Below, piece by piece: positions 1 through 64,000 of a stretch of 64,000 nucleotides of DNA. The stretch covers positions 1-64,000 of the forward strand of contig NZ_AUGY01000034.1 of the NCBI RefSeq assembly GCF_000422905.1, written 5' to 3'. The position numbers and the translations under genes are program-made. How positions within the stretch are numbered: the stretch's first letter is position 1; each line of letters starts with the position of its first letter. A model generated the notes under the pieces. That model had not been told where the DNA came from and made no database searches. It was given only the letters and a program-made list of their open reading frames with translations. The stretch is from Paenibacillus alginolyticus DSM 5050 = NBRC 15375 (GTDB lineage Bacteria; Bacillota; Bacilli; Paenibacillales; NBRC-103111).

Positions 1-2
1 CA

Positions 3-191
3 TTTCAGGAAAGTGAGTACTTCAAGGAGAAGTCCAAAGAACGCTACAAGATCGAGGCGAAGAATAGCGAACTTAAGCACAGGCACGGGTATGATGTAGC
101 CACTTCCGCGGGTCTATTAGGTATGGAACTGCAAGGGGCAATGGCGATATTCGCAGTGAATCTAAAAAGAATTCTGAAACTGAACGACTAA
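3..191 (+). CDS. IS1182-type transposase, C-terminal tail (5' end outside window)
   Basis: An open frame enters from the left edge and stops with TAA at 189-191. The 62 visible residues include the stretch RYKIEAKNSELKHRHGYD followed by LLGMELQGAMAIFAVNLKRI, which I recognise as the conserved C-terminal end of IS1182-family DDE transposases. Only the tail is visible, so it cannot be said whether the element is intact. A strong rho-independent hairpin follows 32 bases after the stop. No convincing terminal inverted repeat or target duplication can be assigned from one end alone. Family call is by remembered sequence similarity. Confidence 0.75.
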   Translation, partial: FQESEYFKEKSKERYKIEAKNSELKHRHGYDVATSAGLLGMELQGAMAIFAVNLKRILKLND

Positions 192-222
192 AAACCATGA
201 CCCAACAGGGCTTTACAGAGGG

Positions 223-270
223 AAAAAGACGGCGTTTACTCCCGGAATGTGGGAGTAACGCCGTCTTTTT
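223..270 (+). terminator. Rho-independent terminator after the transposase tail
   Basis: Twenty-base arms (223-243 and 251-270), complementary apart from a one-base bulge in the left arm, enclose a loop of about 7 bases and end in a T-run. The A-rich left foot makes it likely to work in both directions. Confidence 0.85.
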
Positions 271-403
271 CTGTAGAGCATTAACTTGATTTAGGAGGAC
301 GCAAGTTTTTCAGTGGCCTCGCTTCTGCAGATAGTCCTTTTTATTTTACGTGTAATTGATAAAGAAAGTACAAGAGATTCTCCTTTACCTATTCGGACGA
401 GGA

Positions 404-433
404 TTCGAAAAGATTATGTTACAATGGTACAAT
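404..433 (+). promoter_or_regulatory. Possible SigA promoter for the 492 gene
   Basis: TTCGAA (404-409), an 18-base spacer and TACAAT (428-433). The -10 is good and the -35 is weak. It sits about 55 bases before the start codon of the following small gene. The rest of 271-485 shows nothing I can name. Confidence 0.35.
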
Positions 434-491
434 AGCGTCACTCGCCTGTACACAGGCTCAAGAATCATAGGAATAAAGGGAGAGAATGCAA

Positions 492-728
492 ATGGCCGTT
501 ACGGCGAATGAAGTTGCGGAATGGATGATGGAGCAGTTGAAATCCGCGGGTATTTTATATCAGAAAGAAGCGGTGGACTATATAATTCAACATTTTGGGG
601 AATCCTTCATCTATGTGAATGAAAATGGGAATCAAGCGATTTCCAAAGATGTGAAGAAAATTTTCAAAAAACTTCATGGCGGTAAAGCTGCTTGGGAGCG
701 CGATGGATTTTTCTGGGGATGGCATTAA
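492..728 (+). CDS. Small conserved protein, DUF6953-like
   Basis: A 78-residue protein. The motif order VTANEVAEWM, GESFIYVNENGNQAI and WERDGFFW resembles the DUF6953 family (also seen as integron-cassette and small bacterial hypothetical proteins), whose function is unknown. An ATG at 486 is in frame, but the GGGAGAG at 478-484 lies only one base before it and 7 bases before the ATG at 492, so 492 is preferred. No signal peptide or membrane segment. It is soluble and mildly charged. It stands alone between a transposase tail and a hairpin element at 735. Confidence 0.7.
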   Translation: MAVTANEVAEWMMEQLKSAGILYQKEAVDYIIQHFGESFIYVNENGNQAISKDVKKIFKKLHGGKAAWERDGFFWGWH

Positions 729-734
729 CACAGC

Positions 735-772
735 GGAGAGACTTTGAGCTACGCTCAAAGATCCCTATATTA
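735..772 (+). promoter_or_regulatory. Hairpin element A (GGAGAG...TCCCTATATTA), copy 1
   Basis: GGA, an internal GAGA, the perfect 8-bp stem CTTTGAGC / GCTCAAAG with loop TAC, a bulged A, then TCCCTATATTA. Nearly the same arrangement occurs at 42875-42914 in front of the Asp23-family gene. Here it starts 7 bases after the stop of the 492 gene and is followed 40 bases later by a terminator hairpin, so it may be a 3' UTR element or a leader that ends in an attenuator. Function unknown. Confidence 0.5.
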
Positions 773-811
773 GTTATTGCATAGGCAGAGGCTGTTTTCT
801 TCCAGTTTAGG

Positions 812-847
812 GCTGAAGCCGTTAGGATACAGGCATCAGCTTTTTTT
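812..847 (+). terminator. Rho-independent terminator downstream of element A
   Basis: GCTGAAGCC (812-820) pairs with GGCATCAGC (832-840) apart from one A/A mismatch, and is followed by seven T residues. Confidence 0.7.
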
Positions 848-883
848 GTACGTTTTTCCTTAAAAAAATGTCAATAATCCAAG

Positions 884-912
884 TTGCTAAAACATAGAAT
901 TCATAATAAGAT
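884..912 (+). promoter_or_regulatory. Predicted SigA promoter for the 982 gene
   Basis: TTGCTA (884-889), 17-base spacer, TAAGAT (907-912); about 70 bases upstream of the GTG start at 982. Confidence 0.45.
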
Positions 913-981
913 AAGAGTAAGCAGATAAGTTGTCTGAATATTTAAACAAAATTATATGCGCCAATTATGGAGGGGATTGCC

Positions 982-1578
982 GTGAGTAAGAGTCATGAAG
1001 TGGAGTATTGCAACCTAGAGTTACGATTTGATCGCCGGCTAATCCGGAACTTCATTAAAGCACTCATTCAGGAAGGTTATTCTCTGTATTGGAACGAAAG
1101 CGAGCTGCAGTTCATCATTTCCATTCGTACAGGACGCAAGCTGATTAAGCTGAAATTCGAACGAATCGGTGAAAAGTATAAAATCGTAGGCAATTATTCC
1201 TTCAAAGATGAGAAGCTCGCCGAGATGATGGAGAAGTTGATTGGTGATACACGTGGTCATGCTGTAGTAAAAAGATTCAAGGATCGGCAAATTCTCATTG
1301 AGAATATTATGTTCGGTGAAATTATTCGAATGGTCGAGATTAGCGGTATCGAACATAAAGTGCTGTATCAGAAGGAGCCTGCCGTGACCGTAGAGGAAGT
1401 CATGCAAGCGCTGCGATCCAAGCGTACCGACGATCGGATTCCTATTTTGCGTATGGAGCTTGATTACGAACTAGCTACCCTGCATGATGCTATGGCTTCT
1501 GGCGATGTCAAAGCTGTCATGGAGAGCAAAACCAAGCTGATCGAATTGAGACAAGAAATGCTCTTATTGGAGATGTGA
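982..1578 (+). CDS. Conserved hypothetical protein (about 198 aa)
   Basis: I do not recognise this family. The protein is soluble and charged, with a mixed alpha/beta N-terminal two thirds (LELRFDRRLIRNFIKALIQEGYSL, split by a beta-rich KLIKLKFERIGEKYKIVGNY region) and a helical C-terminus rich in Leu, Glu and Lys that could form a short coiled coil. The first ATG of the frame (967) overlaps a strong GGAGGGG (969-975), which instead sits 6 bases before GTG 982; GTG is therefore chosen. It is a single-gene unit with its own predicted promoter at 884 and a terminator at 1600. No catalytic motif is visible. Confidence 0.75.
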   Translation: MSKSHEVEYCNLELRFDRRLIRNFIKALIQEGYSLYWNESELQFIISIRTGRKLIKLKFERIGEKYKIVGNYSFKDEKLAEMMEKLIGDTRGHAVVKRFKDRQILIENIMFGEIIRMVEISGIEHKVLYQKEPAVTVEEVMQALRSKRTDDRIPILRMELDYELATLHDAMASGDVKAVMESKTKLIELRQEMLLLEM

Positions 1579-1599
1579 AAATGAATATTGGAATCAAAT

Positions 1600-1650
1600 A
1601 AAGGGAGAGTCTTTATCTAGTGAATAGATAGGGGGTCTCTCTTTAAATTT
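1600..1650 (+). terminator. Terminator after the 982 gene
   Basis: A long imperfect hairpin: arm 1601-1619 pairs with 1625-1644 through several G-T wobbles, and ends in CTTTAAATTT. Confidence 0.65.
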
Positions 1651-1665
1651 ATTGTAAAATTACGC

Positions 1666-1694
1666 TTGTTAACCCGAACGTCATCGCATATAAT
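1666..1694 (+). promoter_or_regulatory. SigA promoter of the glycoside operon
   Basis: TTGTTA (1666-1671), exactly 17 bases, TATAAT (1689-1694). Transcription should begin near 1701. The -35 is embedded in TTGTTAAC, an octamer repeated at the -35 of the second LacI operon (8533-8540). Confidence 0.8.
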
Positions 1695-1703
1695 CGACTT
1701 ATG

Positions 1704-1725
1704 AAAGTTAAAGCACTTTAACTTT
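1704..1725 (+). promoter_or_regulatory. Perfect 22-bp palindrome at +1: LacI-type operator
   Basis: AAAGTTAAAG-CA-CTTTAACTTT is a perfect inverted repeat beginning about 3 bases after the predicted transcription start. Symmetric operators of this kind are typical of LacI/GalR regulators, and a LacI gene (5147) lies in the same operon. Binding here would block initiation or clearance. The assignment to that regulator is inference. Confidence 0.65.
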
Positions 1726-1797
1726 TGAAGGGGGATCTTTTTTTTCAACCAACCTAAAATGTATTCACTTTCTAAAGTTAAGGGGGTAGTAAACGCC

Positions 1798-1821
1798 AAA
1801 AGTTAAAGCGGTTAAACTTTA
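1798..1821 (+). promoter_or_regulatory. Second, imperfect operator-like palindrome
   Basis: AAAAGTTAAAGCGGTTAAAC followed by TTTA repeats the AAAGTTAA half-site of the 1704 palindrome and has the CG centre common in LacI operators. A further single half-site AAAGTTA is at 1774-1780. The three sites span about 95 bp, so looping or roadblocking is possible. Confidence 0.45.
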
Positions 1822-1846
1822 TGAGAATTCACTTGAAAAGAAAACA

Positions 1847-2761
1847 ATGAAAGGAGCGGTTTCGCTGGGCACAAGCAGAGGTAGTCGTCGAGAAAGCAAG
1901 TATTTCTACCTGTTCGTTTCACCCTGGATCATCGGCTTCATTGTATTCGCTTTATTTCCGATTGGGGCATCGCTCTATTACAGCTTCACCGACTACGATA
2001 TCATTCATGCTCCGGTATACGTGGGCTTGAACAATTATTCAGAACTTTTCAAAGACGAGCAGTTCTGGAACTCGTTTAAAGTCACGCTGCAATATACGTT
2101 TTTTAGTGTCCCGCTAACGTTATTGCTTTCCTTGGTTTTTGCTTTGCTCATTAATCAAAAAGTTCCGTTCCGCGGCTTTTTTCGGACGGCCATGTATTTT
2201 CCAAGCATGATTTCGGGTGTTTCCATGTCATTGTTGTTTTTCTGGGTATTTAACCCGCAGGCTGGATTATTCAACTATGGACTCTCCTTCTTCGGCATTG
2301 AGCCGATTCACTGGCTTCTTGATCAGAAGTATGCGATGTGGGCTTTAATTATCATGTCTTTCTGGGGGATGGGAGCGGGGATGCTCATCTTCCTAGCAGG
2401 TTTGCAAGGTGTTCCGACCAGTTTGTTAGAAGCAGCAAGGCTTGATGGTGCTGGACGCTGGAGATCATTCTGGAACGTAACATTTCCCATTATTTCTTCC
2501 GTTTTCTTATTTCAACTTATTATAGGCATGATCGATTCCTTCCAAGTGTTCACGCAGGCCTACACGATGACGCAAGGCGGACCTAACTATTCTACCTGGT
2601 TTTATGTGTATAACATTTATGTGAACGCCTTCAAAAACTTCCGCTATGGCTATGCCTCCGCGATGTCGTGGCTGCTGCTCATTGCCGTTATGTTCGTCAC
2701 CTTCCTCATTATGAAAAGTTCGAAACGTTTCGTGCACTATGAAGGAGGGACGAATGAATGA
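1847..2761 (+). CDS. Sugar ABC transporter permease 1 (MalF-like, CUT1)
   Basis: Inner-membrane subunit of a carbohydrate uptake ABC importer, 304 residues with six hydrophobic segments, the first at about residues 25-47. The cytoplasmic EAA loop reads EAARLDGAGRWRSFWNVTFP, the docking motif for the ATPase. It overlaps the next permease by 4 bases (ATGA), showing translational coupling. No ATP-binding subunit is encoded here. CUT1 importers in Bacillales often use a shared MsmX-type ATPase, so this is expected rather than a defect. The ribosome site before ATG 1847 is weak (GAAAAGA); the AAAGGAG inside the reading frame leaves a small doubt about the start. Confidence 0.9.
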   Translation: MKGAVSLGTSRGSRRESKYFYLFVSPWIIGFIVFALFPIGASLYYSFTDYDIIHAPVYVGLNNYSELFKDEQFWNSFKVTLQYTFFSVPLTLLLSLVFALLINQKVPFRGFFRTAMYFPSMISGVSMSLLFFWVFNPQAGLFNYGLSFFGIEPIHWLLDQKYAMWALIIMSFWGMGAGMLIFLAGLQGVPTSLLEAARLDGAGRWRSFWNVTFPIISSVFLFQLIIGMIDSFQVFTQAYTMTQGGPNYSTWFYVYNIYVNAFKNFRYGYASAMSWLLLIAVMFVTFLIMKSSKRFVHYEGGTNE

Positions 2762-3606
2762 ATAAAACGAAAGTCATGTTTGATCCCATGCAAATCATTG
2801 GATTTTTGATTTTGATTGCCATCACATTTATTATGCTCTCTCCTTTATGGTTCATGGTCTCGACAGCACTCAAGACAACCAAAGAGATGTTGACTTTTCC
2901 TCCAACTTGGATTCCGAAAACGTTTGCTTTCAGTAATTTCAAGACGCTTTTTACGAATCAGGATCTGAAATTTGGTCAGCAGTATATGAATAGCTTCATC
3001 GTTGCCGGTCTTTCCGTAATTGGAACCGCGATATCATCCAGTCTGGTTGCATTTGGCTTTTCGCGGTATAACACTCATTTGAAGTCGCTATTCTTTATGC
3101 TCTTGTTGAGCACAATGATGCTGCCATATCCAGCCATTATGATTCCGCAATTTCTATTATTTCGTCAATTGGGCCTGCATGATTCTTTGCTGCCGCTCAT
3201 ATTGCCTGCATTTTTTGGCTCTGCGTATATGATATTTCTGCTGAGACAGTTCTTTTATTCATTACCGAATGAATTGTTCGACGCAGGAAGAATTGACGGG
3301 TGCAGTGAGTTTCGTTTGTTCTGGAACTTGACATTGCCGCTCTCAGGTCCGGTATTAGCGACGGTATCTATTTTCACCTTCATTTGGTCATGGAATGATC
3401 TGCTAGCTCCTGTCCTTTACTTGGATTCGCAAGAGCATTTCACACTTCCTATCGGCATGGCTGCTATGCTTTCTTCCAAGTTCCGTATTGCACCGTGGAA
3501 TTTACTGATGGCTGCTTCCATTTTGTCCGTGTTACCGATTATCACACTATTTACGTTTGCTCAGAAACGATTTGTTGAAGGTATTGTGCTTACGGGTATT
3601 AAGTAA
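2758..3606 (+). CDS. Sugar ABC transporter permease 2 (MalG-like, CUT1)
   Basis: Second permease, 282 residues, six predicted membrane segments (first at about 12-35). The EAA-type loop is seen as FDAGRIDGCSEFRLFWNLTLPLSGP, near residue 180. It starts inside the stop codon of permease 1 and ends 40 bases before the binding-protein gene, so all three are one transcript. With permease 1 it would form the heterodimeric channel. The substrate is not readable from sequence; the downstream 6-phospho-beta-glucosidase suggests a beta-linked glucoside. Confidence 0.9.
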   Translation: MNKTKVMFDPMQIIGFLILIAITFIMLSPLWFMVSTALKTTKEMLTFPPTWIPKTFAFSNFKTLFTNQDLKFGQQYMNSFIVAGLSVIGTAISSSLVAFGFSRYNTHLKSLFFMLLLSTMMLPYPAIMIPQFLLFRQLGLHDSLLPLILPAFFGSAYMIFLLRQFFYSLPNELFDAGRIDGCSEFRLFWNLTLPLSGPVLATVSIFTFIWSWNDLLAPVLYLDSQEHFTLPIGMAAMLSSKFRIAPWNLLMAASILSVLPIITLFTFAQKRFVEGIVLTGIK

Positions 3607-3646
3607 ATCTTCATAGGATAAAAGGTTAACATGGGGAGGAAGAAGG

Positions 3647-4999
3647 ATGAAACAGGGAAAAAGGAAAGTCATCTACGCATTAAGCCTAACGTTAGCAAGT
3701 GTATCGGTGCTGTCCGCTTGTTCAGATGCAGATAGTAATGGGAAGCGCAGTGAGCCAGTCACGATCACGCATTACACAATCGACTCGCCGGATCGAACGT
3801 TTGTGGAGAAATTGATTCCAGACTTTGAGAAGAAACATCCAAACATTAAGGTCAAAGTGACGAAAACCCCTTACGAGCAATTTGATTCCAAGCTTCAATC
3901 CTCGATTGCTGCCAATAATTCACCTGATGTCACATCTCACTGGGGTTATGGCGGATTTATGGAGTATTACAACAAAGGGATGCTCGCTGACCTCAGCTCG
4001 ATCATGCAGGCGGATGGATTCAAAGCTTCCGATTATAGCATTCCGGATGACGTGATGAACATTTACAAAGTTAACGGTAAATCTTATGGCATTCCACTAA
4101 ATAGCTATGTCACTGTCATGCTGTATAACAAAGACTTATTTGACAAAGCCGGACTGGCCTACCCGCCAACGGATTACAACGATAAAAGCTGGACGTATGA
4201 CAAAATGGTGGAGTATGCAGCCAAACTGACTGTGGATTCGAAGGATATGAACAAGGCCCAATATGGTTTGGATTTCGGTTGGGGCGAACGTGATCAGAAA
4301 CCGCAATATTTTGGAGCCAACGTCTACTCGGACGATACTTGGAAGAACGGCGGAAAGCCTTCCGCAATCAATTTGAACAAACCTGAAGTCATTGAGGCGT
4401 ACAAGAAGATTTATGGGTTGATTTGGGATAAAAAGGTGTCCCCGACGCCAGCGTTTTCCAAGTCGGTATCCGGACAATTCGGCGATCCGTTCCTTTCTGG
4501 CAAAATCGGTATGTCCGTAGTCGGGTCTTGGAGCTTGGCAGCGTCTAGTGAATTTAATTTCAAAGTCGGTGTCGCTGCAGTGCCGCAAGGTCCTAACGAG
4601 AAGATTCGCAGTGTACTTTACGTTGATCCGTTGTTCGTCCTGAAGGATTCCAAGCACCCGAAAGAAGCATACGAATGGATCAAATACTTAATTACGACAG
4701 ATGTGCAGGAGAAATCCATTGAGCTCAGCGGCGGCAACCCGCCTGTCAATCAAAAAGCGGCCGAGAAGTACTATGGGAACTTCGAAGGCATCGACCCTAA
4801 ACTAATTAAACAAGTGTATGAGGGTGCATACAAAAATGGCTTCGAATCTTACAACCATATGATTTCAAACTACTCGCAAATTAATGAGCTGTTCATTAAC
4901 GAGCTGGCTAGCGTTGAAAATGGCGACAAGAAAGTCGAAGAGGCTTTACCAGGTATTCAAGATAAATTAACCAAGTTGTTGGAACGTGTGAATAAATAG
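3647..4999 (+). CDS. Sugar-binding lipoprotein of the ABC importer
   Basis: Extracellular solute-binding protein (family 1), 450 residues. A basic N-terminus, hydrophobic stretch and lipobox LSAC place the lipidated cysteine at residue 25, so the protein is anchored on the outer face of the membrane. The body has the typical features VEKLIPDFEKKHPNIKVKV near the start, MLYNKDLFDKAG in the hinge region, and GKIGMSVVGSWS. RBS GGGGAGGAAG is well placed. It is followed by a terminator-like hairpin at 5014, which may lower expression of the distal genes and keep the binding protein in excess, as is usual. Confidence 0.92.
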   Translation: MKQGKRKVIYALSLTLASVSVLSACSDADSNGKRSEPVTITHYTIDSPDRTFVEKLIPDFEKKHPNIKVKVTKTPYEQFDSKLQSSIAANNSPDVTSHWGYGGFMEYYNKGMLADLSSIMQADGFKASDYSIPDDVMNIYKVNGKSYGIPLNSYVTVMLYNKDLFDKAGLAYPPTDYNDKSWTYDKMVEYAAKLTVDSKDMNKAQYGLDFGWGERDQKPQYFGANVYSDDTWKNGGKPSAINLNKPEVIEAYKKIYGLIWDKKVSPTPAFSKSVSGQFGDPFLSGKIGMSVVGSWSLAASSEFNFKVGVAAVPQGPNEKIRSVLYVDPLFVLKDSKHPKEAYEWIKYLITTDVQEKSIELSGGNPPVNQKAAEKYYGNFEGIDPKLIKQVYEGAYKNGFESYNHMISNYSQINELFINELASVENGDKKVEEALPGIQDKLTKLLERVNK

Positions 5000-5013
5000 T
5001 TAGTCATCTCAAG

Positions 5014-5063
5014 CAGGGGGAATGCTGCGTGCGGGTACTGCATTTGCATTCCTCCTGTATATT
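5014..5063 (+). terminator. Hairpin after the binding-protein gene
   Basis: CAGGGGGAATGC (5014-5025) pairs over 12 bp (one G-T wobble) with GCATTCCTCCTG (5046-5057), followed by TATATTT. Probably a partial terminator or 3' mRNA-protecting structure within the operon. Confidence 0.6.
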
Positions 5064-5146
5064 TGAAACGCTAATTGTGGTACTTTGGAAACATGCTGTA
5101 AATCGACTTGATTACTGCAATTATAGAGCTACAGGAGTTGTTTGAT

Positions 5147-6136
5147 ATGAAAGTAAGCATCTTTGACGTCGCCAAGAGAAGCGGTTTGTCAGTCGTTACC
5201 GTTTCACGTGTCATTAATCAAGCTGGCACTGTAAGAGAAAAAAATCGCCAAAAAGTGCTGCAAGCGATGAAAGAGTTAGATTACCATCCGAATGCTGCTG
5301 CACGAAGCCTAGCTCGTGGCAAGACGGGTATCATTGGACTCGGCATTACCACTTTGAACGATTCTTTCTTGGATGCAGTAGTCAAAGAGATTAACGATCG
5401 GCTTGCTGAAAAAGGTTACTTCTTAGCGCTTTCGATATCTACAGACGTGTTTGCATCTTTCGATAATTCTATGTTTCAAGAGGACCGTGTGGACGGTGTC
5501 ATTATGCTCTCGCCGGTTCATGAGGATGATTATGTGATGGAATTGAAAAAGAAGAAAATCCCTTTCGTCATGCTGGATAATCAGCATATTCATCCATCGA
5601 TATCCTCTGTCATCATTGATAATTATAAAGGCGGCTACGAAGCCACGAAGCATTTAATTGACTTAGGCCATAAGGAGATTGCCCATATATCAGGGCTTGA
5701 ACCGTATTTAAGCAGCAGCGAGCGGCGGCGCGGTTTCGTCAGTGCGATGCAGGAGGCAGGATTGGATCCTTCTTGGATTGAAAAAGGTGATTTCAGCATC
5801 ACCTCCGGTTATCAAGCGGCAAGTCGCTGGATGCAGTCGGGAAAACTTCCGAGTGCGGTTTTTGCTGCAGATGACCTAACAGCTTTTGGTGTGATGGACG
5901 CGCTCAAAAATGAGGGCTACAAAATACCGCGTGATATGTCAATTGTCGGCTTTGATGATCAGATATTCTCGGAGGAATTCCGCCCCAGATTAACAACCGT
6001 ACGTCAACCGGCGGACAAAATGGGTCAGCATGGCGTCGATATTTTGCTCAAGTGGATTGATGGTACAGCCAAACGCAATATAACGGTGCAATTGGAACCG
6101 GAATTAATCATTCGAGAATCCACCACAAGAAAATGA
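5147..6136 (+). CDS. LacI-family transcriptional regulator of the glycoside operon
   Basis: A 329-residue regulator: N-terminal helix-turn-helix (SIFDVAKRSGLSVVTVSRVIN) with hinge helix HPNAAARSLARGKTG, then a periplasmic-binding-protein-like effector domain (IIGLGITTLNDS, FAADDLTAFGVMDALKNEGY, IVGFDD). The frame is open back to 5108, but AGGAG at 5133-5137 fits ATG 5147. Likely represses the operon by binding the palindromes at 1704 and 1798, with a sugar or sugar phosphate as inducer; that link is inference from context. Confidence 0.88.
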   Translation: MKVSIFDVAKRSGLSVVTVSRVINQAGTVREKNRQKVLQAMKELDYHPNAAARSLARGKTGIIGLGITTLNDSFLDAVVKEINDRLAEKGYFLALSISTDVFASFDNSMFQEDRVDGVIMLSPVHEDDYVMELKKKKIPFVMLDNQHIHPSISSVIIDNYKGGYEATKHLIDLGHKEIAHISGLEPYLSSSERRRGFVSAMQEAGLDPSWIEKGDFSITSGYQAASRWMQSGKLPSAVFAADDLTAFGVMDALKNEGYKIPRDMSIVGFDDQIFSEEFRPRLTTVRQPADKMGQHGVDILLKWIDGTAKRNITVQLEPELIIRESTTRK

Positions 6137-6172
6137 AACTAGAGCTGATGGATATATACAGGAGTTGAAAGA

Positions 6173-7171
6173 ATGAAATATTATTTGGGTGTAGATGCAG
6201 GCGGGAGTAAGACCTACACGCTCGTAACAGATGAACATGGACATATCATCGGGAAAGGGCACAGCGGCAACGGCAATCATCAACTTGGTGTAGAACAAGC
6301 ACTCGGAAATATTACAAACTCCGTAGCCATGGCTCTACAACAGGCAGGTCTAGCACACAGCGATATTGAATATGCTTTTTTTGGCCTAGCTGGTGCTGAT
6401 CGACCGATTGATTATACGATCCTTCGCCCGCTAATTGGCGGACTGGGATTCACGAATTATGGGATTGATTGTGATACCATGATTGCCTTGCGTGCTGGTA
6501 CCTCCCAGCCTTTTGGCGTTGTTCTAATCTGCGGTAGCGGAACGAACAGTGCAGGAAAGAACAGGCAGGGTGAGTTTTTCCAATGTGGAGGCTACACCTA
6601 TCAGTTTGGAGATTTTGGCGGTGGAGGCACACTCGCTGTAGAGGCTTTTCGGTCTGTCATTCGGTCATGGGATGGCAGGGAGCAACCTACGATGCTGACT
6701 GAATTGCTGATCCAATTTCTTGGCTATAATTCGGTGCAGGAGATGTTTGACGATTTTCTGGATAACAACAAATCGGTACCGCTCCATACGACCAAACTGT
6801 TGTTCGAAGCCGCAGAGCAGGGTGATGAGGTCGCCTGCCGCATTCTCAAGGTGCAAGGGGAAGAGCTAGGCAAGTCAGCCGCAGCGGTAATTAAACGCTT
6901 AAATATGGAGCAAGAGACTTTTCAAGTTGTCCTTGCGGGCAGTGTTATTGCCAGAGGTGATGGGCCTTTTATTTATTCTTATATTGAAAAGGCAGTAAGC
7001 GAAGTTGCCCCCAAAGCCACAATTGTGAAGTTGAACGTCGAACCTGTGATTGGCGCTGTTTGGATGGCTATGGAAGCCGCAGGCAATCCCGTTACAATTG
7101 AAGTGTACGAGAAACTCCGGACCGTGTCCGATTATCAAACCATACAATTATTAGATAAGACTAGGATGTGA
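6173..7171 (+). CDS. BadF/BadG-type sugar kinase (N-acetylglucosamine kinase family)
   Basis: ASKHA-fold ATPase, 332 residues. The phosphate-1 loop is LGVDAGGSKTYTLV at residues 4-17, with GLAGADRP, LICGSGTNSAGKN (phosphate-2) and VVLAGSVIARGDGP (adenosine loop) following in the order of N-acetylglucosamine kinase-like proteins. It would phosphorylate a sugar in the cytoplasm using ATP. The next gene is a GH4 enzyme that needs 6-phosphorylated glycosides, while the transporter of this operon is a non-phosphorylating ABC system. This kinase is the obvious source of the phosphate, acting on either the imported disaccharide or the released monosaccharide. Which one is not decided by sequence. 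Confidence 0.82.
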   Translation: MKYYLGVDAGGSKTYTLVTDEHGHIIGKGHSGNGNHQLGVEQALGNITNSVAMALQQAGLAHSDIEYAFFGLAGADRPIDYTILRPLIGGLGFTNYGIDCDTMIALRAGTSQPFGVVLICGSGTNSAGKNRQGEFFQCGGYTYQFGDFGGGGTLAVEAFRSVIRSWDGREQPTMLTELLIQFLGYNSVQEMFDDFLDNNKSVPLHTTKLLFEAAEQGDEVACRILKVQGEELGKSAAAVIKRLNMEQETFQVVLAGSVIARGDGPFIYSYIEKAVSEVAPKATIVKLNVEPVIGAVWMAMEAAGNPVTIEVYEKLRTVSDYQTIQLLDKTRM

Positions 7172-7176
7172 GTGTT

Positions 7177-8478
7177 ATGAGAGATGCATTGAAAATTGCC
7201 ATCATTGGCGGAGGCTCGTCTTATACGCCGGAAATCGTAGAAGGTTTTATTTTAAGATATGCCCAGCTGCCCATAAAAGAGCTTTGGTTTGTGGATGTGG
7301 AAGAGGGCAAGCACAAGTTGGAGATCGTCGGTAATTTGGCAAAAAGAATGATCGAGAAATCCGGTTTGCCGATTGAGGTTCATTTAACCTTGGATCGCAG
7401 AAAGGCAATCGAAAATGCGGATTTCGTAAGTACCCAAATGCGCGTAGGTCTTTTGGAAGCCCGCAAATGGGATGAGCATATTCCTAATAAATATGGTGTT
7501 ATCGGTCAAGAAACGACCGGCCCGGGCGGGATGATGAAAGCACTTCGCACGATTCCTGTGCTGCTTGATATTTGTAAGGATATCGAAGAGCTGAGCCCTA
7601 ATGCGTGGCTGCTGAATTTCACGAATCCCGCAGGTATGGTGACGGAGGCCATTCATAAGTACTCCAACGTGAAAAGCATTGGCCTTTGCAATGCGCCTAT
7701 CGGCTTGCACAAATGGTTAATGAACAAGTATGAGGCTGCCCCTGAACAGATATACACCGAGTTCGTTGGGTTAAACCATCTTCACTGGGTAACACGCGCT
7801 GAAATCAGAGGCGAGGATAAATTAGCAGAATTGCTGGATCGCAAAGAAGAATATAGCGGCAAAAACGTACCGGCAAGCGAATGGGATGCGGATTTCTTAC
7901 GTTCATTGCAAGCCCTGCCTTCCTATTATTTGAAATATTTTTACATGACGGATATCATGCTTGAAGAACAACTCGCATCGCTCAAGGAAAACGGTACTCG
8001 TGCTGAAGTAGTGAAACGCGTTGAGGATGAATTGTTTAAGCTTTATCAAGATCCTGACTTGCAGGAGAAGCCTAAGCAGCTGGAGAAACGTGGTGGCGCT
8101 TATTATTCCGAGGCAGCTGTCAATCTCATGGACTCCATTTACAATGACAAGCGGGATATTCAAACGCTGAACGTTATGAATGATAACATCATCGACTTTT
8201 TGCCGAAGGATGCTTGTATTGAGGTGAATTGCGTCATTACAGCGGGTGGCCCTATTCCGATGGGCTTGACCAAAGTTCCTGAACATGTCAAAGGTCTTAT
8301 TCATGCAGTCAAAACCTATGAACGCCTCACCATTGAAGCAGCCGTTACTGGCAGTAAAGATCTCGTCCTCCAAGCACTGGTTCATCATCCTTTGGTGCCG
8401 TCAGTGGCAGTAGCCAAGACGATTATGGAGGAAATGCTGGAGAAGAATAAAGCGTATCTACCGGCTTTTTTCAAATAA
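7177..8478 (+). CDS. licH: 6-phospho-beta-glucosidase, glycoside hydrolase family 4
   Basis: NAD- and Mn-dependent GH4 enzyme, 433 residues, close to B. subtilis LicH as I remember it. The N-terminal Rossmann loop is AIIGGGSSYTPE; NFTNPAG is at residues 148-154; the metal ligands Cys171 (GLCNAPIG) and His201 (LNHLHW) are present. The family hydrolyses 6-phospho-beta-glucosides by oxidation at C3 and elimination. A GTG at 7168 is in frame and overlaps the previous stop, but CTAGGA (7161-7166) better fits ATG 7177. Last gene before the terminator at 8491. LicH-like enzymes usually serve PTS-imported cellobiose or lichenan products; here they are paired with an ABC importer and a kinase. Confidence 0.9.
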   Translation: MRDALKIAIIGGGSSYTPEIVEGFILRYAQLPIKELWFVDVEEGKHKLEIVGNLAKRMIEKSGLPIEVHLTLDRRKAIENADFVSTQMRVGLLEARKWDEHIPNKYGVIGQETTGPGGMMKALRTIPVLLDICKDIEELSPNAWLLNFTNPAGMVTEAIHKYSNVKSIGLCNAPIGLHKWLMNKYEAAPEQIYTEFVGLNHLHWVTRAEIRGEDKLAELLDRKEEYSGKNVPASEWDADFLRSLQALPSYYLKYFYMTDIMLEEQLASLKENGTRAEVVKRVEDELFKLYQDPDLQEKPKQLEKRGGAYYSEAAVNLMDSIYNDKRDIQTLNVMNDNIIDFLPKDACIEVNCVITAGGPIPMGLTKVPEHVKGLIHAVKTYERLTIEAAVTGSKDLVLQALVHHPLVPSVAVAKTIMEEMLEKNKAYLPAFFK

Positions 8479-8490
8479 TGCAAGATGAGA

Positions 8491-8517
8491 AAGCTCCCTG
8501 AAAGGGGAGCTTTTTTG
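8491..8517 (+). terminator. Terminator of the glycoside operon
   Basis: AAGCTCCC (8491-8498) and GGGGAGCTT (8504-8512) with T-run. Confidence 0.9.
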
Positions 8518-8532
8518 TTGTTAAAAAGACTA

Positions 8533-8562
8533 TTGTTAACGTGTGCATAGATGTGATATGCT
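8533..8562 (+). promoter_or_regulatory. Promoter of the aldonate operon
   Basis: TTGTTA (8533-8538), 18-base spacer, TATGCT (8557-8562), just upstream of the second LacI gene. The region TTGTTAACGTG could also hold a half-operator. Confidence 0.5.
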
Positions 8563-8579
8563 TTGAATGAGGTGAGGGT

Positions 8580-9599
8580 ATGAGCGTTACCATTAAAGAT
8601 ATTGCCAAGCTTGCAGGTGTGTCTCATACAACGGTTTCCAGAGCACTGAACAACAGTCCGCTCATTCAGGAGGAGACGAAGGAGCGCATCCGAATCATCG
8701 CAGAACAGATGGATTACACGCCTAATTACAGTGCGAAGAGCTTGGTACTCGATCGTTCGTATAACATGGGGCTGTTTTTTACCACATTAAGTAAAGGAAC
8801 TTCCGCCGGCTTTTTCTATGAAGCTATCCGTGGAGTTAATAGTGTCATACAGGATCGATACCAATTGATTGTTAAAGGGATTGACGATTACACTAGTTTT
8901 CATTCGATTACTCGGAAAAGCTTTGACGGCATTGTTGTTGTCAGTCAGAGTGATGATGATCAAGCCATCATTGACCACATTGCCAGCAAAGGGATCCCGC
9001 AAGTTGTGCTGAATCGGCCTGTTGAAACTTCAGGCGTGCTGAATGTTCTCTCCGATGAGGAGCAAGGCGCTTTTCTAGCAGCTTCTTATTTGATTGAGCA
9101 GGGACATAAACGCATTGCTCTTATTGAGGGTGTCAAAGGGTTTAAATCCGCACAGAATCGGAAAGACGGCTTCGAACGAGCGATGAAGCATTACCTGATT
9201 ACCGTTCCATCCGCATATCGCATGCCGGGGTTGTACGATCTGGAGAGCGGACACAAGGCGATGCAACAGTTTCTGTCACTGGAGGACAGACCGACGGCCG
9301 TATTTTGCTGTAATGATGAAATGGCGCTTGGAGCGATGAAAGCGGTGTCGGAAGCCGGCATGAGCGTGCCAAAGGACATCTCCGTGGTAGGTTTTGACGA
9401 TACGGTATTCGCAGCTTACGTGACGCCAGCGCTGACAACCGTTCGAAGACCGATTGAGCAAATTAGCAGAGAAGGCGCTTTGCGGCTTCTTGGAAATATA
9501 GAAAATAAGCAGCACGAAACGGAGCAGTTGTTATTGAAAACAGAGTTGATCGTGCGGGAATCCGTACGATTATTGACACCAAAAGGAGAGAGGGATTAG
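8580..9599 (+). CDS. LacI-family regulator of the aldonate operon
   Basis: A 339-residue LacI/GalR regulator: helix-turn-helix VTIKDIAKLAGVSHTTVSRALN at residues 3-24, hinge TPNYSAKSLVL, and an effector domain ending PRSEL-type region VVGFDDTVFAAYVTPALTTVRRP. RBS GAGGTGAGGG sits before ATG 8580. First gene of the operon: the next ATG follows 2 bases after its stop, so it is co-transcribed with the genes it presumably controls. Inducer may be gluconate, mannonate or a phosphate of these; not readable. Confidence 0.88.
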   Translation: MSVTIKDIAKLAGVSHTTVSRALNNSPLIQEETKERIRIIAEQMDYTPNYSAKSLVLDRSYNMGLFFTTLSKGTSAGFFYEAIRGVNSVIQDRYQLIVKGIDDYTSFHSITRKSFDGIVVVSQSDDDQAIIDHIASKGIPQVVLNRPVETSGVLNVLSDEEQGAFLAASYLIEQGHKRIALIEGVKGFKSAQNRKDGFERAMKHYLITVPSAYRMPGLYDLESGHKAMQQFLSLEDRPTAVFCCNDEMALGAMKAVSEAGMSVPKDISVVGFDDTVFAAYVTPALTTVRRPIEQISREGALRLLGNIENKQHETEQLLLKTELIVRESVRLLTPKGERD

Positions 9600-9601
9600 C
9601 G

Positions 9602-10873
9602 ATGAGCATTCTGAGGGAGTTATTAAATGATATTCCGATTCCACAAATGGTTAAGATTCGGCAGAAGTTTGATCGTACCATTTTGGAAAATCCAGAATTG
9701 GAATTAGTGAATAAGCTTGCCAGCAGTGGGGTTATGGAAAGCATACATCCCGGTCAACAGGTTGCTGTTGCTGTGGGAAGCAGGGGGATTGCTAATATTG
9801 CAGGCTTCACCAAAACGACCATTGATGCCATTAAAGATAGAGGTGCATTCCCGTTCATCGTGCCTTGTATGGGAAGTCATGGCGGTGCTACAGCCGAAGG
9901 ACAGACGGAGGTATTGCTGCATTTTGGCATTACGGAAGCCTCGATGGGAGCGCCGATTCGTTCTTCGATGGAAGTCGTGAAGATCGATCAACTGCCTAAT
10001 GGTTTGCCCGTTTATGTAGATCGCGTTGCTTCAGAGGCAGATGCTATCGTCGTTATTAACCGTGTGAAGCCGCATACGGCGTTTCGCGGACGCATAGAGA
10101 GCGGGATCATGAAGATGATCGCTATCGGGCTCGGCAAACAAAAAGGCGCTGAAGCGTGTCACCAGCTCGGCTTCAAGTATATGGCGGAGAATGTGCCGGC
10201 CATGGCCAATTTGATGATCGAGAAGCTGCCTATCGTGTTCGGCGTGGCGCTTGTAGAAAATGCTTATGACGAGACTTGCCAAGTGGAAGTACTGCCTGCA
10301 GCTGAGATTGAAGTGCGTGAGGAACAATTGCTCATTGAAGCTAAATCGCGTCTGCCGAAAATTTTATTCGACGAAATCGATGTCCTTGTCATTGATTATA
10401 TTGGTAAAAATATTAGCGGCGATGGCATGGATCCCAATGTTACGGGCCGCTACCCAACTCCTTACGCGCATGGCGGCCCAGATGTTGCCAAAATGGTTGT
10501 TCTGGACTTGACGCCAGAAACAAAGGGGAATGCCAACGGTGTAGGAACGGCTGATTTCACCACACAAAGACTAGTGGATAAAACAAATTTAGAATTCACT
10601 TACGCAAATGGGCTAACTTCAACCGTTTGTGCGCCTACCAAGATCGCAACAACGCTGGAGAATGATTTCTACGCGATTAAGGCAGCCGTTAAAACCTGTA
10701 ACATTCTAGATTACACGACCTGTAAACTAGTTCGGATTCAAGATACACTTCATCTGGGCGAAATTGAAATTTCCGTGAATTTGTTAGATGCAGCTCGTCA
10801 GCATCCGGATATTGAAATTTTATCAGAACCCTATGAACTTTCATTTGATGCAGAGGGGAATATTAGCAAATGA
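9602..10873 (+). CDS. LarA-like nickel-pincer-dependent hydroxyacid epimerase/racemase
   Basis: A 423-residue member of the lactate racemase (LarA) superfamily. The N-terminal DUF2088-type domain is evident. Residues that match the LarA active site can be placed: His93 (GSHGGAT), His158 (KPHT), Lys171 (GIMKM) and His187 (GAEACH). The Lys-to-His spacing of 16 equals that of L. plantarum LarA Lys184-His200. LarA enzymes use a covalently bound nickel-pincer nucleotide on that lysine to invert an alpha-hydroxyacid; some homologues are gluconate 2-epimerases. The following gluconokinase and 6-phosphogluconate dehydrogenase make gluconate/mannonate epimerisation the best guess. LarB, LarC and LarE cofactor genes are not in this window. 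Confidence 0.8.
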   Translation: MSILRELLNDIPIPQMVKIRQKFDRTILENPELELVNKLASSGVMESIHPGQQVAVAVGSRGIANIAGFTKTTIDAIKDRGAFPFIVPCMGSHGGATAEGQTEVLLHFGITEASMGAPIRSSMEVVKIDQLPNGLPVYVDRVASEADAIVVINRVKPHTAFRGRIESGIMKMIAIGLGKQKGAEACHQLGFKYMAENVPAMANLMIEKLPIVFGVALVENAYDETCQVEVLPAAEIEVREEQLLIEAKSRLPKILFDEIDVLVIDYIGKNISGDGMDPNVTGRYPTPYAHGGPDVAKMVVLDLTPETKGNANGVGTADFTTQRLVDKTNLEFTYANGLTSTVCAPTKIATTLENDFYAIKAAVKTCNILDYTTCKLVRIQDTLHLGEIEISVNLLDAARQHPDIEILSEPYELSFDAEGNISK

Positions 10874-12441
10874 CAGTTGACGCAGTCAGAGATAAGCCTT
10901 ACATTGTCGCCGCGGATATCGGGACAACGAGCACCAAGACGCTTGTAATTGATCGGGATGGTCGAGTGCTAGCTTCGCACTCGATTGAATATCCGCTCTT
11001 CACACCGGCGGCTGATCGGGCCGAACAAGATCCGGAACAAATCTATGGCGCCGTTGTGCAAGGAATTGGCGCTGTTGTTCGCAAGCTTACTATCACACCT
11101 GAGCAAGTGCTCTGTGTCTCCTTCAGCTCAGCCATGCACAGCCTCATTGCTGTAGATGAGCAGACGAAGCCACTGACCGCATGTATCACATGGGCGGATA
11201 ACCGCAGTGCGCAATATGCGGAAGAGCTTAAGCGCACCGGACTAGGCCAGCAGATATACTCGCGTACTGGAACGCCGATTCATCCTATGTCACCGCTACT
11301 TAAGCTGATGTGGTTTCGTGATAACGAGCCTGGGCTCGTCAAGGAAACTTACAAGTTCATTGGCATCAAGGAGTACGTCTTCGCGAAGCTGTTCGGTCGT
11401 TATCTCATTGACCATTCACTAGCCAGTGCAACAGGACTATTCAATCTGGAGAAGCTCGATTGGGATGCAGAAGCGCTTGGCCAGGCCGGTGTAACGCCGG
11501 AGCAGCTTTCTGAGCTGGTGCCAACAACGCACCGCGTAGAAGGGCTAAGCGCCGAGTTAGCCTCTGCAATGGGCTTGTCCGAGAGCACGCCGTTCATTAT
11601 CGGCGCGTCCGACGGCGTCCTCGCGAATCTCGGCGTAGGCGCTTTCGAGCCAGGTGTCGTTGCTGTCACCATCGGCACTAGCGGTGCCGTACGCAGCGTA
11701 GTCACCAAGCCGCAAACCGACCCCGAAGGCAAGCTGTTCTGCTACGCGCTAACAGAAGACTTCTGGGTCGTAGGCGGACCGATCAACAACGGCGGTATCG
11801 TTTTCCGTTGGGTGAGAGACCAGATCGCTACGGCGGAAGCCGAAGAAGCCCGCCGCCAGGGAATCGATCCCTATGATTATTTGACGGAGCTAGCGTCACA
11901 AGTTGCTGCGGGCTCTGATGGCCTGCTGTTCCTGCCACTGCTATCCGGCGAACGCGCGCCTTATTGGAATGCGAATGCACGCGGTGTTTACTTCGGGCTG
12001 TCACTCAGCCATCAGAAGAAGCATATGATTCGTGCTGCGCTCGAAGGCGTCATGTTCTCGATCCAAGCAGTTAGCGCTTCCTTGGAACGGATTATGGGAC
12101 CTGCTACTGTGATTCGCGCGTCCGGCGGATTTGCTCGATCTGAATTTTGGCGCCAAATGATGACGAATATGCTCGGCACATCTGTCACTGTGCCAGATTC
12201 GATTGAAAGCTCAGGGATCGGCGCAGCTTTGCTAGGCCTGCTAGCAATGGGGGAAATCGAGGACCTCTCCCACGCTCATCAATGGATTCAGGTAGGAAAG
12301 GCTCACGAGGTGAATGAAAACGATTATCGCGTCTATCAACAATTGACATCTATTTATTCAAGCGTATATCATCAGTTAAAAGATCAATTCGATGCGATTA
12401 CCGCTTTTCAACAACAGCACCTTCGGAGCCCTCAAACATAA
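10870..12441 (+). CDS. gntK: Gluconokinase (FGGY family)
   Basis: A 523-residue FGGY carbohydrate kinase, near the size of B. subtilis GntK (about 513). The N-terminal ATP loop is VAADIGTTSTKTLV (residues 12-25), with SSAMHS and WADNRS in the sugar-binding domain, IGTSGAVR and GGPINNGG in the second domain and the signature-like GERAPYWNANARG. It phosphorylates gluconate (or a related aldonate) at O6 with ATP. Its ATG overlaps the stop of the LarA-like gene (ATGA), so translation is coupled. The central part (11.4-12.0 kb) is noticeably more GC-rich than the flanking genes. Xylulokinase is the main alternative; the 6-phosphogluconate dehydrogenase downstream supports gluconate. Confidence 0.85.
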   Translation: MTVDAVRDKPYIVAADIGTTSTKTLVIDRDGRVLASHSIEYPLFTPAADRAEQDPEQIYGAVVQGIGAVVRKLTITPEQVLCVSFSSAMHSLIAVDEQTKPLTACITWADNRSAQYAEELKRTGLGQQIYSRTGTPIHPMSPLLKLMWFRDNEPGLVKETYKFIGIKEYVFAKLFGRYLIDHSLASATGLFNLEKLDWDAEALGQAGVTPEQLSELVPTTHRVEGLSAELASAMGLSESTPFIIGASDGVLANLGVGAFEPGVVAVTIGTSGAVRSVVTKPQTDPEGKLFCYALTEDFWVVGGPINNGGIVFRWVRDQIATAEAEEARRQGIDPYDYLTELASQVAAGSDGLLFLPLLSGERAPYWNANARGVYFGLSLSHQKKHMIRAALEGVMFSIQAVSASLERIMGPATVIRASGGFARSEFWRQMMTNMLGTSVTVPDSIESSGIGAALLGLLAMGEIEDLSHAHQWIQVGKAHEVNENDYRVYQQLTSIYSSVYHQLKDQFDAITAFQQQHLRSPQT

Positions 12442-12497
12442 CTTAGCTATTCTTTTATGAAGGTTTGCCAAGCAAAATGCTGGAGGGGAAGATGACG

Positions 12498-13265
12498 ATG
12501 AATTTATTCAATCTTACAGGGAAAACAGCAGTAATTATTGGCGGTAACAGTACACTTGGAGGTTCTATGGCTCTTGCTTTGGCTGGACATGGAGCGAAAG
12601 TGGCCATCGTCGGTCGTAATCAAGAGAAAAGTGATCAGGTTCGTGAGAGTATTGAAGCCATTGGCGGGGAAGCACATACCTTTCAAGCGGATGCAACGAG
12701 ACGGGAAGATTTGGAGCTTGTTCTCAAAGAAGTTATCGCTTGGTCCGGCGGCGCGGATATTCTAATGAACTGCCCTGGCAAAAATAGTGCCACGCCTTTC
12801 TTTGACATTTCCATGGAAGAATGGGATTCTATTATGGAGGTTAATTTGAAAAGCGTCGTGTTAGCCTGCCAAGTGTTTGGGAAATACATGGTTGATCGAG
12901 GAGAGGGAGGAAGTATTATTAATATTTCATCCGTTTCGTCAGATCCGCCGCTTTCCCGTGTATTCACTTATTCCGCTTCGAAAGCAGCTGTCAATAACAT
13001 CACGCAGAATTTAGCCCGTGAATTCGCTCCGAGCCGCGTCCGTGTTAACGCGATTATTCCTGGATTCTTCCCAGCGGAGCAGAATCGTAAGATACTGTCA
13101 CCGGAACGTGTCGAGTCCATTATGCGTCATACACCTATGAATCGATTCGGTGAAGCGTCTGAGCTTCAGGGTGCTGCTGTGTTCCTTGCTTCTGAACAAG
13201 CTTCTAGCTTTGTAACAGGTTCTGTTTTAAGAGTGGATGGCGGTTTTGGCGCGATGACGATTTAA
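12498..13265 (+). CDS. SDR oxidoreductase, uronate/aldonate type (UxuB- or gluconate dehydrogenase-like)
   Basis: Classical short-chain dehydrogenase, 255 residues. NAD(P) loop GGNSTLG at 15-21; catalytic Ser145, Tyr158, Lys162 (YSASK); the usual NNAG motif is NCPG at 91-94. The segment PGFFPAEQNRKIL and the ending FVTGSVLRVDGGFG resemble D-mannonate (fructuronate) oxidoreductases and gluconate 5-dehydrogenases. GGAGGGG (12482-12488) is 9 bases before ATG 12498 and only 3 before ATG 12492, so 12498 is chosen. In context it may feed a keto-aldonate or fructuronate into the mannonate-to-gluconate route. Exact substrate unknown. Confidence 0.8.
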   Translation: MNLFNLTGKTAVIIGGNSTLGGSMALALAGHGAKVAIVGRNQEKSDQVRESIEAIGGEAHTFQADATRREDLELVLKEVIAWSGGADILMNCPGKNSATPFFDISMEEWDSIMEVNLKSVVLACQVFGKYMVDRGEGGSIINISSVSSDPPLSRVFTYSASKAAVNNITQNLAREFAPSRVRVNAIIPGFFPAEQNRKILSPERVESIMRHTPMNRFGEASELQGAAVFLASEQASSFVTGSVLRVDGGFGAMTI

Positions 13266-13289
13266 AATATTTATATATCGGAAGGGTGT

Positions 13290-14711
13290 ATGAGAGAGAT
13301 GTCTAAACAACAAATTGGTGTAGTCGGTCTAGCGGTTATGGGTAAAAACTTGGCTTTAAACATCGAGAGCAGAGGATTCACTGTATCCGTTTTTAACCGT
13401 TCTGCGGAAAAAACAAAAGAGCTTCTGCAAGAAGCCCCAGGCAAAAAATTAGTAGGTACATACAGCATAGAAGAATTCGTGCAATCGCTCGAAGTTCCAC
13501 GCAAAATTTTGATTATGGTTAAAGCAGGCGGTCCTACTGACGATACCATTAACCAACTTGTTCCTTATTTGGACAAAGGCGATATCCTGATCGATGGAGG
13601 CAATGCGTTCTTCCCAGATACGCAGCGTCGTAATAAAGAGCTGGCGGAAAAAGGTATTCGTTTCGTTGGTACGGGTGTTTCCGGCGGTGAAGAAGGCGCG
13701 CTTAAAGGCCCATCTATTATGCCAGGCGGACAAGAAGACGCTTATAATCTCGTTGAGCCTATTCTTACTGCGATTTCTGCCAAAGTAGGCGACGATGCTT
13801 GCTGTACCTATATCGGACCAGATGGCGCTGGCCACTACGTGAAAATGGTGCATAACGGCATCGAGTATGGCGATATGCAGCTTATTTGCGAAGCTTACCA
13901 GTTGTTAAAAGATGTACTTAACGTAAGCGTAGAAGAGCTTCATGAGATCTTCACAGAGTGGAACAATGGCGAGCTCGACAGCTACTTGATCGAAATTACA
14001 CGTGATATTTTCACCAAATATGATGCAGAAACCGGCAAGCCTATGGTTGATGTTATTCTAGATTCCGCTGGTCAAAAAGGAACAGGAAAATGGACAAGTC
14101 AAAGTGCTTTGGACCTTGGCGTACCGCTTTCCATTATTACAGAATCCGTATTCTCCCGTTTCATCTCCGCGATGAAGGAAGAACGCGTAGCGGCAAGCAA
14201 AGTGCTCAAAGGACCTGATGCTCCAGCCTTTACAGGCGATCGCAAAGCGTTTATTGAGGCTGTTCGCCAAGCGCTTTACGCAAGTAAAATTTGTTCTTAT
14301 GCTCAAGGCTTTGCTCAAATGAGAGCAGCTTCTGAGGAATATAACTGGGATCTTAAATATGGCAACATCGCCAAGATCTTCCGCGGCGGCTGTATCATTC
14401 GTGCTAGATTCCTGCAAAATATTATGGAAGCCTATGACCGCGATTCTGGACTCAAAAACCTGCTGCTTGATTCTTACTTCAATGGTGTCGTTGATAACTA
14501 TCAACAATCATGGAGACAAGTCATTGCAGAAGCGGTTACTCGCGGTATTGCTGTTCCTGCTTTCGCATCGGCGCTTGCTTACTATGACAGCTACCGTACG
14601 GAAAGATTGCCAGCTAACTTGCTGCAAGCGCAGCGTGATTATTTTGGTGCACACACGTTCCAACGTGTGGACAAAGAAGGTTCCTTCCACTTCAATTGGA
14701 TGGAAAACTAA
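13290..14711 (+). CDS. gndA: 6-phosphogluconate dehydrogenase (decarboxylating)
   Basis: Oxidises 6-phosphogluconate to ribulose 5-phosphate and CO2 with NADP in the cytosol. 473 residues, full length. [17 protein letters not shown] is the dinucleotide loop, followed by NRS at its second-strand end (NADP type); [26 protein letters not shown] and [14 protein letters not shown] are the substrate-site signatures with the catalytic Lys and Glu. The sequence is very close to B. subtilis GndA. An ATG at 13299 is an alternative start. It ends the aldonate operon, taking the product of the kinase directly into the pentose phosphate pathway. Confidence 0.95.
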
Positions 14712-14724
14712 GAGGATTAGGCTT

Positions 14725-15024
14725 TTAAGCCTCTTCCTGCAAACCATATGCCGCTTCACGCAGCCACATTTTCAGGTGATCGGCTTCTTGATCAAAGCCG
14801 TTCCGTCTGTGAATGAGCATCAGGGAGACTTCGGCAAAATAACGAAAATTTCTTAATAATCGTGGTTGAGTAAGACCTTGCATAAGCGGGTCTTCTTCAG
14901 CCACTTTTTTCTTAATAAACTCCAGTATCCACACAACATCCTCTTTGCAAAGCGTATAGCTTGGGTGCAAAATTTGCTCCAGTTTGCCTTTTGTGCGGTT
15001 GTGATAGGCAACAGTTGGGTTCAA
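14725..15024 (-). CDS. Small conserved hypothetical protein (99 aa)
   Basis: Family not recognised. A helical, soluble protein with CKEDVVWILEFIKKKVAEEDP and LLRNFRYFAEVSLMLIHRRNG. The frame is open to an ATG at 15048, but GGAGAG on the minus strand lies 8 bases upstream of TTG at 15024, which I prefer as the start. Convergent with gndA; the stop codons are 13 bases apart and fall in a short AGGCTT/AAGCCT inverted repeat that may help stop both transcripts. Confidence 0.6.
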   Translation of the reverse strand: MNPTVAYHNRTKGKLEQILHPSYTLCKEDVVWILEFIKKKVAEEDPLMQGLTQPRLLRNFRYFAEVSLMLIHRRNGFDQEADHLKMWLREAAYGLQEEA

Positions 15025-15195
15025 AGCTCCATCTCTCCTTGTCGGCATATGGTCTCTCTTAAAATCTTAACTGTTTGTGCTGGAATTTATTCACACTACT
15101 ATATGATTTTTTGGTGGATTGTATTCATGTCGATTTGGCTATGTTATGATGTTGGGAAAGTTTGTATGAACAGCATATGAGAAAAGGGGATTAAC

Positions 15196-15702
15196 GTGAC
15201 AGCAAGCAATATTATACTTGTAGGCTTTATGGGGACAGGCAAATCAACGGTTGGAAAGAAGCTGGCAGAGCATCTGGGATGGAGCTTTCAAGATTCGGAC
15301 GTTGCACTGGAAGAAGCGCATCAGACAAGCATTTCTGACTTGTTTCGCCTGCATGGTGAATCGCATTTTCGCGCTTTGGAAAGTAAGGCGCTGGAACATA
15401 TATTAGCTCGTAAAGGACAAGTTGTGGCTACAGGCGGTGGCGCAGTGCTGGCCGAGTGCAACCGAGCTTGCATGCTGGAGAATGGCTTTGTAGTAGCGCT
15501 TAAAGCATCACCAGAGATCATCATTCAAAGAGTGAGCAGCGATACGAGTCGTCCTCTGCTACAGGGGAATTTAGATGAACGTGTTCACCTGCTGCTTGAA
15601 CAACGTAAGTCTGCTTATGATTTCGCACATTCCGTTATTGATACTACGCAATTAACAACGGACCAAATTACGGCACTTATTATTCAACAAGCTGAGATTT
15701 AG
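15196..15702 (+). CDS. aroK: Shikimate kinase
   Basis: Phosphorylates shikimate at O3 with ATP, fifth step of chorismate synthesis. 168 residues, normal length. P-loop GFMGTGKST at 10-18, substrate Asp motif DSD at 33-35, GGG at 80-82, and lid arginine in SRPLLQ. Start is GTG 15196 with AAAAGGGGA 8 bases upstream. It stands alone but is only 1.2 kb from the EPSP synthase gene of the same pathway. Confidence 0.95.
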   Translation: MTASNIILVGFMGTGKSTVGKKLAEHLGWSFQDSDVALEEAHQTSISDLFRLHGESHFRALESKALEHILARKGQVVATGGGAVLAECNRACMLENGFVVALKASPEIIIQRVSSDTSRPLLQGNLDERVHLLLEQRKSAYDFAHSVIDTTQLTTDQITALIIQQAEI

Positions 15703-15724
15703 GAGGAGGGGACAAGCTAGAAGC

Positions 15725-16015
15725 TTAGTCCTCCCACTCCAGCATGCCGCCGGTCATGTTTTTAAGACCTTTATAGCCTTGTGCCTCCAAGAAGCTAATT
15801 GCGCGCCCGCTGCGGTTTCCGCTGCGGCAAACGAGAATAAGCTCTTCGACTTGGGGGATTTCACTGAGGCGATCTGGCAATTGAGCTAGCGGAATATGTA
15901 TAGCGCCTTGGATAATACCGGCAGCTACTTCATCATCTTCACGAACATCGACAATCGCAAGTTGTTCGCCAAGGTCCAGTCGTTTTTTGATTTCGGATGG
16001 TAAAATCGTATCCAT
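15725..16015 (-). CDS. Rhodanese-like domain protein
   Basis: Single rhodanese domain, 96 residues, with the loop CRSGNRSGRA carrying the catalytic cysteine and the two arginines that bind the persulfide. VDVREDDEVAAGIIQGAIHIPL is the family's CH2A-type motif. Probably a cytoplasmic sulfurtransferase or persulfide carrier; partner unknown. GGAGG stands 8 bases before the ATG. Divergent from the fluoride channel pair. Confidence 0.88.
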   Translation of the reverse strand: MDTILPSEIKKRLDLGEQLAIVDVREDDEVAAGIIQGAIHIPLAQLPDRLSEIPQVEELILVCRSGNRSGRAISFLEAQGYKGLKNMTGGMLEWED

Positions 16016-16124
16016 TTCGGACCTCCATGCTTGTTATGTGGGGAAGAAACCCCCATTACAAGTAATGATAGAAACAAAAAGTCTAGATGTCAAACCTATG
16101 GTTAATAACAGGAGCTGTGATACC

Positions 16125-16505
16125 ATGCTGTACATCGGTTTAGCCGGGATATTAGGCGCGATTGCCCGATTTGGGCTCTCCGCCTTATGGAATCCTACGA
16201 CGGCTTCCGTTTTTCCTTGGGGAACTTTCAGCTGTAATCTAATTGGCTGTCTGATTCTTGGATTTCTAACTTTCGCCACTAAGCTTCCCATACCTACTAG
16301 ACTTCGACTACCGATAACAACTGGTTTTATTGGATCCTTTACTACGTTTTCTACGTTCAGCTATGAAACCATGAACATGCTAAACCATGGGTATATGATC
16401 CTTGCTGCTCTTTATGTTTTGGGAAGTTTATGGGGAGGACTCGGTGCTACATGGCTTGGTGTCCGTATTGGTGAGTCTGTTCGAAGGGGCGTTCGTCGTT
16501 CATGA
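16125..16505 (+). CDS. crcB: Fluoride channel subunit CrcB/Fluc 1
   Basis: Small four-helix membrane protein, 126 residues, which exports fluoride as a dual-topology dimer. GILGAIARFGLSALW in helix 1, GTFSCNLIGCLILGF in helix 2 (pore Asn), and GFIGSFTTFSTFSYE in helix 3 (the conserved Phe-box and sodium-site break). The frame is open much further upstream, but the family N-terminus and GGAG (16111) support ATG 16125. It overlaps the next gene by 4 bases. I looked for a fluoride riboswitch in the leader and did not see one. Confidence 0.92.
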   Translation: MLYIGLAGILGAIARFGLSALWNPTTASVFPWGTFSCNLIGCLILGFLTFATKLPIPTRLRLPITTGFIGSFTTFSTFSYETMNMLNHGYMILAALYVLGSLWGGLGATWLGVRIGESVRRGVRRS

Positions 16506-16861
16506 TAACATGGTTATGGCCCATTTGCCTGGTAGGTTTTGGGGGATTCTTTGGTGCAATTTGCCGATTTCAGCTAGGGACATACATCGCAAACAGGTTC
16601 CCAAGTTCTATTCCGTATGGTACACTGACAATAAATCTTTTAGGTAGTTTTTTGCTTGGCCTGTTGATGAAGTATCATGCTTTTGACGATTGGAAACTGT
16701 TGATAGGTACGGGATTTATGGGTGCTTTCACCACATTTTCCACATTGAATCTCGAAAGCATTAAGCAGCTCCGTGCGGGACTGTGGCAAGCTTGGATCCT
16801 ATATACACTGCTCAGTTATACCGGTGGAATTCTACTGACATTCCTCGGATATTACATATAA
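16502..16861 (+). CDS. crcB: Fluoride channel subunit CrcB/Fluc 2
   Basis: Second Fluc-type protein, 119 residues: GFGGFFGAICRFQLG, GTLTINLLGSFLLGL and GTGFMGAFTTFSTLNLES. Starts in the stop codon of the first copy. Tandem CrcB genes of this kind usually encode the two halves of an inverted-topology heterodimer. A comparison of positive charges in the loops would be needed to prove opposite orientation here. Confidence 0.92.
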   Translation: MITWLWPICLVGFGGFFGAICRFQLGTYIANRFPSSIPYGTLTINLLGSFLLGLLMKYHAFDDWKLLIGTGFMGAFTTFSTLNLESIKQLRAGLWQAWILYTLLSYTGGILLTFLGYYI

Positions 16862-16887
16862 ACACTTACGAAGGAGTTATCAACGAC

Positions 16888-18186
16888 ATGAAAGCCATCG
16901 TGAAACCAACTGCCCATCTACAAGGGGAAATAAATGCTCTCTCCTCCAAAAATTACACAACCCGCTATTTGCTAATTGGAGCACTTGCAGACGGGACTAG
17001 CACTATCTATTATCCGGCTCATAGTGAAGATAGTGATGCCATGAGACGCTGTGTCCGTGATTTAGGCGCTATTATTGAAGAAGATGATGAGAAAATCGTT
17101 ATTACGGGTTTTGGTAAGCATCCCAAGCATGTGTCTGAACTTAATGTTGGGAATGCCGGCGCTGTGCTTCGCTTTTTGATGTCGACAGCCGCTTTTTGTC
17201 CGGATGTAACATTTGTAAACACATATCCCGAATCTCTGGGCAAGCGTCCGCATGATGACCTTATTGATACGTTGCAACAAATGGGTGTGAAAGTGCAACA
17301 TTCGAACGGACGTCTGCCGATAACTATTAAAGGGGGACACCCGCGCGGCGGCAAGCTCACAGTATCCGGTAATGTTAGTTCCCAGTTCCTTAGCTCTCTC
17401 TTATTTATGACACCGCTGCTAGAAGAGGATAGTGAGATTGAGGTACTGCATGATTTGAAATCCAAAATTATTGTAGGTCAAACACTGGAAGTACTAGAAC
17501 AGGCTGGTATTATTGTACATGCCAGCGAAGACCTTATGCATTACCGCATTCCAGGTAGACAATCCTACCAAGCCAAAGAATATGTCATTCAAGGCGATTA
17601 CCCAGGCTCTGCTGCGATTCTAGCAGCTGCGGCAGTGACGAATTCAGATGTACGTGTTCTTCGACTTGAAGAGAATAGCAAGCAGGGGGAGAAGGCTTGC
17701 GTGGATGTTCTGCGAGCAATGGGTGTCAATTTAACTCACGACAATGGTGTTGTGCATGTGAAAGGCAACCAAAAGCTGGTTGCTGGTGAGTTTGATGGAG
17801 ATCACTTTACAGATGCTGTGCTTGCAATGGTTGCAGCAGCTGTATTTGCAGAAGGCACTTCTCGTTTCTACAATGTTGAAAATTTACGTTATAAAGAGTG
17901 TGACCGTATCACCGATTATTTGAACGAGCTGCGTAAAGCCGGTGCTGATGTAGAAGAACGCCAAAGTGAAATTATCGTGCATGGTAAACCGCAAGGTGTC
18001 ACAGGTGGGGTCGAAATTAATGCTCATTTTGATCACAGAGTGATTATGGCTTTAACAGTTGTTGGTCTTCGTTCTGAAAAGGGTTTGATCATTCGAGATG
18101 CCCATCATGTGGCTAAATCCTACCCGCAGTACTTTGATCATTTACGTTCCATTGGTGCTCAGGTTGAACTTGTGAGTGAGACATAG
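16888..18186 (+). CDS. aroA: 3-phosphoshikimate 1-carboxyvinyltransferase (EPSP synthase), divergent glyphosate loop
   Basis: Joins shikimate 3-phosphate and phosphoenolpyruvate in the chorismate pathway. 432 residues with the two inverse beta-alpha barrels of the family. LSSKNYTTR (19-26) carries the Lys and Arg of the substrate site, and RYKECDRI carries the catalytic Glu. The glyphosate/PEP loop reads GNAGAVLRF at 88-96: the positions equal to E. coli Thr97 and Pro101 are Ala92 and Phe96. The frame is open upstream within crcB, but AAGGAG sits 9 bases before ATG 16888. The gene follows crcB2 by 26 bases and may be co-transcribed with it. Confidence 0.93.
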   Translation: MKAIVKPTAHLQGEINALSSKNYTTRYLLIGALADGTSTIYYPAHSEDSDAMRRCVRDLGAIIEEDDEKIVITGFGKHPKHVSELNVGNAGAVLRFLMSTAAFCPDVTFVNTYPESLGKRPHDDLIDTLQQMGVKVQHSNGRLPITIKGGHPRGGKLTVSGNVSSQFLSSLLFMTPLLEEDSEIEVLHDLKSKIIVGQTLEVLEQAGIIVHASEDLMHYRIPGRQSYQAKEYVIQGDYPGSAAILAAAAVTNSDVRVLRLEENSKQGEKACVDVLRAMGVNLTHDNGVVHVKGNQKLVAGEFDGDHFTDAVLAMVAAAVFAEGTSRFYNVENLRYKECDRITDYLNELRKAGADVEERQSEIIVHGKPQGVTGGVEINAHFDHRVIMALTVVGLRSEKGLIIRDAHHVAKSYPQYFDHLRSIGAQVELVSET

Positions 18187-18216
18187 ATTCCCAAAACAAC
18201 GAATGGGTGAGTCAGC

Positions 18217-19035
18217 ATGACGATTATTTGGCAGGGTTTAAAGGTGACGTTCGGTTTCTTCCTCGTTGCTGGACTTGTGTTTGCAAGCAGTGTATTTGCT
18301 GTATTGCTGTATGCCAAAGTGACTGGTAAAGAACCAGCTATATTTGCGTCCAATCCTGCGATACTTGCTCCCAAGCCTTCAGCATCCATAAAAGCAAATG
18401 AGGCTGCTTCTCCGTCGCCAGTTATCCAGATAAAAAAATCAGCAATGATTGATGCGCCTGTCTTCGCACAACTGCCTGAACTGCCAGCAGGTTGCGAAAT
18501 AACAAGTTTAACGATGCTGCTGCAGTATCGTGGTATTACAAAAAGCAAAATGGAACTTGCGGCGGAAATGCCTAAGGATGATACACCAGCGACCTTGAAT
18601 ACGGACGGTTCTATTGCTTATTGGGGAAATCCTAACACAGGTTTCGTAGGCGATGTAACTCGGAAGCAGAGAGGTTTTGGCATCTATCATGCCGGACTAT
18701 TTCCACTGTTGAAATCGTATATACCTCAAGCCATTGACATTACGGGTGAGTCCTTCGAATTATATGAGCAGCAAATTGCGAATGATATTCCGGTTATTAT
18801 TTGGACCACGATCGATTTCAACATACCTTACAAATGGGTAACTTGGGATACCCCGAAGGGACCAATCAAGACCACATATGCTGAACATGCTGTATTATTG
18901 GTAGGATATGATGAGAATAATGTATACTTGAATGATCCATTAAGCGGAAAAAAGCAATTGCAGGTAAACAAAACTCAGTTTATCGACAGTTGGACCGCAA
19001 TGGGGAAACAAGGTCTCACGTACCTGAAAAAATAG
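18217..19035 (+). CDS. Membrane-anchored C39-like (peptidase C39_2) protein
   Basis: 272 residues. One N-terminal membrane segment (about 10-33), an Ala/Pro/Ser linker, then a papain-like C39_2 domain: catalytic Cys93 in PAGCEITS, His224 in EHAVLLVGYD, and NDP at 239-241. The domain would be outside the cell. Substrate unknown; relatives include uncharacterised cysteine peptidases and amide transferases. Eleven bases separate it from the following CoA-binding protein gene, so both share a transcript ending at 19503. Confidence 0.82.
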   Translation: MTIIWQGLKVTFGFFLVAGLVFASSVFAVLLYAKVTGKEPAIFASNPAILAPKPSASIKANEAASPSPVIQIKKSAMIDAPVFAQLPELPAGCEITSLTMLLQYRGITKSKMELAAEMPKDDTPATLNTDGSIAYWGNPNTGFVGDVTRKQRGFGIYHAGLFPLLKSYIPQAIDITGESFELYEQQIANDIPVIIWTTIDFNIPYKWVTWDTPKGPIKTTYAEHAVLLVGYDENNVYLNDPLSGKKQLQVNKTQFIDSWTAMGKQGLTYLKK

Positions 19036-19046
19036 GAGGGAAACTG

Positions 19047-19475
19047 ATGGCGACTTTTGAAAATCCGTCAAGAGAGCACATTAAGGAGATCCTAGCGAGT
19101 GCGGGTAATATTGCCGTAGTTGGTTTGTCTGACAAACCAGATCGTACTTCGTATATGGTTTCCGCGGCAATGCAAAGCAGGGGATACCGAATTATTCCTG
19201 TCAATCCGAATGCCACAGAAATACTAGGCGAGAAATGCTACGCTTCTTTATCTGATATTCCAGAACCTGTGGATATCGTTAATGTGTTTCGCCGTGCTGA
19301 CCAAGTGGTTCCTGTCGCTGAAGAAGCTGTTAAAATTAAAGCGAAGGTTTTCTGGCTCCAGCTCGATATTGTGAATGAAGAAGCTGCACGTATTGCTAGC
19401 GAAGCTGGATTGGAAGTCATTATGGACCGCTGTATTAAAGTGGAAGATGCGATTCTAAATCCTCGAAATAATTAA
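19047..19475 (+). CDS. CoA-binding domain protein (YccU-like)
   Basis: Single Rossmann-type CoA-binding_2 domain, 142 residues: NIAVVGLSDKPDRTSYMVSAAMQSRGYRI near the N-terminus and VFWLQLDIVNEEAARIASEAGLEVIMDRC near the C-terminus, both typical of the YccU family, of unknown physiological role. AGGAGGG at 19034-19040 fixes the start at ATG 19047. Confidence 0.88.
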   Translation: MATFENPSREHIKEILASAGNIAVVGLSDKPDRTSYMVSAAMQSRGYRIIPVNPNATEILGEKCYASLSDIPEPVDIVNVFRRADQVVPVAEEAVKIKAKVFWLQLDIVNEEAARIASEAGLEVIMDRCIKVEDAILNPRNN

Positions 19476-19502
19476 AAATCAACGCACTTTGGACAAAACC
19501 CA

Positions 19503-19549
19503 AAAACCGCTTTTCTTTTACCAAATAGGTAAGGGAGAAGCGGTTTTCT
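19503..19549 (+). terminator. Bidirectional terminator between convergent genes
   Basis: AAAACCGCTTTTC pairs with GAGAAGCGGTTTT; an inner TACC/GGTA extends the stem. Serves the 19047 gene and the minus-strand 19562 gene. Confidence 0.9.
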
Positions 19550-19561
19550 GTATGTTTGGAA

Positions 19562-20128
19562 TTAGGCTTTTAATATATCATGGTCGACGTACCGTTCACC
19601 ATTTAACTCACTAATCACATTAATTGCGACTTTAGCGCCATCACCGGCCGTAACAATTGTATGCATACTGACGCCAGCCGAAGTGCCTGCTGCCCATACG
19701 CCCTTAAGGCTGGTGTTGCCTTGCGCATCTGCATCAACGACTGTTTTGATACGTGGTTCTGTTCCGGGCCTCGTTTGAATGCCTGCAGCTTCTGCAAGCT
19801 CAACGGACAGCCCTGTTGCAAGAATAACATGTTTTCCTTCGTACACTCCGTTGTCTGTTGTTACTTGGAAACCTTCTTCGGTTTTTGCCAATTGCTCCGC
19901 CTTGCCTTGTACGAATTCAGTCCCGAATTTAGCAGCTTGTTTCTTCCCGATTTCCACTAAATCAGGACCCGCTATCGCTTCTACACCATAATGATTCTCG
20001 ACCCAAGCTCGTTTAGTGACGCTTTGATTGTTGTCAATGACAAGCGTCTTTTTACCTGCTTTCGCTGTGAACAGGGCTGCACTAGATCCTGCTGGGCCTG
20101 CTCCAATAATAATAACGTCGTATGTCAT
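19562..20128 (-). CDS. Short FAD/NAD(P)-dependent oxidoreductase, thioredoxin-reductase-like, no CxxC
   Basis: 188 residues. FAD loop YDVIIIGAGPAGSSAALFTAKAG at the N-terminus, ATG motif VILATGLS in the middle and the second FAD motif GVWAAGTSAGVSMHTIVTAGDGAKVA at the end. Only the FAD domain is present; the NAD(P) domain and redox CxxC of thioredoxin reductases are absent. GGAGGAG upstream of ATG 20128 fixes the start, 12 codons inside the longest frame. Function unknown; it may need a partner for its electron donor. Confidence 0.8.
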   Translation of the reverse strand: MTYDVIIIGAGPAGSSAALFTAKAGKKTLVIDNNQSVTKRAWVENHYGVEAIAGPDLVEIGKKQAAKFGTEFVQGKAEQLAKTEEGFQVTTDNGVYEGKHVILATGLSVELAEAAGIQTRPGTEPRIKTVVDADAQGNTSLKGVWAAGTSAGVSMHTIVTAGDGAKVAINVISELNGERYVDHDILKA

Positions 20129-20312
20129 TACGGTAACTCCTCCTACAAAGAGAATGGGATACAATTGGATTATGGCATAGCTGATAATTCATAGTCAATT
20201 TTCCTTCGGACATCCCAATGGCTTCCATAAATAAAAAATCAACAAGCGGAGAGAATAAAAAAGGCCCCAAAAAAGGTGTCCAAAAATATGAGAGTCCGAG
20301 GAGGATTTACAC

Positions 20313-21017
20313 ATGTACAACAATACCAACAGCTTTGGGAATGCTTCCCAAGGTTATCAATTTTCACAAGGTTTTCAGGGGAATAATGCGCAATACCAAG
20401 GTTACCAAAAACAGTACCAACCTATAGGGGCTGTACAATCTTTCTATAATCAATCTAACGCTGGGCAAGCCAACCAAGGATTTAATCAAATGAATACTCC
20501 AGCATCTCAAGCAATTTCTCAAGAGTCTTTTCACACTGCGAATTATCGTGGAAATCAACCAGGCCATGATGCTTACAAACGTAGCGATTCTTCGATGCCA
20601 TCTCAACAACAACAGCAACAATCTAGCTTCCAAAGCGGATATTCTTCTTATATCCCAATGAATAACCAATTTGGATCAAACCAATCCCAACAATATGGTT
20701 ATTCATCCGCTCAACAACAACAACCATTTGTTTCGAGTCAGTACGGCAGTTCTGTACAGTCGAATCAACAACCATATGGACAAACTTACGTGTCACCAAA
20801 CGCTTTCCATACGGCAAACTATCGTGGGAATCAACCAGGGCATGATGCCAATTGGCGTAGTGATTCCTCGACACCTTCTCAGCAATCCTTCCAAAGTGGC
20901 TATGGATCACAGCAAAACATGCAGCAAAACATGCCACAACAATCGCTTCAATCTTTTAGTTCCGGATTTAATAATCCAAGCATGGGGCAACAATCCGGAT
21001 ATAATTCCTCGTTTTAA
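20313..21017 (+). CDS. Gln/Asn/Ser-rich low-complexity protein with a duplicated FHTANYRGNQPGHD module
   Basis: 234 residues, almost entirely Q, N, S, G, Y and F, with no predicted folded core, signal peptide or membrane segment. The phrase FHTANYRGNQPGHDA is present twice, near residues 73-87 and 165-179, each followed by a SDSS and a Q-rich stretch; the DNA of the two copies is diverged at third positions, so it is an old duplication under protein-level selection. RBS GAGGAGG. I recall similar modules in small Bacillales proteins, possibly spore-associated, but cannot name a function. A CATAAATA at 20226 could be a sporulation-sigma -10, without a convincing -35. Confidence 0.75.
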   Translation: MYNNTNSFGNASQGYQFSQGFQGNNAQYQGYQKQYQPIGAVQSFYNQSNAGQANQGFNQMNTPASQAISQESFHTANYRGNQPGHDAYKRSDSSMPSQQQQQQSSFQSGYSSYIPMNNQFGSNQSQQYGYSSAQQQQPFVSSQYGSSVQSNQQPYGQTYVSPNAFHTANYRGNQPGHDANWRSDSSTPSQQSFQSGYGSQQNMQQNMPQQSLQSFSSGFNNPSMGQQSGYNSSF

Positions 21018-21045
21018 TAGGGGAACCGTTTTGAATGAAATTACG

Positions 21046-21076
21046 AGCAGGTCGAACGCCGACCTGCTTATTTTGT
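21046..21076 (+). terminator. Terminator of the Q-rich protein gene
   Basis: AGCAGGTCG (21046-21054) and CGACCTGCT (21060-21068), followed by TATTTTGTTTT. Confidence 0.85.
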
Positions 21077-21077
21077 T

Positions 21078-21106
21078 TTGACAAACAGGCTAACAAGCTT
21101 TACGAT
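21078..21106 (+). promoter_or_regulatory. SigA promoter of the PTS operon
   Basis: TTGACA (21078-21083), 17 bases, TACGAT (21101-21106). Predicted start near 21113 gives a 100-base leader that holds the tandem-hairpin element. Confidence 0.75.
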
Positions 21107-21116
21107 TTGATAAGAG

Positions 21117-21205
21117 AGGGCTTATGCTTATGAGGTAGTTTTCTTCGAAAACGCTGAGCTTGTGCTTACGATGTCTGTTTTGCTAAAGCAAAATCTTAGG
21201 AGGTA
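21117..21205 (+). promoter_or_regulatory. Tandem-hairpin leader element in the PTS 5' UTR (copy 1)
   Basis: Order: TTATGCTTATGA (21122-21133); hairpin GTTTTC-TTC-GAAAAC (21138-21152); TGCTTACGATG (21163-21173); hairpin TTTTGCT-AA-AGCAAAA (21178-21193); CTTAGGAGG (21195-21203), which is the ribosome site of the PTS gene. The same order and nearly the same spacing occur upstream of the nuclease gene at 52122 on the other strand, with paired changes in the stems. It is not a known antiterminator of the GlcT type that I recognise. Probably an RNA element acting on translation. Confidence 0.65.
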
Positions 21206-21213
21206 GCATACGT

Positions 21214-23103
21214 TTGAACTGGATGGGGAACTTACAACAGCTTGGCCGCTCATTAATGCTGCCTACCATTGCGCTTCCTATCGCTGCTGTGTTGCTTCGT
21301 CTAGGGGATCTACCTTGGGATGTCATTCACGCATCTAGCTTAGGGGATATGCTGCTGTTGGCTGGGAATACGGTCTTCGATTATATACCAATTATTTTCG
21401 CTGTTGGTGTGGCGCTAGGCCTTACGGAAAGTGCTGGGATTGCTGGTTTATCAGCCATGCTGGGCTATTTTATGTTCACAAGACTAATTGAACATGAACT
21501 GGGGACTCAATTTCAACTGGGTGTACCGGGTGGGATATTAATTGGATTACTTGCTGCTATTATTTATCATCGCTGTAAAGAAATCAAGCTCCCGGAATAC
21601 ATACAATTTTTCGGTGGTCCCCGCATAGTTCCGCTTATTATGGGGCTGTCCACGCTTGTAGTGTCTTATATTATGATCACTATTGGCCCCTACTTAGAAA
21701 TGGGGATGGGCAAGCTTTCCAATTGGCTGCTTGGATTAGGCGGTATGGGTGCCTTTATTTATGGGATCGCGCACCGTCTTCTTGTACCGTCGGGTCTGCA
21801 TCATATTTTGAATAACTTTTTCTGGTTTCAAGTAGGTGCTTATCGTACGCCAACGGGACATATGGCTTATGGGGATTTACCTAGGTATTTTGCCGGGGAT
21901 CCGACGGCAGGTATGTACATGGCGGGATTGTATCCCATTATGATGTTTGCCCTCCCAGCAATCGCTTTTGCGATTATTGGAGAAGCGCGGGAAGATTTGA
22001 AACCGAAGATTAAAGCGACGTTCTTGACGGCAGCGCTAGCTTCTTTTTTAACCGGCGTCACGGAGCCTATTGAATTTGCCTTTCTCTTCGTAGCTCCGTA
22101 TTTATTTGTTATTCATGCGATTTTGTCTGGAGCAGCCATGTGGTTGGCTTATGAATTGAACATTCAACACGGTTTTTCTTATTCGGCCGGGGCCATCGAC
22201 TACGTCATTAATTTGCACCTATCGCATAACGGTTTATTGCTCATACCGATCGGTATCGTTTATGGGCTTCTCTACTATTTCTTGTTCCGCTGGGCTATTC
22301 GGCGGTTCCAGATTCCTACGCCCGGTAGAGAAGAAGGTTCTTCACTTGAAGAGTGGGCAGGCGATATTCCATATCGATCTCCACTCATTTTGCAAGCACT
22401 CGGTGGGAAAGACAATATTAAGAAGATTGAAGCCTGCATTACCAGATTGCGTCTTACACTTGCCAATGATCGTTTGATGGACATCACGGCATTACGACAC
22501 TTAGGAGCAGCAGGCGTCATCCGTCTTGGAGGAGGCAATGTTCAGGTCGTGTTCGGAACATTCTCAGAGCTAATTCGTGAAGAGATTATGAAAGTATTGC
22601 GCAAAGATATTCATGTGGTGTTATTTACTTCGCCAATGCAAGGACGCATGATTCCGATTGAAGAAGTGCCTGATCGTATCTTTGCTTCGCGTTTGGTAGG
22701 AAACGGCGTTGCTTTTATTCCCGAGAAAGGAGAACTGGTTTCTCCTGTTGCCGGGACCATTATGCACATTTATCCGACGATGCATGCCCTTGGCATCCTG
22801 ACCGAGGAAGGCTTGGAGGTCCTGCTGCACATTGGCATCGATACGTCTAGTTTGCCGGGTAAATGCTTTAATGCAGTAGTTAAAGAAGGCGATCACGTGG
22901 AACCGGGGCAACTGCTAGTTAAGTTTAACTATAATAAAGTTAAAAAATTCGCTTCATCGATGGCGACACCGATGATTATTACGAATCCCGATCTTGTTAA
23001 ATCTTGGAGCTTTGCTCCATTTAAAGCTGTCAAAAAAGGCCAAGGTTCTGTGATGTCTGTTGTCCTAAAGCCTACTAAACAATCGGGGGGGACGAATGGA
23101 TGA
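21214..23103 (+). CDS. PTS glucose/N-acetylglucosamine-type transporter, EIICBA
   Basis: Three-domain phosphotransferase permease, 629 residues: EIIC (about 1-365, many membrane helices, LGRSLMLPTIALPIAAVLL at the start, TGVTEPIEFAFLF near residue 285), EIIB (about 390-470, phosphocysteine in IEACITRLR) and EIIA (about 480-620, histidines in PTMHALGI and LLHIGIDT). It takes up and phosphorylates a hexose, glucose or GlcNAc most likely; I cannot separate them. The start is TTG 21214: the AGGAGG at 21198-21203 is correctly spaced only for it. Overlaps enzyme I by 4 bases. Confidence 0.9.
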   Translation: MNWMGNLQQLGRSLMLPTIALPIAAVLLRLGDLPWDVIHASSLGDMLLLAGNTVFDYIPIIFAVGVALGLTESAGIAGLSAMLGYFMFTRLIEHELGTQFQLGVPGGILIGLLAAIIYHRCKEIKLPEYIQFFGGPRIVPLIMGLSTLVVSYIMITIGPYLEMGMGKLSNWLLGLGGMGAFIYGIAHRLLVPSGLHHILNNFFWFQVGAYRTPTGHMAYGDLPRYFAGDPTAGMYMAGLYPIMMFALPAIAFAIIGEAREDLKPKIKATFLTAALASFLTGVTEPIEFAFLFVAPYLFVIHAILSGAAMWLAYELNIQHGFSYSAGAIDYVINLHLSHNGLLLIPIGIVYGLLYYFLFRWAIRRFQIPTPGREEGSSLEEWAGDIPYRSPLILQALGGKDNIKKIEACITRLRLTLANDRLMDITALRHLGAAGVIRLGGGNVQVVFGTFSELIREEIMKVLRKDIHVVLFTSPMQGRMIPIEEVPDRIFASRLVGNGVAFIPEKGELVSPVAGTIMHIYPTMHALGILTEEGLEVLLHIGIDTSSLPGKCFNAVVKEGDHVEPGQLLVKFNYNKVKKFASSMATPMIITNPDLVKSWSFAPFKAVKKGQGSVMSVVLKPTKQSGGTNG

Positions 23104-24839
23104 TCAGAGGAATAGGAGCGTCTTCAGGGATCGCAATGGGTCAGGCTTTTGTCATACCTACTTGGGAGTGGGATTTTCCTGAGAAAATGATTGATGTCAC
23201 CGATTTGTCTTATGAATTTGAACGTTTGTATGATGGTATTCGATCTTCCAAAGATGAGCTAGAGATCATTAAGCAAGAGATTAAGGATGTAGTAGGACAG
23301 GATCAAGCTTATATTTTTGATGCGCATTTGGCGATTTTGGAAGATCCCATTTTTATGAACGAGATTCAGGGGATTATTGAACTGCAGTACAAAGCGGCGG
23401 AAGTCGCTGTAAAAGAAGTTATCGATAAATTTGTCGATATGTTCAATCTCATTGACGACGAATATATGAAGGAACGAGCACTTGATATTAAAGATGTCGG
23501 AAACCGGCTTCTGAAACACTTGCTCGGCGATACAAGCTCAACAGTACCACCGATCGATCATCCATATATATTAGTCGCCAAAGAGCTAACGCCATCGCAA
23601 TTGGCTCACTTGGATCCGGCTAATGTGCTTGGACTGCTAACGATTCTCGGTGGCACACATTCGCACGTTTCCATTATGGCAAGAGCAATGTCCGTACCTT
23701 ATGTGCTCAGTTTGGAAGGGAAGCTTCTGCGGCCTATTCAAAATGGCGACTTCCTCATTATCGATGGACAAGAGGGTACCTTATACATTAATCCTGATAA
23801 AATAACGATTGAGCGGTATCAAGCACGCAAAAAGAATTGGCTCGAGTTCAAAGAAAGCTTGCAAGAGATAGCTGACGTTGCTCCAGTAACGTTGGATAAG
23901 AGCTATGTGAATTTACATGCCAATATCAATTCCGTGCTGGAAATCGATCAAGTTTTACGCAACGGGGCTTCTGGGGTAGGTCTATTTCGGACGGAATATC
24001 TGTACATGGACCGTGATTCACTTCCGAGCGAAGACGAGCAATATGAAGTATATCGTCATGCAGCGAGGCAGCTTAAAGGTCGCCCCATCGTCATCCGAAC
24101 GCTCGATATTGGCGGAGATAAGAAGCTTGATTATTTGCCGCTTGCAAAAGAAGATAATCCATTTCTTGGGTATCGGGCGATTCGTATCTCGCTGGACCGT
24201 AAAGATCTGTTTATGACGCAGCTTAGAGCGATTCTAAGGGCCAGCCATTACGGCAACGTGAAAATTATGTATCCTATGGTCACTTCACTAGATGAGGTGC
24301 GTCAGGCTAAAGCTCTGCTCGAGAAAGCTAAGGCGGAATTGTATGCACAAGGCTTGCCGTATAATGCAAACATCGAAGTTGGATTAACGATTGAAGTGCC
24401 CGCTGCAGCTCTTATCGCGGATGTCCTAGCAAGTGAAGTGAATTTTATGAGCATTGGAACCAATGATCTTGTTCAATATGTATTAGCAGTGGACAGGATG
24501 AACGAAAACATCGCGCATTTATATAATCCCTATCATCCGGCAGTTATTAGGCTTCTTAAACATGTGATCGACTCGGCCAAAAGTGTAGGAATTCCCGTAG
24601 GCGTTTGCGGTGAAATGGCGGGTGACATCCGAGCGCTTCCGATTTGGCTGGGATTGGGAATTGAAGAACTTAGTATTTCCGTGCAGACACTGTTACAAGT
24701 GAAACACCGTTTATTAAGCAGCGACGCTAAAAAGTGCAAACAGTTAGTCAATGAAATTCTAGTGTGCAAAACAAGTGATGAAATCATAGAACTGCTTGCT
24801 CAAACCGAACAAACAGAATCCATTGTAGGAGGAAATTAG
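23100..24839 (+). CDS. ptsI: PTS enzyme I (phosphoenolpyruvate-protein phosphotransferase)
   Basis: Transfers phosphate from PEP to HPr. 579 residues. The phosphohistidine is His189, the same number as in E. coli, in GGTHSHVSIMAR; the usual GGRTSH is altered to GGTHSH. Downstream are GLFRTEYLYMDRD, the PEP site FMSIGTNDLVQY and the catalytic Cys in VCGEMAGD. It starts inside the stop codon of the EIICBA gene and is not beside an HPr gene, unlike the usual ptsHI order, so this may be a dedicated or second enzyme I. A paralogue elsewhere in the genome would settle that. Confidence 0.92.
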   Translation: MIRGIGASSGIAMGQAFVIPTWEWDFPEKMIDVTDLSYEFERLYDGIRSSKDELEIIKQEIKDVVGQDQAYIFDAHLAILEDPIFMNEIQGIIELQYKAAEVAVKEVIDKFVDMFNLIDDEYMKERALDIKDVGNRLLKHLLGDTSSTVPPIDHPYILVAKELTPSQLAHLDPANVLGLLTILGGTHSHVSIMARAMSVPYVLSLEGKLLRPIQNGDFLIIDGQEGTLYINPDKITIERYQARKKNWLEFKESLQEIADVAPVTLDKSYVNLHANINSVLEIDQVLRNGASGVGLFRTEYLYMDRDSLPSEDEQYEVYRHAARQLKGRPIVIRTLDIGGDKKLDYLPLAKEDNPFLGYRAIRISLDRKDLFMTQLRAILRASHYGNVKIMYPMVTSLDEVRQAKALLEKAKAELYAQGLPYNANIEVGLTIEVPAAALIADVLASEVNFMSIGTNDLVQYVLAVDRMNENIAHLYNPYHPAVIRLLKHVIDSAKSVGIPVGVCGEMAGDIRALPIWLGLGIEELSISVQTLLQVKHRLLSSDAKKCKQLVNEILVCKTSDEIIELLAQTEQTESIVGGN

Positions 24840-24840
24840 C

Positions 24841-25383
24841 ATGGAATTGACAGGAACAAAAGTATTAGCATTTGTTGATGAAGAGTTTGAAGACTTGGAA
24901 ATGTGGTATCCTGTTCTACGCTTGCGTGAATCCGGGGTCGTTGTGGATATTGTCGGTCCTAAGGCAGGAGCCGTGTACCACGGTAAATATGGTGTGCCTA
25001 TTACAACAGACTATGCCTTCGATGAAGTAAAGTCTTCCGATTACATCGGCCTTTATGTTCCAGGAGGATGGGCGCCTGATAAGCTTCGTCGTTATCCGGA
25101 CGTGATTCGTTTAACGCAGGAGTTTCACGCGGCAGTTAAGCCGATTGCTCAAATCTGTCATGCAGGTTGGGTGCTGATTTCGGCGAAAATCGTAAAAGGG
25201 TATACGATGACATCGACGCCAGGCATTCGAGATGATCTCGAAAATGCAGGAGCAACTTGGTTGGACGAAGAAGTGGTTGTCGATCGCAACATCATTTCTG
25301 GGCGTCGCCCGCCAGATCTTCCCGCTTTTTCCAAGCGATTTGTGGATGAGCTTATTCAATTTAATAAACAACAGGAAAAGTAA
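24841..25383 (+). CDS. DJ-1/PfpI family protein
   Basis: 180 residues with the family's glutamine-amidotransferase-like fold: N-terminal VLAFVDEEFEDLEMWYPVLRLRESG containing the acidic active-site residue, YVPGGWAPDKLRRYP, and the nucleophile elbow QICHAGWVLISA with the cysteine. Relatives are described as proteases, glyoxalases or deglycases; activity cannot be chosen from sequence. It begins one base after the enzyme I stop, so it belongs to the PTS operon, which would fit protection against sugar-derived aldehydes (inference). Confidence 0.87.
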   Translation: MELTGTKVLAFVDEEFEDLEMWYPVLRLRESGVVVDIVGPKAGAVYHGKYGVPITTDYAFDEVKSSDYIGLYVPGGWAPDKLRRYPDVIRLTQEFHAAVKPIAQICHAGWVLISAKIVKGYTMTSTPGIRDDLENAGATWLDEEVVVDRNIISGRRPPDLPAFSKRFVDELIQFNKQQEK

Positions 25384-25509
25384 CATTCCTCTACCATAGG
25401 TGGCAAAAACTACTACTCTTCATTCGGCAGGAAATCGATTAAAATCGTAGAATATCATAGTACAAGCAACTCATGTACATGCCGCCCGCAAAGTAGAAGG
25501 AGTGTTAGA

Positions 25510-25917
25510 ATGCAAAAGTATTGTAAGTGCGGACGCACGATGAACCTTCGTCTTCGTACGGTTATTTATCAGAACAAAGTCGACATTGAGAATGTACCTA
25601 TTTACTCATGTGAAGCGTGTGGTCGCAGTGAAGTTGTTCCTCATGTCAAACCCGAACTTACCGGTTTAATCGGTAGGCTGGGGAGTAAGCCTGAGAAGCA
25701 GCAGCTCTTTTTTCATGAACTTTCGGAAGTTGCCTTTCTACTGCTGAAGGTGACTGAAAAAGAGCATATGAATGATTCCATGGAAAAGATCGTTGAAGAA
25801 CGGATCAATGAACTTTTGGACATCTTATTGCTAGCGCAATCGCTAGGTGACGAACCTTGGACCGAAGAAATTCGCAAGCGGTTATCACAAATCACGCAGA
25901 GTGCAATATCGACATAA
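25510..25917 (+). CDS. Small zinc-ribbon protein, function unknown
   Basis: 135 residues. The N-terminal CxC (residues 5-7, YCKCGRTM) and CxxC (YSCEACGRSE) pair form a probable zinc ribbon, like YgiT-type zinc fingers; the rest is helical and acidic (VTEKEHMNDSMEKIVEERINELLDILLLA). GAAGGAG is well placed before ATG 25510. It sits just upstream of ccpA but has its own terminator. Confidence 0.72.
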   Translation: MQKYCKCGRTMNLRLRTVIYQNKVDIENVPIYSCEACGRSEVVPHVKPELTGLIGRLGSKPEKQQLFFHELSEVAFLLLKVTEKEHMNDSMEKIVEERINELLDILLLAQSLGDEPWTEEIRKRLSQITQSAIST

Positions 25918-25927
25918 GCAGTATTTG

Positions 25928-25957
25928 GCCAATCCCAAAGGGGTTGGCTTTTTATAG
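25928..25957 (+). terminator. Terminator of the zinc-ribbon gene
   Basis: GCCAATCCC-AAA-GGGGTTGGC with T-run. Confidence 0.88.
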
Positions 25958-25976
25958 TTGATATAACCGTATAACT

Positions 25977-26038
25977 GCATCATACTTGATGAACTCACTG
26001 GTCCCTAATGGACGATTATGTCGGTTATCCTTGCATAA
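25977..26038 (+). repeat. Dispersed stem-forming intergenic repeat, copy 1
   Basis: About 62 bp from GCATC to TTGCATAA that aligns without large gaps to 31951-32011. Core: GGTCC-CTAAT-GGACG hairpin, then GTCGGTTATCCTTG. The flanks GATGAAC and GGTTATC pair around it. Lies between the terminator of the zinc-ribbon gene and the ccpA promoter, so it is probably not part of either mRNA. Confidence 0.6.
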
Positions 26039-26094
26039 TGTGTACATCTTTTGAAAAAACATTGAAATTATTTTCAAAGCATTTTCAATATACA

Positions 26095-26123
26095 TTGCAA
26101 GATGGATTAATTTGTCGTATCAT
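26095..26123 (+). promoter_or_regulatory. Promoter of ccpA
   Basis: TTGCAA (26095-26100), 17 bases, TATCAT (26118-26123). Upstream (26050-26090) is a run of TTGAAA/TTTTCAA inverted motifs that may bind a regulator; none has the CG centre of a cre site. Confidence 0.5.
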
Positions 26124-26175
26124 AACGATAATATACTAGGATCGCAGAATACTTTTGAAAATGGAGAGAGTAACC

Positions 26176-27180
26176 GTGACCGTAACCATTTATGATGTAG
26201 CAAGAGAAGCAGGAGTTTCTATGGCAACCGTTTCTAGGGTTGTAAACAACAATCCTAACGTTAAGCCGCAAACACGCAAGAAGGTTTTTGAAGCCATTGA
26301 GCGTCTCGGTTACCGCCCTAATGCGGTAGCAAGGGGTTTAGCGAGTAAGAAGACAACGACCGTTGGTGTTGTCATACCCGATATTTCCAATTCCATTTTT
26401 GCTGAAGTAGCACGTGGGATTGAGGATATTGCCAATATGTACCATTACAATATCATTTTGTGTAATGCGGACAAGAAGAAAGAAAAAGAAATTCGTGTTA
26501 TTAACACTTTGCTTGAGAAGCAGGTTGATGGATTGCTCTTCATGGGTGGCGTTGTAACCGAGGAACATACACAGGCATTCCGTACGTCTTCCGTACCTGT
26601 CGTTTTATGCGGCACGAAGGATGAGAATCAAGCCATGGCATCCGTTGATATCGATCACGAGAAAGCCGCTTTCGATGCTGTGAATGTACTGATTGAAGCC
26701 GGTCATCGTGATATTGCCATGATATCCGGAACTCTGCATGACCCAGCGAATGGATTTGCGCGTTATCAAGGTTACAAAAAAGCATTGGATGCGGCAGGAA
26801 TTCCACTGCGTGATGAATATGTTCGCATTGGGAACTATCGTTATGAATCAAGTGTAGACGCTGTGAAATATTTCTTGGAGCTTTCACCAAGACCGACAGC
26901 GATCTTCTCTGCAACCGACGAGATGGCGATTGGCGCCATTCACACGATTCAAGACAATGGACTTAGAGTACCGCAAGATATCGCCGTTATTAGCGTGGAC
27001 AATATCCGCATGGCTTCCATGGTTAGACCGACTTTAACGACAGTTGCACAACCGATGTATGATATCGGCGCAGTGTCAATGCGTCTTCTAACGAAGTTGA
27101 TGAATAAAGAGTCAACGGATCATATGCAGGTTATCCTGCCGCACGAAATTATTTACCGCAACTCCGTTACACAATCTTAA
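26176..27180 (+). CDS. ccpA: Catabolite control protein A
   Basis: Global LacI-family regulator of carbon catabolism, active with HPr(Ser-P). 334 residues: helix-turn-helix [21 protein letters not shown], hinge [19 protein letters not shown], and the effector core [37 protein letters not shown], all near-identical to Bacillus CcpA. The frame is open to TTG 26155, but GGAGAGAG (26163-26170) is 6 bases before GTG 26176, which gives the canonical [13 protein letters not shown] start. Monocistronic, closed by a terminator at 27188. Likely targets in this window include acsA (cre-like site at 30097). Confidence 0.95.
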
Positions 27181-27187
27181 TCAAATC

Positions 27188-27238
27188 AAACCTCTAAGCG
27201 AGGTCATTCCTTCGGGGGTGATCTCGATAGAGGTTTTC
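27188..27238 (+). terminator. Terminator of ccpA
   Basis: AAACCTCTAAGCGAG pairs with CTCGATAGAGGTTT; inner GTCATT/GGTGAT extends the stem; followed by TTCTC. Confidence 0.8.
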
Positions 27239-27268
27239 TCATGTAGATAAGGGAAAGAGGATAATGAA

Positions 27269-27970
27269 ATGACATGGAATAAAATTGCTCTTATCGGAGC
27301 GATGAACGAAGAAATAGAGCTGCTAGTTTCGCATATGACCGATGTGCGTGAAACGATCAAAGCTGGCATTACGTTTCGTGAAGGTACGTATTTTGACAAG
27401 CAAGTTGTCGTGTGCCGAACAGGTGTAGGGAAAGTGAATGCGGCAGTGACGACTCAAATTCTAATTGATAACTTCGGCGTCGAAGCTGTTATTTTTACGG
27501 GTGTAGCGGGAGCTTTAGATCCAGAGCTGAATATCGGGGATCTTGTGATATCGAGTGAATGCATGCAGCATGACATGGATGTTACAGCACTCGGGTTTGC
27601 TCGTGGCGTCATCCCTTATGAAGCGAAATCCATCTTCGAAGCGGATAGCAAGCTTGTTGAGCTGGCTGTTGCTTCAGGTGAAAAGCTGTTTGCAGGCAAG
27701 GTTAAAAAGGGGAGAGTACTCTCGGGGGACCAGTTTATTGCAAGCCGAGAAGTGGTTGCTAGCCTGTACGAAGAGCTTGGCGGTGTTTGTGTTGAGATGG
27801 AGGGAGCTTCGGTTGCTCAAGTTTGTTCAATGAATGCCACTCCTTATGTCGTGCTACGATCGATGTCCGATAAAGCAGATGGTTCAGCTCATGTTAACTT
27901 TGCCGAATTTACCGTTCAAGCATCTGAGAATTCGTACAAAATGGTTGAGGATATCGTGAAGCATCTATAA
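27269..27970 (+). CDS. mtnN: 5'-methylthioadenosine/S-adenosylhomocysteine nucleosidase
   Basis: Hydrolyses MTA and SAH in the methionine salvage and activated methyl cycles. 233 residues, usual length. IALIGAMNEEIELL with the catalytic Glu near residue 14, VICRTGVGKVNAA-type phosphate-site region, FTGVAGALDP, SGDQFIAS and the substrate motif VEMEGASVAQVC, followed by the catalytic Asp in MSDKAD. Single gene between two terminators. Confidence 0.95.
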   Translation: MTWNKIALIGAMNEEIELLVSHMTDVRETIKAGITFREGTYFDKQVVVCRTGVGKVNAAVTTQILIDNFGVEAVIFTGVAGALDPELNIGDLVISSECMQHDMDVTALGFARGVIPYEAKSIFEADSKLVELAVASGEKLFAGKVKKGRVLSGDQFIASREVVASLYEELGGVCVEMEGASVAQVCSMNATPYVVLRSMSDKADGSAHVNFAEFTVQASENSYKMVEDIVKHL

Positions 27971-27973
27971 ATA

Positions 27974-28018
27974 AAAAGAGCTCAGAATGTCGCCGAAGTG
28001 GCGGTTCTGAGCTTTTTT
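27974..28018 (+). terminator. Bidirectional terminator between mtnN and acuC
   Basis: GAGCTCAGAA...TTCTGAGCTTTTTT with inner CGCC/GGCG; the acuC stop codon begins at the next base. Confidence 0.9.
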
Positions 28019-29203
28019 CTACTTCAAATACATCATGGCGAGTTCCTTCGTTTGCCGGTTCTTCTCGGTGATCGCTTGGCGCCTTGGAATCGGCGCCCAA
28101 GCCTCTACGGGGTCCAGCCACGTATCCACCAGCTGGACCGGGCTCTTGCTCTGCCAGGCGTCGAGCCACGCCTGAGGCAGCTTCAGCTGGGGCTGCGTCT
28201 CCAGCTGATCTAAGACCGCCTGCTCGCTCATAACGAGCCAGAGCAGGCTCCAAGCCCGCGGTACGACACGCCAGATGTCGTACCCGCCGCCCCCGAGCGC
28301 TATCCAGCGCCCTTCGCACCACTGGTGCGCAAGGGAGTGGATCAGCTCGGGCATAGCCTTGTACACGCGCATGGAGCAATGGACATGCGCGAGCGGGTCG
28401 AAAGCATGGGCATCGCACCCATGCTGCGAGATAATGACGTCTGGCTGGAAGCTTCGAATCGTCTCGGTAAGCACCTCGCCGAAGCACTCCAGCCACGACT
28501 CATCCTCGGTGTAGGGCTCCACCGGTATGTTAATGCTCTTGCAGAACGCATCGCCTTCGCCGCGTTCGTTCACGGCGCCCGTGCCGGGGAATAAATATTT
28601 CCCCGTCTCGTGAATAGAAAGTGTGCATACCTGTGGATCGGCGTAGAAGGCCCACTGTACGCCATCCCCATGATGCACATCTGTATCGATGTACAGCACC
28701 TTGGCGCCGTACATCTCTTTGGCGTGCGCAATCGCCGCGGATGCGTCGTTGTAGACGCAGAAGCCTGCGCCCTTGCTTTGCAGGGCGTGGTGCAATCCGC
28801 CGCCCAGGTGAAGGGCGTGTGGAGCCTTGCCGGACATCACCAGCTCGACTGCGGTGATGGAACCGCCCACGACCTTCGCCGTGGTATCATGCATCCCGGC
28901 GAAGAAGGGCGTGTCGTCTGTGTCCAGCCCGAAGCGCGTTGCTTCTCGGATCCAAGCAGCTTCCGGCGCGGAACAGCTAAGCGCTTTCACGGCTTCTATG
29001 TAAGCGGGTGAATGAACCCGCAGCAGCTCGCTATCTGTCGCGGAGCGAGGTGCCCATAGCGCGCTGTCAGGGAGCGCGCCGGCTTTTCGCAGCAAATCCA
29101 CCGTCATTGTCAGACGATCTTGATTAAACGGGTGATTTTCATTAAATTTATATTGAATTTCTTGATCATCATAGATAAAGACAGGACTTGCCTTCTTGTT
29201 CAT
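28019..29203 (-). CDS. acuC: Acetoin utilisation protein AcuC, class I histone-deacetylase-like
   Basis: Zinc-dependent protein deacetylase, 394 residues, that in B. subtilis removes acetyl groups from AcsA. YKFNENHPFNQDRL at the N-terminus, the His-His charge relay LHLGGGLHHALQSKGAGFCVYND, zinc ligands in DTDVHHGDG and in HGCDAHAFDPL, and LGGGGYD are all present. It lies downstream of acuA and transcribed away from acsA. Its DNA is clearly more GC-rich (about 60-65 percent in counted lines) than mtnN or acuA beside it (about 45-48 percent), which also creates long spurious open frames on the other strand. Confidence 0.93.
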   Translation of the reverse strand: MNKKASPVFIYDDQEIQYKFNENHPFNQDRLTMTVDLLRKAGALPDSALWAPRSATDSELLRVHSPAYIEAVKALSCSAPEAAWIREATRFGLDTDDTPFFAGMHDTTAKVVGGSITAVELVMSGKAPHALHLGGGLHHALQSKGAGFCVYNDASAAIAHAKEMYGAKVLYIDTDVHHGDGVQWAFYADPQVCTLSIHETGKYLFPGTGAVNERGEGDAFCKSINIPVEPYTEDESWLECFGEVLTETIRSFQPDVIISQHGCDAHAFDPLAHVHCSMRVYKAMPELIHSLAHQWCEGRWIALGGGGYDIWRVVPRAWSLLWLVMSEQAVLDQLETQPQLKLPQAWLDAWQSKSPVQLVDTWLDPVEAWAPIPRRQAITEKNRQTKELAMMYLK

Positions 29204-29271
29204 ATCCCTAATTCCCCCGAATGGACTAACAATTTCGCTTGAAGCTCTAGAATCCTGCGATTACATAGAAA

Positions 29272-29910
29272 TTAATACATGAACCGCTGCTGAAAACGAA
29301 TGCGATCAAACTGTTCAATGGAAGAGATCGGCACCTCTTTACCGATTCTAACCATTAGGCAGTTGGCTGGATGTGAGCATATTTCTGGGTCATCCGTAGC
29401 AAACCAGATCATGTCGATGCTTTTCATCAGCTTCTCCATCATTTGACGGTATTCCCAGACCGTTAATTTGCTTGTTTCCAAGTCCCAATGCCAATAATAC
29501 TCCGTGGTGAAACAGATGACATTCTCCATCTGCTCTTCTTCGAAAGCGAGTCGAATCATCTTTTTCCCTAATCCGATGGATCGGTAGTCGTCTGCAACTT
29601 CGATGGCGCCGAGTTCAATTAAATCCTGCATATGACCCTGTGACCAACGCTCAATTTCGTCTGGGTAGTGAAAGGTGACATAGCCGATAATGGTGGAGCC
29701 GACTCTTGCAATGATGATACGACCTTCAGGTAATTGTGCGATTTCGACTAGAGCCTCTAATTGCTCCTTGGGTCTGCGGAACGCATCTAATTTGGTATGC
29801 ATAATAAGCTCTTGCAAACTTTCTGCTGAAACAGGGCCTTCTATGATAATTTCGGGCTGATCAGGAGCTGCGCGCAGGCTGTGTGAGTGGTATATTTTGA
29901 TATGCTGCAT
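29272..29910 (-). CDS. acuA: AcuA, protein N-acetyltransferase acting on acetyl-CoA synthetase
   Basis: GNAT acetyltransferase, 212 residues. IIARVGSTIIGYVTFHYPDEIERW and the acetyl-CoA loop IEVADDYRSIGLGKKMI are the central GNAT motifs; the C-terminal TTEYYWHWDLETSKLTVWEYRQMMEKLM is characteristic of AcuA. It inactivates AcsA by acetylating its C-terminal lysine (known for B. subtilis). AAGGAGG 8 bases upstream supports ATG 29910 rather than the longer frame. Divergent from acsA, first gene of acuA-acuC; acuB is not present. Confidence 0.92.
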   Translation of the reverse strand: MQHIKIYHSHSLRAAPDQPEIIIEGPVSAESLQELIMHTKLDAFRRPKEQLEALVEIAQLPEGRIIIARVGSTIIGYVTFHYPDEIERWSQGHMQDLIELGAIEVADDYRSIGLGKKMIRLAFEEEQMENVICFTTEYYWHWDLETSKLTVWEYRQMMEKLMKSIDMIWFATDDPEICSHPANCLMVRIGKEVPISSIEQFDRIRFQQRFMY

Positions 29911-30019
29911 AACCTTAGCCCTCCTTTTAAAAAACAGCATGATGAACGTTTCCTCTTCCGTTAGGTCATAGTATTCTTATACCAAACTTTGGTTGGAATT
30001 AAAAGACGAATTTTTAACG

Positions 30020-30048
30020 TAGGCGAATATTTCCTAGTATGATATAAT
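30020..30048 (+). promoter_or_regulatory. Promoter of acsA
   Basis: Extended -10 TGATATAAT (TATAAT at 30043-30048); -35 weak. Predicted start near 30055, 79 bases before the acsA ATG. Confidence 0.55.
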
Positions 30049-30096
30049 AGAATATGTCAAAAATCGATCACATTTTGCTTGAAATAGTCAGTAAAA

Positions 30097-30110
30097 TGAA
30101 AACGGTTTAC
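30097..30110 (+). promoter_or_regulatory. cre-like CcpA site in the acsA leader
   Basis: TGAAAACGGTTTAC matches 12 of 14 positions of the cre consensus TGWNANCGNTNWCA. About 42 bases after the predicted transcription start, where CcpA would act as a roadblock. B. subtilis acsA is known to be CcpA-repressed. Confidence 0.55.
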
Positions 30111-30133
30111 CACGTGAGGAGGGTTTTACGTAC

Positions 30134-31858
30134 ATGGATCAAATGAAAGTTGAACTCATTGAAGCTGTATCCCCTAATCCTAACATGAACAATTATGAAG
30201 AAACACATGCGTCATTTGATTGGAAAGACATTGAGAAGAGCTTTTCCTGGTATGAAACAGGTAAAGTTAACATGGCTTATGAAGCCATTGACCGCCATGC
30301 AGATTCATCCAAAAAGGACAAAATCGCTCTGTACTACAGCGATAATCAGCGAGAAGAAGCAATCACTTTTGGGCAAATGAAAGCAAAGTCCAATCAGTTT
30401 GGTAATGTGCTTCGAGGACTTGGCGTTGGTAAAGGCGAGCGCGTTTTCATCTTCATGCCGCGCACACCGGAACTTTACTATTCCTTACTCGGAACCCTCA
30501 AAGTAGGCGCTGTTGTTGGGCCGTTATTTGAGGCTTTCATGGAAACGGCAGTCAGAGACCGTTTGGAAGACAGTGAAGCCGTAGCGATCGTTACGACACC
30601 AAGTTTACTATCGCGTGTTCCTTTTAATGAGCTTCCACATTTGAAGCATGTCATTCTCGTTGGAGATAACGTGGAGCTAGCTGAAGGACAAGTTGATTTC
30701 TACAAAGAGATGGAAAGCGCTTCAACAGAACTTGACATCGAGTGGCTGGATCGTGAGGATGGATTAATTATCCATTATACGTCTGGTTCAACAGGTAAAC
30801 CAAAGGGTGTCTATCACGTTCAAAACGCCATGCTTCAACATTATTATACGGGTAAAATTGTATTAGATCTTAAAGAAGATGATATTTATTGGTGTACAGC
30901 GGATCCAGGTTGGGTAACAGGTACCTCCTACGGGATCTTTGCTCCATGGTTAAATGGTGCAACGAATGTCATTCGCGGCGGACGGTTCAGTCCTCAAGAT
31001 TGGTATAGTACGCTTCAGAAATATAAAGTAACTGTTTGGTACAGTGCGCCAACGGCTTTCCGTATGTTGATGGGTGCCGGTGATGATGTGGTCACTTCAT
31101 TTGATCTGTCTTCGCTTCGTCACGTACTTAGCGTAGGCGAGCCGTTAAATCCCGAAGTTGTACGTTGGGGGTTAAAAGTTTATAACCAACGTATTCATGA
31201 TACTTGGTGGATGACTGAAACGGGTGGACAACTCATCTGTAACTATCCATCCATGACGATCAAGCCTGGTTCAATGGGGCGTCCAATTCCGGGCGTTGAA
31301 GCGGCTATTATTGATGATGCAGGGAACATTCTGCCTCCTAATCGGATGGGGAACCTAGCTATCAAAACGCCATGGCCTTCGATGATGCGCAAAATTTGGA
31401 ATAATCCATCTAAATACGAAGAATATTTCCGTTTGACAGGTTGGTACGTTTCCGGAGATTCGGCTTATCAGGATGAAGAGGGTTACTTCTGGTTCCAAGG
31501 TCGAGTGGACGATGTGATTAACACAGCAGGCGAGCGCGTAGGTCCTTTCGAGGTGGAGAGTAAGCTCGTTGAGCATCCGGCGGTTGCAGAGGCTGGAGTT
31601 ATTGGCAAGCCTGACCCGATGCGTGGAGAGATCATTAAAGCGTTTATCGCTCTGCGTGAAGGCTTCACACCATCTGATGAGCTCAAAGCGGATATTTCCA
31701 AATTTGTTAAAGAGGGGCTTTCTGCCCATGCGGCTCCTCGTGAAATTGAATTCAAAGACAAGCTGCCTAAGACACGCAGTGGTAAAATTATGCGCCGTGT
31801 TCTTAAAGCTTGGGAGCTTAATTTGCCAACTGGCGACTTATCGACGATCGAAGACTAA
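30134..31858 (+). CDS. acsA: Acetyl-CoA synthetase
   Basis: Converts acetate, ATP and CoA to acetyl-CoA. 574 residues, the shorter Bacillus form. Adenylation motifs YTSGSTGKPKGVYH, WWMTETGG and YVSGDSAYQDEEGYFWFQGRVDD are in order. The regulatory lysine is Lys551 in KTRSGKIMRR, the expected AcuA/AcuC target, and its two control genes lie divergently upstream. Single-gene transcript ending at 31868. Confidence 0.96.
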   Translation: MDQMKVELIEAVSPNPNMNNYEETHASFDWKDIEKSFSWYETGKVNMAYEAIDRHADSSKKDKIALYYSDNQREEAITFGQMKAKSNQFGNVLRGLGVGKGERVFIFMPRTPELYYSLLGTLKVGAVVGPLFEAFMETAVRDRLEDSEAVAIVTTPSLLSRVPFNELPHLKHVILVGDNVELAEGQVDFYKEMESASTELDIEWLDREDGLIIHYTSGSTGKPKGVYHVQNAMLQHYYTGKIVLDLKEDDIYWCTADPGWVTGTSYGIFAPWLNGATNVIRGGRFSPQDWYSTLQKYKVTVWYSAPTAFRMLMGAGDDVVTSFDLSSLRHVLSVGEPLNPEVVRWGLKVYNQRIHDTWWMTETGGQLICNYPSMTIKPGSMGRPIPGVEAAIIDDAGNILPPNRMGNLAIKTPWPSMMRKIWNNPSKYEEYFRLTGWYVSGDSAYQDEEGYFWFQGRVDDVINTAGERVGPFEVESKLVEHPAVAEAGVIGKPDPMRGEIIKAFIALREGFTPSDELKADISKFVKEGLSAHAAPREIEFKDKLPKTRSGKIMRRVLKAWELNLPTGDLSTIED

Positions 31859-31867
31859 TAAGCAAGC

Positions 31868-31913
31868 AAGCCTTCCTTGTACCAGATTTCTTGGTGTGAG
31901 GGAGGCTTTTTTT
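31868..31913 (+). terminator. Terminator of acsA
   Basis: AAGCCTTCC and GGGAGGCTT with T-run; an inner ACCA/TGGT pair extends the structure. Confidence 0.85.
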
Positions 31914-31950
31914 AGTAGAAAAGATAGAATAAGTTATATACTTTTGCTTC

Positions 31951-32011
31951 GCATCTACCTTGACAAACGCGCTCGTCCCTGAAGGACGACGGAGTCGTTT
32001 ATCCTTGTATA
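31951..32011 (+). repeat. Dispersed stem-forming intergenic repeat, copy 2
   Basis: Aligns with 25977-26038: GCATC, CTTGA, CGTCC-CTGAA-GGACG hairpin, GTCGTTTATCCTTG, ATA. Outer GACAAACG pairs with CGTTTATC apart from one mismatch. Lies in the convergent gap between acsA and the penicillin-binding protein, downstream of both genes. Confidence 0.6.
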
Positions 32012-32030
32012 TTTAAGCTTTTGGAAAATA

Positions 32031-32058
32031 ACAAAGACCCGGTTATCCGGGTCTTTGT
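32031..32058 (-). terminator. Terminator of the penicillin-binding protein gene
   Basis: Perfect hairpin ACAAAGACCCGG-TTAT-CCGGGTCTTTGT; on the minus strand it is followed by TATTTTCC. Confidence 0.85.
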
Positions 32059-32068
32059 ACATCGTGAT

Positions 32069-35000
32069 TTAGTTGTTATAGGCTATAGCGGCTGATGGCT
32101 TAGATTCGCCTGCATCATTGACAGCAGTTACTTTATAATAACCGTTGTAAGCTGCTGCGTAATAGTGAAACTCGGTCGCATCACTCACAGAACCAAGCTT
32201 CTTAAAAGTGCCTTTTTCTTTATCACTAAAATAGACTTGATACTGCTTTACTTTATCCTTGGACGCATTGGCTTTCCAGGTTAAAACCACACCTGCGCCA
32301 TCTGCTTTGGCTTTAATACCGGTTGGTGCAGCAGGCAGGTCCTTTGCACTTCCATGGTTACCATTGTCGGTTCCGATGGGTTCACCGATTCCGCCGTTGG
32401 AGTCTGAAGGAGGGTTAGTCGCTCCTGGAATTTGATTGCCGTCGACAGAAGGTACGAACAATGAATCTAGCGAGCTTCCATCTGTATAAGAGGAGCGGCT
32501 AGGTACCGATTCTTTCCCCGCTACATCGACTGCTGTTACATAATAACCGATTAAGCTAGTTCCTGGGATTTGATCGGTAAATTTCGTCTCAGCCCCTGCC
32601 AAGACCACTTTGCCGCCCATGAGCTGGAACTTGCCGCGGTTATCGGAACGATAAATGCGATAGCCGACGATATCAGGATTCGGACTTGCCTGGAAGGCAA
32701 TGGTTGCTGTATCACCGGACTTTGTTGTTATAACGTTCGTTGGTGCTGCAGGCTCTTTACCGTCATCAACCCGAGGGTCAACTTCGGATGGTGCGTCATC
32801 GTCATAATCGGTAGGCTTATAATTATCGATCGGCTTACGGCTTTTTTCAGGAAGTTTACTCATGGCTACTTCGATTTCTTTGAGCAATTGACTGATCGAT
32901 TTTTGCCTTTTAATAACTGTTTTCTCTTGCACGAAATCTGCCGGCGTATTATCTTGTGCCATGTAATTTAGCCCGCCATATGAACTGATTTTCATCCGTA
33001 CCATCACATTGTCGACATCAGTTGGCACATATTTCTTGTTGAAAAGATCAGTAACTAAAAGATCGGACTTCGTCGTTAATTCGCTCGGAAGCTTACCTGA
33101 CAAGCTGGAAACGGTTGCCGAGACAATACCTTCCGGTTTTGCGAAAGTTTTGGTAGGGAATAGCTCCGGCTTTTGTTCGATCGTTCGATTCATGATGAGT
33201 GCCCATATATCTTTGGCGTGATAGGTTTGATGCATTTGCGATGATTTCAACGACGATGACAATTTATTGATCGGCTGATCGTAGCCGATCCACACGCCAA
33301 CTGTGATGTCCGGGCTGAATCCCATAAACCAAGCATCGGCATCGTCTTGCGTAGATCCTGTTTTACCTGAAATCTCAATTTTGCCGTATGATTTATATTT
33401 TTGCATCAAATCTGTCGCTGTACCTTGGCTAATCACCGTTTTCATCATATCCGTAATTAGATATGCACTTTGCGGAGAGTAGACAGGGGTAGGCTTCAGA
33501 TCATGCGTATAAATCGTTTTGCCATTCGAATCTTTGATTTCTCGAATCATAAACGTATCATTAAATACGCCTTTATTCGGAATAGAAGCATAAGCGCCAG
33601 TCAGTTCCCGCACGGAAGTTCCCTTGCTTAAACCGCCGATTACACCGGTCTGCGCAACGTAATCTTCTTTTTGAATGGACGTGATACCGAGTTTTTTTGC
33701 GAAATCCCAGGCATCATTAATGCCTACTTTATTCAAAAATATATCAATGGCAGGGATGTTGTAAGACTGGTTTAGAGCTTTTCTGGCTGTCATTAATCCG
33801 TGAAACTTGTGATCCCAGTTTTCTGGAAGATGAAAGCCTTTCACACCGTCTTTTAGAATAATGGGGATATCATCCACGACACTAGCCGGTTGAATGGCCC
33901 CTTTCTCTAAGGCAGGTATATAAGCGGCGATTGGCTTCATGGTTGATCCAGGCTGCCTGAATGCTTGTGTGGCGTGATTGAGCTGCTCTTCGAAGAAATT
34001 GCGCCCCTCAATCATTCCTTTTATAGCTCCAGTTTTAGAATCGATCATGATGGCCCCGACTTGTTCCATGCCCTTTTTATCGTCTGTAGGGGCGAAGTTT
34101 TTCTCATTACTCGAGATTTCATGCATGGAATCATAAATCGTCTTATCAATGGTTGTATAGATTTGATAACCGCCACGTAAGAGCTGAGTATGTATGCCTT
34201 TTAATGCTTCATTATAAGCGGCCTGATTTTTCTTAGGATCAAGATCAGGCTTTTGGATCTTCAACAAAATTTCGGCTGCTTCTTGCTCTGTTTCAATCAT
34301 TAGGTAAGGATAAGTCGTATAAGCCTTCTGAGCCGCAGCGGGCATGGAAGCTTTGAGATCAAACTTAAGTGCTTCTTGGTACTGTTCGTTCGTAATTTTC
34401 TTTTCTTCCAGCATCCGTTTGAGTACTAATTGTTCACGAGTAACCGCTTTTTTGAACCCATCTTCATCAAACTCGGGCTTACTTGTGAAGGCAGAGTACT
34501 GCGATGGGGATTGCGGCAGACCGGCTAAGTATGCGGCTTGAGCAACGTTTAACTTATCCAGATCGTCGATGTTGAAGAGACCTTTGGCAGCAGCTTTAAT
34601 TCCATATAGATTATAGCCAGTCGCGCCATTGCCATAAGGAATTTTGTTCAAATAAGCGAGCAAAATTTCATCCTTGGACATTAGGCGTTCCATCCGCAGC
34701 GCAAGCAGGAGCTCTCTTGCTTTACGTCCGTCATCTTTGTCTAGTGTTAGAAATACCCGTCTGGCAAGCTGTTGCGTAATCGTACTGCCGCCTGTTTGTA
34801 CTTCCTCGTTCAGCAGCTTCTGAGTTACTGCGCGGTAAAGTCCGCGGAAATCTATCCCGCGATGGTTGTAGAAGTCTTTGTCTTCAATAGCGAGGACAGC
34901 GTCTAACAGTAATTGAGGTATGTCATCTAGCTGAGCGAGACGACGGTCTTCTTCCGTTCGCAATTGCCCTATGACAGTATCGTCATTGAAGTAAGCAAAA

Positions 35001-35215
35001 CCTGTTACTGCATTTTCCTGCATCTGCTGACGTATGGATTCTTCGGTGCGTACAGGATCTTTTTTGACAAGTGCACTCACATACCCGAATGCGGCGGATC
35101 CACCAACAATCCCCGCCAAAAAAGCACTAATGATGGTCCACTTTAAGGTAATCCAAGTTACTTTGAATGTCGTTCTCACCCAAGGGCGATTCCATTTAGC
35201 GAAAAAATTGCGCAT
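32069..35215 (-). CDS. Class A penicillin-binding protein (PBP1) with C-terminal fibronectin III domains
   Basis: Bifunctional peptidoglycan polymerase/transpeptidase, 1048 residues. One membrane anchor at about 24-46; GT51 glycosyltransferase with catalytic Glu111 in EDKDFYNHRGID; transpeptidase with SxxK at Ser424-Lys427 (GSTMKP), SYN at 484-486 and KTG at 618-620. After the enzyme core come a low-complexity acidic linker and two fibronectin type III-like modules (about 835-925 and 965-1045). The frame is open to 35347, but the family N-terminus and AAGGAGG point to ATG 35215. Transcribed alone, opposite to tyrS. Confidence 0.92.
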   Translation of the reverse strand: MRNFFAKWNRPWVRTTFKVTWITLKWTIISAFLAGIVGGSAAFGYVSALVKKDPVRTEESIRQQMQENAVTGFAYFNDDTVIGQLRTEEDRRLAQLDDIPQLLLDAVLAIEDKDFYNHRGIDFRGLYRAVTQKLLNEEVQTGGSTITQQLARRVFLTLDKDDGRKARELLLALRMERLMSKDEILLAYLNKIPYGNGATGYNLYGIKAAAKGLFNIDDLDKLNVAQAAYLAGLPQSPSQYSAFTSKPEFDEDGFKKAVTREQLVLKRMLEEKKITNEQYQEALKFDLKASMPAAAQKAYTTYPYLMIETEQEAAEILLKIQKPDLDPKKNQAAYNEALKGIHTQLLRGGYQIYTTIDKTIYDSMHEISSNEKNFAPTDDKKGMEQVGAIMIDSKTGAIKGMIEGRNFFEEQLNHATQAFRQPGSTMKPIAAYIPALEKGAIQPASVVDDIPIILKDGVKGFHLPENWDHKFHGLMTARKALNQSYNIPAIDIFLNKVGINDAWDFAKKLGITSIQKEDYVAQTGVIGGLSKGTSVRELTGAYASIPNKGVFNDTFMIREIKDSNGKTIYTHDLKPTPVYSPQSAYLITDMMKTVISQGTATDLMQKYKSYGKIEISGKTGSTQDDADAWFMGFSPDITVGVWIGYDQPINKLSSSLKSSQMHQTYHAKDIWALIMNRTIEQKPELFPTKTFAKPEGIVSATVSSLSGKLPSELTTKSDLLVTDLFNKKYVPTDVDNVMVRMKISSYGGLNYMAQDNTPADFVQEKTVIKRQKSISQLLKEIEVAMSKLPEKSRKPIDNYKPTDYDDDAPSEVDPRVDDGKEPAAPTNVITTKSGDTATIAFQASPNPDIVGYRIYRSDNRGKFQLMGGKVVLAGAETKFTDQIPGTSLIGYYVTAVDVAGKESVPSRSSYTDGSSLDSLFVPSVDGNQIPGATNPPSDSNGGIGEPIGTDNGNHGSAKDLPAAPTGIKAKADGAGVVLTWKANASKDKVKQYQVYFSDKEKGTFKKLGSVSDATEFHYYAAAYNGYYKVTAVNDAGESKPSAAIAYNN

Positions 35216-35349
35216 AAGTTCCAATATCCTCCTTACATGAACCCTAATAGTATACCATAATTGCACCTTATGCGGTAATGATGAACCGAAGAAACGATGC
35301 CGACATGGTTTGACAACACCTAGAAACATGTGATAAATTTTTATCAAAT

Positions 35350-35645
35350 GCGTAGAAAGATCAGCAGTAGGTAGCTTGTGGATGCTTTCAGAGAGCCGGT
35401 GGAGGGTGCGAACCGGTACCTGCAGGTTAGTGAATTACGGTCTTGAGCAGTGGATGGGAACCTGCAGCTACATGAGCTGCACAAGTAGTATTTGCCGATT
35501 AAACCCCGTTAAAGGTTCTTGAGTGAAAATAGCTAGCCGTGCACATAACACCTGTTATAGATGTACGTAACTACTGTTTTAATTAGGGTGGTACCGCGAG
35601 TCAAGTCTTCTCGTCCCTTTGTGGATAAGAAGGCTTTTTTTGTAT
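35350..35645 (+). promoter_or_regulatory. Tyrosine T-box riboswitch upstream of tyrS
   Basis: The T-box sequence AGGGTGGTACCGCG is at 35585-35598, preceded by a long stem I region starting near 35350 that includes AGAGAGCCGGTGGAGGGTGC and ends before the pairing ACCTGCAGG / AACCTGCAG. The likely specifier is TAC at 35436-35438 (GTGAATTACGG), a tyrosine codon, matching the gene. A terminator with arms GTCTTCTC..TCC and GGATAAGAAGGC plus T-run is at 35603-35642; uncharged tRNA-Tyr would favour the antiterminator. Confidence 0.92.
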
Positions 35646-35666
35646 GTTTAAAGAAAAAGGAGATGG

Positions 35667-36932
35667 ATGAACATGGATATTTTGAAGGATTTGGAGTTTC
35701 GTGGGCTGCTGCATCAAATTACGGATCGAGAGGGCTTAGACAAAAAGCTAAGCGAGGAGCGTGTTACGCTTTATTGCGGCTTTGACCCGACTGCAGACAG
35801 CTTGCATATCGGCAGCTTGCTGCCTATTCTAACGCTGAGACGTTTTCAGCTCGCAGGTCATATTCCTTTGGCACTCGTTGGCGGGGGAACCGGTTTAATC
35901 GGTGATCCAAGCGGGAAAGCCAATGAGCGAACACTTAATGGACCTGAAGTTGTCGAGGCTTGGTCACAAAGCATCAAAAAGCAGTTATCTCGATTTCTCG
36001 ACTTCTCGACTGAAATTGAAAATAGTGCAGAGCTAGTCAACAATTACGATTGGCTTGGATCGCTGAATGTCATCGAATTCCTTCGTGATGTAGGCAAAAA
36101 TTTTACCGTCAATTACATGTTGGCCAAAGATTCTGTTGATTCACGGATCTCCAAAGGGATTTCTTTCACAGAGTTCAGCTACATGATTCTGCAATCTTAC
36201 GATTTCCTGAAGCTCAATGAAACCAAAAATTGCTCCGTGCAAATTGGCGGAAGTGACCAATGGGGCAATATTACGGCTGGTCTTGAGCTTATCGGTAAAT
36301 CCACAGATAAACGTGCTTACGGAGTAACCTTGCCGCTTGTGACAAAGAGTGATGGTCAAAAGTTCGGAAAGACAGAAGGCGGAGCTATTTGGTTAGATGC
36401 TAGCAAAACGTCTCCTTACCAGTTCTACCAATTTTGGTTAGGCACTGCCGACAATGATGTCATCCGTTTCCTGAAATACTTTACTTTCGTTTCTCATGAG
36501 GAAATCGAACGACTCGAAGAAGAAGTACAGGCTCAGCCTGAGAAGAGGGAAGCTCAGAAATTACTTGCCCGCGAAGTTACGAAGCTTGTACACGGTGGAG
36601 ACGCGTTAGAAAGTGCTCTTAACATTACAACGGCTTTATTCAGTGGTAATATTCAGGAGCTTTCTCGTACAGAAATTGAAGAAGCGTTCAAGGATGTTCC
36701 ATCTACAACGATAGATCAAGATGATATTGCGTTGGTTGATTTGCTGATATCCGTAGGAGCGGCACCGTCTAAACGTCAAGCACGTCAAGATATTGAAAGT
36801 GGAGCTGTCACGGTCAACGGTGTTAAAGTGACGCAATTCGATGCAGCAGCCAAAGATTTGGGTAGACTCGGAGAGACTTACATTATTATTCGCCGCGGTA
36901 AAAAGAATTACTATCTTGTACAGTTTGCTTAA
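35667..36932 (+). CDS. tyrS: Tyrosyl-tRNA synthetase
   Basis: Charges tRNA-Tyr. 421 residues: class I motif HIGS at 47-50, the tyrosine pocket region YMILQSYDFLKLN, KFGKTEGGAIW (the KMSKS equivalent) near residue 229, and a C-terminal S4-like RNA-binding domain (ISVGAAPSKRQARQDIESGAVTVNG). The ATG at 35673 is an alternative start with wider spacing from AAGGAG. Controlled by the T-box described above. Confidence 0.96.
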   Translation: MNMDILKDLEFRGLLHQITDREGLDKKLSEERVTLYCGFDPTADSLHIGSLLPILTLRRFQLAGHIPLALVGGGTGLIGDPSGKANERTLNGPEVVEAWSQSIKKQLSRFLDFSTEIENSAELVNNYDWLGSLNVIEFLRDVGKNFTVNYMLAKDSVDSRISKGISFTEFSYMILQSYDFLKLNETKNCSVQIGGSDQWGNITAGLELIGKSTDKRAYGVTLPLVTKSDGQKFGKTEGGAIWLDASKTSPYQFYQFWLGTADNDVIRFLKYFTFVSHEEIERLEEEVQAQPEKREAQKLLAREVTKLVHGGDALESALNITTALFSGNIQELSRTEIEEAFKDVPSTTIDQDDIALVDLLISVGAAPSKRQARQDIESGAVTVNGVKVTQFDAAAKDLGRLGETYIIIRRGKKNYYLVQFA

Positions 36933-36940
36933 CGAAAAAT

Positions 36941-36976
36941 AAGCCCCTCAGGGAAATCCCAGAGGGGCTTGCTTTT
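36941..36976 (+). terminator. Bidirectional terminator between tyrS and rpsD
   Basis: AAGCCCCTC and GAGGGGCTT flank an inner GGGAAATCCC; T-rich on both sides. Confidence 0.9.
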
Positions 36977-36977
36977 A

Positions 36978-37577
36978 TTAACGGCTGTAGAACTCGACGA
37001 TTTGTTTCTCGTCAATTTCTTGTGGAAGCTCAGAACGTTCTGGCAAACGGATGTACTTGCCTTCTACGCTTGCGTCGTTGAACTCAAGGTAAGTTGGCAG
37101 GTAGTTACGGTTAGCAAGAGCTTCTTTCACTGCGGAAAGACCTTTGCTTCTTTCACGAAGAGCAATAACGTCGCCTGTAGATACGATGTAAGAAGCGATA
37201 TCTACTTTTTTGCCGTTCACAGTTACGTGACCGTGAGCAACTAGTTGACGCGCGCCTGCGCGGGAGTTGGAAAGACCAAGACGGTAAACCAAGTTGTCCA
37301 AACGGCTTTCAAGCAAGATCATGAAGTTCTCACCGGCAATACCTTTAAGTTTGGAAGCTTTATCGAACAAGTTGCGGAATTGCTTCTCGTTCAAACCGTA
37401 CATGTGACGAAGCTTTTGTTTTTCATTTAATTGAACGCCATAGCCGCTCATTTTTTTGCGTTGTCCTGGGCCATGTTGACCTGGAGGGAATGGGCGTTTC
37501 AAGTCTTTGCCGTTACCGCTCAAAGAGATACCAACACGACGGCTTAATTTAAATTTAGGTCCTGTATAACGTGACAT
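36978..37577 (-). CDS. rpsD: 30S ribosomal protein S4
   Basis: Primary 16S rRNA-binding protein of the small subunit, 199 residues. [16 protein letters not shown] at the start, the S4 domain [34 protein letters not shown] in the middle and [21 protein letters not shown] at the end. Stands alone, as in B. subtilis, next to tyrS. It has a near-consensus promoter and a structured leader (below). Confidence 0.97.
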
Positions 37578-37579
37578 TT

Positions 37580-37772
37580 AGGAAAAACTCCTTCTTTTCA
37601 ACAATTAGTTTAGTAGATAGCATCTAGATGTCAGGGTGAAGACAAGTGCCTGGTTTTGCTTACGAATCATACTGTGATTCCCTGACAAGAGTAGTTCAGC
37701 CGCTGTCTTGGCAGGAGCAAAAGCAGTGAGGGTGATCACAATTGGCATTCACCGAAATCATGTTGTTACTCG
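37580..37772 (-). promoter_or_regulatory. Structured leader of rpsD, probable S4 autoregulatory RNA
   Basis: On the minus strand the 5' UTR between the promoter and the start is about 195 bases. TGTCAGGG and CCCTGACA, about 40 bases apart, pair perfectly, enclosing a small GAATCA/TGATTC hairpin; a further GC-rich region lies upstream. S4 represses its own synthesis through leader RNA in Bacillus, so this is the expected place. I did not verify the consensus base by base. Confidence 0.55.
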
Positions 37773-37779
37773 ACTTCTA

Positions 37780-37808
37780 ATTTTATTAAAAACAGGGGCA
37801 TGTGTCAA
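37780..37808 (-). promoter_or_regulatory. Promoter of rpsD
   Basis: On the minus strand TTGACA, 17 bases, TAAAAT. Confidence 0.8.
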
Positions 37809-37839
37809 GTCTCAATCCTTTAAAGTGATTCTAAAAAAT

Positions 37840-37854
37840 CGTGCAATACGCACG
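37840..37854 (+). promoter_or_regulatory. Perfect palindrome in the rpsD / GGDEF divergent region
   Basis: CGTGC-AATAC-GCACG. It overlies the expected -35 position for the TATGATAATAT at 37864-37874, the probable -10 of the GGDEF gene. Operator candidate of unknown regulator. Confidence 0.4.
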
Positions 37855-37930
37855 GAAAAATAGTATGATAATATGAGTTAAGATTTTGCCTGGTTCTATA
37901 GGACTACAGTTTGTTGGTGAAGGAGAGCCT

Positions 37931-39919
37931 ATGAGTGAATCACTTCGTAGTTTGATACAACAAAGTCGTACAGAACACTTCGAAGAGTTTCTTCGGCAAG
38001 GACTTGTTCTTTCTAGCAACTTTTCCTATTGGGAATCCGATGGCCATCACGTCGTTCGAGATGCTTTTGATGAATGGATTCACCAATTCGGGCAAGCGAT
38101 GCTGCCGCCTCAAACCGCACTGTTATGCGTGGATACGGATCTGAAAGTGGTTAATGCTTGCTCCCATGATACCCCTCTTACTGATTCATTGCTGCAGGTA
38201 GGAGCATCATGGAACTACGCAGAACGCAATGACAATCCGCTGGTACGATGTGCTGAAAATCCTAAAATGCATATCATGACTAGCGAAGAAATGAGCGCAA
38301 AAGAACTGAAGTCAGTTTTGGCTGCTTCGATTCCAGTCCTAGATCCACAAGGGATTCCAATTCTTTACTTGGGACTATTTTCCCATATGATTACAGAAGC
38401 AGATGAACTTGCGCAATTGTTCTATATCATTTCCCTTGCTTTCCAAGGCAGTTTGCAGAGCGTGGAGGATCGTCGCAAGTACGACCACTTGTTTATGCAG
38501 CATCTAAATAGGGAACTTGAGTTTAAGAAGCATGATATTTTATTTGAGGCATCTAAGAAGCTACATGCCAAAATTGATGTCGATTCGGTGTTGACCGAAG
38601 TCATTGAATGCATGCATAGCGTTTATCCCAATATACAAGTAGATTTATTGCTTTCACAGGATAATGACTCTACGAATCTATCCGTAAAGCCTTTGAATTT
38701 CCAAAGTGCGGAGGATGACATTCTAACGCGTGCTTTTATGGAAGGGCAGGTCATATTTGAACCTTCTTCCGAGAGCAGTGGTCCAAGTACAGGTCAAATA
38801 GCAGCTCCATTATCAGGTAAACAGGGCGTATATGGTGTGTTATATATGACCTCTAACAACGATTTGATTCATGCATCGGATTTGCAATTCATATCATTGC
38901 TTGCCGATACAGCGGGTTCAGCTTTTGAAAACGCTAAATTGTATGAGCAGTCCAACTTAATGATTAACGAGCTTCGACTAATTAATGATATTACCAAGCA
39001 GTTAAATCAGAGCTTGCGTTTAAACGAAATCTTTAATTCAGCCTCGAGCGAGATTTTAAGTATTTTCGGCGCGGATTATAGTTGTATTTTGCAGGCGGAT
39101 AAAAATAGTGAGAATTTAATCGTACAAGCAACTAATTTGCCAGCCATGTTTCATGAGACCTTTACCATAGGTCAAGGCTTTTCTGGCGCTGTCTATACCT
39201 CCAAAGAACCGATTATTATTTCAGACTATTGGAGCAATGACAAGGTCGAGTCAAAGCTGATGAAGTTAACTAACTCCCGCTCGCTGATTGGTTCGCCGAT
39301 ACTCGTGAATGGACAAGTTGAGGGCGTTATTCTAGTCGTGCATAGCAAGCCAAATTTCTTTTCCTATGATAATTATAAATTGCTGCAGGTTCTTTCGGGT
39401 CATATTGGACTTGCTATGACGAATGCTTCCCTGCATGCTGAAGTGAAACGAATGGTTATTACAGACAATCTTACAGGACTATATGTACGTCATTATTTGG
39501 ACGAGCAGGCTAATTCGATGCAAAAAAAGGATTTTTGCGGCTCACTAATCGTTGTTGATATAGATAATTTCAAACGGGTTAATGATACCTACGGCCATCA
39601 GGTAGGCGATAAAATCTTGATCCAGGTAAGTCAGATTATTAAAACTAGCATTAGGGATAGTGATATTGCAGCAAGGTGGGGCGGGGAAGAGCTAGCGGTC
39701 TATTTACCGCAAGTAGTCAAGTCTCAAACGCTTCGAATCGCAGAGCGTATACGTATTCGTGTTCTAGAGGAGACTAATCCGCAAGTAACCGTTTCCTGTG
39801 GTGTTTCGGATTGGAATTGGGAAGAAGATAAGATTAGTGTAGAATCACTGTTCTATCGGGCAGATATGGCTCTCTATCAAGCGAAAAATAACGGCCGCAA
39901 CCAAATTCGAATCGGTTAG
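37931..39919 (+). CDS. GAF-GGDEF protein, probable diguanylate cyclase
   Basis: 662 residues, no membrane segment. An N-terminal sensor-like region similar to the start of sigma-54-activator/GAF proteins (residues 1-200), a GAF domain (about 215-345), a second GAF (about 360-505) and a C-terminal GGDEF domain with LTGLYVRHYLDE, DIDNFKRVNDTYGHQVGD and GGEEL at 584-588. RDSD at 575-578, five residues before it, is an intact product-inhibition I-site, so c-di-GMP synthesis with feedback is likely. The active-site Phe is Leu, a tolerated change. AAGGAGAG sets the start at ATG 37931. Monocistronic. Confidence 0.88.
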   Translation: MSESLRSLIQQSRTEHFEEFLRQGLVLSSNFSYWESDGHHVVRDAFDEWIHQFGQAMLPPQTALLCVDTDLKVVNACSHDTPLTDSLLQVGASWNYAERNDNPLVRCAENPKMHIMTSEEMSAKELKSVLAASIPVLDPQGIPILYLGLFSHMITEADELAQLFYIISLAFQGSLQSVEDRRKYDHLFMQHLNRELEFKKHDILFEASKKLHAKIDVDSVLTEVIECMHSVYPNIQVDLLLSQDNDSTNLSVKPLNFQSAEDDILTRAFMEGQVIFEPSSESSGPSTGQIAAPLSGKQGVYGVLYMTSNNDLIHASDLQFISLLADTAGSAFENAKLYEQSNLMINELRLINDITKQLNQSLRLNEIFNSASSEILSIFGADYSCILQADKNSENLIVQATNLPAMFHETFTIGQGFSGAVYTSKEPIIISDYWSNDKVESKLMKLTNSRSLIGSPILVNGQVEGVILVVHSKPNFFSYDNYKLLQVLSGHIGLAMTNASLHAEVKRMVITDNLTGLYVRHYLDEQANSMQKKDFCGSLIVVDIDNFKRVNDTYGHQVGDKILIQVSQIIKTSIRDSDIAARWGGEELAVYLPQVVKSQTLRIAERIRIRVLEETNPQVTVSCGVSDWNWEEDKISVESLFYRADMALYQAKNNGRNQIRIG

Positions 39920-39924
39920 TAACG

Positions 39925-39953
39925 AGCACTTGTCTAAGGACAGGTGCTTTTCC
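39925..39953 (+). terminator. Terminator of the GGDEF gene
   Basis: AGCACTTGTC and GACAGGTGCT (one G-T wobble) with TTTT. The rest of 39954-40120 shows nothing I can name. Confidence 0.8.
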
Positions 39954-40123
39954 TTCGCTGTAACACTTTCAAATCAAGGAACCTGGACGCGCAATGTGCA
40001 AAAAATGTCGATAAAAGGTTATCTAATCTAATAAATTTGTAGAGGCAGGGAAAACTACACAAAGGATGGAAATATGATAGGGTACTTCACCATTATAGAA
40101 CCAGACAACTCCTCAATTTTCTC

Positions 40124-40152
40124 TTCCTGAACCTTCTGTAAAATGTTACAAT
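40124..40152 (+). promoter_or_regulatory. Possible promoter of the 40183 gene
   Basis: TTCCTG, 17 bases, TACAAT. Confidence 0.35.
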
Positions 40153-40182
40153 GATGTGGTCTAAGGGAAGGATGGTCGAAAT

Positions 40183-40866
40183 TTGTCGGTGTTAAACAAA
40201 AAAAACATTTTGTTAGTTTTATTTATTTGTATTGTGCTCGTTGCTCTGATTGCCTTTTTATTTTATAACCCTACAGGCATTAAACTTACTCATAGTAATA
40301 TGCGACAGCTATCTGAACATTTAAGGGACATTGGTTGGCCCGGTAAAATCATCGGAATGGCTTTAATTTTTTTTCAAACGTTCTTTCCGTTTATTCCGTT
40401 TGTTGTTGTTGCAGGTACGAATGTAGCTATTTTCGGTATTAAAATGGGGTTTCTTGTTAATTACATAATGTCTTGTCTGGGAGCAATCTCGTCTTTTTAC
40501 TTTGCTCGCTATTATGGACATGCATGGGTGGAGAAAAAGCTAGACCGATTTCCGTTAGTGACGCAGTTTAGTAAGCGAATGGAGAAGCGAGGATTCTTGT
40601 ATGTTCTTCTAGGGAGATTGATTCCGATTTTACCTTCCTCGGCGATTAATTTTGGTGCAGGGCTAACTCGAATGCGATTTACTCATTTTCTATGGGGTAC
40701 CTTGCTGGGGAAACTGCCGATCGTTTTTCTGGAATCGATGATTGCGCATGATTTATTTCATTTCCAGAAATATAAGGGAAGACTACTTTGGTTGCTAGGT
40801 ATTTTCGTTGTTTTGATCCTATTAGGGAATGGCGTGAAGAAAGCCTTTGCAGCAAAGACGAAGTGA
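40183..40866 (+). CDS. TVP38/TMEM64 family (DedA-type) membrane protein
   Basis: 227 residues, about five to six hydrophobic segments. The family core is visible: PFIPFVVVAGTNVAIFG (re-entrant loop), FYFARYYGHAWVEKKL and RGFLYVLLGRLIPILPSSAINFGAGLTRMRFTHFLWGTLLGKLP. Such proteins are related to VTT-domain lipid scramblases; the substrate here is unknown. Start TTG 40183 follows GGGAAGGATGG; GTG 40189 is the alternative. Followed 114 bases later by the HPr-like gene. Confidence 0.85.
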   Translation: MSVLNKKNILLVLFICIVLVALIAFLFYNPTGIKLTHSNMRQLSEHLRDIGWPGKIIGMALIFFQTFFPFIPFVVVAGTNVAIFGIKMGFLVNYIMSCLGAISSFYFARYYGHAWVEKKLDRFPLVTQFSKRMEKRGFLYVLLGRLIPILPSSAINFGAGLTRMRFTHFLWGTLLGKLPIVFLESMIAHDLFHFQKYKGRLLWLLGIFVVLILLGNGVKKAFAAKTK

Positions 40867-40980
40867 AGACCTTTACTTGGAGAATGAAGGAAATTTTTAG
40901 TTGCGTTAAGTAACCTTTCCAAGTTATCATATAGGGAGCAAGGCGACCAATTCAGATGCAAATAAATGGAGGAATGAAAT

Positions 40981-41229
40981 ATGCCAAGTGCTAATAATGC
41001 CGCAATTGTTGAAATTTCACAAACAGCTAATAAATTCAGATCGTCAATCGTTCTCCAATATGATAATAAGTATATCGATGTAAAAAGTATCTTAGGATTG
41101 TTTACTACATTACTTAGCTCCAGCAATTATGATCTTCATGTTCATGGGCCGGATGCAGAAGAAGCGAAAGTCGCTATGGCGGAAGTATTCGCTAAGCACA
41201 ATTTGGGCGTAAACGTAGTTCAAGAATAG
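40981..41229 (+). CDS. HPr-fold protein lacking the phosphorylatable histidine (Crh-like)
   Basis: 82 residues that align with HPr from the first helix to the end (SQTANKFRSSIVLQYDNK, VKSILGLFTTLLSS, LHVHGPDAEEAKVAMAEVF). The position of HPr His15 is Asn5, and Arg17/Pro18 are Ala7/Ala8; the first beta strand is missing. The Ser46 position is kept (Ser36 in KSILG). An in-frame stop lies just before the GGAGG-supported ATG, so the short N-terminus is real. It therefore cannot carry PTS phosphate on histidine but might still be a substrate of HPr kinase or bind partners, as Crh does (inference). Confidence 0.82.
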   Translation: MPSANNAAIVEISQTANKFRSSIVLQYDNKYIDVKSILGLFTTLLSSSNYDLHVHGPDAEEAKVAMAEVFAKHNLGVNVVQE

Positions 41230-41242
41230 CGTTCATACTCAA

Positions 41243-41280
41243 AGAAGGTACTCTCAGAATCTCTGAGGGTACCTTCTCTT
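41243..41280 (+). terminator. Terminator of the HPr-like gene
   Basis: AGAAGGTACTCTCAGA pairs with TCTGAGGGTACCTTCT (one wobble), then CTTGT. Confidence 0.8.
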
Positions 41281-41307
41281 GTATATTGATCCAATTTCGC
41301 TTAATAT
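41279..41307 (+). promoter_or_regulatory. Promoter of ylaN
   Basis: TTGTAT (41279-41284), 17 bases, TAATAT (41302-41307). Confidence 0.6.
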
Positions 41308-41353
41308 AGATCATATAAGGACGGATGACTATGCGTATAGGGGGAAGTTGGGA

Positions 41354-41641
41354 ATGTCTTCATCTGATCTATTGCTGGACATGAATCAAAAAGCGCTTAA
41401 TCTTCTCCAAGAAGATGCAGATAAAATCGAAAAACTAATCGAAGTGCAAATGGAGAATTTGACAACGCGTCAATGCCCACTGTATGAAGAAGTTTTAGAT
41501 ACGCAAATGTACGGACTTTCTAGAGAAATTGATTTTGCCATTCGAGCGGGACTTATTTCCGAAATACCTGGCAAACAAATTCTCAGCAAGCTTGAACGTA
41601 ATCTTGCGCAGCTATATGAAGCGTTGAATAACAAAAAGTAA
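41354..41641 (+). CDS. ylaN: YlaN family protein (DUF1507/UPF0358)
   Basis: 95 residues, all-helical. [46 protein letters not shown] and [17 protein letters not shown] match YlaN, a small Bacillales protein reported in B. subtilis to be needed under iron limitation and linked to Fur. The frame opens upstream at 41279, but that part is the promoter; ATG 41354 follows GGGGGAAG. In B. subtilis ylaN neighbours ftsW; here ftsW is 1.7 kb away with two genes between. Confidence 0.9.
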
Positions 41642-41667
41642 CCCTTCACAATGGGTTACTTTTTTTG
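41634..41667 (+). terminator. Bidirectional terminator between ylaN and the antiporter gene
   Basis: AAAAAGTAACCC (including the ylaN stop) pairs with GGGTTACTTTTT. Confidence 0.9.
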
Positions 41668-41681
41668 TCTTTGTTATGTAT

Positions 41682-42728
41682 TTAGACGAGGAAGAATACG
41701 ACGCCTAGAATGATGTAGACCACGAGCAGCAAAAGTCCTTCATACCAGTTGGTAGAGCCATCTTGGGTTATCGACTTCGTAATAAAGACGGCGACTCCGA
41801 TGGCAGCAATTTCATAGGTGGAGAAGACAATGTTCATAGGAGTTCCACTTACGAAGAAACTGACAAGTATAAGCACAGGAGCTACGAATAAGGCGATCTG
41901 TAACGAACTGCCGATGGCTATTTCTACGGCTGCGCCCATTTTGTTCTTCGTGGCCATCATCACGGCGGCGCTATGCTCTGCGGCATTTCCAATAATGGCA
42001 ATGAGGAATGCACCTACAAACAGCTCAGATAATCCAAATCTATGGGTGACTTCTTCTAATGTACCCACTAACCATTCACTGGTGAAGGCTACCATGACGG
42101 TAGCTAGGATTAGAAAAAGGATGGAAGTTCCTTTGGACCATGCGGCCTCACCATGTTCAATAGCTTCATCAGAAAGTACACTTTTGTGTGTAACCATGGA
42201 AAATAGGAGCCAGAGCAAATAGGCGGCTATCAGTAATATCGCGACGATCATGCTCATTGTTGACGTTTCTTTGGTTGTTAATCCGCCTGCGAAGATGGCT
42301 GGAATGAATAACGCAACAACCCCAAGAATCATTAAGGAAGAATTGTGTGAAGCAAGTTTTACGTTAAATGACTGTTCTTTGAACTTTAATCCACCTGCAA
42401 ATATACTAAGTCCCAGTACAAGCAGCAAATTGCCGATAATGGCTCCGGTAAGACTGGCCTTGACAACATCGAACAATCCGTCTCTAACTAAGAAGTACGC
42501 AATAATTAACTCAGCTGCGTTACCGAATGTTGCATTGAGGAATCCGCCTACGCGCTCACCTGCATAGTGTGCAACGCTTTCCGTGGCTTTACCTAGAAAT
42601 CCAGCTACAAAAATGATCGCTATACAAGCAATAATGAACTGAAGTGTTGAATTCAGATGCATGTAATGAGCGATACCCGTTGTAACGAAAGAAATGATTA
42701 ACCCAATGTAAAACAATTTTCCTTTCAA
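41682..42728 (-). CDS. Ca2+/H+ antiporter (CaCA family, Cax type)
   Basis: 348 residues, about eleven membrane helices. The two inverted alpha-repeat signatures are GFLNATFGNAAELIIA and LIAIIGNAAEHSAAVM with the conserved Asn and Glu of the ion site, and the acidic stretch EAIEHGEAAWSKG joins the halves. It exchanges cytosolic Ca2+ for protons; the B. subtilis homologue is YfkE. The start is TTG, 7 bases after GGGGGG on the minus strand. Confidence 0.92.
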   Translation of the reverse strand: MKGKLFYIGLIISFVTTGIAHYMHLNSTLQFIIACIAIIFVAGFLGKATESVAHYAGERVGGFLNATFGNAAELIIAYFLVRDGLFDVVKASLTGAIIGNLLLVLGLSIFAGGLKFKEQSFNVKLASHNSSLMILGVVALFIPAIFAGGLTTKETSTMSMIVAILLIAAYLLWLLFSMVTHKSVLSDEAIEHGEAAWSKGTSILFLILATVMVAFTSEWLVGTLEEVTHRFGLSELFVGAFLIAIIGNAAEHSAAVMMATKNKMGAAVEIAIGSSLQIALFVAPVLILVSFFVSGTPMNIVFSTYEIAAIGVAVFITKSITQDGSTNWYEGLLLLVVYIILGVVFFLV

Positions 42729-42830
42729 AGTAAACCCCCCGACTCATTCTTTTATTGGAACTTTTTGACTTCTTTTAATATACATACTTTGGAACCCAAT
42801 GTAAATTCGATAAGTCCGTTATCGCTGATC

Positions 42831-42859
42831 TTGCTTTCATCTAGTGAACTTATTACAAT
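42831..42859 (+). promoter_or_regulatory. Promoter of the Asp23-family gene
   Basis: TTGCTT (42831-42836), 17 bases, TACAAT (42854-42859). Predicted start near 42866, only about 9 bases before element A copy 2. Confidence 0.6.
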
Positions 42860-42874
42860 AGATTTATACAGAGT

Positions 42875-42914
42875 GGAGAGACTTTGAGCTTTAAACTTAA
42901 AGGTCCCTATATTA
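42875..42914 (+). promoter_or_regulatory. Hairpin element A (GGAGAG...TCCCTATATTA), copy 2
   Basis: GGA, internal GAGA, stem CTTTGAG / CTTAAAG (one G-U pair) with loop CTTTAAA, G, TCCCTATATTA. Relative to the copy at 735 the stem keeps pairing through a wobble while the loop length differs, as expected for RNA. Lies at the 5' end of the predicted mRNA of the following gene, 5 bases before its ribosome site GAGGAG. Confidence 0.5.
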
Positions 42915-42934
42915 TATATGAGGAGTTGATCTGT

Positions 42935-43315
42935 ATGTCCGAAGACAATCAAACTGGCTTAATTCGTATTTCTGATGATGTAGTATCGACAATTGCAGGA
43001 CTTGCAGCTCTGGAGACAGCAGGCATCGCCGGCATGTCAGGCGGTATCTCGGAAGGCTTAGCTAAGCGACTAAGTGGAAAGAATGTGCAGCGCGGTGTGT
43101 CTGTTGAAGTTGGGCAAGTGGAAGCAGCCATCGATCTGCGTGTGATCGTCAATTACGGTTCCCGTATTCAGGATGTATGCAGGGATCTCCAAGAAAACGT
43201 GAGAGAAGCTGTTGAAAATATGACCGGACTAACCGTGGTGGAAGTCAACGTCAAGGTGGAAGGCGTTGCGTTCAAAGAAGAAGAGACAGCAGACGATCCA
43301 CATCGTGTAAAATAG
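42935..43315 (+). CDS. Asp23/Gls24 family envelope stress protein
   Basis: 126 residues: GLIRISDDVVSTIAGLAALETAGIAGMSGG, then GVSVEVGQVEAAIDLRVIVNYGSRIQDVCRDLQENVREAVENMTGLTVVEVNVKVEGVAF, the full Asp23 domain. Members (YloU, YqhY, Asp23) are cytoplasmic proteins linked to envelope stress and lipid metabolism. GAGGAG before ATG 42935; the longer frame reaches into the leader. Single gene with terminator at 43319. Confidence 0.92.
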   Translation: MSEDNQTGLIRISDDVVSTIAGLAALETAGIAGMSGGISEGLAKRLSGKNVQRGVSVEVGQVEAAIDLRVIVNYGSRIQDVCRDLQENVREAVENMTGLTVVEVNVKVEGVAFKEEETADDPHRVK

Positions 43316-43318
43316 AAG

Positions 43319-43360
43319 AAAGACCCAATGATTTCACTGAAATCGATTGGGTCTTTTTTT
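43319..43360 (+). terminator. Terminator shared by the Asp23 and ftsW genes
   Basis: AAAGACCCAATGATTTC pairs with GAAATCGATTGGGTCTTT, T-run beyond. The last nine codons of ftsW (minus strand) lie within the hairpin. Confidence 0.88.
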
Positions 43361-44503
43361 GGGTTTTGCATCTTCTTTGTGTGTCTGTTCCCGAGATATA
43401 CTGAGCAGGATCCCCATGCTGATAAGTGAGACCATCATGGAGGAGCCGCCGGCTGAAATAAAGGGCAAGGTTACACCTGTTAAAGGGATTGTGTTGGTTA
43501 CTCCGCCGATATTAATAAAGGCTTGAAGGGCAAACATAACCATGATACCAACACCAGTTAGCATACCGAACATATCAGGACTGCGAACTGCAACGAGGAT
43601 GCCTCGCCATAGGAAGATAAGAAAAATAAGTATAAATAAGGCACTGCCAATGAATCCGAGTTCTTCCCCGATAATCGCAAAAATGAAGTCCGTATGAGCT
43701 TCAGGCAAATAATGCAGCTTCTGAATACCTTGACCGAATCCTGCACCGGTCAATCCGCCATGACCAAAAGCGTACAAAGATTGCACAACTTGAAGTCCAT
43801 TCCCTTGAGGATCAGAGAAAGGGTCGAGAAAGGAGGTCAGACGGTTTATCCTGTAATTATTATTGGTGTTTCCTTTGAGCAGGTAAAGGGCAACCCCAAT
43901 AGCGGCAATGGCAACAGAGCCTGTCCCAATAAAGAAAATATGCTTCAAATTGGAGCCGCCGACCATAATGACAATGGCTGCACAAATGAGTAAAATCATA
44001 CAGGAGCCAAAGTCTGGCTGCAGCATGATTAGAAAGCATACAAACCCAACAATAAGTAGTGCAGGGAGCAGCCCCTTCTTGAAATTACGGAACTTCTCTT
44101 CTTTATTACTAATGAGAGAAGCCAAGTAAAGAATAACGATTAACTTGGCGAATTCCGTTGGCTGAATGCCAAATTTACCTACATTAAACCAACTGGCTGC
44201 ACCATTTGCTTTTGATGTAAAAATAACGAGAACGAGCAGCACTACGATAACAAAAAAAGCAGGAAGAACCAACTTTTTCAGCTTGCTGTAGTGGAGGTTC
44301 ATGCAAAAAAGCATGCCGACCGTTCCTATTCCTACGGCCATGAGCTGCTTTTTTGTAAAAAACCATGGATCATTGTTAAATTTTTCATAAAAAGCACTCG
44401 TCATTGAGCTTGCACTGAAGACCATGGCAAGACCGAAGCAAACAAGTACAAAGGTTAAAAAAAGCAGCAGAAAATCCGGCGTTCCTCTTCGAGGGGGATT
44501 CAT
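43334..44503 (-). CDS. ftsW: FtsW/RodA/SpoVE family peptidoglycan glycosyltransferase
   Basis: SEDS polymerase, 389 residues, ten hydrophobic segments. GLAMVFSASS in helix 1, WFNVGKFGIQPTEFAKL, QPDFGSCMIL, and the catalytic extracellular loop LHYLPEAHTDFIFAIIGEELG with the essential Asp, then LTGVTLPFISAGGSS. Works with a class B PBP in septal wall synthesis if truly FtsW; SpoVE or RodA are the alternatives, and the conserved ylaN neighbourhood favours FtsW. Follows the YugN-like gene by 13 bases. Confidence 0.9.
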   Translation of the reverse strand: MNPPRRGTPDFLLLFLTFVLVCFGLAMVFSASSMTSAFYEKFNNDPWFFTKKQLMAVGIGTVGMLFCMNLHYSKLKKLVLPAFFVIVVLLVLVIFTSKANGAASWFNVGKFGIQPTEFAKLIVILYLASLISNKEEKFRNFKKGLLPALLIVGFVCFLIMLQPDFGSCMILLICAAIVIMVGGSNLKHIFFIGTGSVAIAAIGVALYLLKGNTNNNYRINRLTSFLDPFSDPQGNGLQVVQSLYAFGHGGLTGAGFGQGIQKLHYLPEAHTDFIFAIIGEELGFIGSALFILIFLIFLWRGILVAVRSPDMFGMLTGVGIMVMFALQAFINIGGVTNTIPLTGVTLPFISAGGSSMMVSLISMGILLSISREQTHKEDAKPKKRPNRFQ

Positions 44504-44516
44504 GCTGTTTCCTCGC

Positions 44517-44864
44517 CTAGTCTGCTAATAATTGCTGCAGTTGTGCTAATTTTTGATTGGAAATTTTGAGAACGGACTCAGGGATTGGAGAATTGTAATC
44601 CAAGCCATGCGGGAACGTTTCTTTACCTATGTACGCATCTTCTAAGAATAAGATTGCATAAGGAGATTCTAGTTTACCGGATTCAACACGAGCATTTACA
44701 CGTAAGAAATACACGGATTTGCTTGCTTTATCTTCCAATTTAAAATCATAAGTAGCGCGCGTGTATTCCCACTGCCAACGCACGAAACCAAGTTTAGTCG
44801 TTACTTCATCCAGGTGAGCCAAATCGCTTTTTAAGCCTTTTAGGCCAGTTGCTTCAATAATCAC
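44517..44864 (-). CDS. YugN-like family protein
   Basis: 115 residues. IIEATGLKGLKSDLAHLDEVTTKLGFVRWQWEYTRATYDFK matches the N-terminal half of B. subtilis YugN as I remember it; function unknown. The ATG at 44879 overlaps a GGAGG that is spaced 8 bases from GTG 44864, so GTG is chosen. Probably co-transcribed with ftsW. Confidence 0.8.
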   Translation of the reverse strand: MIIEATGLKGLKSDLAHLDEVTTKLGFVRWQWEYTRATYDFKLEDKASKSVYFLRVNARVESGKLESPYAILFLEDAYIGKETFPHGLDYNSPIPESVLKISNQKLAQLQQLLAD

Positions 44865-45069
44865 TTTTAACGCCTCCATATTGTACGTATGCATTCTTTA
44901 TTCATGATAGTATGTTTCCAAAGGTTCTGCAAGTCGATAGCAACGTCAATTTTCTAATATTTGATGGCACTTTACAGATGAAACATGATCATTTATTTGG
45001 TAGAATAGGTTCAATGACACGGGCAAGCGTGAAAAGTTAAGAAACAAGGATGGGCGGAGGATTTTCCTT

Positions 45070-46242
45070 ATGAACGATTTTCAAGCTAGCTTACAAGCGA
45101 ATTATGAAGAAATGGTTGCCTGGAGACGCTACTTACATCAACATCCAGAACTCTCATTCCATGAATATCGCACCGCTGAATTTGTGGCGAATCATTTGCA
45201 AAGTTGGGACATTGAAGTTCGCACAAATGTAGGAGGCAATGGGATTGTCGGACTGCTCCGCGGCAGCAGTGAAGGTCCTACGGTCGCGCTTCGAGCAGAC
45301 ATGGATGCACTTCCTATTCAAGATGAGAAGATGAATTGTGCATACGCTTCACTTACGAAGGGAGTTATGCATGCATGCGGACACGACGCACACACCGCAA
45401 CACTGCTTAGTATTGCCAAAGTGGCGAGTCAGCATCGCTCTCAACTGAAAGGGAATCTGGTTTTCCTGTTCCAGCATGCTGAAGAAATTACGCCCGGTGG
45501 CGCTGATTCCATGATTCAACACGGGGCTCTTGGAGGTGTGGATGCCGTGTTCGGCGTTCATTTATGGACACCATTTCCTGTCGGCCATTTTTATTCCAAA
45601 GCAGGTCCCTTAATGGCGGCACCCGACGAATTCACCATTCACATTCAAGGAAAAGGCGGACATGGAGGTTTGCCTCATCAAACCATTGACAGCATTTATG
45701 TAGCTTCTCAATTAGTTGTAAATCTTCAATCGATCGTAAGTCGACAAGTAGATCCGATAGAACCATGTGTGGTAAGCGTTGGATCCTTCCACGGAGGCTC
45801 TAGCTTCAATGTCATAGCCGAAACGAGTGTGTTGAATGGCACTGTGCGTACTTTCAATGCAGAACTTAGACAAGATGTGAAGGAACGCCTAGAACGGATT
45901 GTACATGCCACCTGTGAGATGTATCAGGCTTCCTATAAGATAAACTATAAATTAGGTTACCCTACAGTTGTTAATGACGGGAAAGAAGCTGAGCGTTTCT
46001 TCAAAGTCGGTACCGAGTTGTTCGGGGCAGAAGCCGTGCACGAATCCCCACTTATTATGGCCGGAGAGGACTTTTCCTATTATTTGAATCACCGACCAGG
46101 TTGTTTTATGTTTGTGGGTGCAGGTAATGTTGAGGCTGGTATCGTTCATCCTCACCATCATCCGAAGTTTGATATTGACGAGAAATCCATGCTAAATGCG
46201 GCAAATTTATTATTAGGAATGGCTTTGGATTATATGGCATGA
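45070..46242 (+). CDS. M20-family amidohydrolase (N-acyl-amino-acid hydrolase type)
   Basis: 390 residues. RRYLHQHPELSFHEYRTAEF opens the protein; LRADMDALPIQ, HACGHDAHTA, FQHAEEITPGGA and MAGEDFSYYL carry the metal ligands of M20D enzymes (the Cys-His, Glu-Glu and His sites). Dimerisation domain with GKGGHGGLPHQTID in the middle. Cleaves N-acyl amino acids, hippurate-like or N-acetyl-cysteine substrates; the exact one is not readable. GGCGGAGG upstream. Confidence 0.9.
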   Translation: MNDFQASLQANYEEMVAWRRYLHQHPELSFHEYRTAEFVANHLQSWDIEVRTNVGGNGIVGLLRGSSEGPTVALRADMDALPIQDEKMNCAYASLTKGVMHACGHDAHTATLLSIAKVASQHRSQLKGNLVFLFQHAEEITPGGADSMIQHGALGGVDAVFGVHLWTPFPVGHFYSKAGPLMAAPDEFTIHIQGKGGHGGLPHQTIDSIYVASQLVVNLQSIVSRQVDPIEPCVVSVGSFHGGSSFNVIAETSVLNGTVRTFNAELRQDVKERLERIVHATCEMYQASYKINYKLGYPTVVNDGKEAERFFKVGTELFGAEAVHESPLIMAGEDFSYYLNHRPGCFMFVGAGNVEAGIVHPHHHPKFDIDEKSMLNAANLLLGMALDYMA

Positions 46243-46305
46243 ATGTCGTCCTTCCTTTGGAGAATGCTATAGAGGTAAGTTAACTCCAAGGAGGGATTAT
46301 GGGAC

Positions 46306-46746
46306 ATGGCAGGTAAAACAGTAAGGGACATCATGAGTAAAGATTGCGTGACCGTTACTCTTCAAGATAATGTATACGAGATCGCTTTGAAAATGAAACA
46401 GCACGATATCGGATTCGTTGCCGTTGTAGAGGGCAAGAAGCTCATTGGTGTTGTAACAGACCGGGACCTTGTTGTTCGCGGATACGCAGAAAAGCATTCT
46501 GGTTCTACTGCTGTCGAGAAGGTAATTACGAAGGATATTGCGACAATAACTCCTGATACAACTGTTGATGAAGCCGCCAAAATGATGGCCAAAGATCAAA
46601 TTCGACGTTTACCTGTAGTAGAGAACGGCGAGCTTGTCGGAATAGTAGCCATCGGTGACCTAGCGGTTCGCGGCAGCTTTGAGGATGAGGCAGGGGAAGC
46701 ACTTAGTAAAATTTCATCTGACAGAATACTAGTCGGCAGTAAATAA
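46306..46746 (+). CDS. Two-CBS-domain protein
   Basis: 146 residues forming one Bateman module: CBS1 TVRDIMSKDCVTV...GVVTDRDLVVRGYA, CBS2 VEKVITKDIATITPDTTVDEAAKMMAKDQIRRLPVVENGELVGIVAIGDLAV. Usually binds adenosine nucleotides and regulates a partner. No effector domain is attached. It is not AcuB (no ACT domain). Preceded by GGAGGG, ends at a terminator. Confidence 0.88.
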   Translation: MAGKTVRDIMSKDCVTVTLQDNVYEIALKMKQHDIGFVAVVEGKKLIGVVTDRDLVVRGYAEKHSGSTAVEKVITKDIATITPDTTVDEAAKMMAKDQIRRLPVVENGELVGIVAIGDLAVRGSFEDEAGEALSKISSDRILVGSK

Positions 46747-46766
46747 GAATGATCCATATATAAAAG

Positions 46767-46810
46767 TAAGCAACCTGTTTCCATTCGATGGAGGTAGGTT
46801 GCTTTTTTTG
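46767..46810 (+). terminator. Terminator of the CBS gene
   Basis: AGTAAGCAACCT...AGGTTGCTTTTTTT with inner TTCCAT/ATGGAG. Confidence 0.88.
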
Positions 46811-46891
46811 TCAGAAAAAATTGTCATCTTTACTACCGATAAGTGATGAGAGATAATGATGCGAAAGGGTAGGGGAGGTTAACAGCTTAGA

Positions 46892-48997
46892 ATGAATAGG
46901 GTCGAACACAGCGCATTTATTGGTGTAATTATTCTAGACGCAGGTTGGCATTATACATATATCAACGAATATGCAGCAAAAATTTTAAATCGTACGCCCG
47001 ATGAATTGTTGGGTAAAGTCGCTTGGGCAGAATTTCCAGCTGCGATACGGTACGCTTGTTACGACCAATTACATAAAGCCTTTAAAAATAAGGTAGAGGT
47101 TCATTTTGAAGAATACATAAAATCGTCCAATCAGTGGGTAAGGGTGAGTGCATATCCATTTGGCGGGAGCTTGCATATTGCACTCCATAAACCGGATTTT
47201 GCTGAAATTAGTTCATTGCTAGAAAGTGAGTATTACCTAAAATATACAGAGAATTTTCAAGATTTAATCACAGTGACTTCCGTAGATGGTAAATTTCGAT
47301 ATTTATCCCCTGCAATTCAACCTCTGCTTGGTTATGAGGTCGATGAAATGGTCGGTACTCGGATCTTGACGTATTGTCATTCAGATGACACGGAGATTCT
47401 GAGGAGTATTTTAATGGATGAAAACCATGCAACTGCTGCAGACCAAGGGATGATCACCTGTCGTTTTTTACATAAAAAAGGTTGGTACGTGTGGTTTGAG
47501 AAAAATTACAAATGGATGTTAGATGAGGATGGCAAAAGAAGTCAGATCTTGGGCATTTGGCGCGATATTACGGAACGTAAGCTGGTCGAGGAACGTTTTG
47601 TTCAAGCCCAAAGGCTTGGACAATTTGGCAGCTTTGAACGATATCTAAACGATGAGTATTGCATATGGTCCGAGGAAATGTATCGTATCCACGGTCTTGA
47701 TCCTTTAGATTCCATGGCATTAAGCGAAGCTATTAAGCCAATCGTATCGGATGATCGCGATAAAGTAGCCCTTGCTTTTGAAACAGCGATTCAGGTTGGA
47801 ATATCAGAAGTCGAGTATAGGATTGTTCGAAATGATGGAGAGGTGCGCCATCTGAAATCTCAAATCGAGCGAGTCATTCGCGATAACGGTCGCACGGCTG
47901 TACGGGGACTCATTCATGATATTACAACGTATAAACAAATTGAAACAGAGCTTAAAAGAAGCAAAGCTAATTTGGAAATTGCGCAAGAAATAGCTGGATT
48001 GGGTCACTATGATTGGGATGTGATCAGGAATGATTTGTATTGGTCAGATGAGTTGTTTGTGCTGTTCCATATGCGCCGTGAATATTTTGGGAATACAATA
48101 GAAGCTTTTTTTAATGCGGTTCATCCGGATGATACAGTTAAAGTGAAAGAGGCCATTCGTGATTCTTTGCATGGCGGTTTACTAGATTTGGTATATCGCA
48201 TTATTGTGAATGAGACTGAGGTCCGAATGATTCATACCATGGCCAAAACGACCTATGACGAATGGGGGAGACCGCTGCGCCTCTTTGGAACGATGCAGGA
48301 TATCACCATACAAAAACAGACAGAAGAGCTTCTTCGCAAAACGGAAAAATTGAATGTTGCTGGACAATTGGCTGCTGGAATCGCACATGAGATTCGTAAT
48401 CCGCTTACGGCACTCAAAGGCTTTGCCAAGCTGATGTGTCAAGCAAACGAAGAAAGCAAGCTTCGGTATTTTCAGATCATGCAGGAAGAATTTAACCGTA
48501 TCGAGCTGATTTTGGGCGAGCTTCTGATTCTAGCTAAGCCACAGGTCGTAGCGTTCAAACCTCACGATACGAAGGCTATTTTAAGTGAAGTCATTGAATT
48601 ACTGAATACAGAGGCAATCATGAGCGATGTGATCATCGAACTAGATTGTGAACCTGATCTTCCTCTGGTTAAATGTGAGCGAAATCAATTGAAGCAGGTT
48701 TTCGTGAATATGATTAAAAATGCCATTGAGGCGATGCCAAATGGAGGCGGCCTGGATGTTTCTGTGAAAAAGGCTGCTGGCGGTGTAGCGCTCTATTTCG
48801 CAGATCAGGGATTGGGTATATCGGAGGAGCGGCTGCCGCGCATAGGGGAACCCTTTTATACGACCAAAGAGAAGGGAACTGGGCTTGGCGTCATGGTGAG
48901 CTTCGCGATTATCGATGAACATCAAGGACATATCGAATATCAAAGTAAGCTTGGCGTTGGCACCACGGTCCTTATCCAACTGCCAGCTTTTTCGTGA
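46892..48997 (+). CDS. Soluble PAS-repeat histidine kinase (sporulation-kinase-like)
   Basis: 701 residues, no membrane segment. Four PAS-type domains (about 5-100, 115-230, 245-345, 370-475), each followed where visible by the PAC-like DITxxK signature; then HisKA with His499 in AAGIAHEIRNPLTALKGF and an HATPase domain (NMIKNAIEAMPNGGG, DQGLGISEERLPRIGEPFYTTKEKGTGLG). The architecture and H-box resemble the Bacillus KinA/KinE phosphorelay kinases that feed Spo0F. No response regulator is adjacent, consistent with an orphan phosphorelay kinase. Signals unknown. Confidence 0.88.
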   Translation: MNRVEHSAFIGVIILDAGWHYTYINEYAAKILNRTPDELLGKVAWAEFPAAIRYACYDQLHKAFKNKVEVHFEEYIKSSNQWVRVSAYPFGGSLHIALHKPDFAEISSLLESEYYLKYTENFQDLITVTSVDGKFRYLSPAIQPLLGYEVDEMVGTRILTYCHSDDTEILRSILMDENHATAADQGMITCRFLHKKGWYVWFEKNYKWMLDEDGKRSQILGIWRDITERKLVEERFVQAQRLGQFGSFERYLNDEYCIWSEEMYRIHGLDPLDSMALSEAIKPIVSDDRDKVALAFETAIQVGISEVEYRIVRNDGEVRHLKSQIERVIRDNGRTAVRGLIHDITTYKQIETELKRSKANLEIAQEIAGLGHYDWDVIRNDLYWSDELFVLFHMRREYFGNTIEAFFNAVHPDDTVKVKEAIRDSLHGGLLDLVYRIIVNETEVRMIHTMAKTTYDEWGRPLRLFGTMQDITIQKQTEELLRKTEKLNVAGQLAAGIAHEIRNPLTALKGFAKLMCQANEESKLRYFQIMQEEFNRIELILGELLILAKPQVVAFKPHDTKAILSEVIELLNTEAIMSDVIIELDCEPDLPLVKCERNQLKQVFVNMIKNAIEAMPNGGGLDVSVKKAAGGVALYFADQGLGISEERLPRIGEPFYTTKEKGTGLGVMVSFAIIDEHQGHIEYQSKLGVGTTVLIQLPAFS

Positions 48998-49011
48998 AAA
49001 AAGGAGGGAAT

Positions 49012-49034
49012 GGACCAGGAAACTGGTCTTTTTT
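49012..49034 (+). terminator. Terminator of the histidine kinase gene
   Basis: GGACCAG-GAAA-CTGGTC with TTTTTT. Confidence 0.88.
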
Positions 49035-49170
49035 CCATTTGTATATATGGTGTAACTGTCAAAGTTCGCAATAAGGAGGTCAATCTGCGACAAGATGCAG
49101 TCTTCTAAATATGCTACATTGATAACGTGTTCAATAATTGTGAATCTAACGAGAAAAAGGTGATAACCAT

Positions 49171-50319
49171 ATGGAGAAAGTAAGGATTGGTATTATTGGT
49201 CTGGGCAATATGGGAACCGGACATGCCAAATATTTGGTGAACAATGAAGTGAAGGGTGCTCAGCTAACCGCAATATGCGAGTTCAGAGCTGACCGCTTGG
49301 AATGGGCAAAAGAAAACCTAGGTGAAGGCGTCCAATTATTCGACAATCTCGATACATTCCTTACTTCTGGGACCGTTGACGGTGTATTGATTGCGACTCC
49401 TCACTATGATCACCCAGAGGTAGCTGCCCGCTCATTTGAAGCCGGACTCCATGTGTTGTGTGAGAAACCAGCAGGTGTTTACACGAAACAAGTTCGTCAA
49501 ATGAACGAAGCGGCGCAAGCTTCAGGAAAAGTATTCAGTATGATGTACAATCAACGTACAAATCCATTATATAAAAAGTTGAAGGATCTTGTTTCTTCCG
49601 GTGAGCTTGGTGAAATCCGCAGAACGAACTGGATCATTACGAATTGGTACAGATCCCAAAGCTACTACGATTCAGGCGGCTGGCGTGCAACATGGGCAGG
49701 CGAAGGCGGCGGTGTACTCATTAACCAGGATCCGCATCAGCTTGACTTGTGGCAGTGGACGATCGATATGATGCCTAAACGGGTTCGTGCATTTTGTTAT
49801 TTCGGAAAGCATCGCAACATCGAAGTAGAGGACGATGTAACCGCATTCGTAGAATATGAGAATGGCGCTACAGGTTTATTCGTTACAACAACAGGCGAAG
49901 CTCCAGGAACGAACCGGTTCGAATTGTCTGGTGACCGCGGTAAAATTGTGATCGAGGATGGCAAGCTGACATTTTGGCGTTTGCGTGTATCCGAGAGAGA
50001 ATTTAATGAAACCTATAAGGGTGGATTTGGTCAACCGGAGTGCTGGAAATGCGAGATTCCAATTGAAGGGCAAGAAACAGGCCACAAAGGCATCACGCAA
50101 AACTGGGTGGATGCCATTCTGCATGGCACGCCATTGGTCGCTCCAGGGGAAGAAGGAATCAAAGGACTGATGCTATCCAATGCTATGCTGTTGTCGACGT
50201 GGACAGACAATTGGGTAGATCTGCCGATCGACGAGGAACTGTTCGAGCAGCATTTGCAAGATAAAATTAAAAATTCCACTGTCAATAAAGAGGCTGGTTT
50301 TAAAACACTTGTAGTCTAA
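49171..50319 (+). CDS. Gfo/Idh/MocA oxidoreductase 1
   Basis: 382 residues. N-terminal Rossmann domain with GIIGLGNMGTGHAKYL, and VLCEKPAG with the EKP lysine that helps hydride transfer; C-terminal alpha/beta domain with GGGVLINQDPHQLDLWQW carrying the conserved Asp-His. Probably an NAD-linked inositol/sugar dehydrogenase; the substrate is unknown. GAAAAAGGTGATAA precedes ATG 49171. Likely an operon with the next gene 58 bases on. Confidence 0.9.
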   Translation: MEKVRIGIIGLGNMGTGHAKYLVNNEVKGAQLTAICEFRADRLEWAKENLGEGVQLFDNLDTFLTSGTVDGVLIATPHYDHPEVAARSFEAGLHVLCEKPAGVYTKQVRQMNEAAQASGKVFSMMYNQRTNPLYKKLKDLVSSGELGEIRRTNWIITNWYRSQSYYDSGGWRATWAGEGGGVLINQDPHQLDLWQWTIDMMPKRVRAFCYFGKHRNIEVEDDVTAFVEYENGATGLFVTTTGEAPGTNRFELSGDRGKIVIEDGKLTFWRLRVSEREFNETYKGGFGQPECWKCEIPIEGQETGHKGITQNWVDAILHGTPLVAPGEEGIKGLMLSNAMLLSTWTDNWVDLPIDEELFEQHLQDKIKNSTVNKEAGFKTLVV

Positions 50320-50377
50320 AAACATGAACACCTCGCGCTAATGCGTACATGGGGTAAGATGGTGGAGGAATTGGGAC

Positions 50378-51451
50378 ATGCAGAAAAGTGATGGAATGAA
50401 TTACGCGCCAAAAGGGAAGCCGAACATTGTTGTTCAAAAAGGGGAGTTCGTTTTCGCTGCTATTGCCTTGGATCATGGTCATATCTATGGCATGTGTAAT
50501 GGCTTGCAGGAAGCAGGAGCAGAGCTCAAATGGGTTTATGATCAGGACCCTGCTAAGGTAAAGGCATTTGTTGAGAGGTATCCTCATGTGAAAGTAGCGG
50601 CGTCTGAGCAAGAAATATTTGACGATGCCGAAGTGAAGCTAATCGCTTCAGCTGCTGTACCTTCTGAACGCGGAGCGCTAGGTGTCCGAGCGATGGAGAA
50701 TGGTAAAGATTATTTTACAGATAAAGCTCCTTTCACAACGTTAGATCAATTGGCTGCTGCCAAGGCAACAGTTGAAGCGACGGGGCGCAAATTCGCTGTC
50801 TATTACAGTGAACGTCTCCATGTGGAAAGCGCTGTTTTCGCGGGACAGCTCATTGAAGAGGGTGCAATTGGCCGTGTCGTGCAGGTCATTGGTTTAGGGC
50901 CGCACCGATTGGGTCATTCGAATCGCCCGGATTGGTTTTTCAAGAAAGAAAATTATGGCGGTATTCTCTGTGATATCGGCAGTCATCAAATCGAACAGTT
51001 TCTGCATTATGCAGGGTGCAAGGATGCTACTGTTGTAAGCAGCAAAGTGGCGAATTACCATGCGAAGGATTATCCGGAGCTGGAGGATTTCGGTGACGCA
51101 ACACTGATTGGGGACAACGGGGCGACAAACTATTTCCGTGTGGATTGGCTTACACCGAGTGGTTTGGGGACTTGGGGAGATGGACGGACAGTTATTCTAG
51201 GAACAGAAGGCTATATTGAGCTTCGTAAATATATTGACATCGCTCGCGATCCGCAGGGAGATCAGTTATACCTGGTCAACCAGCAAGGAGAAAAGCACTA
51301 CAGCCTCCATGGGCAAGTAGGCTTTCCTTTCTTCGGCCAGTTGATCTTGGACTGTCTGAATCGTACCGAGCATGCCATGACACAGGCGCATACGTTCAAA
51401 GCAGCAGAGCTGTGCTTGATTGCTCAGGCGAATGCAATCCGTGTGGAGTAG
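50378..51451 (+). CDS. Gfo/Idh/MocA oxidoreductase 2 (divergent)
   Basis: 357 residues. The usual GxGxxG is replaced by FAAIALDHGHIYGMCNGL, and the EKP motif is DKAPF at about residue 115; GGILCDIGSHQIEQFLHYAG supplies the Asp-His pair. Such variants belong to the glycosidase-like or sugar-specific branches of the family. GGAGG before ATG 50378. With oxidoreductase 1 it may carry out paired redox steps on one sugar, an arrangement seen in keto-sugar pathways (inference). Confidence 0.85.
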   Translation: MQKSDGMNYAPKGKPNIVVQKGEFVFAAIALDHGHIYGMCNGLQEAGAELKWVYDQDPAKVKAFVERYPHVKVAASEQEIFDDAEVKLIASAAVPSERGALGVRAMENGKDYFTDKAPFTTLDQLAAAKATVEATGRKFAVYYSERLHVESAVFAGQLIEEGAIGRVVQVIGLGPHRLGHSNRPDWFFKKENYGGILCDIGSHQIEQFLHYAGCKDATVVSSKVANYHAKDYPELEDFGDATLIGDNGATNYFRVDWLTPSGLGTWGDGRTVILGTEGYIELRKYIDIARDPQGDQLYLVNQQGEKHYSLHGQVGFPFFGQLILDCLNRTEHAMTQAHTFKAAELCLIAQANAIRVE

Positions 51452-51539
51452 GCTTGCACATTAAATGGACAAAAGCTCTCATAGGCATCGATAATTGCCT
51501 TTTGGCGTGATAACACAACTGTACGTTTAGCATAAAATT

Positions 51540-51577
51540 CGGGTAGTTTAGCGGTATTATCGCTAGCTGCCCGTTTT
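51540..51577 (-). terminator. Terminator between oxidoreductase 2 and the nuclease gene
   Basis: CGGGTAGTTTAGCG pairs with CGCTAGCTGCCCG; T-run on the plus side and A/T-rich sequence on the other, so likely used by both. Confidence 0.75.
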
Positions 51578-51609
51578 GTTCTATCGGCGCTTGCCTTGGT
51601 AATAATCGG

Positions 51610-52122
51610 TTATTTCTTGGTATCGAATGCTTTATCGTAATCCTGCCAAATGCCTTTCTTCTTATTACGGGCTGATTCTTGATCTTTCTTAAAAGCATCT
51701 ACGTACTTGACGTTCGGAGGATATGTAGCCATGCGCGCATACCCCTCTTGAACCAGGGTACGGTTGAACAGTTCTTCACCGATCCATACGTAAACGAGCA
51801 AACGGTCATATTGATCCTTTTTATCTACATCAAATTCAAGCTCGACGGTTTCCTTCTCCAATCGCTTCTTCGTATAAGCACTTGCTTCTTTTCCATAAAA
51901 CATAACGGGTGTATTTGGCTTCTTCGTCTCCGGTGTGTCCACACCAATTAATCGTACTTTCTCTTTCTTCCCCTTCATTGTGACCTCAAGTGTGTCTCCG
52001 TCCACGATACGTTCCACTTTTACACGCTCTCTGCCAGCTACAGCTGCGGGTTTAGTCCCACAAGCCGTCATCAAGATGACTAGACTAAGCAGTACAGCAA
52101 GAGAGATTTTCCATTTGCGCAT
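51610..52122 (-). CDS. Thermonuclease-like (SNase) lipoprotein
   Basis: 170 residues. Signal peptide with lipobox LMTAC, lipidated Cys21, then a staphylococcal-nuclease domain: VDGDTLEV, KVRLIGVDTPET (catalytic Arg and Asp), YGKEASAYTKKRLE and DQYDRLLVYVW (second catalytic Arg), and ALVQEGYAR-type segment. Secreted, membrane-tethered Ca-dependent nuclease. Its leader carries the same tandem-hairpin element as the PTS operon, with CTTAGGAGG as the ribosome site 6 bases before the ATG. Confidence 0.9.
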   Translation of the reverse strand: MRKWKISLAVLLSLVILMTACGTKPAAVAGRERVKVERIVDGDTLEVTMKGKKEKVRLIGVDTPETKKPNTPVMFYGKEASAYTKKRLEKETVELEFDVDKKDQYDRLLVYVWIGEELFNRTLVQEGYARMATYPPNVKYVDAFKKDQESARNKKKGIWQDYDKAFDTKK

Positions 52123-52126
52123 GAAT

Positions 52127-52215
52127 GACCTCCTAAGAGTTTTCCATTAGGAAAACTTGCATCGTAAGCATTGACTGAGTTTTCGTAAGAAAACTTTCTT
52201 CGTAAGCATAAACTG
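52127..52215 (-). promoter_or_regulatory. Tandem-hairpin leader element upstream of the nuclease gene (copy 2)
   Basis: Minus-strand order: TTATGCTTACGA (52211-52200); hairpin AGTTTTC-TTAC-GAAAACT (52195-52178); TGCTTACGATG (52170-52160); hairpin AGTTTTCC-TAAT-GGAAAACT (52157-52138); CTTAGGAGG (52137-52129). The second stem differs from that of the PTS copy (TTTTGCT/AGCAAAA) on both sides while staying paired. A weak promoter (TTGATT, 18 bases, TAACGT) may lie upstream. Confidence 0.65.
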
Positions 52216-52307
52216 TGTTTTTCTTTAAGTATGTTTTAGACGTTAGCATGACGGGGATGTTTAAATCAAGTGCTTTCCTTTCATACTAGGAAAAAAGGAG
52301 GCAGCAC

Positions 52308-53990
52308 ATGATTGCCATGGATCCTACCCGTCCTCTGATTGTTCAGAGCGATTTATCGATATTAGTGGAAACGAATCACCCTGAATTTGATACGGTTAGA
52401 GGGACAATATCCCGGTTCGCAGATTTGATCAAAAGCCCGGAGCATCTTCACACGTATCGGATTACGCCATTATCGCTGTGGAATGCATCAGCTGCTGGGA
52501 TGCCAATAGAAGAAATGTCGGATTTTTTACAACGAAATGCCAAATTTGGTGTTCCTACCGGGGTACTAAGCATCATACGTAAATATGTGAAGCGGTATGG
52601 CATACTGCGTATGGAGAATGTTGGAAATGAGCTCTATCTAGTTAGCGATGATACAGTCGTGTTAAAAGAAATTAGCGCTTACGATTCGTTGAAGAGGTAT
52701 CTAGAGGATACTCGCGGAGAGCGCGCTATTGCTATTTCTCCGATTTCACGCGGTGTCTTGAAGCAGGAGCTTATCAAGCTGGGGTATCCCGTAGAAGATT
52801 TGGCCGCTTATCGCAGCGGCGAGTTTCTTCCGATTCAGCTTCGGAAGGAAGATACGATGGAAGCCCCGTTCCAACTGCGAGATTACCAAAAGCATGCTGT
52901 AGATGCTTTTAACCGTGTCGGAGAAGGCGGCAGCGGTGTGTTAGTGCTTCCTTGTGGAGCGGGAAAGACAGTGGTTGGCATAGCTGCGATGGCCAGATGC
53001 AACTGTGCAACGTTGATTCTGACAACAAATGTGACTTCGGTGAAGCAGTGGAAGCGTGAGATTTTGAGCAAAACGGGCTTAGCGGAAGATCAGGTAGGGG
53101 AATATAACGGCACTACGAAGGAAGTAAGGCCTATTACAATTGCAACTTATCAGATTTTGACGCATCGCGGGAAGAAAGAAGACGAGTTCTCGCATATGCG
53201 GCTGTTTAGTCAGAGAGACTGGGGTCTGATTATTTATGACGAGGTTCATCTTTTGCCAGCCCCCGTTTTTCGGGCTACAGCAGAGATACAAGCGACACGC
53301 AGGCTCGGATTAACGGCTACTTTAATTAGGGAAGACGGCCGAGAAGAAGATGTTTTCTCACTTGTGGGGCCGAAGAAATATGATATGGCTTGGAAAGAGC
53401 TTGAGTCGAAGGGCTGGATAGCAAAGGTCGCCTGTAAGGAATTTCGAGTGTCTCTATCGGCTTTCGATCGGGATCGTTATGGAGCCTCGGGTGCTAGGCA
53501 GCAGTTCAGGATTGCTGGAGAAAATACCGCTAAACTAGAGGTTATTGACTACTTATTGCGGCTTCATGCGAACGAACAGACGTTAATCATCGGTCAATAT
53601 ATTAGTCAGTTAGAGCTTATCGCTGCCCATACCGGCGCGCCCATGATCAGCGGCGGAGTAGCGCATGAAATCCGAGAGGAGCTATACGACCAATTCAAAA
53701 AAGGTCAGGTGCCTCTCCTTATTGTATCCAAGGTTGCCAATTTTGCTGTCGACCTGCCCGACGCCGTCGTAGCTATTCAGGTGTCGGGCAGTTATGGTTC
53801 GCGGCAAGAAGAGGCGCAGCGGCTTGGGCGTATCCTTCGTCCTAAGAGCAGCGGCACGAACGCAGCGGTTTTCTATTCTCTGATTAGTGAGGATACGAAG
53901 GAGCAGGACTTTGCTATGAAAAGGCAGTTATTTCTAGTTGAGCAGGGCTATGAATATAGCATAACAAGTTGGAATCAAACGACGAAATGA
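52308..53990 (+). CDS. XPB/Rad25-type DNA helicase
   Basis: Superfamily 2 3'-5' helicase, 560 residues. N-terminal accessory domain at about 7-98; helicase core with Q-motif-like LRDYQKHAVDAF, Walker A CGAGKT (216-221), DEVH (311-314), the XPB-specific RED loop after TATLI (341-343), and motif VI QRLGRILRPK. Bacterial XPB proteins are thought to act in DNA repair or transcription-linked remodelling. AAAGGAGG is 8 bases before ATG 52308. The next gene follows 16 bases after the stop and shares the N-terminal domain, so the two probably form one complex. Confidence 0.92.
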   Translation: MIAMDPTRPLIVQSDLSILVETNHPEFDTVRGTISRFADLIKSPEHLHTYRITPLSLWNASAAGMPIEEMSDFLQRNAKFGVPTGVLSIIRKYVKRYGILRMENVGNELYLVSDDTVVLKEISAYDSLKRYLEDTRGERAIAISPISRGVLKQELIKLGYPVEDLAAYRSGEFLPIQLRKEDTMEAPFQLRDYQKHAVDAFNRVGEGGSGVLVLPCGAGKTVVGIAAMARCNCATLILTTNVTSVKQWKREILSKTGLAEDQVGEYNGTTKEVRPITIATYQILTHRGKKEDEFSHMRLFSQRDWGLIIYDEVHLLPAPVFRATAEIQATRRLGLTATLIREDGREEDVFSLVGPKKYDMAWKELESKGWIAKVACKEFRVSLSAFDRDRYGASGARQQFRIAGENTAKLEVIDYLLRLHANEQTLIIGQYISQLELIAAHTGAPMISGGVAHEIREELYDQFKKGQVPLLIVSKVANFAVDLPDAVVAIQVSGSYGSRQEEAQRLGRILRPKSSGTNAAVFYSLISEDTKEQDFAMKRQLFLVEQGYEYSITSWNQTTK

Positions 53991-54006
53991 TGAGAAGGAG
54001 CATAGG

Positions 54007-56046
54007 ATGAGATTTGAACATATCGATAGGAAAATGCCTCGAGAACTAAAAGAGCTCATTATGGAACAAAAATGGTGCTCATCTTTCCTGGAGCAAGGCG
54101 TGGCATTCCTTGATTTAATGACGGATCAGAAGTACCTTGCTGAGTTGAACCGGCATTTGTTATTGGATGAAAAGCATACGCTGCGTCTCATCGTATCCGC
54201 ATTTGGCTGTGAACCGTTTACAAGAGAGGCGTTGGAAAAGCAAGCAGCTCTTCGTATGTCCGGTGCGCAAGTCGCTCTTGGCCTTGTTGGACTTAGAAGA
54301 GCTGGCGCTATTGCGGCTTTTCGCAAAGCATGGGGGGAGCAGCTTTTTATCCTGCCTGAGGATGCTTTTGCAGCATGGCAGCTGTTGTTGTTTCCGTCCG
54401 ATCAGCTTCAATCAGGTAAAGAAGATATGGCTCTTGAGTTGTGGGAAGCCGGGAGCGCAGGACAATTAAACATATCAGATCCAGCAAAATCGATTCATCC
54501 TAGAGGCTTGGCACAGCAGCTGTTTCATTTTCTGGTGGCTTGTAACCAACAATTAGTTCTTCCGCTCACGAATAAAGGGACTTTACATAAAAAGCAGCTG
54601 CAAAAGCTAACGGAACATCTGGCCTTGCCGAATGACATATTACGCTCATCTGGGCTTACTTACGCATTTAGAGACGTTTATGACGAACCTACCGCGCTAA
54701 TGATTGAAATAGCTATTCGTATGGGTTTCCTATCCATAAATAGCCAAGGTGACGGTTACCTCTTTAATCAACAGTCCTGTCTAAAATGGCTTCAGGACTC
54801 CTACGACAGGCAGCAGGGGCAATTATACCAGATTTGGCGTCAGTTGTTGGTTCCTGTACCTGTTTGGCTTGAACATGGCATATCATGGATGGAGAGGGGG
54901 GAATACGGGCAGTGGTATGAGGTGGACATTATTGTGAAGGGAATTCGTTCTTGCTGTTCCTTAGGGGGGCAGGTAACGGATGAAGCGTCACTTCGCAAAG
55001 CTATCATGACAACATGGATGGTTCCTTTATCTGTTTTCCGTTTCATAGAGTTGGGTATCGATAAGGAAGATCATCTATGGTTTCGCTGGTTAATCACCCC
55101 GATTCAACAGGCCTCACATAATAATAAGGAGAATGACCTCAGATCGTCAGAAACGCATGTTGAGGTGCGTCCCTCGCTTTATGTGCAGCCAGATTTCGAA
55201 ATGTTGCTCCCTCCGGACGTATCACTTCACACAGAGTGGAATATCGCTGCTTTCGCTGATCTCCAAACGACTGATCTTGTTCGAACCTATCGCATAACCA
55301 AAGAAAGCTGCTGCCGTGCTTGGGAAAAGGGGATGAGCAGCGAAGAGATGGTTCGGATGCTGCACGAGAATGCTCTTTACGAAGTGCCAGCACATATAAC
55401 GATTACTTTAGAGCAATGGGGAGAGCAAGCAGGTAAGCTGTATATCGAAGAAGTAACGCTGCTTCGCTGCCGCTCCGAGAATATTGCGGAGGCTTTGCTT
55501 AGAAATGAGAAATGCCTTCCACTTCTAGGGGAACGCGTCGGTGGCTCAGACTTTATTGTTTTGCGTGAACATTTGACATTGCTCACGAAGTGTCTAGAGA
55601 AAATGGGTTTCAATCCAAGAAGCAGCCGAAAAGACAAGCATGCAGAGGTTTCCAATACGTTGATTTCGTCCGAAAATCAGACAGGTGGCCTTTGTTATTC
55701 AAGGGATACCATCCAGCTTTATGAAATGGATACCCATTTGCCGGTGCGGGACGAATTGTATCCGGATATGCAGGATATTCCTGTAAGCTGGATTAAGGAA
55801 TTTCGAGCGTATCACGGCTCAACACGCAAAGAGATGATCCGTAAAGCTATCGAATGGAAAAGCGTTCTGCAACTTCGAAAAGAAGGGCGAAATCGCTTGA
55901 TTATCCCCCGAATTCTACGCGAAGAACGATCGGGCTGGATATTGGAAGGGCTGGAGGAATATCAGGAAATTTCATTGGCGAGCGAGGACTGGGAGGAAAT
56001 GAAGCTTATTTTGCCTGGTATTAACGATGAAGGTGTCTACATGTAG
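54007..56046 (+). CDS. Helicase-associated protein, partner of XPB (Helicase_C_3-like domain)
   Basis: 679 residues, no ATPase motif. The only part I recognise is at about 388-475 (VQPDFEML, FADL, TYRIT, GMSSEEMVRML, VPAHI), which aligns with residues 7-98 of the preceding helicase (VQSDLSIL, FADL, TYRIT, GMPIEEMSDFL, VPTGV) and fits the XPB/Ssl2-like helicase-associated domain. The N-terminal 370 residues are helical and look like winged-helix repeats. AGAAGGAG before ATG 54007. A role as regulatory or DNA-binding partner of the helicase is inferred from linkage and the shared domain; a similar gene pair is known in mycobacteria. Confidence 0.78.
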   Translation: MRFEHIDRKMPRELKELIMEQKWCSSFLEQGVAFLDLMTDQKYLAELNRHLLLDEKHTLRLIVSAFGCEPFTREALEKQAALRMSGAQVALGLVGLRRAGAIAAFRKAWGEQLFILPEDAFAAWQLLLFPSDQLQSGKEDMALELWEAGSAGQLNISDPAKSIHPRGLAQQLFHFLVACNQQLVLPLTNKGTLHKKQLQKLTEHLALPNDILRSSGLTYAFRDVYDEPTALMIEIAIRMGFLSINSQGDGYLFNQQSCLKWLQDSYDRQQGQLYQIWRQLLVPVPVWLEHGISWMERGEYGQWYEVDIIVKGIRSCCSLGGQVTDEASLRKAIMTTWMVPLSVFRFIELGIDKEDHLWFRWLITPIQQASHNNKENDLRSSETHVEVRPSLYVQPDFEMLLPPDVSLHTEWNIAAFADLQTTDLVRTYRITKESCCRAWEKGMSSEEMVRMLHENALYEVPAHITITLEQWGEQAGKLYIEEVTLLRCRSENIAEALLRNEKCLPLLGERVGGSDFIVLREHLTLLTKCLEKMGFNPRSSRKDKHAEVSNTLISSENQTGGLCYSRDTIQLYEMDTHLPVRDELYPDMQDIPVSWIKEFRAYHGSTRKEMIRKAIEWKSVLQLRKEGRNRLIIPRILREERSGWILEGLEEYQEISLASEDWEEMKLILPGINDEGVYM

Positions 56047-56162
56047 GCTTAAATGAGCCAGAGAGCAAATGGACCTGGATTTCGCTGCAAAGAGAAAAGG
56101 AAGAAACTCTTGAGGAACTGTGGTATAGTAGAGATGTTATATATTTTTTGAGAGGAAGGATG

Positions 56163-56624
56163 TTGATCTTAGTTATGTTACAGACAATGGAAGCAGAAAC
56201 AATAGATATGTCGGCCGTTCTTATGCAGGCTTATGACATGGGTGATATGATTAATTCCTCTGCTGAAGTGGCAGATTATTTATATTGGAAGATCGCTGTG
56301 GAGAACAGCGCAGAAGTTCGGGATCTTAAAGCGGTTTTCGCCAGAAAGAAAGATGCTTTCGAGGAATGCGAACGCTTCGGGCATTACCACCCAAGCTATC
56401 ACGAAGCATTAGCCGCAGTGAATGAGATTCAGGAGAAGCTGCATGCTGTGGAAGCGGTGCGTAGATTCAAAGAAGCAGAAGACCGTTTGGACGATTTGCT
56501 GTTTACCGTTTCTACAACGATCGCGCATGCGGTCTCCGATACGATTAAAGTCCCAAGCAATAATCCACTTCCAACTGGCAAAGGCTGCAGTTCCGGTGGA
56601 AGCTGCAGCGGGAATTGCGGGTAA
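56163..56624 (+). CDS. ylbF: YlbF (RicF) family protein
   Basis: About 153 residues, helical (AEVADYLYWKIAVENSAEVRDLKAVFARKKDAFEECERFGHYHPSYHEALA), ending in the cysteine cluster GCSSGGSCSGNCG. B. subtilis YlbF works with YmcA and YaaT in the RicAFT complex, which carries Fe-S clusters and affects RNA processing, competence, biofilm and sporulation. The start is uncertain: GAGGAAGG best fits TTG 56163 or ATG 56160; ATG 56175 is further away. In B. subtilis ylbG follows directly; here an asparaginase gene on the other strand is inserted. Confidence 0.88.
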   Translation: MILVMLQTMEAETIDMSAVLMQAYDMGDMINSSAEVADYLYWKIAVENSAEVRDLKAVFARKKDAFEECERFGHYHPSYHEALAAVNEIQEKLHAVEAVRRFKEAEDRLDDLLFTVSTTIAHAVSDTIKVPSNNPLPTGKGCSSGGSCSGNCG

Positions 56625-56627
56625 GAA

Positions 56628-57632
56628 CTAAAGCTGGAAATCGGGGCGGATGATTCCGACCTCGGTTCCCTGCCAGTTATGAATGGTAGGGGTGTGATAG
56701 GAGGCAAGTTCGCTTACTTCAGACTCCGAGAGCAAGCTTAGCTGCTTCAAAGCTTCGACGACAGCGGGATACAAGGCCCGAACATGACCGTCTTCGATCT
56801 TTAAGACGAAGCCAAGTCCTTGCTCAGGAATCGTGACGGCGAAGATGCCCTCGGCTCCCATCTTGCCGATAATACGGCCACCCGTTACCTCGATTAATCG
56901 CGTATCGAAGCGGTCGCTTCCCGCGAGGAATTGAGGATATTTCCGCACCGCGGCGACAATTCTTTGGCAAGCGTTTGCACGTGCTTGCGCCAATTCGTCA
57001 GGGCGGCCTAATCTGGCGATGGCAAGTGCCAGTTGGTCAATTCTCATGCCGAATACGGGCACCCCGCAACCGTCAATCCCGAGCTGCATCTCCGGCTTCG
57101 GCACGCCGGTCATGGCACATACGGCATCCAGCATAAGCTGCTGAACAGGATGCTGGATGCTCATGTACGTATCCGGCGATGCGCCAAGATGTGCGCTAAG
57201 CGCCAGCATGCCCGAATGTTTGCCCGAGCAATTGTTGTGCAAGGTGCTCGGGGATTCACCTCGCACGCGCATCGCCTGTGCGGTCGGCGCGTGGTAAGGC
57301 TCATGTGCACCGCACTGCAGGTGCTCATGGTGGTAACCGAGCTTGCCCAGGATACCCTGGGCCGTGCTCACGTGCTCAGCTTCCCCGTTGTGGGAAGCGC
57401 AGCATAAGGCGATTTCGGCATCGGTGAGGCCGAAATGATCAGCCGCGCCGGATTCTATTACCGGCAATGCTTGAATGAGCTTCGCTGTCGAACGAGCGAA
57501 GGTGAGCAGCTGCGGGTCGCCAGCTTGATGCAGCAGCGTCCCCCCAGTGTTAACGACCGCGAGATGGACGCGGTGAATACTTTCTGTTATGCTTCCACGG
57601 AATATGCGAACAATGGTGTCAGAAGGCTTCAT
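56628..57632 (-). CDS. Asparaginase, AsnA_II (ReAV) type
   Basis: 334 residues of the L-asparaginase II family (PF06089), unrelated to the E. coli enzymes. The residues described for the Rhizobium etli enzyme ReAV fall at the same positions: Ser48 and Lys51 (RSTAK), Ser80, Cys135 and Lys138 (NNCSGKH), Cys189 (DGCGVPVF), with Lys258 as the likely partner of Ser80. Hydrolyses asparagine to aspartate and ammonia. GC-rich (near 58-60 percent by counted lines) compared with ylbF and ylbG, between which it sits on the opposite strand, so it may have been inserted there. Confidence 0.88.
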   Translation of the reverse strand: MKPSDTIVRIFRGSITESIHRVHLAVVNTGGTLLHQAGDPQLLTFARSTAKLIQALPVIESGAADHFGLTDAEIALCCASHNGEAEHVSTAQGILGKLGYHHEHLQCGAHEPYHAPTAQAMRVRGESPSTLHNNCSGKHSGMLALSAHLGASPDTYMSIQHPVQQLMLDAVCAMTGVPKPEMQLGIDGCGVPVFGMRIDQLALAIARLGRPDELAQARANACQRIVAAVRKYPQFLAGSDRFDTRLIEVTGGRIIGKMGAEGIFAVTIPEQGLGFVLKIEDGHVRALYPAVVEALKQLSLLSESEVSELASYHTPTIHNWQGTEVGIIRPDFQL

Positions 57633-57679
57633 GCAGTGATATCACTCCATACTAGGATTATTGAAAAGAGGTTGCAATC

Positions 57680-57943
57680 ATGATGATCGAGCGTAGCGGA
57701 TTAATCATTTGGGTAAACGATATCAAAGCCGCGAGAAACTTGGAACGGTTCGGTTCCCTTCATTACATATCCAAGAAAATGAATTATGCCGTTCTTTATA
57801 TACATGCCAGCAAAGTAGATGAGACAACACGGAACCTTTTGAAGCTCCCGTACGTCAAAAAGGTAGAGAAGTCTTACCGTAACGAAATCAAAACCGAATA
57901 CAGTAGTGATGTGCCGGACAAAACTAGATTTTACACCCTTTGA
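57680..57943 (+). CDS. ylbG: YlbG family protein (DUF2129)
   Basis: 87 residues: SGLIIWVNDIKAARNLERFGSLHYISKKMNYAVLYI and LLKLPYVKKVEKSYRNEIKTEYSSDVPDKTRFYTL match YlbG, a conserved small Bacillales protein of unknown function. ATG 57683 is an equally good start. Separated from ylbF by the minus-strand asparaginase. Confidence 0.9.
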   Translation: MMIERSGLIIWVNDIKAARNLERFGSLHYISKKMNYAVLYIHASKVDETTRNLLKLPYVKKVEKSYRNEIKTEYSSDVPDKTRFYTL

Positions 57944-57960
57944 GGCTGCAGTGCAAAACG

Positions 57961-57985
57961 AAAGCTTCGTAAGAAGCTTTTTTTA
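57961..57985 (+). terminator. Terminator of ylbG
   Basis: AAAGCTTC-GTAA-GAAGCTTT, T-run. Confidence 0.88.
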
Positions 57986-58154
57986 TTTTTTGAATTTTTA
58001 GAAAATAAGCATTTTTTCATGATTTCACAAATATTTATTAATAATTTTATATATTCTTTCATGGGAAAAAAAGTTATAATCAAGTAAAATATAACTTACA
58101 GGCAAATAGGGAATAGGTACACGGTCTCATTTTAGTAGGAAAGGGGTTGTGATC

Positions 58155-58592
58155 ATGAAAGACAAGGTGATGGGGAGATGGAGTACTTATGAACCATTCT
58201 TCGTACAGCTGGGTGACAAGAAAGTGGCGGACGTCGTGATCACGAATCATGCGAAGCTGAGATGGAGTGATCGTGTTTCTAGCGAAAACAATTCACTCGA
58301 GGAAATTTGCGCTTTTCTGTGGGAAAAGCTTAAAAATGATAGCATCGTCCCTTATTATCGCAATGAAGAAGACGTTTATCTCATTGATGATGACCTAGTC
58401 GTTGTTGCTGAGTTTTCCCATTTGGAACATGAGACCGATCTCGTGGGCAATCCGCTTCACAAAATGATTATTGTTACTTTCCTTGGGAAAATGTCGGAAA
58501 CGATGGAGCTTCGTGATTTGAAGTCTTACTATTCTTGGCTTAGACACTCGCGTCGCATGACACTGATCAAGAACAGTCGCAAGCGTCGATAA
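58155..58592 (+). CDS. Conserved hypothetical protein (145 aa)
   Basis: Family not recognised. Acidic-to-basic soluble protein: VADVVITNHAKLRWSDRVSSENNS, an Asp/Val-rich beta stretch EEDVYLIDDDLVVVAEF, and a basic C-terminus WLRHSRRMTLIKNSRKRR that could bind nucleic acid. AAAGGGG fits ATG 58155; GTG 58149 is closer. Upstream (58000-58090) is very AT-rich with TTATATATTC and TATAATCAAG, which probably contain the promoter. Confidence 0.68.
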   Translation: MKDKVMGRWSTYEPFFVQLGDKKVADVVITNHAKLRWSDRVSSENNSLEEICAFLWEKLKNDSIVPYYRNEEDVYLIDDDLVVVAEFSHLEHETDLVGNPLHKMIIVTFLGKMSETMELRDLKSYYSWLRHSRRMTLIKNSRKRR

Positions 58593-58612
58593 CCGAATAG
58601 GTTGCTTAACTG

Positions 58613-58642
58613 GAGTGTGTCGATGAAGGCATGCTCTTTTTT
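58613..58642 (+). terminator. Terminator of the 58155 gene
   Basis: GAGTGTGTC-GATGAA-GGCATGCTC, nine pairs with G-T wobbles, then TTTTTT. Confidence 0.75.
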
Positions 58643-58704
58643 GCGTCTTAATGGACTGTATGCTTGCGATTTCATATAATGGAAACAAAGAGAGGCGGGT
58701 TTGC

Positions 58705-59616
58705 ATGGCACTTAATTTTCATCAACTACATATTTTCTTTACCGTGGCGGAGAAGGGCAGCTTCTCTCATGCGGCGGGAGCCCTACATATGACACAGCCT
58801 GCGGTGACCATGCAGGTACAATCATTGGAAGATTATTTCGGCGTCAAGCTGTTTCACCGCAGCACCAAAAAGATCGAGTTGTCTGAAGCAGGACGAGCTC
58901 TGCTGCCTTTTGCTAAAAACAGCATTGAACTAATTCGTGAGACGGATGTTGCTATGTCCAGATTTACGAAAATGATTGAAGGACGGCTGCAGTTGGGAGC
59001 CAGCTTGACGATGGGGGAATACATTTTACCTCGTCTTCTTGGACCCTTCAGCAAAGACTATCCTAACATTTCCGTATCGATGAAAGTGATGAATACGACT
59101 CAGATTTTGGACGAGGTCCTGGGTCATCAACTCAATTTCGGACTTGTCGAAGCGCCGATTCATCATCCGGACGTTCATACGGAAGCGATTTTAAGCGATG
59201 AGCTTAAGCTCATTGTGCCAGCGGATCATCCATTAGCCGATATGGAGGTTGTCACTCTTGAAGAGGTTTTGAAATATCCGTTCGTTCTTCGTGAGCAAGG
59301 TTCCGGGACGAGAAGAGTGATGGAAGAAGAGTTCGCGCGCTGCAACATGAATTGCTCTTCCATGAAGATTGTCATGGAGCTGGGCAGCACAGGTGCTATT
59401 AAATCTGCTGTTGAAGCGGGTTTGGGTATATCCATTCTTTCCCAGTCTTCCGTTAAGCATGAAGTGACGCTAGGCCTCTTTAAAGTGAAGCAAATCGAGA
59501 ACATTGCCTTCGAACGCAGCTTCTATGCCATTTACTTGAATTCTACGCTGCTGCCAATATCGGCTGTAAGCTTCATGACCTTCTTACGGCAAGAGGATCT
59601 GAGCCGCTTCCTTTAA
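58705..59616 (+). CDS. LysR-family transcriptional regulator
   Basis: 303 residues. Winged helix-turn-helix FHQLHIFFTVAEKGSFSHAAGALHMTQPAVTMQVQSLEDYFGVKLFHRSTKKIELSEAG at the N-terminus and the co-inducer domain LRLGASLTMGEYILP-type start, EQGSGTRRVMEEEF, EAGLGISILSQSSV. Resembles the CysL/YeiE group, which often act in sulfur metabolism; the target is not clear because no divergent gene is present. The frame extends upstream, but GAGAGGCGGG and the family N-terminus select ATG 58705. Confidence 0.87.
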   Translation: MALNFHQLHIFFTVAEKGSFSHAAGALHMTQPAVTMQVQSLEDYFGVKLFHRSTKKIELSEAGRALLPFAKNSIELIRETDVAMSRFTKMIEGRLQLGASLTMGEYILPRLLGPFSKDYPNISVSMKVMNTTQILDEVLGHQLNFGLVEAPIHHPDVHTEAILSDELKLIVPADHPLADMEVVTLEEVLKYPFVLREQGSGTRRVMEEEFARCNMNCSSMKIVMELGSTGAIKSAVEAGLGISILSQSSVKHEVTLGLFKVKQIENIAFERSFYAIYLNSTLLPISAVSFMTFLRQEDLSRFL

Positions 59617-59691
59617 TATTTTACATAAGTCTACAGTTCGCTTAATGATGAGTTCATAGTTGTCATTTACGATGAAGGAAGGGAATAGAAA

Positions 59692-60549
59692 ATGTCTGCA
59701 AGAATCGAAGCGGATTTACATACACATACGACAGCCTCAGATGGGACCCAGCGCCCTGCGGCAAACGTTCAAATGGCGTTCGACGCCGGACTAGGCGCTA
59801 TTGCGATCACTGACCACGATACGGTCTCAGGTGTCGAAGAGGCGCTCTTAGCGGGCCGTGAGCTCGGTATTGAGGTCGTGCCAGGCGTAGAAATCTCCAC
59901 GGTTGCTAATGGTCAGGATATCCACGTGCTAGGTTATTATATGGACATTTATAATGAGCAATTTCTTCAAAGACTGGCGTCTTTGCGAGAAACGAGAGAT
60001 ACCCGCAATAACATGCTTATTGAGCGATTACAGGAGCTTGGTCTAGACATTACCATGGCGGAAGTGCTGCTGGAAGTGGAGAATATAAAGACTAAAGGCG
60101 ACACAGTTGGACGGCCTCACATCGCTGCGGTACTGCTGAATAAAGGCTACGTGAGCTCGATTAGCGAGGCATTTGAGCGGTATTTAGGAAAGGGTGCTGC
60201 CGCTTATGCCAATCCACCAAGGATTGAACCGGCTACGGCGATTGGGTGGATCCAAGAAGCGGGAGGAAAGGCTGTCCTCGCACACCCGGGTATTTACCAT
60301 GATGATGCCCTTGTAGAGGCAATTGTCCATCAAGGCTTGGACGGTATTGAAGTTTATCACTCCGATCATACACCGGAAGATGAGGCGAAATATTTCAGCC
60401 TTGCACAGCGCTCTGGACTACTCATAACGGCTGGTTCTGATTTCCATGGTGAACGAGGCGGTGTCGTATTCCACGCACCTATCGGTTCGAGGCGAATAGG
60501 AATCGATGTTATACAACGCCTAAAACCAGAGAAGGAGCAGCGTACATGA
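59692..60549 (+). CDS. PHP-domain phosphoesterase
   Basis: 285 residues with the four metal-binding PHP motifs: DLHTHTTASDG, AITDHDT, GVEIST and the C-terminal AGSDFHGE. AIGWIQEAGGKAVLAHPG is the middle His motif. Relatives (YciV type) are 3',5'-nucleotide phosphatases or 5'-3' exonucleases on short RNA. Overlaps galU by 4 bases, hence co-translated. Start ATG 59692 follows GAAGGAAGGG. Confidence 0.88.
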   Translation: MSARIEADLHTHTTASDGTQRPAANVQMAFDAGLGAIAITDHDTVSGVEEALLAGRELGIEVVPGVEISTVANGQDIHVLGYYMDIYNEQFLQRLASLRETRDTRNNMLIERLQELGLDITMAEVLLEVENIKTKGDTVGRPHIAAVLLNKGYVSSISEAFERYLGKGAAAYANPPRIEPATAIGWIQEAGGKAVLAHPGIYHDDALVEAIVHQGLDGIEVYHSDHTPEDEAKYFSLAQRSGLLITAGSDFHGERGGVVFHAPIGSRRIGIDVIQRLKPEKEQRT

Positions 60550-61427
60550 AGAAAATTCGCAAAGCTATTATCCCGGCAGCAGGCTTGGGAACTCGTTTCC
60601 TCCCAGCTACAAAGGCGCAGCCCAAAGAGATGCTGCCAATTGTCGATAAACCTGCCATTCAATATATCGTAGAAGAAGCAATTGAATCTGGCATTGAAGA
60701 TATTATTATTGTCACTGGACGCAATAAGCGCGCAATTGAAGATCATTTTGACAAATCGGTTGAACTTGAGATGATGCTGGAGGAAAAAGGCAGTACGCGG
60801 CTTCTCGAAATCGTGCAATCTGTTTCGAATCTGGCTGATGTTCACTATATTCGGCAAAAGCAGCCTCTCGGACTGGGTCATGCGATTCTATGCGCGCGCA
60901 AATTTATTGGGGATGAGCCATTCGCGGTGCTGCTTGGCGACGATATACTCCAATCCTCGCCGCCAGGACTTAAGCAAATGATGGACATTTATGAACAATC
61001 TGAAACGTCGGTCATAGCTGTGCAAGAGGTACCATGGGAAGATGTAAGTAAGTATGGAATCGTGTCTCCAGCAAGCAGCCTGGACAAGTACCAGTTGATA
61101 GAAGATCTGGTTGAGAAGCCGGACCGAGATCAGGCGCCTTCGAATTTAGCCGTTATTGGACGATATATCATCATGCCGGAAATTTTCGGCATCTTGGAGA
61201 GACAAGAGCCTGGCCGCGGCGGTGAAATTCAATTGACCGACGCTTTGCGCGTACTTAACAGGCAGCAGCAAATGGCAGCCTACCTGATGCAAGCTAAGCG
61301 CTACGACGTTGGCGATAAGATGGGATACATTGAAGCGACCATCGAGCTTGCCTTGCAGCGTCCGGATTTACAGGACCAAGTAAAAGCCTATCTATTATCT
61401 CTGATTCATCAGTTGGAATTGAAATAG
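60546..61427 (+). CDS. galU: UTP-glucose-1-phosphate uridylyltransferase
   Basis: Makes UDP-glucose. 293 residues, full length: IPAAGLGTRFLPATKAQPKEMLPIVDKPAIQYIVEEA, LLGDDILQS, VEKPDRDQAP and GRYIIMPEIFGIL. The B. subtilis equivalent is GtaB. UDP-glucose is the substrate for the next gene, so the two support surface polysaccharide (teichuronic acid or capsule) formation. Confidence 0.95.
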   Translation: MKKIRKAIIPAAGLGTRFLPATKAQPKEMLPIVDKPAIQYIVEEAIESGIEDIIIVTGRNKRAIEDHFDKSVELEMMLEEKGSTRLLEIVQSVSNLADVHYIRQKQPLGLGHAILCARKFIGDEPFAVLLGDDILQSSPPGLKQMMDIYEQSETSVIAVQEVPWEDVSKYGIVSPASSLDKYQLIEDLVEKPDRDQAPSNLAVIGRYIIMPEIFGILERQEPGRGGEIQLTDALRVLNRQQQMAAYLMQAKRYDVGDKMGYIEATIELALQRPDLQDQVKAYLLSLIHQLELK

Positions 61428-61462
61428 AGAATCGCTGATAGAAGCTTGGGAGGTTGGATGGA

Positions 61463-62794
61463 ATGGCACAGGTGCATCGAATTGCAGTTATTGGAACGGG
61501 ATATGTCGGACTGGTATCGGGTACTTGCTTCGCGGAGATGGGGCATCAGGTGATTTGCGCTGATCGTGACGAAGGAAAAATAGCACGCTTGCAGCAAGGG
61601 GATATGCCAATCTATGAACCTGGTCTGAAGGAGTTAGTTTCGTCCAATCTGCTAGCCCAACGCTTATCGTTTACTTCTCTAATCAGTGATGCCATTGTTG
61701 AATCCGATATCATCTTCATAGCTGTTGGGACACCAACAGAGGACAATGGCGATGTAGATATGACCCAAGTTAACAGCGTTATTGCAAGTATTGCCGCCTA
61801 TTCCACTACTTCCAAGATCATCGTGATGAAAAGTACCGTTCCGGTAGGAACCGGCCGCTGGGTAGAAGAGCAGTTGAAGTCGTTAGCTGCTGCTCATTTA
61901 GACATGCACGTCGTTTCCAACCCTGAGTTTCTTAGAGAAGGCTCTGCGATAGAGGATACCTTTCATCCGGATCGTGTCGTCATTGGTGCGGATCACCCGG
62001 AAGCAGGGGCTCGAATTGCTGCCCTGCATGCTCCTTTGCGAACTGAGCTGCTTCTCACAGACCGCGAAAGCGCTGAACTTATCAAATACGCCTCCAACGC
62101 CTTTCTGGCAGCCAAAATTTCATTCATAAACGAAATGGCTCATGTGTGTGAGAAGGTGGGTGCTAATGTTGGCCTTGTGGCCAAAGGCATGGGGCTGGAT
62201 CGCCGCATTGGTCCTCATTTTCTGAACGCGGGCATTGGATACGGAGGCTCCTGCTTCACCAAAGATACGAAGGCGCAGCTTAAGCTTGCTCAGAATGTCG
62301 ATTATGATTTCAAAATATTACGTTCCGTAATTGAAGTGAATCACTTGCAGCGAGAACGTTTTGTACATAAAATTGAACAGGCAGTCGGCAATTTGAACGG
62401 GAAGCAGATAGCTGTCTTAGGTTTGGCTTTTAAGCCGAATACAGACGATTTGCGCGATGCTCCCGCGCTTGATATCATTGCCGCACTTAAAGATCGAGGC
62501 GCCATAGTTAATGCCTATGACCCTGTTTCTACAGGGCATGCTGCTCGGCTCCTCCCGGAAGTGAACCTGCTCACCGATCCTTATCTTGCCCTAAATGAGG
62601 CTGACGCCGTGGTGATCACGACGGAGTGGGAAGATATTCGCCGTTTGAACTGGCGTCTGGTCAGAGGCCTTGTGAAGCAGCCCCTCATCGTGGATGGACG
62701 GAATATATTTGAACCGGAAGAGATGAGCAGACTCGGTTTTACCTATGTGTCGATCGGCAGAAAAACAGTCGCGTTGGACATGGTTACTTCATAA
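61463..62794 (+). CDS. ugd: UDP-glucose 6-dehydrogenase
   Basis: Oxidises UDP-glucose to UDP-glucuronate using two NAD. 443 residues: GTGYVGLVSGTCFAEMGH loop, VGTPTEDNGDVD, STVPVGTG, NPEFLREGSA, and the catalytic cysteine in GIGYGGSCFTKDT, followed by LGLAFKPNTDDLRDAP. GGGAGG at 61448-61453 fits ATG 61463. Thirty-five bases after galU. Confidence 0.94.
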   Translation: MAQVHRIAVIGTGYVGLVSGTCFAEMGHQVICADRDEGKIARLQQGDMPIYEPGLKELVSSNLLAQRLSFTSLISDAIVESDIIFIAVGTPTEDNGDVDMTQVNSVIASIAAYSTTSKIIVMKSTVPVGTGRWVEEQLKSLAAAHLDMHVVSNPEFLREGSAIEDTFHPDRVVIGADHPEAGARIAALHAPLRTELLLTDRESAELIKYASNAFLAAKISFINEMAHVCEKVGANVGLVAKGMGLDRRIGPHFLNAGIGYGGSCFTKDTKAQLKLAQNVDYDFKILRSVIEVNHLQRERFVHKIEQAVGNLNGKQIAVLGLAFKPNTDDLRDAPALDIIAALKDRGAIVNAYDPVSTGHAARLLPEVNLLTDPYLALNEADAVVITTEWEDIRRLNWRLVRGLVKQPLIVDGRNIFEPEEMSRLGFTYVSIGRKTVALDMVTS

Positions 62795-62809
62795 AAATAG
62801 GACATAAAT

Positions 62810-62843
62810 AGAACCTAGCGGGTTTAACTCGCTAGGTTCTTTA
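62810..62843 (+). terminator. Bidirectional terminator between ugd and rqcH
   Basis: AGAACCTAGCG pairs with CGCTAGGTTCT; loop GGTTTAACT. Confidence 0.85.
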
Positions 62844-62858
62844 TTCTCCAAATGAAAT

Positions 62859-64000
62859 TTATTTTATCGTGACGTTCATCTGCTTAATCATATTCTCATC
62901 CGGCGTCACGAATAGCGTCTTCTGATTCACATAGATGACAAATCCGGGCTTTGACCCATTTGGCTTATGGACATGTTTAATGGCTGTATAGTCAACAGGG
63001 ACTTGGCTGGATTGTTTGGCTTGACTGAAGTAAGCGGCCAATTGGGCTGCCTCCATCAGGGTAGTCTCTGAAAAGCTGTCGCTGCGAATCACGACATGGG
63101 AGCCAGGAATATCCTTCGTATGCAGCCATGTATCCATAGAAGAGGCAAGCCGATTCGTTAAATATTCGTTCTGCGTATTATTTTTACCAACATAAATAGG
63201 GACACCTTCACTGGAAAGGTAGCAGGCCAAAGCCGGCTTATCTTTCTTTTTCTTTTTACGCTGTTTTTTGTTACGGTCGCGTACATAACCTTGCTCCATT
63301 AGCTCATCGCGGATCTCTTCGATATCGGTTAGAGAAGCGACACTAAGCTGCTGCAGCAAGGAGTTTAAGTACGTGATCTCTTGATGGGTTTGAGCAATTT
63401 GTTCCTCGACAATCGCCGTGCTATTTTTCATTTTTGTGTACTTTTTAAAATACCGCTGAGCATTTTCAGAGGGGTTCAACAGCGGATCCAGCTTTATTTT
63501 AATCAAAGCCTGGTCCTCATCATAGTAATTGATGATCTCGACCTCACGATCCCCTCTTTTGATCAGGTGAAGGGAGGCCGTCAACAGCTCGCCGAGAATC
63601 CGATATTTGTCGGCATCTTTGGAGTCATCAACGGTTTCTTGAAGTTTTTCCAGCTTTTTAACATTTTTATTTGCTTCATTATGCAAAAAACGGAGCAAAT
63701 CGGCCACACGTTGTTTGACCGTATCTCTTTCCGCTTTGTCGCCATAGAAGTGCTCCAAACAATCACTCGGTGTCGCATAGGTCGTAGAAATACCGGCAAT
63801 GTGTGTTAAAGGTGTCATAGCAAAGAACAATTTACCCGTACCTTCTTGCTCGACAATGACGGGTTCGTAGCGATGCTGACGTATAGCCGCCATCACATCA
63901 TGGAAAGCTGTCCACAAGGCCGCTGAGTCTATTTCTTGTTCGTTGTTCCCGCCTTGACGGCTGCGGAATACGATTTCTTTGGCGATCAAAGGACTAAGAC
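62859..64000 (-). CDS. rqcH: RqcH/Rqc2 (NFACT, fibronectin-binding-like) protein, 5' part outside window
   Basis: The frame runs off the right edge (GLSPLIAKEIVFRS continues beyond 63989), so only the C-terminal 380 residues are visible. A coiled-coil region (RVADLLRFLHNEANKNVKKLEKLQETVDDSK, then a Lys-rich stretch RKKKKKDKP) is followed by the NFACT-R domain IPIYVGKNNTQNEYLTNRLASSMDTWLHTKDIPGSHVVIRS-type sequence. RqcH recruits alanine tRNA to obstructed 50S subunits to tag stalled peptides. Earlier called FbpA-like fibronectin-binding protein. Confidence 0.9.
   Translation of the reverse strand, partial: LSPLIAKEIVFRSRQGGNNEQEIDSAALWTAFHDVMAAIRQHRYEPVIVEQEGTGKLFFAMTPLTHIAGISTTYATPSDCLEHFYGDKAERDTVKQRVADLLRFLHNEANKNVKKLEKLQETVDDSKDADKYRILGELLTASLHLIKRGDREVEIINYYDEDQALIKIKLDPLLNPSENAQRYFKKYTKMKNSTAIVEEQIAQTHQEITYLNSLLQQLSVASLTDIEEIRDELMEQGYVRDRNKKQRKKKKKDKPALACYLSSEGVPIYVGKNNTQNEYLTNRLASSMDTWLHTKDIPGSHVVIRSDSFSETTLMEAAQLAAYFSQAKQSSQVPVDYTAIKHVHKPNGSKPGFVIYVNQKTLFVTPDENMIKQMNVTIK

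Follow-up and report, generated by a model that had tools for sequence, protein, structure and literature searches.

Many copies of one RNA module, which is composed of a conserved linker and a hairpin, adjoin the ribosome-binding sites of at least 60 unrelated genes in the genome of Paenibacillus alginolyticus DSM 5050 (8.33 Mb, 214 contigs). The leader family formed by these copies is common to many Paenibacillus species and to some other genera of the order. One of them lies before a nuclease lipoprotein gene in the window, i.e., the 64,000-nt stretch of contig NZ_AUGY01000034.1 that was analysed, and this nuclease leader is the visible edge of a large family of leader elements for which no description was found in Rfam or in the literature searched.

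The Leader of the Nuclease Gene

The leader is located on the minus strand (52209–52138) and consists of two linker-plus-hairpin units, the last hairpin ending 3 nt from AGGAGG; read on the minus strand, its sequence is TTATGCTTACGAAGAAAGTTTTCTTACGAAAACTCAGTCAATGCTTACGATGCAAGTTTTCCTAATGGAAAACTCTTAGGAGGTCATTCATG. The linker of unit 1, ATGCTTACGA (52200–52209), was assigned by sequence and family comparison and is followed by the hairpin AGTTTTC-TTAC-GAAAACT of 7 bp with the loop TTAC (52178–52195), which was assigned by family covariation. The linker of unit 2, which is again ATGCTTACGA (52162–52171) and was assigned in the same way as the first, is followed by the hairpin AGTTTTCC-TAAT-GGAAAACT of 8 bp with the loop TAAT (52138–52157). 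The Shine–Dalgarno (SD) sequence AGGAGG (52129–52134) comes 3 nt (CTT) past this second hairpin, and the gene itself, with its ATG at 52122, occupies 51610–52122 of the same strand and encodes a lipoprotein with a staphylococcal nuclease domain (Pfam SNase, E = 3e-29), in which a lipobox-like MTAC can be recognized by eye. That is to say, the minus-strand coordinates bear out the first-pass annotation, which had read the leader as two repeats of a linker plus hairpin before the nuclease lipoprotein gene; it had also counted TTACGA three times, one of them in the first loop, and indeed the second of the three overlaps the loop of unit 1.

Upstream of the leader, orthologue comparison revealed a block TTGATTTAAA...TGCTAACGT (52240–52269, minus strand), which is conserved in nuclease-gene orthologues both with and without units. 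Because this block is conserved and a divergent helicase gene begins at 52308, it is most likely the promoter region of the nuclease gene, and the leader would hence lie inside the transcript; a scan for consensus promoters at the nuclease leader found no promoter. The folding z is −5.5 for unit 2, −1.2 for unit 1 and −0.9 for the whole 111-nt leader. Folding alone is weak evidence; it is repetition and covariation that support the hairpin.

A second leader of two units, the first of them divergent, was detected by BLAST and the covariance model on the plus strand (21122..21204), with a folding z of +0.2, and it is followed by a PTS EIIC/EIIA/EIIB gene (21214–23103, plus strand). The window contains the sequence TGCTTACGA 4 times, where shuffled sequences average 0.42 copies and 1 of 100 shuffles reached 4 or more; a solitary copy without a hairpin is located at 37657–37665, upstream of a frame at 37886. 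When the whole window was searched with Rfam 15, no family exceeded its gathering cut-off at the leaders, and the sole match was a T-box leader outside the studied leader (35344–35621, plus strand, 106.1 bits). In the segment 52060–52360, three Rfam matches appeared at E ≤ 10, all far under their cut-offs. A riboswitch or another catalogued RNA was rejected for want of an Rfam match.

Architecture of the Repeated Unit

The consensus of the unit is AUGCUUACGA[A/U]GNN followed by the hairpin [AGUUUU(N)...(N)AAAACU], and one to seven copies stand in tandem. Over all loci, the end of the hairpin is separated from the SD by 2–3 nt in 213 of 217 distinct SD-adjacent units, and neighbouring units are spaced at 38–42 nt in 130 of 140 pairs. 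Where the spacer is 4 nt long (215 units), G3, C4, U5, U6, A7, C8, G9, A10 and G12 of the linker are kept in 208–215 units (G9 in 213, A10 in 210 and G12 in 212), as counted with a search expression that tolerates 3 mismatches and slightly flatters the conservation.

The stem of the unit covaries. In 34 terminal units of the own genome, standard pairs fill 95.2% of the pair cells, against 88.4% after shuffling, and the paired cells, the double-change cells and the covariation score were above every shuffle; the number of pairs changed on both sides was 2, which was reached by 136 of 500 shuffles, and the count of pair types was reached by all 500. In an alignment of 90 matches from many genomes (86 distinct), which was fitted to the covariance model and therefore leans toward the structure, 6 of 8 pairs change on both sides, with 78 such cells and 96.9% of cells paired. 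On four of five measures, none of 500 shuffles of this alignment was as high, the pair types being reached by 19, and in slid controls the pairing falls to 31–66%. Moreover, among 49 pairs of orthologous one-unit leaders, which were found with an expression that favours intact units and are mostly hslU rows and not independent, all 28 changed stem pairs are double changes, and the identity is 88% in the linker, 67% in the 5′ flank and 87% in the coding sequence. In the stem, the second and third U-A pairs (columns 18–65 and 19–63) keep U-A in 86 of 86 and 84 of 85 cells, a constancy that points to more than pairing being recognized.

In other genera, the loop has grown to about 25–35 nt through a variable insert, and the outer stem is kept (L314, L296, L303 and L309). 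Because the outer stem survives loops of this size and remains paired around them, a spaced DNA operator hardly fits, and a CodY-type or any other DNA operator was rejected; the spacing of CodY operators, moreover, probably differs from that of the units. Loci L304 and L306 likewise show a loop of about 25–35 nt with the outer stem unchanged. A possible small helix in the linker, GCUU-ACG-AAGY (alignment A3, columns 3–13), in which 89.8% of cells pair, is unsupported, its covariation being equal to that of shuffles (155 of 500 as high). The idea that the linker pairs with rRNA, considered by reading, was set aside: a match to 23S in L308 has no counterpart in L312.

Copies in the Own Genome and Their Genes

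A BLAST search of the own genome with the 104-nt leader gave 44 matches at E ≤ 0.001. By reading, 38 loci and the two in the window follow the same plan, namely at least one linker-plus-hairpin unit, an AGGAGG-like SD and a start codon; the linkers are degenerate in some loci, L046 has AAGGAG after its unit but no clear start codon, and L045 carries a second linker without a hairpin ahead of its SD. A pattern that leaves out the SD, GCTTACGANGNNAGTTTTN{3,8}AAAACT, likewise has 44 matches, against 0 for the reversed pattern: 28 of them are followed directly by AGGAG, 15 by a further unit of an SD-ending leader and 1 by a variant SD. With the covariance model of the terminal unit, at least 131 matches were obtained, internal units counted in, and this number is a lower bound because 150 of 5440 candidates were scored. 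Relative to the SD, the units of the own genome stand in one orientation only. Nine clusters without an SD were judged by eye, four as chance (L020, two in L038, and L041), two as belonging to SD-ending arrays (L037 and L045) and three as real exceptions (L030 on the minus strand, L110 and L114). In the last two, the units without an SD directly after them are located at L110:751–862 and L114:747–776.

Of the 66 SD leaders counted in the loci of the own genome, 45 have one unit and the other 21 have two to four, in a count that keeps overlapping loci in and in which degenerate units are missed by the expression. Among 63 tabulated rows, which hold one gene twice (L106 and L107 overlap), 30 downstream proteins were compared with NCBIfam, and their functions are unrelated. 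The best matches, several of them under the curated cut-off, include gpsA, glgD, pyrR, hslU, rsmH, accC, miaB, leuA, gltD and addB, as well as ruvB, recJ, carB, leuD, pyrF, nusB, sigE, pyruvate dehydrogenase beta, a Kbl-type acyltransferase, transporters and a response regulator; at the NCBIfam threshold, 3 of the 30 (L024, L029 and L044) had no match. The idea of a regulon was rejected, there being no coherent function among the 30 proteins examined.

In terms of gene order, 52 of 65 own-genome leaders lie behind a co-directional frame, and so do 80 of 108 leaders of named species; for SD genes without units in the same DNA the figures are 20 of 28 and 62 of 93, and the operon position of the leaders is at most mildly enriched. 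Seventeen of the 52 own-genome leaders begin no more than 20 nt past the stop codon of that frame, and for this reason they are very probably transcribed by read-through.

Distribution in Other Genomes

When 40 genomes, that of the window among them, were searched with the SD-free pattern, 26 of them yielded 540 exact matches, and 347 matches run into AGGAG within 1–4 nt; the reversed controls gave 0 in both counts. The covariance model matches 45 of 60 genomes, comprising 30 of 30 in the genus (own included in both), 7 of 7 in the family's other genera and 8 of 23 in the order's other families, and these counts are lower bounds because 106 candidates were scored per genome. In a class-wide sample of 398 genomes, with 16 candidates scored per genome and the counts again lower bounds, at least 38 match the model at E ≤ 1e-6: the own genome, 1 genome of the same family, 32 genomes from a single other family of the order, and 4 more distant ones that have one match apiece. 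In the exact-pattern scan of named genomes, the 80 matches listed out of 110 come from Paenibacillus species and from two metagenome bins, one of Bacilli and one of Paenibacillaceae; P. chondroitinus NBRC 15376 is among the named genomes with units. The leaders of named species, which were picked by the exact pattern, have one unit in 50 of 120 and two to seven in 70; here too, overlapping loci stay in the count and degenerate units escape it. No match of the units was found in IMG/VR, phages or plasmids, and a phage or plasmid origin was rejected on this basis.

Units were also found at rRNA genes, directly before 5S rRNA in genomes G037 (L302 and L308) and G035 (L312), and therefore the element does not depend on translation initiation as such. 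In G035, three reversed units (L305, 1501–1614, minus strand) border directly on a 23S rRNA gene at its 3′ end, and no such units are present at the 23S end of another rRNA copy (L312). Further matches with equal scores in G037 may be other rRNA copies.

Inheritance, Gain and Loss of Units

The number of units before the nuclease gene varies across orthologues, as counted by eye: 2 in the own genome, 3 in G015, 2 in G003 and 1 in G002, 2 units plus a hairpin-less linker in G028, 1 unit plus a hairpin-less linker in G025, remnants in G001 and G016, and none in G018. In some remnants, the sequence looks as if it had been deleted from the linker's TTACGA to that of the loop, both of them copies of the repeat noted in the first-pass annotation. 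Upstream of the nuclease gene of G021 (L126), a unit is found on the opposite strand, in front of the divergent helicase gene, and the nuclease leader there has no unit of its own. The hslU leaders have 1–3 units in the own genome and five close relatives, whose proteins are 96–100% identical. On a tree of 30 hslU genes, the presence of units can be explained by 3 changes, whereas shuffles require 9.2 on average and 0 of 500 were as low; unit presence at hslU is inherited over long divergence.

Among 47 length differences between aligned orthologous leaders, 28 measure 38–42 nt and 9 measure 76–82 nt, and therefore whole units come and go. An apparent empty site was also seen: in P. planticolens (L232) a 69-nt insert carries one unit, and P. 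chondroitinus (L255) goes straight into CTTAGGAGG. There is no clear target duplication in this one good pair, which a case in P. silvestris (L181) resembles. Only one Y1 transposase (Y1_Tnp) is encoded in the own genome, and in its locus (3279 bases) three linker-like matches with at most 1 mismatch were seen, none with a hairpin by eye. A REP/RAYT element was rejected, as the sole Y1 transposase gene is not flanked by units. In L299 and L313 (G052) and in L307 (G058), a palindrome-like stretch comes before the unit, and AGG(C) and a further repeat-like stretch (ACGCTTCGCT-like) come after it; this may be a composite repeat of another kind.

Possible Functions of the Unit

The reading favoured here, put forward tentatively and with limited confidence, is that the units may serve as a portable cassette for mRNA maturation and stabilization. 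An endonuclease, for which RNase Y is the best candidate, would cleave the linker close to or at the G-A step (G9-A10), which is almost invariant and lies 5 nt upstream of the stem. The hairpin, now standing at the fresh 5′ terminus, would then block 5′-to-3′ exonuclease decay and keep the adjacent SD free for ribosomes, so that the cistron would gain its own level; extra units would be spare cut and shield sites, and the gain or loss of units would tune the output. We infer the cleavage, the identity of the enzyme and the stabilizing effect from the sequence. The pattern calls for an element that would act at the RNA level, depend on linker and stem, stand at the 5′ edge of a functional RNA part (the SD or 5S rRNA), be independent of the gene and be repeatable, and the cassette would fit this. 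The fixed gap between hairpin and SD, the covarying stem with its outer part kept around enlarged loops, the almost invariant G9, A10 and G12, the leaders behind co-directional frames, the units before 5S rRNA (which can have no part in initiating translation there) and the inherited presence at hslU all argue for it.

As reported in PMC11780869, RNase Y of Bacillus subtilis prefers a G|A step in an AU-rich single strand, often with structure downstream, and the downstream hairpin of cggR-gapA mainly stabilizes the cut product against exonuclease, both of which favour the cassette. As at the RNase Y sites of cggR-gapA and glnRA (PMC11780869), the units by their sequence have a GA step in a single strand and then a stem. 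In contrast to the weak and spread-out motif of those sites, however, the units are strongly conserved, genome-wide, in tandem and abut the SD; a linker consensus far stronger than this motif, with C and A at −2/−3 instead of the preferred uridines, counts against RNase Y. In the cip-cel operon of Ruminiclostridium cellulolyticum, according to PMC10311766, the intergenic stem-loops are both cleavage signals and stabilizers in selective RNA processing and stabilization, the same double role as proposed for the units, but this concerns one operon, and the cuts often fall beyond the stem-loop on its downstream side or at its 3′ end. Against the cassette it must also be held that operon position is not clearly enriched and that some leaders, such as that of the nuclease gene, seem to own a promoter region, with no operon to mature. 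In addition, a transcriptome study of P. riograndensis, a species that may or may not carry units, searched the 50 bp ahead of 1173 genes and is reported to have found the RBS motif alone (PMC5670726).

A sequence-specific factor is a likely reader of the units, given that conservation of the linker and of the stem's U-A pairs exceeds the needs of pairing. Whether this factor would be an RNA-binding protein that controls the translation or mRNA fate of the at least 60 genes, with extra units raising its occupancy, is a different matter, and we regard this as possible but somewhat doubtful. The conservation beyond pairing in the linker and in the UUU/AAA stem segment, the constant distance to the SD and the tandem units speak for such a protein. 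The first-pass annotation had deduced a multi-site binder, such as an RNA-binding protein, rather than a single ligand pocket. Its latter half is supported, in that the repeated unit does not look like a ligand pocket; as to the former, the repeated unit with its regular spacing is real, but several sites are not required. The count of units per leader across genomes, which it had proposed as a check, gives two or more in 70 of 120 named-species leaders and one in the other 50, to which the one-unit majority of the own genome is added; a multi-site binder is possible, not required. The lack of a regulon among the 30 proteins and the units before 5S rRNA also weigh against an RNA-binding protein. 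The leaders targeted by CsrA/RsmA have hairpins near the SD and several sites per leader, each with the core ANGGA. The units resemble them in having hairpins near the SD, several per leader, but differ in having no conserved GGA in the linker or loop: by eye, no GGA occurs there as a rule, it otherwise occurs in the SD, and ACGGA arises only in a subset of units with a CC..ACGG stem. The gene of CsrA, the only candidate examined, is present in 59 of 60 genomes, whether they carry units or not, and so gives no sign of following the units.

The rapid turnover of units and their position beside rRNA genes count against the cassette in that they would also fit a mobile repeat. REP/BIME and the pneumococcal BOX elements are short palindromic units at many intergenic sites with a modular unit number; the units studied here are likewise short, palindromic, intergenic and modular in number, but they have a fixed orientation and lie 2–3 nt from the SD, and no partner transposase was found. 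It is unlikely, in our judgement, that the units are a selfish or semi-selfish REP-like hairpin repeat inserting before GG-rich targets, mostly SDs, with selection keeping the tolerated copies. The apparent empty site (L232/L255) with its likeness in L181, the length differences of whole units and the reversed units at one of the 23S copies of G035 are consistent with such a repeat, but the single Y1 transposase locus without a unit, the one orientation relative to the SD, the hslU leader inherited with few changes and the lack of matches in phages, plasmids and IMG/VR are not. A combination of these ideas sees in the unit a lineage-wide, gene-independent second signal attached to the SD: a mobile unit would insert at AGGAGG-like sites, form tandem copies there and be retained as a tunable expression cassette that a dedicated RNA-processing or RNA-binding factor recognizes. 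As a whole, this too is rather unlikely.

It is improbable that the unit is a factor-free element of translation initiation, whose hairpin would shield the SD against upstream RNA and place the 30S subunit; the constant gap and the SD lying outside the stem would agree with this, but the conserved linker and the units before 5S rRNA would be left unexplained. An upstream open reading frame, in which the linker starts with ATG (the nuclease copy reads MLTMQVFLMENS, with the stop in the SD), is largely refuted and deserves hardly any credence: ATG is found in 156 of 217 distinct SD-adjacent units and 88 of the 156 stop before or at the SD, but 61 of 217 have no ATG, the frame passes the SD in 68 and shifts with hairpin length, so that neither ATG nor frame is conserved.

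Significance

A conserved RNA module at no fewer than 60 unrelated genes, at a fixed distance from the SD, implies a global post-transcriptional layer that is undescribed in the literature searched. Since the number of units differs between close species, they offer a natural dose series for the effect of a hairpin beside the SD on expression, and the unit could serve as a part for tuning expression.
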